Source: a virus
Virus record (IMG/VR): IMGVR_UViG_3300044617_000866
Location: 1 to 25,917 of that record
DNA: 25,917 nucleotides
Reading direction: 5' to 3' (one strand)
Shown piece after piece: positions 1 to 25,917 of this stretch. A program made the translations under genes and the position numbers. The number at the start of each line of letters is the position of its first letter. Within the stretch, counting starts at the first letter, position 1. The notes below the pieces were generated by a model that was not told the DNA's origin, ran no database searches, and saw only the letters and a list, made by a program, of their open reading frames with translations.

Positions 1-760
1 CCACGGAAGAGGTTACACCTACGCAAACTGTGACCGTAACGACTACCCCTACGCCAGAGCCCACGGATTTCGTGACTCCGGTGGTTACGCCAGTAGTTAC
101 GCCCGTGGTTACGCCCACGGAAGAGGTCACGCCTACGCCCACGCAAACCGTGACCGTGACGGCTACTACCCTGCCTACGGATGTCGTGACGCCCGTAGTC
201 ACGCCGACGGCTACGCCCGTGGTTACGCCCACGGAAGAGCCCACGCAGACGGTGACCGTGACGACCACGACTTTGCCGACTGACGAAGTTACCGTGACGC
301 CGACGCCTACGGTTACGGAAGAGGTTACGCCGACGCCGACGCCTACGCCCACGCAAACCGTGACCGTGACGGCTACTACCCTGCCTACGGATGTCGTGAC
401 GCCTACGCCGACGATCACAGAAGAGCCGCCCCCACCTACGCCCACGCCCACAGTTACGCCTACGCAAACCGTGACCGTGACGCCTACGCCGACGATCACA
501 GAAGAGCCGTCACCCACACCTACGGTTACAAATACGCCCACGCAGACGGTGACCGTGACGGCTACTCCATTACCGACCGACGACGTTACTGTGACGCCTA
601 CAGTTACGGAAGATGTCACGACCACGACCACGCCTACCCAGACTGTGACCGTGACCGCCACCCCGACCCGGACCCCGACACCGACCCGGACCGTAACGCC
701 CACGCCCACGTTCACGCCCACGCCCACGCCCACGCCCACGCCCACGCCCACGCTACCTCC
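1..760 (+). repeat. Imperfect coding tandem repeats (TVTVT/VTPT units)
   Basis: Degenerate direct repeats built on ACGCC, GTGACCGTGACG and CCTACG blocks fill the 5' part of the repeat protein gene. Long exact copies are present: 129-193 equals 339-403 (65 bases, 210 apart), and 396-428 equals 477-509 (33 bases, 81 apart). Both offsets are multiples of three, so unit gain or loss keeps the reading frame. Confidence 0.9.
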
Positions 761-983
761 GGTCCCCAGACCGGCTGGTGGGGTGCCAGATTCACGGGTA
801 GAGCCCATTTATGGGGGCAAATACCAAGCAAGTGACCCCTATCGCACCTTGGAAGAGATCTTGCGGGGCGACAAAGGTGACCCTTTTTCTCTCCTACAAA
901 CTAGAATGGCCAAAGGGGGCCACGTGACTAATCAACCTACGCGGCCCGGTACATTGGAAGACCTGCTGCGACTGCTGAAATGA
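1..983 (+). CDS. Thr/Pro/Val-repeat phage protein (5' end missing)
   Basis: The reading frame (third base of the window onward) is open from the left edge, and the repeat is already running there, so the true start lies outside. About the first 240 visible residues are low-complexity Thr, Pro and Val with recurring TQTVTVT, VVTPT and ITEEP units and a closing TP run. The last ~65 residues are ordinary sequence (GGKYQASDPYRTLEEIL, then MAKGG and LEDLLRLLK). The MAKGG segment and position directly before two virion-type genes suggest a structural or virion-associated product, with the repeat as an extended stalk or linker; such Thr-rich repeats can be glycosylated. No enzymatic motif is visible. 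The stop is 8 bases before the next start, so they are probably cotranscribed. Function unknown; the structural role is inference. Confidence 0.75.
   Translation, partial: TEEVTPTQTVTVTTTPTPEPTDFVTPVVTPVVTPVVTPTEEVTPTPTQTVTVTATTLPTDVVTPVVTPTATPVVTPTEEPTQTVTVTTTTLPTDEVTVTPTPTVTEEVTPTPTPTPTQTVTVTATTLPTDVVTPTPTITEEPPPPTPTPTVTPTQTVTVTPTPTITEEPSPTPTVTNTPTQTVTVTATPLPTDDVTVTPTVTEDVTTTTTPTQTVTVTATPTRTPTPTRTVTPTPTFTPTPTPTPTPTPTLPPVPRPAGGVPDSRVEPIYGGKYQASDPYRTLEEILRGDKGDPFSLLQTRMAKGGHVTNQPTRPGTLEDLLRLLK
713..748 (+). repeat. Six perfect CACGCC hexamer repeats
   Basis: Six uninterrupted copies of CACGCC encode alternating Thr-Pro at the end of the Thr/Pro region. A hexamer array is prone to slipped-strand length change, but each step adds or removes exactly two residues, so the downstream frame is not affected. 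Confidence 0.9.
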
Positions 984-991
984 GGTGACCT

Positions 992-3019
992 ATGTATGTG
1001 GTCGTTGGATATGACGAAGATGGCTACCCCATTTGGGGGGATGACGGCTCGGAAGCAGGGTCTGGTACAGACGACGAAACCTCCGGCAATCTGATTAGTC
1101 TGGGCGGGCCCGAAGACATCATTGGGCAGTCTGTCGGAAACTTCACCATTGGTTCCGATGTCATCTACCGTTTGCCTGACGGCACCGGTATGGGCATCAA
1201 CACGGAGACCGGTGAGTATTACCCCATTAATGCGGCGCAACTGACCGCTATGTCTTCCGGCAGTGGTAGCCCCTCTGCGGATTTCATGTCCAATCTGCGC
1301 GGTGCAGGTGTGTCGCTTGGTGCGGGTAGTTCATTCAATCGTCTGGTCAACCAGATGAAAGGGTTCTTCAAGAACCCCGATGGGTCGATTAACTGGGCAG
1401 GTTTGACTACCGCAGCGGCAGGCTTGTATGGCTTGCGTGGGGGTATGGACGTCAAAACCGGCGGCTACAACGTGCCGGTGCCAAAACTGACAGCCACCCG
1501 GGAGGCCGTGAACATTCAGGATCCCAACCGTCGCCCCGGCCAAGGCGGGCTGCGGTATTTCACAGACGTGCAGTACACGCCTCAAGGCGACGCAACGGCT
1601 CTTGCTGCGGCGCAACAAGCAGCGGCGACGCAAGCCGCCGGGCTTCGCGCGGCCTATACGCCCACTGCCGCTCCTCCGGCAACAAGCACGTACGCCGGTA
1701 CATTTAAGATGCCGTGGGAAAAGACCCCCACTGCGGCTCCGGCGCCCGCCCCTGCCGCCCAGGGTGCATCCAGTGTGGGTGATGTACTTCGCCCTGAGCA
1801 GCGCCTGCCTACGCAGCAACAACAAGGAATAGCAACCATGGCTGATGGCGGTATTGCAATGCTGGCCCGTGGAGGTCGTTATCTCCAAGGCGCCACGGAC
1901 GGAATGGCGGACAAGATTCCGAGTTCTATTGATGGCAAGCAACCTGCGGCGCTGAGCCATGGGGAGTTTGTGATCCCTGCGGACGTCGTGTCGCACTTGG
2001 GTAACGGCAATTCGGACGCCGGTGCCAAGAAGTTGTACGACATGATGGCGCGGGTGCGCAAAGCCCGCACCGGAACGCAAAAACAGGGCAAGAAAATCAA
2101 CCCGGACAAGTTCATGCCCGGCGGCCTTGCAGGCTACGCCAGTGGTGGCGTGGTTGCTTTTCAGGCGGGCGGAACCGCCAGTACAGCGTCTACGCCTACC
2201 GTAACTGGCTATGGCACCTCCCAAGCCTCCACCCTGTCTCCGTGGGCCGGTGAGTACGTTACTAACCTGCTGGGCGAAGCCCAAGCCCTCTCCAAGCAGC
2301 CGTATCAAGCCTACCAAGGTCCCCTGACGGCGGGTGCGTCCAACTTGCAGCAGCAAGCGTTTGCGGGCGCCAGTGAGTTGGCGAAGACTGGCTACACCCC
2401 TGGCACGTTCACGGCGGGTACCTTTGGCCTGGACGCGGCCAAGCAGTACATGAATCCGTACTTGCAGTCAGTGCTTGACCCCACGTTGGCGGAAATGAAG
2501 CGGCAATCAGACATTGCCCGCTTGTCGGACGCGTCGCGGCTTACGCAGGCAGGAGCGTTCGGCGGCAGCCGTCAAGCCATCATGGAGTCCGAAGGTCGCC
2601 GTAATCTGCTGGAGAAGCAGCGTCAAGCGATTGGAGAAGGCTACGCAAGTGCCTACGACAAGGCCATGGCGCAGTTCAACGCTGAGCAAGGCCGACAGAT
2701 GGAAGCCCAGAAAGCCGGTGAGGCGTCGCGTCAATTCAGCGCAGACTTCGGCGCAAAGTCGATTGCAGACCTTGCCAAGTTGGGTGCAGAGCAACGCGAC
2801 ATCGAGCAGCAGGGGCTGACGGCGGAGCGTAAGGCGTTCGAAGAGGAGCGGGCCTATCCGTTCTCCATGCTTGACTACCGTCGCAAGATGGTCGAAGGAC
2901 TGCCGATTGGCGCGTCGTCCACTACACCCAACACCACGGGTATGTCTCAAATTACGTCCCGTATCAACGACCTTGAGTCGTTGTACAACACCCTGCGCAA
3001 CCTCGGCCAAGGCGGATAA
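992..3019 (+). CDS. Ala/Gln-rich probable internal virion protein, 675 aa
   Basis: The start follows GAGGTG a few bases upstream. The N-terminal ~130 residues are Gly/Ser-rich and acidic. Around residues 285-335 is a pattern I know from aquatic phage virion proteins: a Gly-rich stretch, then DGMADKIPSSIDG and SHGEFVIPADVV. A second Gly-rich block with GGVVAFQAGG follows near 385. The C-terminal ~250 residues are Ala/Gln-rich and mostly helical, with QYMNPYLQSVLDP, GAFGGSRQAI and long Gln/Glu/Ala helices, resembling phage proteins often annotated as internal virion or DNA transfer proteins. No signal peptide, membrane segment or catalytic motif is seen. Together with the next two genes it probably forms the late block for the ejected or tail-associated proteins. 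Family resemblance is from memory; the role is inference. Confidence 0.7.
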   Translation: MYVVVGYDEDGYPIWGDDGSEAGSGTDDETSGNLISLGGPEDIIGQSVGNFTIGSDVIYRLPDGTGMGINTETGEYYPINAAQLTAMSSGSGSPSADFMSNLRGAGVSLGAGSSFNRLVNQMKGFFKNPDGSINWAGLTTAAAGLYGLRGGMDVKTGGYNVPVPKLTATREAVNIQDPNRRPGQGGLRYFTDVQYTPQGDATALAAAQQAAATQAAGLRAAYTPTAAPPATSTYAGTFKMPWEKTPTAAPAPAPAAQGASSVGDVLRPEQRLPTQQQQGIATMADGGIAMLARGGRYLQGATDGMADKIPSSIDGKQPAALSHGEFVIPADVVSHLGNGNSDAGAKKLYDMMARVRKARTGTQKQGKKINPDKFMPGGLAGYASGGVVAFQAGGTASTASTPTVTGYGTSQASTLSPWAGEYVTNLLGEAQALSKQPYQAYQGPLTAGASNLQQQAFAGASELAKTGYTPGTFTAGTFGLDAAKQYMNPYLQSVLDPTLAEMKRQSDIARLSDASRLTQAGAFGGSRQAIMESEGRRNLLEKQRQAIGEGYASAYDKAMAQFNAEQGRQMEAQKAGEASRQFSADFGAKSIADLAKLGAEQRDIEQQGLTAERKAFEEERAYPFSMLDYRRKMVEGLPIGASSTTPNTTGMSQITSRINDLESLYNTLRNLGQGG

Positions 3020-3030
3020 GAGGTACTGAT

Positions 3031-4644
3031 ATGCCATCTCCCAATCTTGTTCAGATCCAACGCGACCTGCAAATGCTGCCCCCTGGGGCGCAGACCATGA
3101 TGTATCTCAAGCGGGCCAAAGATGGCATGGTGGCATCCGTGCCTCCGTACTTGGCCGCTGCGGAACTCGCAGGGCGCGAAAAAATGGCGCAGCGTCAGGC
3201 CCTGTCTGACGGTGCCGCTCCTGGCGAACAGCCCACAGTCTCACAACAGTTGTCGCAGAAGGCTGACCTGTTGGCTCTTCAGGCCATGAAGAAGCAGGCT
3301 ATGGATCGGCAGGGGCTTGACCAAGCCCGAAGTGCCGTGATGCCCGCGCCGGAGGGCTCTCCCGAGCCCGAGGAGCAGCCGCGCCGCGAAGGCGGCATTG
3401 ACCGTTTGCCGGTGGACTTTGGTCTGGCCGGTGGCGGAATCGTGGCGTTCCAGCAGGGCGGCGTACCCATGACAACGGGCTACGCTCCTGACTACCAAGA
3501 AGCCCGAGAGATGGGCATTGACCTGAGTCCGTACGATTCTCCTGAAGTGCGTAAGGAGAAGTTGGAGCGTCTTGCCCGCATGCGCGAGTTCCGCAAGCAA
3601 GCCGGAACGGCGCAGATCCCCGGACAAGCGGCTGATGTGCAAGCCCTGGCTGCACAGATGAACAAGCCGCCCGCGCCCCCGGCTCCGCCGGTCAGGACGT
3701 CTACTATGACGCCGCAGCAGATGGAGGCTCAAGTAAAGAAGCCCCAAGTTGCTCCGCCTGCACCGCCCGCCGCAGCGCCCGCCCCCGCTGCTCCGCAGCA
3801 GCCTCCCACTGCCGACTTGCGTGCCGCACTTATGGGACGCTTGGGGCTTGGCGAAGGTGCGCCAGAAGGCGCCGCTGCGCCTTCGCAATCCGGTCTGGCC
3901 CAGGCCGGTGCTGACGTGAAAGCGTTGGCTGCGTCCATGGGACTCGGCACCCCCGCCGGGGCCGAAGAGCGCGAGATGATTGCGCAGATGCGTGCCCGTC
4001 ACGCTCAGCAGGAAAAAGACCGGGCCCGTATGGGGCTCAAGGCAGTCCTTGGCGGATTTAGCCGAGGTTACGGCGGCGCTGCGGCGTCCGAGCAAGAGTT
4101 TGCACAGCGTGCCTATGCTGAAGACATGCAGCATCAGCGGCAGATGTACGACTTGGTTAACGCCATCAACACCGGCAATCGCAAGGAAGCCGAGAAAGCA
4201 TTTGATAAGGCTATCAATTTGGGAGAGTCCCGCGAAAAAGAAGTCGGGGCGATGAGTCGTAGCCAGTTGCAGGCCTTGTCGCAGATGTATTCCTCTGAAC
4301 TCCAAGCCGGTAGCAGCAAGTACAACACTGACGCACATGTGCGCGTGGCTCTGGCGCAAGCCGAGCGCGCGGGCAAAAGTAACGACCTCCAAGAGCGCAA
4401 GTTGGCGGTGGATGGTTTGCAGTCTGCTGAACGCGGAGTTCAGTCTGAACTGAACAAACTGCACGGTCTTATGGATGTGGAGAGCCGCAGGAGTCGGAAG
4501 AAACTGGAAGACGACCTGAAAGATATCCGCACTCGAATTTCTGCGCTATCGGGCGCGGACAAACTGGCTCCGGTTGCGGCGGCGGGTACTGCTCCGACCG
4601 CCTCAACTCAAGGGCGTGCTCGTTTCCTCGGCTACGAAAAGTAA
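3031..4644 (+). CDS. Ala/Gln/Pro-rich probable internal virion protein, 537 aa
   Basis: The start is preceded by AGAGG. It shares style with its upstream neighbour: Ala/Gln-rich helices and a Gly-rich GLAGGGIVAFQQGG segment near residue 135, parallel to GGVVAFQAGG in the 675-aa protein. Residues about 205-285 form a Pro/Ala linker with several PPAP runs. The remainder is charged, Ala/Gln-rich and probably coiled-coil (QMRARHAQQEKDRARM, later heptad-like Leu/Lys/Glu). No enzyme motif is visible. The spacing (11 bases after the previous stop, 6 before the next start) marks one operon. Probable minor or internal virion protein; exact function unknown. The shared Gly-Ala-Phe-Gln motif suggests a family or common assembly signal with its neighbour. 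Confidence 0.65.
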   Translation: MPSPNLVQIQRDLQMLPPGAQTMMYLKRAKDGMVASVPPYLAAAELAGREKMAQRQALSDGAAPGEQPTVSQQLSQKADLLALQAMKKQAMDRQGLDQARSAVMPAPEGSPEPEEQPRREGGIDRLPVDFGLAGGGIVAFQQGGVPMTTGYAPDYQEAREMGIDLSPYDSPEVRKEKLERLARMREFRKQAGTAQIPGQAADVQALAAQMNKPPAPPAPPVRTSTMTPQQMEAQVKKPQVAPPAPPAAAPAPAAPQQPPTADLRAALMGRLGLGEGAPEGAAAPSQSGLAQAGADVKALAASMGLGTPAGAEEREMIAQMRARHAQQEKDRARMGLKAVLGGFSRGYGGAAASEQEFAQRAYAEDMQHQRQMYDLVNAINTGNRKEAEKAFDKAINLGESREKEVGAMSRSQLQALSQMYSSELQAGSSKYNTDAHVRVALAQAERAGKSNDLQERKLAVDGLQSAERGVQSELNKLHGLMDVESRRSRKKLEDDLKDIRTRISALSGADKLAPVAAAGTAPTASTQGRARFLGYEK

Positions 4645-4650
4645 GTTGCT

Positions 4651-7600
4651 ATGCCGATTGCTCGTTTCCAGATGCCAGACGGGCGCATCGCCCGTTTTGA
4701 AATTCCCGCAGGGCTAAGCCCCGAGCAGGCCGAGCAACTTATTCAGGCAGAAGTTTCTGCCATGCCTGCGGCGGCACCCAAAGCCGCGCCGTTCTCTCTG
4801 CGAGACGTGGCCCTGTCTCTGGGGCAAGGTGCCGTGGGCGGCGTCAAGGCTCTGACCGATGTGTTCGGTGCAGGCAACGTAGCCTCCGAAACCTTGGAGC
4901 GCGGCCAACGCGCACTGGGCGAAGCCATGACGCCCGAGCGTCAAGCGGAGTTGCAGCGGCGTGCCCAGATGGCAAAAGCCGCTGAAGAGCAAGGTGTTGG
5001 CGCGGAAGTCAGCACGGCTCTGGGCGGCGTGGCCGAAGCGCCCCTGCAAAGCGCGGCGCAAGCGGTGGGTTCCTTCCTGCCCTTCATGCTTGCGGCCCCG
5101 GTCGGCGCTGCGGCCAAACTGCTGCCCGCCACCATGAAGGCCATCAACACCGTGATCGGCACGGCGCAAGGCGTCGGCGCGGTCAAGGGCTCCATCTACG
5201 ACTCTGTAAAAGAACGTCTGATATCCGAAGGGATGCCGGAGCAACTGGCTGAGCAGCAGGCACAGGCCGCGCAAGCCTATACGGGCAAGAACCTCGAACA
5301 GATTGGGTTGGGAGGCGCACTGGGCGCTGTGGCCGGTAGGTTCGGTGCAGAAAGTCTCCTGTCAAAAGCGGGGGCCCAACAGGCCGCTCCCGGCATGCTG
5401 CGTCGTGCAGGCACGGCGGCGTTGGCTGAAGCGCCTACGGAAGCCGCACAGGGCGGTCAGGAACGCATGGCTGCGAACATTGCGTTGCAGCGTGAGGGCT
5501 TTAACGTCCCGACGTTCCAAGGCGTAGCCGGTCAGGCTGCACAAGAAGCCGCCATGGGCGCCCTTGGCGGCGCTGCGGTTGGTGCTGTTCGCGGGCCCGA
5601 GGTTCAACCTCCGCCCGCTCCTCCCGCGCCGCCCGCTCCCCCTGCTCCGGCCCCGGCACCCGCTGCCCCCGCCGTAGACCTCACGAAGTCGTACGGAGAA
5701 CTTTGGAAGCAGCGCGAAGAACTGCGGGCTGCGGAAAAGACGCCGGAGACTGAGGCCGTTATCGGCCAACTGTCGCAGCGCATCCGGGAACTGGACATTG
5801 AGGGCATCAATACTGCACGGCAGCAGAAAGCCCAGGAGCAGTCTGATGCAGAGAAGGCAGCGCGCAGCGCCTTTACGCAGCCCGGTCAGCAAATGGAGAT
5901 GCGGGAGTTCCTGCCCCCCGGCGGCGCCCAACTTGCAACCGAAGTCGAAACTGAACCCACACTGCGTGAGCAGCGCGCAGAGTACCGCCAAGATCGTCGG
6001 GAGTTGCGTGAGCAGGGGCAGATGCGCCTGCCGTTCCGCTACACCGGAGAAGGTGAGCCCACGTCCACGACGCCGCCCCCGGCGCCGCGCATCTATATGC
6101 CGGACATCGAAGCCGTCGGCGTGCCGTTTAAGACCGCAAAGGATTGGTTCAACCGTAACGTCGTCAACCGCACCAAGGAAGATGTCGCTGCTCTTGTGCA
6201 GCAGGATCCTTCTCTGGTAAAAGGTCAGGGGTCGCGGGCCAAGATTCTCCGAGCCTTGTTGGGCCCGGACGTACCCGCATTTAAGGAGGCCCCCCGTGGA
6301 GCGCCAACGCCAACACCTGTTAGTGCAAAACCTCAGCCCGGAGGAGATCAGCGAGGCGTGGGCGTACCTAGCGCGCCTCCCGTCGCCGGACCTCCCGCAG
6401 CCGCTGCTCCCGCCGCACCTAAAAGACCTGTCGCCCCTAGATTGGCACCTGTTGCACCACCTGCTCCAGCAGGAGTTGCAGGAGAGGGACAGCAGCCCCT
6501 TGCACTGACTCCGGCCCCGGCCCCCGCTGCGCCTGTAGAAGATACCCGCACGGCGGCTGAGGTTCAGACTGCGATCGACTCGCTGCGCAACAAGCAGCGC
6601 GGACTGCTGCTCAAGAGCGGCAAGGTGCCGATGCCCAACTCCAAGGCTCGTAAAGCCTACGACGAGTTGGAAACCCAGGTGCAGGAACTGATCCCCGTCT
6701 ACGACCGCAAGGCCGAGGAAGAGCGCCAGCGGGACGCCGCCGAGATGCAGCGTCGCTTGGACGAGCAGCAGAAGAAGACTGCGGAAGGCAAACGTAAGGC
6801 GCCCCCTGCGGCTGCCCCGGCTCCGACCAAGCCCACGCCGCCCATCTCCGAAGAGATGCGCGAGCCCATCGGCACGTCCACGTTTGGCATGGAAGAAGGC
6901 GAGGTCGAGATCCGTCGTGGCCCGCAGGCTGAGTTGTTCCCGTCGAGCAAGGCTGAGACGCGCAAGCGTGCCGAGGCCGCTGATAAGCGGGAGCGCGAAG
7001 CCGTAGAAGCCGAACCCCCGAGGGCCACCACGCCCGACGGACGGCAGATTGAGTTGGGGCTTGACACGGAAGTGGTACGCAGTGAAGCGGTATCCCCGGG
7101 TGGCCCCGAATCGGTCACTGAGTCCGTCGCCCTGGCCGCGATTGACCGCAGGCCCATGATTGAAGTGGCGCAGTGGGCGGCTAAGAATTTGCCTGACCAA
7201 GATCAGCGAGTGATCGCACAGCGCGTGGTCGTCATGCTGCAACGACTGGCGGGCATGGGTGTGGATCTTCGTCCCATAGAAGTAACCCCTGCGGGGTACC
7301 GTTTGGCCAGTGGAGCCCTTGGTCATGCTGACTACCAGCGCAATGCCGGGGCCCCGAGCACGGTTACCATTCGTCTAAATCATCCCTCAAACGGAGCCCA
7401 ATCGGGCGTCAATGAAGAGATTCTGCTGCATGAACTGCTGCATGCGGCTACGTTTGGCGCAATCGAGTTGGGGCGACTGCCAACGGCCAAGGGCACAGCA
7501 GTTGAAAAGGCTACGGATGACTTGTACAAGGTAGCGGAAGCCGTTGTACAGCACTACAACCAACGAGCGAGAACTCTTGGTGCCAAGGGCCTGACTCCAT

Positions 7601-10506
7601 TTGAGCAGCAAATCTACAACCAGCAGAACAACGCGCTGCGTAACCCTCACGAAGTGCTCTCCTGGGGGCTGACCAACCGCAGTATGCAGCAGTACATGGA
7701 GTCGATTCCCTACAAGGGGTCGAACGCATGGAACCAATTCGTTACGTTCATCCGTGACTTGCTCGGTATTCCGGCCAAGGCGGACACGGCTCTGTCCGAA
7801 CTGCTGCGCGTAACCGACACTTTGCTTGATCTTACGGCGGAAGAAATCCAAGGCGCAGAGAAGGCGACCGGCAGACAGTTCGCCATGTCCTATGGCGCTC
7901 AGCAGATCATCGACGCCATGGGTCCGATCGAGCCCGAGCGCCTGCCTTGGTACAAGGCCATGGTGCAGGGCATCACGACCCAGCCCGGGGATCCGACCCT
8001 TGGCACCAAGTTCCGCGTCATGATGGCGGACTCGGCTGCGGCTGTGGAGCAGCGCCTCCAGGCTAAGTTCAACGGCGCCGTGCGGGACGCGTTGGGCAAC
8101 CTCAACCCCATGGGCGCACTGCGGCAGGCGCAGGACTACGTAAAACTCCTGCCGGAATACTTCCAGAAAGGCTCGATCGAGAAAGATCCGACGACCGGGC
8201 TGTGGAAGGTAGTCGAAAAGAAGGGCGTGCCGCCCCCGGTCGAAGTGTTTGCCGCCTTGGAGAAGTGGTCCAAGAAGAACGGCTACTCGATGGAAGGTGG
8301 TACCCGTGCGGCAAGCCGCATCCTCGAAGCCATGCGCTTGAAGGAGTTGCTGAAGTCCAACCAGACGAAGGGTACCGAGTTCGTTATCCACATGCCGGAG
8401 GCCGACATCGACGCCCTGGCAAAAGAATACAACGCCGACCCCGACCTGCAAGAGATCAGCACGCTGATGGACAAGGCCCGTATCGCCATGGTGGACAACA
8501 TGGTGGCCGTGGGGCGGCTGTCTAAGGCCGAGGGTGATGCGTGGAAGTCGGTAGTCAACTACGTGCCGTTTGACCGCATATCGGATGAGATCTCCTCGTT
8601 CGATCGCATCAAGAAACTGTCTGGCAAGGGCGTGGCACAGTTGGGCAAACTGCCAGAACTGGTCGGCTCCCTGGAGCGCCCGGTGGGCAACGTGTTCACC
8701 AACTACGCAAACACGCTCGGTTGGATGCTGCGGCAGACAACTAATGCCGACGCCACGCGCACCACGATCGAAGTCATGGAAAGCATGGGCTTGGCCAAGC
8801 CGCTTGGCACAACCACGCAGCACAAAGACAACACCGTCGGCGCGTACGTGGATGGAGAACTGCGGTTCTGGCAAGTGCCAAGCAAGTACGACGTGTTGGC
8901 ATTCAAGGATCTGACGCTGCCCAAGAGCGGGCTGATGAAGTTCCTCGGGGCGTTCTCCAACGTGCTGCGCACCACGGTTACTGCACTGCCGCCTTTCGCG
9001 CTCAAGCAGGTGGCGGACGACGTGCAGCGCGCCATCTTCACGTCAGGCGTTCGCAACCCGGGTCCCATGATCCGCATGGCTTTGACGAACTTCCCGAAGA
9101 TCGCCCTGGCCGAAATGCGCGGCATCAAGCATCCCATCGTGCGGGAACTGGGCGACCTGGGCCTGACCGGCGAGTACGACTTCCAACAGGGACGCCCTGC
9201 CGAGTCGCTGCTCAAAGAAGCGGGCTACATGAAGCGTGGCCGGTTCGAGACTTTGCTGCATCGACTGGATGGCATCACGCGAGCATCCGACATCGCGGTG
9301 CGCAAGGCCATCTACGATCAGACCAAGCGCGAGACGAACGACGAGTTGCTGGCCCAGGTGCGGGCCCGAGAGTTCATCAACTTCCGTCGGCGCGGAGCCA
9401 GTAACTTCGCCGCTTCGCTCACGTCCACCATCCCGTTCTTCAACGCCTACATCCAGGGTACCGACGTGCTGTACCGTGCGGCCACCGGCCAAGCGGCAGC
9501 ATCAGGGCTTGAAAGAACTGCCGCCCGTCGGCTGTTCTGGAGCCGCGCGGCCATGCTCACTGCGTTCGCTACGCTGTATGCCCTTGGCAAGTCCGACGAT
9601 GAGGACTACAAGGACATGGACCTGCGCACCCGGGACGGCAACTGGATCTTGGGTGACGGCCTGAAGATCGGGGTGCCGACCGAACTGGGCGCCATCTTCA
9701 AGGTGATCCCGGAGCGCATGGTCGAATACTACAAGCGCAAGGGTACGCCGGAGGAGCAGGAGGCCATGGAGGCTGTCCGCACCGCTGTGGCTTACATCGC
9801 GGAGCAATACTTCGGACGCGCCATGCCGATCCCGCAGGCTGCCAAGCCGCTGCTTGAGGCATGGACCAACTTCTCGTTCCTGACCATGCGCCCCCTGGAA
9901 GGCATCTTCCAGAAGGGCCAACTGCCCAGTGAGCGCCGCACGGCTACAACCAGTGAACTGGCAATCGCCATGGCAGGATTTAGTCGGGATATGGTTGGCG
10001 TTCAGATATCCCCAATCATGATCGACAACGTGCTGCGCGGGTACTTCGGCTCTACGGCGGCCATGGTCACCATGGCAACGGACAGCCTGCTGAACCCGAC
10101 GCGGGTCGATCGCCCCCTGCACAAGTACGCGTTGCTGTCGAACTACCTGTACGACCCGGTTGGCACCCGTCAACTCTCGGAGTTCTACGAAGAGCGCGAG
10201 AAGGTGGGGCAGATCAACGCTACGCTCAACGAGTTGGCAAAGACGGATCCCGTCCGCGCCGAAGCGTTCGCCGTGGAGAACGAAGACCGCCTCATGCTAG
10301 AACGGTCGATCAACGCTACGCTGAACCAGTTGAAAGACACCCGCGCGTACCGCAAGTATCTCAACAGCCCGATCGGGGCCGAAGAGATGCCCAAGGACGA
10401 GCGGGAGCGCGAACTGGAAGAGATCCGCAAGTTGGAGGCCGAACTCACCGGGTGGCTGCGAGAGGCCAAGACGGAGATCCGCAAAGCGGGTCGGATGGCG
10501 GTCTAG
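4651..10506 (+). CDS. Giant polyvalent virion protein, zincin motif + LPD38-like region, 1951 aa
   Basis: The start is 6 bases after the previous stop; its Shine-Dalgarno is weak. Order of parts: a short N-terminal MPDGRIARFEIPAGL module; an Ala/Gly-rich hydrophobic region (about 110-310) with glycine-zipper-like stretches such as GGALGAVAGRFG; Pro/Ala linkers near 315-340 and 545-625; charged coiled-coil near 630-780; a metalloprotease core with HELLH at 927-931 (zinc ligands H927/H931, catalytic E928) and NPHE at 998-1001, where E1001 is a plausible third ligand; and a C-terminal half with FTNYANTLGWMLRQ, IPFFNAYIQGTDVLYRA and a helical tail, which resembles large polyvalent protein domain LPD38. 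Position at the end of the virion block and the membrane-active-looking N-terminus suggest a protein ejected with the genome. The protease substrate is unknown. Its stop overlaps the stop of the opposing gene. Confidence 0.8.
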   Translation: MPIARFQMPDGRIARFEIPAGLSPEQAEQLIQAEVSAMPAAAPKAAPFSLRDVALSLGQGAVGGVKALTDVFGAGNVASETLERGQRALGEAMTPERQAELQRRAQMAKAAEEQGVGAEVSTALGGVAEAPLQSAAQAVGSFLPFMLAAPVGAAAKLLPATMKAINTVIGTAQGVGAVKGSIYDSVKERLISEGMPEQLAEQQAQAAQAYTGKNLEQIGLGGALGAVAGRFGAESLLSKAGAQQAAPGMLRRAGTAALAEAPTEAAQGGQERMAANIALQREGFNVPTFQGVAGQAAQEAAMGALGGAAVGAVRGPEVQPPPAPPAPPAPPAPAPAPAAPAVDLTKSYGELWKQREELRAAEKTPETEAVIGQLSQRIRELDIEGINTARQQKAQEQSDAEKAARSAFTQPGQQMEMREFLPPGGAQLATEVETEPTLREQRAEYRQDRRELREQGQMRLPFRYTGEGEPTSTTPPPAPRIYMPDIEAVGVPFKTAKDWFNRNVVNRTKEDVAALVQQDPSLVKGQGSRAKILRALLGPDVPAFKEAPRGAPTPTPVSAKPQPGGDQRGVGVPSAPPVAGPPAAAAPAAPKRPVAPRLAPVAPPAPAGVAGEGQQPLALTPAPAPAAPVEDTRTAAEVQTAIDSLRNKQRGLLLKSGKVPMPNSKARKAYDELETQVQELIPVYDRKAEEERQRDAAEMQRRLDEQQKKTAEGKRKAPPAAAPAPTKPTPPISEEMREPIGTSTFGMEEGEVEIRRGPQAELFPSSKAETRKRAEAADKREREAVEAEPPRATTPDGRQIELGLDTEVVRSEAVSPGGPESVTESVALAAIDRRPMIEVAQWAAKNLPDQDQRVIAQRVVVMLQRLAGMGVDLRPIEVTPAGYRLASGALGHADYQRNAGAPSTVTIRLNHPSNGAQSGVNEEILLHELLHAATFGAIELGRLPTAKGTAVEKATDDLYKVAEAVVQHYNQRARTLGAKGLTPFEQQIYNQQNNALRNPHEVLSWGLTNRSMQQYMESIPYKGSNAWNQFVTFIRDLLGIPAKADTALSELLRVTDTLLDLTAEEIQGAEKATGRQFAMSYGAQQIIDAMGPIEPERLPWYKAMVQGITTQPGDPTLGTKFRVMMADSAAAVEQRLQAKFNGAVRDALGNLNPMGALRQAQDYVKLLPEYFQKGSIEKDPTTGLWKVVEKKGVPPPVEVFAALEKWSKKNGYSMEGGTRAASRILEAMRLKELLKSNQTKGTEFVIHMPEADIDALAKEYNADPDLQEISTLMDKARIAMVDNMVAVGRLSKAEGDAWKSVVNYVPFDRISDEISSFDRIKKLSGKGVAQLGKLPELVGSLERPVGNVFTNYANTLGWMLRQTTNADATRTTIEVMESMGLAKPLGTTTQHKDNTVGAYVDGELRFWQVPSKYDVLAFKDLTLPKSGLMKFLGAFSNVLRTTVTALPPFALKQVADDVQRAIFTSGVRNPGPMIRMALTNFPKIALAEMRGIKHPIVRELGDLGLTGEYDFQQGRPAESLLKEAGYMKRGRFETLLHRLDGITRASDIAVRKAIYDQTKRETNDELLAQVRAREFINFRRRGASNFAASLTSTIPFFNAYIQGTDVLYRAATGQAAASGLERTAARRLFWSRAAMLTAFATLYALGKSDDEDYKDMDLRTRDGNWILGDGLKIGVPTELGAIFKVIPERMVEYYKRKGTPEEQEAMEAVRTAVAYIAEQYFGRAMPIPQAAKPLLEAWTNFSFLTMRPLEGIFQKGQLPSERRTATTSELAIAMAGFSRDMVGVQISPIMIDNVLRGYFGSTAAMVTMATDSLLNPTRVDRPLHKYALLSNYLYDPVGTRQLSEFYEEREKVGQINATLNELAKTDPVRAEAFAVENEDRLMLERSINATLNQLKDTRAYRKYLNSPIGAEEMPKDERERELEEIRKLEAELTGWLREAKTEIRKAGRMAV
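6282..6289 (+). promoter_or_regulatory. Full-length Shine-Dalgarno for the nested gene
   Basis: TAAGGAGG sits six bases before the GTG at 6296, inside the coding sequence of the polyvalent protein (codons for Phe-Lys-Glu-Ala). It is the best ribosome binding site I noticed in the window and is not needed by the host frame. Confidence 0.75.
6296..6508 (+). CDS. Overlapping nested gene, 70-aa helical protein inside the polyvalent gene
   Basis: This frame lies wholly within the 1951-aa gene, shifted by +1. It starts with GTG six bases after TAAGGAGG, a complete 8-base match to the 16S rRNA anti-Shine-Dalgarno. The protein is soluble-looking with two amphipathic helices: LSPEEISEAWAYLARL (13-28) and LSPLDWHLLHHLLQQELQE (45-63), separated by a Pro/Leu segment, and it ends SSPLH. 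By hand count, 61 of its 70 codons end in G or C (about 87%), against about 24 of 70 (34%) for the host frame over the same bases, while the host frame there is only a Pro/Ala linker. That is the pattern of a linker shaped by overprinting. The style resembles small aquatic-phage proteins ending in a similar helix, but this is from memory. Function unknown. Confidence 0.7.
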   Translation: MERQRQHLLVQNLSPEEISEAWAYLARLPSPDLPQPLLPPHLKDLSPLDWHLLHHLLQQELQERDSSPLH

Positions 10507-10754
10507 TTCATGCGCCAGACGCGCACCCCGTAGCGACCATACTCGCGCCGGGTGCGCAGTTCGACTATGTAGCCATGGTGCCGCACTGCGTCGCGTATGG
10601 CCCGCTTGACCTGTGCAATCGTGCCCGTGGTGGGCAGGAAGAACGACGCGCCAAGCGTCAGTTTCTCCCAGTAGACGTAGTACTCAACGTCCTGCACCAC
10701 CACTAAGCGAAAGTCATGCGGCTTGCCCGGTGGCTTGGCTTTGGTCCTGGGCAT
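10503..10754 (-). CDS. Hypothetical basic protein, 83 aa, last gene of the replication block
   Basis: ATG at 10754 (MPRTKAKPPGKPHDF) is chosen because the upstream part of the frame lies deeper inside the primase gene; a longer form starting at ATG 10805 is possible. Either way it overlaps the primase C-terminal codons (41 bases with this choice). The protein is basic, with a Pro/Lys-rich N-terminus, a beta-rich middle (RLVVVQDVEYYVYWEKL) and a C-terminal AIRDAVRHHGYIVELRTRR segment that could be a small nucleic-acid-binding fold. I do not recognise the family. Its TAG overlaps the TAG of the opposing polyvalent protein gene in a shared CTAG. Confidence 0.65.
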   Translation of the reverse strand: MPRTKAKPPGKPHDFRLVVVQDVEYYVYWEKLTLGASFFLPTTGTIAQVKRAIRDAVRHHGYIVELRTRREYGRYGVRVWRMN

Positions 10755-13608
10755 CGTCTTCGTTGGAAGTGAACGAGGTCTCGTCGATACCAAGCGCGGT
10801 GCCATCAATCACATAGCACCTGATGCACAGGCCAGACAGACCGCCCACTGCACCTGCACCGATACGCTTGGCAACGGCGGTGCCGTTGTGCTTGATCACG
10901 TTGATGGCTGTCAGGGCTCGGATGCTTTCCCGCACATCCACCTGCTTCTTGGTGAAGTGCGCGCGGAAGTCCGCCACCGTTATGAACAACTCCTTGGTAT
11001 CGGGCTCGTAGCGCATGCGCAGCACGTTGCGTGGGGACACGATCGGAGCCGTTGGCATAGCACCCTTGACGGGGCTGTTGATGACGAGCGCGTTAGCCAC
11101 GTTCTCGTTGATGAACGACGACAGGGTTTCCTGTGCCACCACAGTCGGGCCACCCACGCTGCTGATCTGAAGCGCCTTGTTTTGCCGCACCACTTCCAAG
11201 GCGTAGTTGTAGATGCGGTTGATCTCGATGTCGAACAGACCCAGTTTGCGGGCGATGAGCGCGGCAACGAATGCACAGGCCAGGACGCAGGAATAGAAAC
11301 GGTCGTTCTGCTCCAACGACAAAGCCGCGTCGATCTTGGCCTGCATGTCCTTGAGCGCCGCCAGAACGAGTTGCTGATTGGACACCACGTACTTGATGAA
11401 CACGGGGCCTGCCACCCCATAGTTCTCTGTCAGTTGCCCGAACAGCCGGTCCACATCGGCCTTGGCTACGTTGCGCAAACGCGGCACTTCGATTTCCAAC
11501 GTCCGCTTGAGTTCGCCGTCGGCGGTGCTTTTGAGTTGCGCCAACTTGTCAATCATCGACCCGTTAGAGGACGTGATAGTGATGGCATTCCACGTGGTGT
11601 TGTTGGTACGCAGTCGGTTGGTTTGCGACTCCATGCGGTGCCGATCCCGGCCCGTGGTAAAGCCGTAAGCCATAGACGACAACTCTTTGTCCTCCGCATT
11701 CGTGATCTCGTCCACGGTGTAGGCAATGCTGTTGAGCAAGCCGATGCGGTGCATCTTGGCAGCGTAGGTGTCGTCCTTGGTCATGAGCAGTTCGGACGGA
11801 TGCCCGAAGATGGAGTTCACCATCATCTGCACCGTGGTCTTACCCGACCCAGACTCGTTGGACTTCAAATGGATCAGGGCTCCCTTGACCGCCTCCCCGC
11901 CGATGAACTTCAGCAGCGGTGAGCCAAACCCAAAGAAGAAAGCCAGGGCGTGCGGCTCAAGCCCGGGCGTGTTGTAGAAGTTCGCCATTTCCTTCCACGC
12001 ATCGAGGGAGCCGCGCGGCACGAAAGCCGGGGCCAACTGCCGGATGCCACTGGCAGGGGGCGCCAGTTTGGTGCCGTCAGGGGTGTACTCCAGTTCCCCC
12101 ACCACGAACCCTTGCATGTCGGGAGTCCAGCCCATCTGGCTGCGGGTCTTGGATGCTGCGTACTGCGATTGCAGTTTGCGAATGCTTGACGCGAAGTAGG
12201 CCATGAGAATGTCCAGTTGTTTGCCGTAAGCGATTGCTCCGTTTTTGTTCAGAAGATCGCGCAGTGAATCTTTGGCGAACAGGTCTGTAACCTTGGCGTG
12301 GAACCTGCGCACACCGTCTTTGCGCATGTGCAGGTTGATCCCCACCAGTTCGCCGTCACCATCCCCGTGCAGGTCGGAATCAAAAAATCTACCCGTGATG
12401 TAGAGGTCGCTTGGGTAGACTTCAATGTCGATCGTTTCTTGGTCAACGACCGTGCGTTTGAACACGCCGCCGTTGGCGCCCCGGAAGTACGGGAAGGGGT
12501 AGGCCGGAATCTCTACAGTGACCTTGGCGTCTGGATCCTCGTCGCCTTCGGTCGAAACCTCCACCACGTAGGCGTCGTTGACCGGCGTAGATTCCTGCAC
12601 GATCTTGCCCAACACGATGGGGCTAGAGATCTGCTGCTTGCATCCCTTGCACTGCGCGGGGTTGTTGGTGCGATACCAGTCGCAGGTATAGGGGCCCTTG
12701 GTTTCGGACGCCTTCTTCTCGGTGGCTGCCGGGTTGTAGCCGGGGTGGGCCTTGGATACCTTGTGGATGGCTTGGCCGCCATCCACGCACCGCACCGCGA
12801 TCGACAGGACGCCCCGCCACAGCGGCTCTTCCAGGGTGGCTGCGTTCTGCACGGCGTGCGCCATCTGCGCACACCCGTTGCCCTTAACACTTAACCGTAC
12901 GATCTTTGCAAACTCACTGGGCGGGTGGTCTTCCGCTGCGAGGTCCTTGGTCACATCGTCCGTGCCAAACTGCTTGGCGGCAAAGATGGAACTGGCGGCC
13001 ACCACCGTACCCGTGGGCAGCGCCTTGAGGATGTCGTCGAGGGCCACAGGCTGCCCCTGGTAGACCATCAGTACCGGGCGCGGGAATGCCTCTTTGAAAT
13101 TCTGGGTGCCGGGAACACGCAGGATGCGGGCAGCGTCCGCAGTCACCGCAGGGTCGGCACCGAGGTTGTGCTGCTTGCACAGCGACTTGAGTCGCTTGGC
13201 GTGCTCCACCCAATCCTGGGCGGGCACATCTTCAGTCAGCGGCCAGTAGACATGCAGGCCACCGCCGGAGTTCACAATCGTGGGAAGTGGAAGCCCCGTG
13301 GTGTTGATGAACTGCCGCAGGTCTTTGGCGGCGTCCGCCTGGGTGGCGTAGGGCTTGTTGGGGCCTACGTCGAGGTCAAGGAAAAAGCACCGCAGGTAGA
13401 CAGCGTTTGCGGCTGTGCGTCCCAGTGCGGGGTCGTCGAAACTGGCTAGTGCGAAGTAGGCATCTGCGCCCTTGCTGCCTGCGGCTTGAGCCGCTGCATC
13501 GACATCAGCAATAGTTCCATGGAATGACGGCTTTACCTTTCCCCCCTTGATCGCCACAGCGCAGTACATGCCCTGCGTAGGCAATACGGAGTCGAGGAAG
13601 GAATGCAC
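10714..13608 (-). CDS. Primase-helicase fusion: AEP-like primase + DUF927-like ATPase, 964 aa
   Basis: GTG start with AGAGG a few bases upstream. Residues ~1-200 look like an archaeo-eukaryotic-type primase domain: FLDLD with acidic D78 and D80, NSGGGLHVYW with H119, and RVPGTQNFK near 164-172. A Cys cluster (C309, C320, C323) near the middle could bind zinc. Residues ~500-720 are a P-loop ATPase like DUF927/D5-type helicases: NESGSGKTT with K590, YTVDE with D633/E634, then a sensor-like TITSSNGS near 677-684. The first Walker A residue is Asn584 instead of the usual Gly/Ala. The expected role is primer synthesis and DNA unwinding at the fork, working with the family A polymerase and SSB candidate of the same block. 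The C-terminal ~230 residues are helical and unassigned. Domain order is clear; family names rest on motif recognition. Confidence 0.82.
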   Translation of the reverse strand: MHSFLDSVLPTQGMYCAVAIKGGKVKPSFHGTIADVDAAAQAAGSKGADAYFALASFDDPALGRTAANAVYLRCFFLDLDVGPNKPYATQADAAKDLRQFINTTGLPLPTIVNSGGGLHVYWPLTEDVPAQDWVEHAKRLKSLCKQHNLGADPAVTADAARILRVPGTQNFKEAFPRPVLMVYQGQPVALDDILKALPTGTVVAASSIFAAKQFGTDDVTKDLAAEDHPPSEFAKIVRLSVKGNGCAQMAHAVQNAATLEEPLWRGVLSIAVRCVDGGQAIHKVSKAHPGYNPAATEKKASETKGPYTCDWYRTNNPAQCKGCKQQISSPIVLGKIVQESTPVNDAYVVEVSTEGDEDPDAKVTVEIPAYPFPYFRGANGGVFKRTVVDQETIDIEVYPSDLYITGRFFDSDLHGDGDGELVGINLHMRKDGVRRFHAKVTDLFAKDSLRDLLNKNGAIAYGKQLDILMAYFASSIRKLQSQYAASKTRSQMGWTPDMQGFVVGELEYTPDGTKLAPPASGIRQLAPAFVPRGSLDAWKEMANFYNTPGLEPHALAFFFGFGSPLLKFIGGEAVKGALIHLKSNESGSGKTTVQMMVNSIFGHPSELLMTKDDTYAAKMHRIGLLNSIAYTVDEITNAEDKELSSMAYGFTTGRDRHRMESQTNRLRTNNTTWNAITITSSNGSMIDKLAQLKSTADGELKRTLEIEVPRLRNVAKADVDRLFGQLTENYGVAGPVFIKYVVSNQQLVLAALKDMQAKIDAALSLEQNDRFYSCVLACAFVAALIARKLGLFDIEINRIYNYALEVVRQNKALQISSVGGPTVVAQETLSSFINENVANALVINSPVKGAMPTAPIVSPRNVLRMRYEPDTKELFITVADFRAHFTKKQVDVRESIRALTAINVIKHNGTAVAKRIGAGAVGGLSGLCIRCYVIDGTALGIDETSFTSNEDDAQDQSQATGQAA

Positions 13609-13629
13609 GATACCTCTCGGGTAGAACGA

Positions 13630-13875
13630 TCAGGCGCGGTTCCAACGCGCCAGGATCTGCTTGATTTTTTCTTGGTGTCGCGCCCGTGGCTCAGACCTTC
13701 CGGTGAACCACGAGTACACGGTTGCCCGTGTGACGCCGATTCTTTCCGCCACGGCTGATACGGGGATCTCCCGTACCAAGCACTCGTGGACGAACTGAAA
13801 CATCAGGTCAGACAGGCAACCGTGTTCTACGGCTGCGACAAAGGAGGTGCTATACCCCCTGAGTCCTTTAGGCAT
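13630..13875 (-). CDS. Small helix-turn-helix DNA-binding protein, 81 aa
   Basis: ATG at 13875 overlaps the stop of the upstream ssDNA-binding candidate by 8 bases, so translation is probably coupled. Residues about 38-73 fit a Cro/C1 (XRE)-type HTH: VSAVAERIGVTRATVYSWF, followed by a basic TGRSEPRARHQEKIKQIL helix. The protein is little more than this domain with a ~35-residue helical N-terminus. Placed between the SSB candidate and the primase, it may regulate the replication block or take part in origin recognition; neither is shown by the sequence. No operator site is evident nearby. Confidence 0.8.
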   Translation of the reverse strand: MPKGLRGYSTSFVAAVEHGCLSDLMFQFVHECLVREIPVSAVAERIGVTRATVYSWFTGRSEPRARHQEKIKQILARWNRA

Positions 13876-14755
13876 CGTCGTCGGTGCCCCACTCGCTCAG
13901 AATGGAAGAGACGTCCTTCGGCGCGGCAGCGGGCTCGGCCTTCTTGGTGGTGCGCTTCACAGGCTCGGCCACTTTGGCTTCCTGCTGAACCGGGGCCTCC
14001 TTGAACGCGGCGGGCAGGGCGGGGGCGCTGCTACCCGTGTCGGACTTGGAGGGCACCATCTTGAAGTCGATGGCCTGACGTGCGTCGTCGGTCTGGCTCT
14101 GGGCCTTGGCTGAGTCCCACTCTTCACGGGTCAGCGGACGCACAGCGCGGAACTTCAGCACGGGGACAGCCTCGGACGTGTCGAAGCGGGCCTCGGTCAC
14201 GATGCCGGTGATGGGAATACCGTGACCGGCCAGGAACTTGCCGAAGGCTTGCAGGGGCATCTTGTCGCCATCGGGCTTGCCGAAATACGACTTGGCCGGG
14301 ATCGACATGCGGTAGATGTTGCCGGTGATGTCGTTCTCCAGAGCCACGGCCAGACGCTTGCTATAACGGCAGGCGCGGGACTTGCCCTCACCGGAGCCCT
14401 CGATGTTCTGGGGGCAAGTGGCGCAGGACGATGCTTGGGGGTTGGGCACCTCGGGGTTGGGCTTCTCGCCTTCGGCGGACCAGCAGGAGGGCTTGACGTC
14501 CTTGCCTTCCTCGTACTTCTCTGCATAGAAGGTACGCGTGATCCCCTTGCCCGCTGCGATCACCACAAGGTTCATGGAGCGATCTTCGTTCTTGGCAACC
14601 TCTTCGCCACCAACGATCATGCGCCACACACCCCCACGGATGGAGATCTGCTTGCCGCCGGAACTACCGGCGATGTCCTTGGTGGTGGAGTCTGCGGCTT
14701 CGCGCAGGTAATCGGGAACGACGGAACCAGACTTGAAGAGAGTGATGTTACTCAT
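13868..14755 (-). CDS. Putative phage ssDNA-binding protein with Cys cluster and acidic tail, 295 aa
   Basis: ATG at 14755 follows AAGGAA. The N-terminal ~170 residues are beta-rich (GGVWRMIVGG, SMNLVVIAAGKGITRTFYA) and carry C91, C111, C114 and C129, which could form a zinc site (CATC pair at 111-114). The centre has KRLAVALENDITGNIYRMSI. Residues ~230-280 are a Pro/Ala/Lys linker, and the protein ends in an acidic tail, SEWGTDDDA, the arrangement of a DNA-binding core plus acidic C-terminal protein-interaction tail seen in SSBs. Similar Cys-containing proteins occur in replication blocks of other phages, to my knowledge without firm function. It follows a probable coiled-coil partner and is coupled to the HTH gene. 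The SSB call is inference from fold style, tail and neighbours. Confidence 0.6.
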   Translation of the reverse strand: MSNITLFKSGSVVPDYLREAADSTTKDIAGSSGGKQISIRGGVWRMIVGGEEVAKNEDRSMNLVVIAAGKGITRTFYAEKYEEGKDVKPSCWSAEGEKPNPEVPNPQASSCATCPQNIEGSGEGKSRACRYSKRLAVALENDITGNIYRMSIPAKSYFGKPDGDKMPLQAFGKFLAGHGIPITGIVTEARFDTSEAVPVLKFRAVRPLTREEWDSAKAQSQTDDARQAIDFKMVPSKSDTGSSAPALPAAFKEAPVQQEAKVAEPVKRTTKKAEPAAAPKDVSSILSEWGTDDDA

Positions 14756-14774
14756 GTGATTTCCTTGAGTGAAG

Positions 14775-15161
14775 TTACTTGGCGCGGCGCACGGTGACGG
14801 AGTACCGTGAGTCCACGTTCATGCCTTGCGGCATCTTGTCAGGGTTCTCTTGGAGGAACTCCTTGAAGTTACCCTGGTGCACACGGCGCTCCAACAGTTC
14901 GGGGGCGTCGTGATCTTTGATGAACTGGTACATGCTATCCCAGTCCGATGTCCAGTAGCGGGTCTTGACCGTACGGGTAAACGAGCCATACTGGGTCTTG
15001 CCACCGTCCTGGCCGGTGTTCTTGCAGATCTCCAATAGAGATTCCTCAACGGCAGCGAGTTGCTCATCGAGTGCGGCTATCTCTTCTTCGTGCTGCTTGG
15101 TTTTGATTTCCTTGGCGTCGCGGATCTTGATGTAGACCTGCACAAGTTTGTTGGCGTCCAT
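14775..15161 (-). CDS. Conserved phage coiled-coil protein, 128 aa
   Basis: First gene after the promoter at 15196-15223; ATG at 15161 follows an AGGA a few bases upstream. Residues ~15-45 are charged and heptad-like (EIAALDEQLAAVEESLLEI), a likely coiled coil. The C-terminal half is compact: RYWTSDWDSMYQFIKDHDAP, then NFKEFLQENPDKMPQGMNV and a final SVTVRRAK strand. I know proteins of this form from phage replication regions as conserved but uncharacterised. The coiled coil and position recall nuclease-inhibitor (Gam-like) proteins, but no specific Gam motif is visible, so this is speculation. It lies 20 bases upstream of the SSB candidate. Confidence 0.75.
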   Translation of the reverse strand: MDANKLVQVYIKIRDAKEIKTKQHEEEIAALDEQLAAVEESLLEICKNTGQDGGKTQYGSFTRTVKTRYWTSDWDSMYQFIKDHDAPELLERRVHQGNFKEFLQENPDKMPQGMNVDSRYSVTVRRAK

Positions 15162-15195
15162 GATGATTCCTGTTGACTAGCGTTGATGTGATTGA

Positions 15196-15223
15196 AGTAT
15201 ACAGTGTTTAGTTTGGTCGTCAA
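15196..15223 (-). promoter_or_regulatory. Sigma70-like promoter for the SSB-primase transcript
   Basis: On the minus strand a TTGACG -35 box (15218-15223) and a TATACT -10 box (15196-15201) are separated by exactly 16 bases. This is the only substantial gap near these genes. The predicted start near 15189 would give a leader of about 27 bases ahead of the coiled-coil gene. It lies immediately after the stop of the SNF2-type helicase gene. It predicts transcription by unmodified host RNA polymerase of the coiled-coil, SSB-candidate, HTH, primase and 83-aa genes. Confidence 0.7.
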
Positions 15224-15227
15224 GGGG

Positions 15228-16775
15228 TCATGTGATCTCCTGTTTGTAAAGATCGACGAGGCTCAGGTGCATGTCGATCTTGTTCTGAAGCATGTGGAAC
15301 ACCCTGCGCTCCACGGGACTGCCCTGTAGATGCGTGACCGTGACCTTGTTGGTCTGCCCGGCGCGGTGTGCACGGGCATTGGCCTGCATGTAGATTTCTG
15401 TAGAAGGCACCGGGCCCCACCACACCACTTGGTCAGCGCGTGTCAGCGTGATGCCGTGAGCGGTGGCCTGCGGCACGAGCAGCAGAACGCGTGGGTCGTC
15501 CTCTGACTGGAACTGCTTGATGATCTCCGCTCTACGGGTGGGCGACACGTCGCCATGGATTGCCTCCACGGTGTAGCCCGCCTTGAGCAGATCTTCGTGC
15601 AGGACCTCCAACGAGTGCCGGAAGGGCACGAACACGAGCACCTTGTTGTCGGTGCTCTCGATGACGCTGACCAGTTCGTTGAAGCGGTTGCTCATGTCGA
15701 ACGACACCACGTCCCTATCGTCCGTATAGGCCGCACCCTGGGAGATCTGCAACAACTTGTTGAGCATGCCCGCTGCGTTGCTCGCCGTGATCTCGGCGCC
15801 TGCGGCCACCGTAATCATCTCCTTGCGGATCGCGTCGTAATACTTCTGCTGTTGCGTCGTCAGCGGCACGTCGCGCGTGGTGTAGAGCATGTCCGGCAGA
15901 TCCAAGCATTCGTCCTTGGTAAACCGGATGGCCGGTTGCAGGGCAGCATGCACGATGTCTCGTGCGGCAGGGCGTGGCATCCACTTGTACTGGGTGACCT
16001 TAATCATCACCTTGTCGCGGAACGCGCCGAAGAAGCGCGGCACTCCATCAGGGTTGACCAACTTGGCAAGCCCGTAGGCATCGAGCGGCGACTGTGATGC
16101 GGGCGTGCCCGTCATGAGCCACAGCCGGGTGTTGGCCTTGACCAAAGATGCGATGGCCTTCCAACGCTCTGTGGTCACTGACTTGATGGCATTGGCTTCG
16201 TCCACGATGATGAGGTCGAACCCGCCGTTGCGCAACTCGTCTGCCACCACCTTCACGCCATCGAAGTTGATGATGACGAACTCGAAGTTGCCTGCGATCA
16301 CCTTGCGTCGTTGTTCTTTGGAGCCCATGGCGATAGCCACCGTGCGGTGCATCACGGTCTTGAACAGATCCGATCGCCACGCAGTCTCCATGATGGACAC
16401 CGGGCACACCACGAGGACGCGAGTCACGCGGCCCTGTTGCATCAGGTAATCAGCAGCCCACGCTGCGGCGCTCGTCTTGCCCGTGCCTGCCTCGTTGAAC
16501 ACGAAGCACCGGGGATGCAGGGTCAGGAACTCAGCAGTTGTTTTCTGGTGGACGAACGGGGCAAAGATGCCCGGCCACTTGTAGCGCCCCACGATGGGAG
16601 AGGGCACGTTCTTGACGCCCAGGTTGCGCAGGAGTTGCACCTCCTCGAACCCCCAGTTGACGAGTATCTGTGGCTCGTCTCCATCGTCTAGCACCTTGCT
16701 CTTGGGTATGAGCGCGGTGATCTGATCCGCTGCGCGAGTGCGGAAGAGTAACGCGCGGTCTTGCACGATTTCCAT
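15228..16775 (-). CDS. SNF2-type superfamily 2 DNA helicase/translocase, 515 aa
   Basis: ATG at 16775; the ribosome site is weak. Motif order is that of SF2 SNF2-like ATPases: motif I NEAGTGKTSAA with K100, Ia-like VLVVCPVSIM near 120-129, II IIVDEANAI with D192/E193, III LMTGTPASQSP near 220-230, V-like ATAHGITLTRADQVV near 437-451, and VI QANARAHRAGQ near 464-474. The second RecA-like domain includes KVLVFVPFRHSLEVL and AIHGDV. The length matches compact phage SNF2-like helicases rather than chromatin remodellers, and there is no added DNA-binding domain. Likely role: ATP-driven translocation on duplex DNA in replication, repair or recombination, alongside the nucleases and polymerase upstream. 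Stacked hairpins precede it, so it may be expressed at a lower level or by readthrough. Confidence 0.92.
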   Translation of the reverse strand: MEIVQDRALLFRTRAADQITALIPKSKVLDDGDEPQILVNWGFEEVQLLRNLGVKNVPSPIVGRYKWPGIFAPFVHQKTTAEFLTLHPRCFVFNEAGTGKTSAAAWAADYLMQQGRVTRVLVVCPVSIMETAWRSDLFKTVMHRTVAIAMGSKEQRRKVIAGNFEFVIINFDGVKVVADELRNGGFDLIIVDEANAIKSVTTERWKAIASLVKANTRLWLMTGTPASQSPLDAYGLAKLVNPDGVPRFFGAFRDKVMIKVTQYKWMPRPAARDIVHAALQPAIRFTKDECLDLPDMLYTTRDVPLTTQQQKYYDAIRKEMITVAAGAEITASNAAGMLNKLLQISQGAAYTDDRDVVSFDMSNRFNELVSVIESTDNKVLVFVPFRHSLEVLHEDLLKAGYTVEAIHGDVSPTRRAEIIKQFQSEDDPRVLLLVPQATAHGITLTRADQVVWWGPVPSTEIYMQANARAHRAGQTNKVTVTHLQGSPVERRVFHMLQNKIDMHLSLVDLYKQEIT

Positions 16776-16804
16776 GATTTTCTGATGACTAGAGGTGACA
16801 AAGA

Positions 16805-16828
16805 GGCCCGGTAGCGAACTACCGGGCC
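16805..16828 (-). terminator. Hairpin, 10-bp perfect stem with 4-base loop
   Basis: The inverted repeat GGCCCGGTAG / CTACCGGGCC encloses CGAA (TTCG on the minus strand). On the minus strand it is followed by TCTTTGT, a weak T-rich tail. It lies in the gap between the HNH-like gene and the SNF2-type helicase gene. Terminator or mRNA-stabilising or processing element; the tail is too poor to decide. Confidence 0.6.
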
Positions 16829-16852
16829 AAAGGTCTTACGACCAAGGAGAAA

Positions 16853-16875
16853 CCGCCCTGTGCCTTTCAGGGCGG
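16853..16875 (-). terminator. Hairpin, 8-bp stem with 7-base loop after the HNH-like gene
   Basis: CCGCCCTG / CAGGGCGG enclose a 7-base loop. Read on the minus strand it begins 12 bases after the HNH-like stop and is followed by TTTCTCCTT, a moderately T-rich tail. A smaller GGTC/GACC stem with a GTAA loop (minus strand) at 16832-16843 sits between this and the 10-bp hairpin. A partial Rho-independent terminator is the simplest reading. Confidence 0.6.
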
Positions 16876-16887
16876 ATAAATACTACC

Positions 16888-17178
16888 TCAGCGCGATCGC
16901 TCGCGCTTGGAAATTTCTGACTTCAGTTTATTGGTAGAAGTCCTAGCAAAACTGCGATTGCCGCTTCGCCCTTCTGCCTTTAGATTACTGATATTGACCG
17001 GCGCACCGCCCTTGGACAAGGCCCTCTTGTGCGCCACGTCCGTGGTGGATGGCAGGTCGCCATTCTTCTTTTCGTACGCCCGCCTAGCCTTGTTGCGGTT
17101 AGACCGCGCGGCGATCTGCTCCGGCGTGCCCTGGTACGTCTCGTACTCGCGTTTGTAGTTGCGTGGCTTGGTAGCCAT
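16888..17178 (-). CDS. HNH-like small phage protein, 96 aa
   Basis: ATG at 17178 is chosen because AAGGAG at 17185-17190 lies at ideal spacing; the frame upstream of it lacks support. That ribosome site overlaps the TAA of the upstream nuclease. The protein is very basic: RNKARRAYEKKNG (28-40), then DVAHKRALSKGG (47-58), ISNLK (63-67) and NRSF (74-77). This follows the H...N...N/H order of HNH nucleases, with H50 as putative general base and N65 and N74 as later positions, but the Asp usually just before the His is absent (it is Asp-Val-Ala-His) and there are no zinc Cys pairs. It could be a reduced nuclease or a DNA-binding derivative. Known to me as a recurrent uncharacterised phage protein. 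Confidence 0.65.
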   Translation of the reverse strand: MATKPRNYKREYETYQGTPEQIAARSNRNKARRAYEKKNGDLPSTTDVAHKRALSKGGAPVNISNLKAEGRSGNRSFARTSTNKLKSEISKRERSR

Positions 17179-17188
17179 GGCTATCTCC

Positions 17189-17845
17189 TTAGCCCGGATG
17201 GTTTGCACAATCCTTGACCGGGCAGAACTTGCACAGCGCACTGGGGCGCGGATTCCACACGTTCACTTCGACGGCCTTCTCCACTGCCCCGATGCGTCCG
17301 GCCCACTTGGACCAGATCTCCGGCAACTGGGCGCGGGTGAACTCGGCCTTGATGACATCTTTGGCAACGACGAACAACAGTGCGGCCTTGACTGTCTGCA
17401 CCTCGGAATGATGCGCCATGACCATGGCCGCCATCAACTCCAACTGCGCCATGTCGGCGTACCTGCTGCTCTTGCCTGTTTTGTAATCAGCGACACGGGC
17501 CACGCCTTTGGCCCGGTTGACAGCCAGATAGTCTGGGATGCCCCGGATCCAAACATCTGGATCGAAGAAGGTGCAGGGGCTAAAGTCGCGTCGGACCCCC
17601 AATTTTTCTTCGCACCGGATGTCTCCGGCCAGGGTGGCAAGGGGCTCGACGAACGGTTGGAACTGGCCGAACTGCTCAGGCAGGGGCGTCTTGTCCCGCA
17701 CGTACTCTTCGAACGCCTTGTGCACCGCCGTGCCGTACAGCGTGGCCTCGGTGTCTTGGTTCTTGAAACGCTTGGCGATACGGACTGCGTGGTACCGCTT
17801 GGGGCAGCCTTCGAAGTCCTTGACTGACGAGTAGGAATGAGCCAT
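17189..17845 (-). CDS. Cas4/RecB-like PD-(D/E)XK nuclease with probable Fe-S cluster, 218 aa
   Basis: ATG at 17845 (MAHSYSSVKDF) is chosen by homology of the N-terminus to RecB/Cas4-type nucleases, although its ribosome site is weak; a longer start at 17944 is discussed among the findings. Motifs: SYSSVKDFEGCPKRY with C14; YGTAVHKAFEEYV with H42; RGIPDYLAV with D105; VADYKTGK with D120 and K122; and AQLELMA with Q134. The C-terminus has C205, C208 and C213 (CKFCPVKDC), so C14 plus these three gives the four-Cys layout of Cas4/AddB Fe-S nucleases. Length matches Cas4 (~200 aa). Expected activity is exonuclease on DNA ends, probably in recombination or processing of replicating DNA. No cas genes or CRISPR array accompany it, so a CRISPR role is unlikely here. 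Confidence 0.88.
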   Translation of the reverse strand: MAHSYSSVKDFEGCPKRYHAVRIAKRFKNQDTEATLYGTAVHKAFEEYVRDKTPLPEQFGQFQPFVEPLATLAGDIRCEEKLGVRRDFSPCTFFDPDVWIRGIPDYLAVNRAKGVARVADYKTGKSSRYADMAQLELMAAMVMAHHSEVQTVKAALLFVVAKDVIKAEFTRAQLPEIWSKWAGRIGAVEKAVEVNVWNPRPSALCKFCPVKDCANHPG

Positions 17846-17930
17846 ACGACGCGCGTGAACTGGAGTTATTTGAAGCCCCAGTGTAGCAATCAGAGGCAGC
17901 GCAAGGAAGCCCCGCCGTCTAACGGTTAGA

Positions 17931-19838
17931 TCAGCATTCGCCATAGGTCGTCCCCACCCCAGACTCGCATGCCAGGGGCAGCGTCTGGGCCCAGTCCGGG
18001 CGCCAGGACATGCACTCCTCGACGTACCGCTGAGCCTCAGCCTTCTCCTCCACGGGGGCGATACAGGCCACGGCATCGTGAACTGTCAAGACCGCCTTGT
18101 AACGCTTGGCAATGCGCAGCATCTGCTCCCCGACCACGCACCGGGCGATAGCCTGGGTGAAGTTCTCCACAACGAGTCCGCCATAAACCTTGGTGGCGAT
18201 GCCCCGGGACACGTAGACCGCCTGGGGTTTGCCGTCCCCGAAGACCGTGGTCAGGCCGGGATACTGGATCCACAGCCCGGAGGGCAGGGTAATTCCCCAC
18301 TCGGCGCCGCTGAGCCCCTTGGGGATGCGCGCCGTGCGGCACAGGCCCTGCACGTCGATCTCGTACTCCTGCTCACTCTGGAGGTAGGACAGCGCCAGTT
18401 GCGCCTTCTGCCACAGTTCCGGGATCCGGTAGTACGTGGTGCGATAGGTATCCACAATGTTCCGCGCCTGAAGTTCGGTGACATCAACCCCCGCCTGCAT
18501 CTTCAAGAACGTCCGCAGTTTGACGTGCCCGACTCCGTAGCCTGCGCCCAGGATCACGACCTTGCCCACCTGCCGTTCGGACTTGGTGATCTGGTCTTCG
18601 TGCTTGCCGTAGATGCGGCTTGCCATGATTCTGTATACATCCCGCTTGTTCTCGAAGGCGGTGACCAGATCTTCCTGCCCTGCCAGCCACGCCAGGGTCC
18701 GCGCTTCGATCTGTGAGGAGTCCGCGTCGATGATGACGTGTCCGGGCGGCGCCTGGATGGCACGCTTTATCTTGCCTGCGTTCTCTCCGCGTGATGGCAG
18801 GTTCTGGAGGTTGATCTTGTCCTGGCCCGACCACCGGCCCGAGTGCGCCCCGTAGTAGCGCAGAGGCACCGGGAACTTGCCCCGGAACGACATGTCGATG
18901 AACCGCTCCGTGCGGGTCTCTTCGAGCGTAGTCTTGTTGCCCAGACGGGCGGCCACCAGGGCCTGCACCTGCTCGTTCGGGTGATCTTGCAGGGCGATCA
19001 TGCCCGGGTCAGTCTTGGCAAAAGCGTAGGTCGTGCGGCCCGTGGTCGGGCTTACCTTCAGCGGCGGGATCACGCCCAACAACTCAAGCGCGGCGGCGAA
19101 CTTGTCGTTGGACATCAGGAGTTTCTTCAGCCCCTCGGTGCCCTCCGTGAAGATGGTCTGCACGAAATCGGCGTTGCCCTCTTCGATCATCTTGTCGCGC
19201 AAGGTTGCCAAAAGGTTGGCTTTGCGGTCCTTGACTTCTTGCAAATGTGTGATAAGCAGATCGCGGTCCAACTCCAACACGGGCTCGATGAACATGCGCA
19301 GGGTCAGGTCGATCAGTTTGAGTTCGCGCGTCGGGAACCCACGCTTGAGGTAGATGTGGAAGAGTTTGTGCGTGAGGTCTACGTCGTTGCGGCAGTAGGC
19401 GGCGTACCCGGCAATCGCGTATGCGGAGAAGTCCTTGCGCCGCATGCCCATGGCATGCACCACCTCGTCGCCCTTGGCACCGATGGCTTCGCGCTCAGCC
19501 TGTGCGGCCAGGCCGTGAGACTTCTCATGCGGGAACAGTGCGCGTGACATACCCAGGGTGTCAGCCCACGCCTTCGGGTTGACTCCGTAGCGCCAGTTCA
19601 AGATGGCGCCGTCGAACATCGTGTTCTGTGCAAGCACCATGGCGTTGCTCCAGTCGATCGCCTTGAGCGTGGCCTCCACCTCGGGTTGGTCCACCCACAC
19701 CGTCGGTTCGTTGTCGTGCTTGATACCCACACCGATCACCTCGAACTCGGGGTGCCGGATGTATTCCTCCGTGGTCATCTTGGACAGCGAGTATTCGCGG
19801 TCGTAGTAGGTCTCGAAGTCAATCGTTATTAGTTTCAT
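17931..19838 (-). CDS. Family A DNA polymerase with 3'-5' exonuclease, 635 aa
   Basis: ATG at 19838 preceded by AGGGA. It has a proofreading domain with Exo I DFETYYD (D7, E9), Exo II NTMFD (N72, D76) and Exo III YCRNDVD (Y148, D152), so proofreading is probably intact, and no 5' nuclease domain. The polymerase has motif A DADSSQIEAR (D373 catalytic), motif B R422-x3-K426-x3-L430-x3-Y434 and motif C VHDAV (H587, D588). L430 is the position of E. coli Phe762 and T7 Tyr526. Length is as for compact phage PolA. It is the main replicative polymerase candidate. The gene overlaps the end of a 63-aa gene by 20 bases, so translation is likely coupled. No thioredoxin-binding insert is recognisable. 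Confidence 0.95.
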   Translation of the reverse strand: MKLITIDFETYYDREYSLSKMTTEEYIRHPEFEVIGVGIKHDNEPTVWVDQPEVEATLKAIDWSNAMVLAQNTMFDGAILNWRYGVNPKAWADTLGMSRALFPHEKSHGLAAQAEREAIGAKGDEVVHAMGMRRKDFSAYAIAGYAAYCRNDVDLTHKLFHIYLKRGFPTRELKLIDLTLRMFIEPVLELDRDLLITHLQEVKDRKANLLATLRDKMIEEGNADFVQTIFTEGTEGLKKLLMSNDKFAAALELLGVIPPLKVSPTTGRTTYAFAKTDPGMIALQDHPNEQVQALVAARLGNKTTLEETRTERFIDMSFRGKFPVPLRYYGAHSGRWSGQDKINLQNLPSRGENAGKIKRAIQAPPGHVIIDADSSQIEARTLAWLAGQEDLVTAFENKRDVYRIMASRIYGKHEDQITKSERQVGKVVILGAGYGVGHVKLRTFLKMQAGVDVTELQARNIVDTYRTTYYRIPELWQKAQLALSYLQSEQEYEIDVQGLCRTARIPKGLSGAEWGITLPSGLWIQYPGLTTVFGDGKPQAVYVSRGIATKVYGGLVVENFTQAIARCVVGEQMLRIAKRYKAVLTVHDAVACIAPVEEKAEAQRYVEECMSWRPDWAQTLPLACESGVGTTYGEC

Positions 19839-20010
19839 CAGTCAGTCCCTGCGCGCGCCGACGGTATCGGTCACGGCCAGTTCGTTCGTATTGATCGCGT
19901 TGTCGGAATCGCTTCTGCGTGATTTGCAGTTCTTCACTCGTCGGCTCCTTCAAGTGGCGATGCAAAAAGGTGGTAATTGGATGTGGGGGAACGGTTTTCT
20001 TGGATGACAT
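19819..20010 (-). CDS. Small basic hypothetical protein between VRR-NUC and polymerase, 63 aa
   Basis: ATG at 20010 has GGAG seven bases upstream. It overlaps the C-terminal codons of the VRR-NUC gene by 77 bases and the polymerase start by 20 bases. The protein is strongly charged, with a Lys/His/Pro N-terminus and a central QKRFRQRDQYERTGRDRYRR segment, and no recognisable domain. It fills what would otherwise be a short gap, and has its own ribosome site, so it is probably real. Function unknown; nucleic-acid binding is a guess from the charge. Confidence 0.6.
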   Translation of the reverse strand: MSSKKTVPPHPITTFLHRHLKEPTSEELQITQKRFRQRDQYERTGRDRYRRRAQGLTDETNND

Positions 20011-20290
20011 CAAGGCACTCCGTTAGGTACTCAATGTTCTTCTCGTTGATGACGAGGGCCACGCCCCCGGCATCGTCGATGTCGCGCAGGTGTTTGATCT
20101 GTAGCGCCGTGGGCTTGCCCCGCCCGGCCTTGCACTCGATGCCGATGAACCTGCCGCAGTAGCAAACCAGAATGTCAGGCGTGCCGTTGTTGGCATACGC
20201 CCCACCGATGTAGTTGACTGCGTACGCACCGCGCTCTTTGAGCATGGCGTGCACCTTCTTCTTGACCTTGGACTCTGGCGTTGCTACCAC
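19934..20290 (-). CDS. VRR-NUC-type nuclease, 118 aa
   Basis: GTG start at 20290, overlapping the stop of the upstream gene by 7 bases. The motif set is that of a minimal VRR-NUC PD-(D/E)XK nuclease: GTPDILV (P38, D39), then GRFIGIECKAGRG (E52, K54) and a trailing Q64. Length is as for stand-alone phage VRR-NUC proteins, which cut branched or flap DNA structures. Placement beside the polymerase and Cas4-like nuclease suggests resolution of replication or recombination intermediates, or of packaging branches. The last ~20 residues overlap the following small gene and are probably not conserved. Confidence 0.9.
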   Translation of the reverse strand: MVATPESKVKKKVHAMLKERGAYAVNYIGGAYANNGTPDILVCYCGRFIGIECKAGRGKPTALQIKHLRDIDDAGGVALVINEKNIEYLTECLDVIQENRSPTSNYHLFASPLEGADE

Positions 20291-20463
20291 GGGGCTTCCT
20301 CGTACTGCTGTGCAGTTTCCTTGATCTGCTTGACGTTGCGCTTACACCATCGCTCCAGATCTGCCGGGTTGACGATTGTGAACGGCCACGTCGGGTATGG
20401 ATCAGTAGGCTTGAGCCGCACCCCTTGCGGGGGCGGGGCCTGGGGCTTGGCACGTTTGATCAT
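20284..20463 (-). CDS. Small hypothetical protein, 59 aa
   Basis: ATG at 20463 overlaps the upstream stop as ATGA, and its own stop overlaps the VRR-NUC GTG (GTGGTAG), so it is coupled on both sides. The N-terminal half is basic and Pro-rich (MIKRAKPQAPPPQGVRL). The C-terminal half is helical with VNPADLERWCKRNVKQI. It falls just below common length cut-offs for gene finding. No family recognised; function unknown. Confidence 0.65.
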   Translation of the reverse strand: MIKRAKPQAPPPQGVRLKPTDPYPTWPFTIVNPADLERWCKRNVKQIKETAQQYEEAPW

Positions 20464-20933
20464 GGCTTGAACATGCTGTTCATGGTTTCTTGGTAATCGA
20501 ACACGCTGTCGAAGCAGTCCATCACCCGGACCTGTGCGGAACTGACGCCGCGCAAGCGGTCGTTGTACGTAAACACTTCCTTGGGAATCGCCGCGTGGCC
20601 CAGTGCGAAGTCGCGCCCCAGTTGCGTGGGACGCCACAGCCCCGAGTGCTTGGACTTGCTGCCCTTGACGGGTGCGTTGCGCTCGATCAGCCCCCAGAAC
20701 TTCAGCGTGGACATGGAGTTGGTGCGCACCAACCACCGAGGCGCCGTGTTCGGCACGTCGATCCATCCGTTGCTGAGCGGCGTCTGGCACAGCCAGAGCA
20801 GGGCCCGCACTCGGGCGCGGGTCACGGCATGCTTGTAGGTCTTGCCCCACCGTGCACACACGAGGCAGTGCCCGCCCTTGCGGTCTATCGTCTCATGCCA
20901 CGCGGTTTGCAGTTGACTCAGGGTCGGTTCCAT
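20460..20933 (-). CDS. Conserved phage protein with winged-helix-like core, 157 aa
   Basis: ATG at 20933 has GGAG seven bases upstream. The N-terminus has KGGHCLVCARWGKTYK (C23, C26), a CxxC in an environment I know from a recurrent phage protein family. The middle, APRWLVRTNSMSTLKFWGLIE, followed by KHSGLWRPTQLGRDF, looks like a winged-helix segment with a beta hairpin wing. The C-terminus holds IPKEVFTYNDRL, again typical of that family. No catalytic residues are evident. DNA binding is plausible, perhaps regulatory. It sits between the DUF3310 gene and the VRR-NUC cluster, overlapping DUF3310 by 41 bases. Confidence 0.7.
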   Translation of the reverse strand: MEPTLSQLQTAWHETIDRKGGHCLVCARWGKTYKHAVTRARVRALLWLCQTPLSNGWIDVPNTAPRWLVRTNSMSTLKFWGLIERNAPVKGSKSKHSGLWRPTQLGRDFALGHAAIPKEVFTYNDRLRGVSSAQVRVMDCFDSVFDYQETMNSMFKP

Positions 20934-21225
20934 TGTGTTTCTCCATTTCAGTTTCTAGTAATTTGTCTATGTAGTGACGGGCCTTCTTCAGATCTTCTAT
21001 TCCATTCTTGTGTCGCCATCGAGATAGGTACTTGACGGCGTTGCCGTCCAAGTAGCCAAGACCCCAGTCAACGATGGCGTCCCAGGGTTCGATTTGGAAC
21101 TGTTTGTAGTGGTTACCCGCGACTTGCGTATCGTTTGCTCGTGGCGATGCGGGTTGTTGTGCATGTCCAACCGCAGGTCCTGCGGTGTCCCCACTGTCGT
21201 AAATCGAAACGCGCACGTCTGACAT
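20893..21225 (-). CDS. DUF3310-type protein, 110 aa
   Basis: ATG at 21225 follows AAGGAGATACG, an excellent ribosome site. Residues 38-92 carry the DUF3310 pattern: NHYKQFQIEPWDAI, then GNAVKYLSRWRHKNGIEDL and KARHYIDKLLE. The N-terminal ~30 residues are Ala/Gly/Ser-rich and unstructured. The family is widespread in phages and often lies near nucleotide-metabolism or replication genes; its biochemical role is not settled to my knowledge. The gene overlaps the zinc-ribbon gene by 229 bases in a different frame. Confidence 0.9.
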   Translation of the reverse strand: MSDVRVSIYDSGDTAGPAVGHAQQPASPRANDTQVAGNHYKQFQIEPWDAIVDWGLGYLDGNAVKYLSRWRHKNGIEDLKKARHYIDKLLETEMEKHNGTDPESTANRVA

Positions 21226-21308
21226 TCGTATCTCCTTCGCTTCAGGCCACCAGTTGTGGCTCTAACTTCAAGGGCGTGGGCTTTTGCTCCGCACTCAGGG
21301 CACTGCAT
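20997..21308 (-). CDS. NrdR-like zinc-ribbon protein, 103 aa, overlapping DUF3310
   Basis: ATG at 21308 with GGAG about ten bases upstream, inside the end of the HTH gene. The first ~40 residues are a zinc ribbon: MQCPECGAKA, then LKRRRYECQTCAFRFTT, with C3, C6, C29 and C32, closely like the N-terminal ribbon of NrdR. The ATP-cone domain of NrdR is missing. The rest (about 43-103) is low-complexity and is mostly the out-of-frame reading of the DUF3310 gene, so the conserved part is the ribbon. It is a likely small DNA-binding regulator. The long overlap is odd but both genes have convincing cores and ribosome sites. Confidence 0.72.
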   Translation of the reverse strand: MQCPECGAKAHALEVRATTGGLKRRRYECQTCAFRFTTVGTPQDLRLDMHNNPHRHEQTIRKSRVTTTNSSKSNPGTPSLTGVLATWTATPSSTYLDGDTRME

Positions 21309-21652
21309 CTAATTAACTCCATCAGTTTGATCTGTTTCTTCTTGGCACGATAGGCGATCTGACGTTCGGCCTGCGTCTTCTTCTGACGCCGCTTGTCGTT
21401 GCCCTCACCAAGTTTGTAGATCTTAGACAGGTCCCGCCCCCGTGGGTCTTTCTCCCACCCGCTGATGTGGGCAGCGCCTGCCCTGTGCAGTTCCCTGGTG
21501 TATTGGCATACGGTCACGTAGTGCAACCCGGTCATCTCCGCCAGTTCGGCACAGGTGTATGTACCTTCGAGCAGGAGTTTGATAAGTTGCGCCTGCATGA
21601 TCGCGTTGATCTTGATCTGCCGTTTACCCTTGGGGTTTGGTGGTGTTAGCAC
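21242..21652 (-). CDS. HTH protein with basic C-terminus, 136 aa
   Basis: The GTG at 21652 is chosen because AGGAG lies seven bases upstream; ATG at 21598 (MQAQLIKLLL) is the alternative. It overlaps the end of the upstream 82-aa gene by 29 bases. Residues ~19-65 form an HTH or winged helix: MQAQLIKLLLEGTYTCAEL, then AEMTGLHYVTVCQYTRELH, an MarR/ArsR-like arrangement for sensing or regulating. After that come GWEKDPRGRDLSKIYKLG (wing) and a highly basic KRRQKKTQAERQIAYRAKKK stretch. Probable transcription regulator or DNA-binding accessory; target unknown. Confidence 0.75.
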   Translation of the reverse strand: MLTPPNPKGKRQIKINAIMQAQLIKLLLEGTYTCAELAEMTGLHYVTVCQYTRELHRAGAAHISGWEKDPRGRDLSKIYKLGEGNDKRRQKKTQAERQIAYRAKKKQIKLMELIRCSALSAEQKPTPLKLEPQLVA

Positions 21653-21872
21653 GGAGTTGCTCCTGTAGTTCCTTGACTTTCTCGTACGCGCACATGTAGT
21701 GCTCCGGCCCCCACGCCCAACAGTCGTGCGTGTGACTGCCAATGTGGTTGATGTAATCGTTGATCTGTTTGGCCAGTCTGTCTCCGTCTGGCGTGACGCG
21801 CCCCTCCGGGGTCACGGTATCCACGCGGCGCAACAGTTCGTGGCAGCGCATCAGTAGGGTGATGTGGTTCAT
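21624..21872 (-). CDS. Small hypothetical protein, 82 aa
   Basis: ATG at 21872 overlaps the methyltransferase stop as ATGA and follows AAAGGAAAG. It begins MNHITLLMRCHELLRRVD and has a helical, charged composition with GDRLAKQINDYINHIGSH and a Cys/Trp-containing HDCWAWGPEHYMC near 49-61. It ends in a coiled-coil-like EKVKELQEQLRA. I do not recognise a family. The conserved-looking His/Trp/Cys patch could be a binding site, but nothing more can be said. Confidence 0.7.
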   Translation of the reverse strand: MNHITLLMRCHELLRRVDTVTPEGRVTPDGDRLAKQINDYINHIGSHTHDCWAWGPEHYMCAYEKVKELQEQLRANTTKPQG

Positions 21873-22690
21873 GGATCTTTCCTTTCGTTTTGAGGGGGTG
21901 CCTTCACCGCGATAACCTCCATGCAGGCGCGGTATCGTTCGCTTATCTTGTACTGCAACGGCTTGAACCCATACTCTCGCAGAAGGGAGTACAACCGCGT
22001 TCGACTGAAGTTGTGGTAATGCTCCAGTTCGCCCCAATACGGGTTGCCGTTTTGCTCGTCCCATAGCCGCCACACAGCGCATTCTGTGTTTGGCATCGAC
22101 ACAAGCAGAATCCCGTTAGACTTGAGCAGCGCGTGTGCCCCACGCAAGCCGTCTCCCGGGTACGGCATGTGCTCCAAGACATCCATCATGCTCACCACGG
22201 AACACGCTTCAGTCATTTGCACCTGCGCTACGCTTTGTGCATACGCGGGGATGCCGTAGGTACGCAGCAACTGCACGTTTTCCGCCCGTGTATCGAGTCC
22301 CACGGGATGAAATCCGTACTCCTGCGCAGCAAACAACAGCGCCCCGTTGCCAAAACCCACATCCAACCAAACTCCTTCGGTAACGAACGGCATTACACGA
22401 TCGACTATTTTTGATGCAGGGCCTCGGTTGCGCTCCATGTCATACCCCGCCACCTGATCGGCTTGAATCTTCTTGAAGAGATCTGCCTCAACGGTTGGAG
22501 TGAAATACCCCGACGTAAAGATATGGTCGCAGTCTTCGCATTGCTTCCACACCATCTTTGGGTTTATCTGTTCAAAGTACAGAGCATGCCGCGCACAGTT
22601 GCCGACCCGCAAAGCGAAGAACTTTGGAGATGCGCACAACGGGCAAGCGGTGTAGAGGGTTCGATCCCCGAACGTACTCGCGGGGTTCAT
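21869..22690 (-). CDS. Class I SAM methyltransferase with N-terminal zinc ribbon, 273 aa
   Basis: ATG at 22690 is chosen because it overlaps the upstream stop as ATGA and begins just before the first Cys pair. C16/C19 (CPLC) and C51/C54 (CEDC) form a zinc ribbon. The methyltransferase core follows: VWLDVGFGNGALL (D110 and the Gly-rich SAM loop), GLD with D133 as ribose-binding acid, and SMMDVLEHMPYP near 167-178. This matches zinc-ribbon UbiG-like Methyltransf_23 enzymes, which act on small molecules or sugars; no DPPY or PC motif of DNA methyltransferases is visible. In phages such enzymes are found with nucleotide- or surface-glycan-modifying genes, but none is seen nearby. Substrate unknown. 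Confidence 0.88.
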   Translation of the reverse strand: MNPASTFGDRTLYTACPLCASPKFFALRVGNCARHALYFEQINPKMVWKQCEDCDHIFTSGYFTPTVEADLFKKIQADQVAGYDMERNRGPASKIVDRVMPFVTEGVWLDVGFGNGALLFAAQEYGFHPVGLDTRAENVQLLRTYGIPAYAQSVAQVQMTEACSVVSMMDVLEHMPYPGDGLRGAHALLKSNGILLVSMPNTECAVWRLWDEQNGNPYWGELEHYHNFSRTRLYSLLREYGFKPLQYKISERYRACMEVIAVKAPPQNERKDP

Positions 22691-22866
22691 GGTTGGCCTA
22701 GTCCTTCCACTTTGTCGTTCATCATCTCGTCCCACGCCGCCACAAACTTCACGGGGTCCATGGTGTCGAAGTACCGCCGGAACCAGTCGCGCAGGTATGC
22801 ACCGTCGATGGAAGCAAGGTACAACTCGTGCTCCATCAACTCCTCTACCATCTCTTTCTTGGTCAT
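22687..22866 (-). CDS. Small acidic helical protein, 59 aa
   Basis: The frame from ATG 22866 to TGA 22687 is joined to both neighbours by ATGA overlaps. The protein is MTKKEMVEELMEHELY followed by LRDWFRRYFDTMDP and VAAWDEMMNDK, a small acidic helical product. It is just below the usual length cut-off and easily missed. Function unknown; the tight coupling and regular composition argue that it is real. Confidence 0.7.
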   Translation of the reverse strand: MTKKEMVEELMEHELYLASIDGAYLRDWFRRYFDTMDPVKFVAAWDEMMNDKVEGLGQP

Positions 22867-23069
22867 GTCTTCTTCCTCAGTCGAATCAGTTCGTCCAACA
22901 TCCGCTCCATCTGGTCTGCGGCGTGTAGATGGAACGGGCTAATGGGGATTTTGCGTGCGAGGGTTCTCATCATGCCGATGGTGACCCGCGCCGATCTCTC
23001 AGACACCTTCTGCCTTGACTTGGGCTCCGCATCTATCTGCGCCAGTATTGCGTTGTGGTCGCCGCTCAT
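22863..23069 (-). CDS. Small basic helical protein, 68 aa
   Basis: ATG at 23069, overlapping the upstream stop as ATGA, with AGGGGGAAGG ahead. It has a helical, charged composition with a central RSARVTIGMMRTLARKIP and a C-terminal DQMERMLDELIRLRKK helix. Nothing identifies a family. Part of the coupled small-gene run. Confidence 0.7.
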   Translation of the reverse strand: MSGDHNAILAQIDAEPKSRQKVSERSARVTIGMMRTLARKIPISPFHLHAADQMERMLDELIRLRKKT

Positions 23070-23350
23070 TCCTTCCCCCTGTCTTTGAGTTGCCCCGGTT
23101 TAGGTGCCAACAGTGCTGCATCAGACAAGGCCAGTCGTTCGCGCAGGGCGATTGCGGTGTTGCAGATAACCACGCCACTGGCATACGTTCGCTGCATCAC
23201 GTGGTTCTCAAGACAGTCCAACGCCTGCCGCAGCAGGGCGGTGTCGTCTTGGGTGTAGAGGGGTGTATGTGGAGGGCACCAGTTGGGAGGCGGCTCATCT
23301 TTGTAAACGTCGCCGTCGCTATCCATCCACGCCACCGGCTTATTGCTCAT
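23066..23350 (-). CDS. Small hypothetical phage protein, 94 aa
   Basis: ATG at 23350 overlaps the upstream stop as ATGA, with GGGGG upstream, and is preferred to a GTG four codons earlier. It starts MSNKPVAWMDSDGDVYKD and contains a short beta-type segment WCPPHTPLYT, a motif I associate with small phage accessory proteins. The C-terminal half is helical (ALLRQALDCLENHV, ALRERLAL). No enzyme motif. Function unknown. Confidence 0.7.
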   Translation of the reverse strand: MSNKPVAWMDSDGDVYKDEPPPNWCPPHTPLYTQDDTALLRQALDCLENHVMQRTYASGVVICNTAIALRERLALSDAALLAPKPGQLKDRGKE

Positions 23351-23466
23351 ATCAACCCCCACAAGTAAGTCAGCAGCATCATCAGCGTCACGAACGGGGC
23401 GAGGAACACCACGACCAAGACGGTGATCAGCCAGTACAGGACAATAAACTCACCCAACCACCTCAT
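23347..23466 (-). CDS. Tiny membrane protein, 39 aa (third of three)
   Basis: ATG at 23466 overlaps the upstream stop as ATGA. After MRWLGEF the protein is almost entirely hydrophobic (IVLYWLITVLVVVFL, then FVTLMMLLTYLWGLI) with a Pro between, so it is either one long or two short membrane segments. No cytoplasmic domain remains. It is the last of three consecutive tiny membrane proteins and is coupled to the next gene by ATGA. Holin-like or membrane-modulating function is possible but there is no endolysin nearby. Confidence 0.65.
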   Translation of the reverse strand: MRWLGEFIVLYWLITVLVVVFLAPFVTLMMLLTYLWGLI

Positions 23467-23585
23467 GTCAGCCACCCTGCCCAGTGCATGAAGTACACCA
23501 GGGAAAAGAACAGGAAGCCCAGAGCGGCCAACATGATGATGAGCCACCCGAAATCGTCCATGCCATCGTCTTCAAGTCGATTCAT
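23463..23585 (-). CDS. Tiny single-span membrane protein, 40 aa (second of three)
   Basis: ATG at 23585 has GGAGG eight bases upstream and overlaps the upstream stop as ATGA. The N-terminal ~11 residues are acidic (MNRLEDDGMDD), followed by a hydrophobic segment of about 22 residues (WLIIMLAALGFLFFSLVYF) and a short HWAGWLT tail. The acidic head and single span suggest a type with the N-terminus outside; topology is inference. Confidence 0.7.
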   Translation of the reverse strand: MNRLEDDGMDDFGWLIIMLAALGFLFFSLVYFMHWAGWLT

Positions 23586-23692
23586 TGCTTGTTCCTCCAG
23601 AACCATCTCTCGATGGCGATGCGAATGCCGAACGACACGGCGGCAATGCCAAGCCACCCTGCCAACACATACAGCAACAGATCAGCGTCCAT
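23582..23692 (-). CDS. Tiny single-span membrane protein, 36 aa (first of three)
   Basis: ATG at 23692 has GGAGG six bases upstream, inside the end of the previous gene (11-base overlap). The protein has MDAD, then a hydrophobic span LLLYVLAGWLGIAAVSFGI (5-23) and a basic C-terminus RIAIERWFWRNKQ, which by the positive-inside rule places the C-terminus in the cytoplasm. Its stop overlaps the next start as ATGA. Too short for usual gene callers. Confidence 0.68.
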   Translation of the reverse strand: MDADLLLYVLAGWLGIAAVSFGIRIAIERWFWRNKQ

Positions 23693-23900
23693 TTGGATCC
23701 TCCGCTAAACCGCGCCACTCGTCATTGCGGCAGATATAAAGCCGGTTGGTTTTATCCTTCAGCCAGTGCATCCACACCGCGCCTGTCCAAAACGCCCGGA
23801 TCTCTTCGATGCCCTCACCCCTGAAGTCATACCATCCGACGTGCATCGGGCGAAACTCTTTGGCGCGGAACCACTGCGTAAGTTTGGGTTTGGTTTTCAT
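23682..23900 (-). CDS. Small Trp-rich hypothetical protein, 72 aa
   Basis: ATG at 23900 overlaps the upstream stop as ATGA, with AGGAAG ahead. The centre, RPMHVGWYDFRGEGIEE followed by AVWMHWLKDK and NRLYICRNDEWRGLA, is rich in Trp and Tyr and looks like a compact beta fold seen in small phage proteins with a HVGWY motif. Function unknown. It also contains the ribosome site of the first tiny membrane protein. Confidence 0.72.
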   Translation of the reverse strand: MKTKPKLTQWFRAKEFRPMHVGWYDFRGEGIEEIRAFWTGAVWMHWLKDKTNRLYICRNDEWRGLAEDPNGR

Positions 23901-24448
23901 GCGAACATCTTCCTCAATTTGTCGAACAATTCCTTGGCCTGCGCGATCGTCAGCGTGGCGATCAACTCGTCAATGGAGTTGACCACGCGCGGAGCGGGTG
24001 CCACGGGCGCCGGAGGAGGCGTGATAGTGGCCTCCTTGCGAGTGAGCACGATCTTGGGCTTGGCGGCCTTCGGATTGCGCCCCGTGGGTGTGGGAGTGTT
24101 GCGGGCCTGACGCAGTTTGCTCAGTTTGACTGGCGAATACTCACGTGCGTTGGTCCAGTACGTGCCGTCCTTATCTCGGTTAATGATGCCTGTGCGGGAC
24201 ATCTGCGACAGAATCGAGGACACCGACGACCCCTTGTGCCCCTGTGCGCCCAGGGCATCGCGGATCTCGCGGTTTTTGCAGCGGGGGTTGTCGCGCACGT
24301 AGTTGAACGTCTCCCGCGTCACGTCGCTAGTGCGGGTGAAGAACTGGGTGCCGGATGGGCGTTGGTCGTGTGTTTGTTGCATGGGTGTTGGCTCCGGTTG
24401 ATTCCACTCGTTGAGTGCTGATTGCAGTGCTGTTTTCAGATCAGGCAT
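23897..24448 (-). CDS. Winged-helix DNA-binding protein, 183 aa
   Basis: ATG at 24448 is chosen over ATG 24460 because GGAG lies six bases before it. Residues about 43-100 form a winged helix: VTRETFNYVRDNPRCKNREI, then a DALGAQGHKGSSVSSILSQM recognition region and a NRDKDGTYWT wing. Next is a basic Pro-rich linker (~105-155), then a C-terminal helix SIDELIATLTIAQAKELFDK. Probable regulator or DNA-binding accessory factor of the block. No operator is recognised. The C-terminal helix may serve dimerisation. Confidence 0.8.
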   Translation of the reverse strand: MPDLKTALQSALNEWNQPEPTPMQQTHDQRPSGTQFFTRTSDVTRETFNYVRDNPRCKNREIRDALGAQGHKGSSVSSILSQMSRTGIINRDKDGTYWTNAREYSPVKLSKLRQARNTPTPTGRNPKAAKPKIVLTRKEATITPPPAPVAPAPRVVNSIDELIATLTIAQAKELFDKLRKMFA

Positions 24449-24467
24449 GATGGGCTCCATCTAAGGC

Positions 24468-24662
24468 TTAGAAGAGTTCAAGTTGACGGTCGTCCGGGTG
24501 TGGACGTGGGGCTTGCGGATCGCGCTTGGCTTGCGCGTGTTGAAGTTCGTCGATGTCCCGAAGGCGCATCTCCAGTCGCTCTCCCACGGCGCGTGCCAGG
24601 GCGTCGCCCTTCAGGTACACCATGTTCAGCAACTCCTCATCACTCAGGTTCTCGTATCTCAT
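24468..24662 (-). CDS. Small acidic protein ending in a clamp-binding-like QLELF, 64 aa
   Basis: ATG at 24662 overlaps the upstream stop as ATGA. Residues 1-47 are helical and charged (YENLSDEELLNMVYLKGDAL, RLEMRLRDIDEL), followed by a Pro-rich flexible tail and the terminal pentapeptide QLELF (60-64). This matches the bacterial beta sliding-clamp binding consensus QL[S/D]LF closely, with Glu in the third place. A mini-protein with a helical body, loose linker and terminal clamp motif could bind host DnaN. Binding is inference; five residues can match by chance. Confidence 0.75.
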   Translation of the reverse strand: MRYENLSDEELLNMVYLKGDALARAVGERLEMRLRDIDELQHAQAKRDPQAPRPHPDDRQLELF

Positions 24663-25036
24663 TTGCGTGCATCCTCAAGGTCAATGAATGTGGTTAGTTG
24701 ATGGCTCTTGTCGGTACGGAACCACAGGATTTCGTCCGGTGGCGGCACGTTGGTCTTGCGTAGATGGCCGGATATCTTCGCCACCACGAGGATGGGCGCA
24801 AGCCATACCGGCACGTTGTCTGTGTTTCCACGGTCAGTCCACTCGGTGCCGTTGTGCCAACGCTTGATGAGATAGACATCCCCACGTCGCTCGTACCGGA
24901 ACTCGTATTCGTCGTTTGTCATGCGGAAGAGTTTCCTTCTGTTGTCTCCGATGCGGGCGCAGTCGGCTATGTAGAGCGGGTCTTCCCGATCTTCCTCGTC
25001 CATCTCCTCAAGCCACTGTTGTTTGAGTATTCCCAT
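24659..25036 (-). CDS. Hypothetical protein with acidic N-terminus, 125 aa
   Basis: ATG at 25036 is chosen for its GGAG at seven bases. It overlaps the upstream DUF3150-like gene by 29 bases. The N-terminal 30 residues are acidic (WLEEMDEEDREDP); the middle is beta-rich with YEFRYERRGDVYLIKRW; the C-terminal part has VWLAPILVVAKISGHL and ILWFRTDKSHQLTTF. No motif identifies a family. Its stop overlaps the next start as ATGA. Confidence 0.7.
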   Translation of the reverse strand: MGILKQQWLEEMDEEDREDPLYIADCARIGDNRRKLFRMTNDEYEFRYERRGDVYLIKRWHNGTEWTDRGNTDNVPVWLAPILVVAKISGHLRKTNVPPPDEILWFRTDKSHQLTTFIDLEDARK

Positions 25037-25917
25037 CGTCCACTCCCCAGTCGAATGCCGCCAGAATCGCGTCCACCTTCTGCTTGGTAGCCGCACGGGT
25101 ACCGTCGGACTCTCGCAAGTCCTTCGGGGTTACGCCAGACAGAACTTCCTCCAAACGACGCCGCGCCTTGTCCAACGCCGGGTCCTTGGTGATGTTCATG
25201 TGGGTCAACAACTCACACAACTCCAACGCACCCGTGACCATGGTGTCGTGGAACTTACGCTTCTTGCCGTCCTCTTCAATCACGAGTCGGTCACTCAGGC
25301 GGGACAGCGCATCGTGCAGTCGAGTCCATGAGTCCTGCGCCGCCGCTTCCAACTGTTGCTCCATGCGCTTGTCGTACTGACGCATGAGGTCGCGTTGCAC
25401 TTCGCTCTCGATGTCCAGTCGGAAGTCGCCCGCCGTGGGCAGGGGGGAGAACGCGATGTCGAACCGGAACTTGCGCGCCACCTGCTCACGGGTGGGGTAC
25501 TCATCACGATCGAACAACGTGCCCAACTGGAACGCGGCGGCGGCCACGAGCGTGTCGTACTTGTCGAGGAACGCCTCGACCAGACGGTTGAACTCAGCCT
25601 CATGCACGTTCATCTCTGCCTTGTAGGACTGCAACAGGGCAGTGGGCAACAAGCGCGCGCCGTAGTCGTTCCAGGGCTTCGTGAGTCGGTAGTGGTCGGC
25701 ACGTGCACGGGCTTGGTACTTGGTGATGGCATCCAGTTCGGCGCACTCTGCGAACAGAGACTTGTAGACAGACGCCGCCTTGGCCGACTTCGCGCCCTTG
25801 GATTGCGTCACCTCGGCTTGCGTAGCCTTGTCCTGCTTGCGCCCCGAGTACAGGGAGATTTGCAGGTCCACGAGCATGGCCGCACGTGCCACGCCTGCTA
25901 CGGGGTTGGTTTCGATG
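25008..25917 (-). CDS. DUF3150-like protein, 5' end beyond the window
   Basis: The frame is open to the right edge. A GTG at 25892 could start it, but the family-like opening AMLVDLQISLYSGRKQDK lies only a few residues later, and family members usually have extra residues ahead, so the start is probably outside. The protein is helical, with RLTKPWNDYGARLLPTALL, then YPTREQVARKFRFDIAFSPL and a coiled-coil-like C-terminal half. It ends FDWGVDDGNTQTTVA. I assign it to DUF3150 by the N-terminal pattern and general layout. In other phages and plasmids such genes tend to sit beside CobS/MoxR-like AAA ATPase genes; whether one lies to the right cannot be seen. Confidence 0.6.
   Translation of the reverse strand, partial: IETNPVAGVARAAMLVDLQISLYSGRKQDKATQAEVTQSKGAKSAKAASVYKSLFAECAELDAITKYQARARADHYRLTKPWNDYGARLLPTALLQSYKAEMNVHEAEFNRLVEAFLDKYDTLVAAAAFQLGTLFDRDEYPTREQVARKFRFDIAFSPLPTAGDFRLDIESEVQRDLMRQYDKRMEQQLEAAAQDSWTRLHDALSRLSDRLVIEEDGKKRKFHDTMVTGALELCELLTHMNITKDPALDKARRRLEEVLSGVTPKDLRESDGTRAATKQKVDAILAAFDWGVDDGNTQTTVA

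Follow-up and report, generated by a model that had tools for sequence, protein, structure and literature searches.

The window, that is, the whole stretch of DNA analysed here, is an entire virus contig of 25,917 bases from a tailed phage, which encodes a family-A DNA polymerase (PolA), a DUF927 primase/helicase-like protein and a giant LPD38 polyvalent protein. The gene under study lies on the minus strand at 24468..24662 and specifies a mini-protein of 64 aa, from an ATG start to the terminal residues RQLELF and a TAA stop; its translation is MRYENLSDEELLNMVYLKGDALARAVGERLEMRLRDIDELQHAQAKRDPQAPRPHPDDRQLELF. Three parts were distinguished: a body (residues 1–47; 24522..24662, minus strand), modelled as a two-helix hairpin, whose conserved core in an alignment reads NLTDEELLR...LAERLEMRLRDIEE; a flexible, acidic and proline-rich linker (residues 48–59; 24486..24521, minus strand); and the C-terminal sequence QLELF (residues 60–64; 24471..24485, minus strand), which corresponds to the clamp-binding motif (CBM) as defined in PMC11139829. 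Among the 30 plausible genes listed in the window, this gene alone ends in such a motif.

Upstream of the mini-protein gene lies a gene referred to here as gene 2 (24659..25036, minus strand; 125 aa from the ATG at 25036; synteny cluster 2), for which no Pfam family scored above its cut-off. The TGA stop of gene 2 and the ATG of the mini-protein overlap as ATGA, which suggests translational coupling of the two genes. Gene 2 is preceded by a DUF3150 gene that is cut by the contig end (25008..25916, minus strand; PF11348, 28.1 bits, cut-off 24.9). Downstream, separated by a 7-base gap, is a winged-helix/MarR-like gene of 187 aa (23897..24460, minus strand; phrog_1687, E 1.2e-6; synteny cluster 3). 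Because the genes are packed so tightly, with the ATGA overlap on one side and the short gap on the other, the row is probably an operon. The phage PolA (17931..19838, minus strand; 635 aa; PF00476, E 2.1e-35) is without a CBM.

Structure prediction was carried out by using AlphaFold2 with a 13-row alignment (mean pLDDT 75.8, pTM 0.50). Helices were predicted at residues 8–18 and 21–47, with pLDDT blocks of 83–91 over residues 1–40; the values fell to blocks of 68 and 53 in the linker and below 50 at residues 61–64, so that the tail is predicted to be disordered. The segment PQAPRPHPDDR, which is rich in proline and likewise predicted to be disordered, directly precedes QLELF, which fits the CBM peptide pattern and would lie in an accessible segment. 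The reading frame, and with it the original prediction of a 64-aa protein ending exactly in QLELF after a flexible proline-rich segment, was confirmed on the minus strand. No sequence match to the mini-protein better than E 0.46 was obtained in the PDB, and a Foldseek search of BFVD gave no match at E ≤ 0.001, the best (E 0.36) being an uncharacterised phage protein of 51 aa. As modelled, the hairpin is too simple a fold to point to any relative.

Searches of IMG/VR with the mini-protein yielded 11, then 33, then 34 loci. The set of 33 comprises 19 distinct proteins; 32/33 loci end exactly in Q[LM][EKR]LF, and the remaining one (L011) ends in QLELDI. Gene order is kept in the relatives (ATPase, VWA, DUF3150, gene 2, mini-protein, winged-helix gene), and in some of them the winged-helix gene is flanked on one side or the other by an extra gene (cluster 52). 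Immediately upstream (25008–25916 in the window), the relatives share a conserved module made up of the ATPase, VWA and DUF3150 genes; in Synechococcus phage MinM2, too, the annotation places MoxR, DUF3150 and VWA-like genes together. A second candidate motif, ADQLPLF in the ATPase of two relatives (G004, G006), was rejected, since the corresponding site in relatives reads ADSLPLY and ADQLPSF.

In a survey blind to the tail, only the DUF3150 protein served as bait. From 124 relatives the best 80 were taken, which biases the sample towards near relatives, and the downstream slot was scanned by using an HMM built from residues 1–40 of the mini-protein only. The body was found in the same slot in 78 of these 80 loci; in the remaining two, the contig stops 160 and 383 bases downstream. 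Within this sample (best 80 of 124), the strict motif occurred in the last 16 residues in 54/78 loci (39/59 distinct proteins) and a relaxed motif in 5/78 (5/59 distinct proteins: QQELF, QQDLF, QMKFNF, QRELF and QTKLF), and 19/78 loci (15/59 distinct proteins) had no motif. Bodies with no motif, often continued as a probable coiled coil, were seen at the slot after gene 2 in L098, L099, L102–L104, L106–L109, L111, L113, L119–L121, L140, L147 and L154. In a tree of DUF3150 proteins, all eight rows of the clade of the window (support 99) were tailed. Conservation of the tail in homologues, to which the original prediction had looked, was borne out for 32/33 of the relatives found with the mini-protein and, in strict form, for 54/78 of the tail-blind loci; it does not extend to the 19 loci without the motif.

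As a background, the other ORFs of the 78 loci were examined: within their last 16 residues, 2/1045 distinct ORFs carried the strict motif, while 0/1045 ended exactly in it. These ORFs were taken from a greedy longest-ORF list made without a gene finder; the greedy rule misses the mini-protein gene in the window and in G004, where longer overlapping frames win, and the list therefore holds spurious ORFs.

According to PMC11139829, the CBM follows the pattern Q-φ-x-[L/M]-[F/L] or Q-φ-x-[L/M]-x-[F/L], that is, Gln in first place, an aliphatic residue in second, a free third, Leu or Met in fourth, and Phe or Leu (Ile being tolerated) in fifth or sixth, and the motif of a clamp ligand is flanked by acidic residues or bears a free carboxylate. 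The Gln, Leu4 and Phe5 are invariant, and position 3 is Lys, Glu or Arg, in the 21 distinct genes that end in Q-x-x-L-F; the internal type (QLNLF, then mostly EDDDA), with 24 distinct genes, shows the same three invariant residues. As both groups were picked by patterns containing Q and LF, the independent evidence lies in the tail-blind count and in the codon differences. The codons in the 21 genes were CAA (18) and CAG (3) for Gln, TTG (11), CTC (9) and CTA (1) for Leu4, and TTC (12) and TTT (9) for Phe5; since the tail codons vary, the nucleic acid itself, DNA or RNA, shows no apparent constraint. In about half of the tailed members the motif is QLNLF and lies a few residues short of the C-terminal end, and two members have six-residue forms (QLELDI and QMKFNF); these changes of register, six-residue and internal with EDDDA, match those known from clamp ligands. 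In 46 short tailed members (of 49, the other three being cut at the 5′ end), mean pairwise identity was 0.97 at the anchor positions versus 0.41 in the six preceding linker residues, the pattern used itself starting with Gln; linker length ranged from 8 to 23 residues, and the flanks were net negative in 39/46. By these sequence comparisons, the tail is kept by selection as a putative clamp-binding motif, the anchors being almost invariant while codons and linker vary.

An enlarged set of 80 distinct body proteins comprised 47 with the strict motif, 8 with a relaxed motif and 25 with none; as unusual members are over-represented in it by design, the proportions should not be read as a survey. 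A MazG-like domain of about 110 residues follows the body in 17 distinct members, and in the one fused relative scanned with Pfam it was recognised as PRA-PH (PF01503, E 2.9e-6). Six of the 17 end in a motif (QLKLF, QTKLF, QRELF in two, QFELF and QREMF) and 11 do not; in five of the six tailed ones, position 2 is Thr, Arg or Phe, which lies outside the canonical aliphatic choice. Such fused bodies, with or without a tail, were found in a sister phage group (L190–L206, for example L190 at 3001–3489). The motif is also lacking in 14 distinct short members, several of which continue as what was judged by eye to be a probable coiled coil. Where the tail is present in the fused relatives, the domain known from phage MazG-like/PRA-PH pyrophosphohydrolases (PF01503) sits between body and tail; it is absent from the window protein, in which Pfam gave 0 matches for a PRA-PH/MazG domain. 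The model of a MazG-fused relative (mean pLDDT 55) was too poor for use.

MazG-like proteins that stand alone carried a CBM in the last 16 residues in 0/63 loci (one entry in the table, L205, is in fact a body protein overlooked by the search pattern), and the full-length MazG-like proteins of six named phages gave none ending in the motif. Over the 82 rows of the DUF3150 tree, which was built by a quick method and has many weak forks, the presence of the tail changes six times and the state MazG-fused or short five times. L195 (MazG with QFELF) was placed among short members ending in QLKLF, and L158 (short, QQELF) adjoins tailed MazG members; from these two placements, the tail outlasts the gain or loss of about 110 residues.

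To identify a possible partner, clamp genes were sought in the phage records. The DnaN domain PF02767 was found in 0/11 records and PF02768 in 0/15 and 0/13, with positive controls in 10 and 11 of 14 genomes; together these searches covered 34 distinct records, including the window, many of them fragments and the longest 61–67 kb. The gp45 clamp domain PF02916 was found in 0/15 records, the control for which was weak (one genome only, below the cut-off). Because most of the related records are fragments, a clamp gene may have been missed. The window mini-protein itself contains neither a DnaN nor a gp45 domain (0 Pfam matches). A clamp encoded by the phage was rejected as the partner, as no DnaN or gp45 domain was seen in the records searched; the partner would then be the host DnaN, in agreement with the original prediction, and we infer that the host clamp is the natural partner of the tail.

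The PolA gene was present in 14/15 and 4/13 records, the 13 being mostly small fragments. A canonical motif was found in 0/18 of the PolAs examined, whether or not their phage has the tail, and under relaxed criteria the only matches were QMTIDI in L183 and QALMY in L184. A role of the mini-protein as an adaptor for PolA found no support, nothing tying the body to PolA, and the benefit to the phage PolA that had been proposed at the outset is likewise unsupported. The open frame of the L178 PolA (G009:C1:46437-49166) spans 912 aa, compared with about 630–650 in most relatives.

Taken on the sequence evidence, the most likely explanation, to which we assign a probability of roughly 0.6, is that a small phage protein docks on the host sliding clamp through its tail, with a tether as the likeliest mechanism. 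The tail would dock on the host DnaN and would hold the body, plus whatever the body binds or carries, at clamp-loaded DNA; occupation of the pocket may also disturb the host Pol III, as a side effect or as a second function. Binding of the tail to DnaN in one form or another appears likely, by which the phages would probably attach one of their own proteins to the replication clamp of the host.

The body is kept without a tail and is also fused to a MazG-like domain, which argues that it has a job of its own. A broader adaptor reading can be put forward tentatively, at somewhat less than even odds: a single hairpin domain would be combined at the same locus with a clamp tail, with MazG plus tail, with MazG alone or with a coiled coil, and in the tailed forms would deliver phage activities (when fused, a nucleotide-cleaning enzyme) to the clamps of the host on DNA. 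A widespread group of tailed phages with PolA-type polymerases would then use the host clamp as a landing platform and not for their polymerase.

The main job of the protein might instead be to occupy the DnaN pocket and stop the host Pol III while the clamp-independent phage PolA continues, a reading regarded as plausible but clearly less likely. It draws on the lack of a canonical motif in the PolAs and of a phage clamp in the records searched, as well as on the report that an over-expressed QLDLF peptide inhibits the growth of E. coli (PMC11139829). There are also phage precedents: Twort gp168 and phage G1 gp240 act on DnaN, and N4 gp8 acts on HolA, part of its loader (PMC3594737). The first two, which bind the DnaN of S. 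aureus, resemble the mini-protein as small phage proteins directed at a host clamp, here the presumed one (PMC3594737, PMC11139829). Gp168, however, is described as binding the DNA channel and not the peptide pocket (PMC11139829), and the likeness is by description only. Moreover, a body kept without its tail, as in 14 distinct members (short or coiled-coil), and a fusion to a MazG-like domain at the same locus, as in 17, would be surprising for a pure blocker. Both kinds of member speak for a tether rather than for inhibition alone.

It is less probable still that the tail binds some other partner, for example as a mimic of the tip of SSB or as a C-terminal degron. The SSB tip is acidic and hydrophobic, and many tailed members have acidic residues followed by a motif with a terminal Phe, which gives a superficial likeness. 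Yet 25 distinct members have residues after QLNLF, so a terminal carboxylate is not required, and both variants are disfavoured by these internal forms; in addition, Gln1 is present in 46/46 short tailed members (selected by a pattern that itself starts with Gln), and six-residue forms exist. That QLELF is a chance or merely inherited ending without function is highly improbable and was rejected, for although short motifs arise by chance and the window alone would not exclude this, the tail is conserved against a low ORF background, its codons vary, and it bears the signature of selection independently of its context.

Family libraries and collections were searched with the mini-protein and other members of its family. 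PHROGs gave 0 matches for the window protein and scattered weak ones for other members (best E 0.046), Pfam 0 matches and a best E of 0.02 for other members, and NCBIfam 0 matches. No match was found among the INPHARED phages with three family members or in two scans of bacterial genomes, and plasmids gave one match at chance level only. In MinM2, a relative at 25 % in DUF3150, no clamp motif was present in the 24 genes around DUF3150. No phage mini-protein of this kind was met in the literature searched, most subscription papers being outside its scope. The clamp-binding motif itself is textbook knowledge; the window protein that carries it is absent from Pfam, PHROGs and NCBIfam and had no match in the annotated phage collection.

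The sliding clamp is both an essential hub and a target for antibiotics. With known CBM ligands the mini-protein shares a short Q-φ-x-[LM]-[FL] or six-residue motif, a flexible C-terminus and acidic flanks; it differs from them in being a small phage protein without a polymerase, the homology being limited to the motif. A further comparison, by description only, is SocB of Caulobacter, which meets DnaN via a clamp-binding motif and stops elongation; the account in PMC9690074 presents it as the toxin of a toxin–antitoxin pair and not as a phage protein. A phage family in which a putative clamp motif is retained, shifted and re-attached would provide natural evidence of what the pocket accepts. 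Its repertoire (position 2 mostly Leu or Met, 3 free, 4 Leu, 5 Phe, with six-residue and internal forms) offers ready-made test ligands and opens to direct test the question of whether phages that have a polymerase of their own nonetheless make use of the host clamp. An annotation is also offered for a protein that the family libraries searched miss.

Two other regions of the window were noted. At the start of the contig (2–983, plus strand), long low-complexity repeats of Pro-Thr-Val coincide with long open frames on either strand. The LPD38 protein (4651–10506, plus strand) contains the clamp-motif-like peptides QMRLPF, QAELF and QIELGL, and its homologues contain QLGLGL, QADLF and QLTLPL (G004), QMDLGL (G006) and QLELDF (G009); a homologue also occurs in G001, and the peptides lie at non-matching places across the homologues. 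In a post-hoc test against shuffles, peptides of this kind showed a mild excess (7 versus 2.99 expected), which was reached in 79/2000 shuffles.
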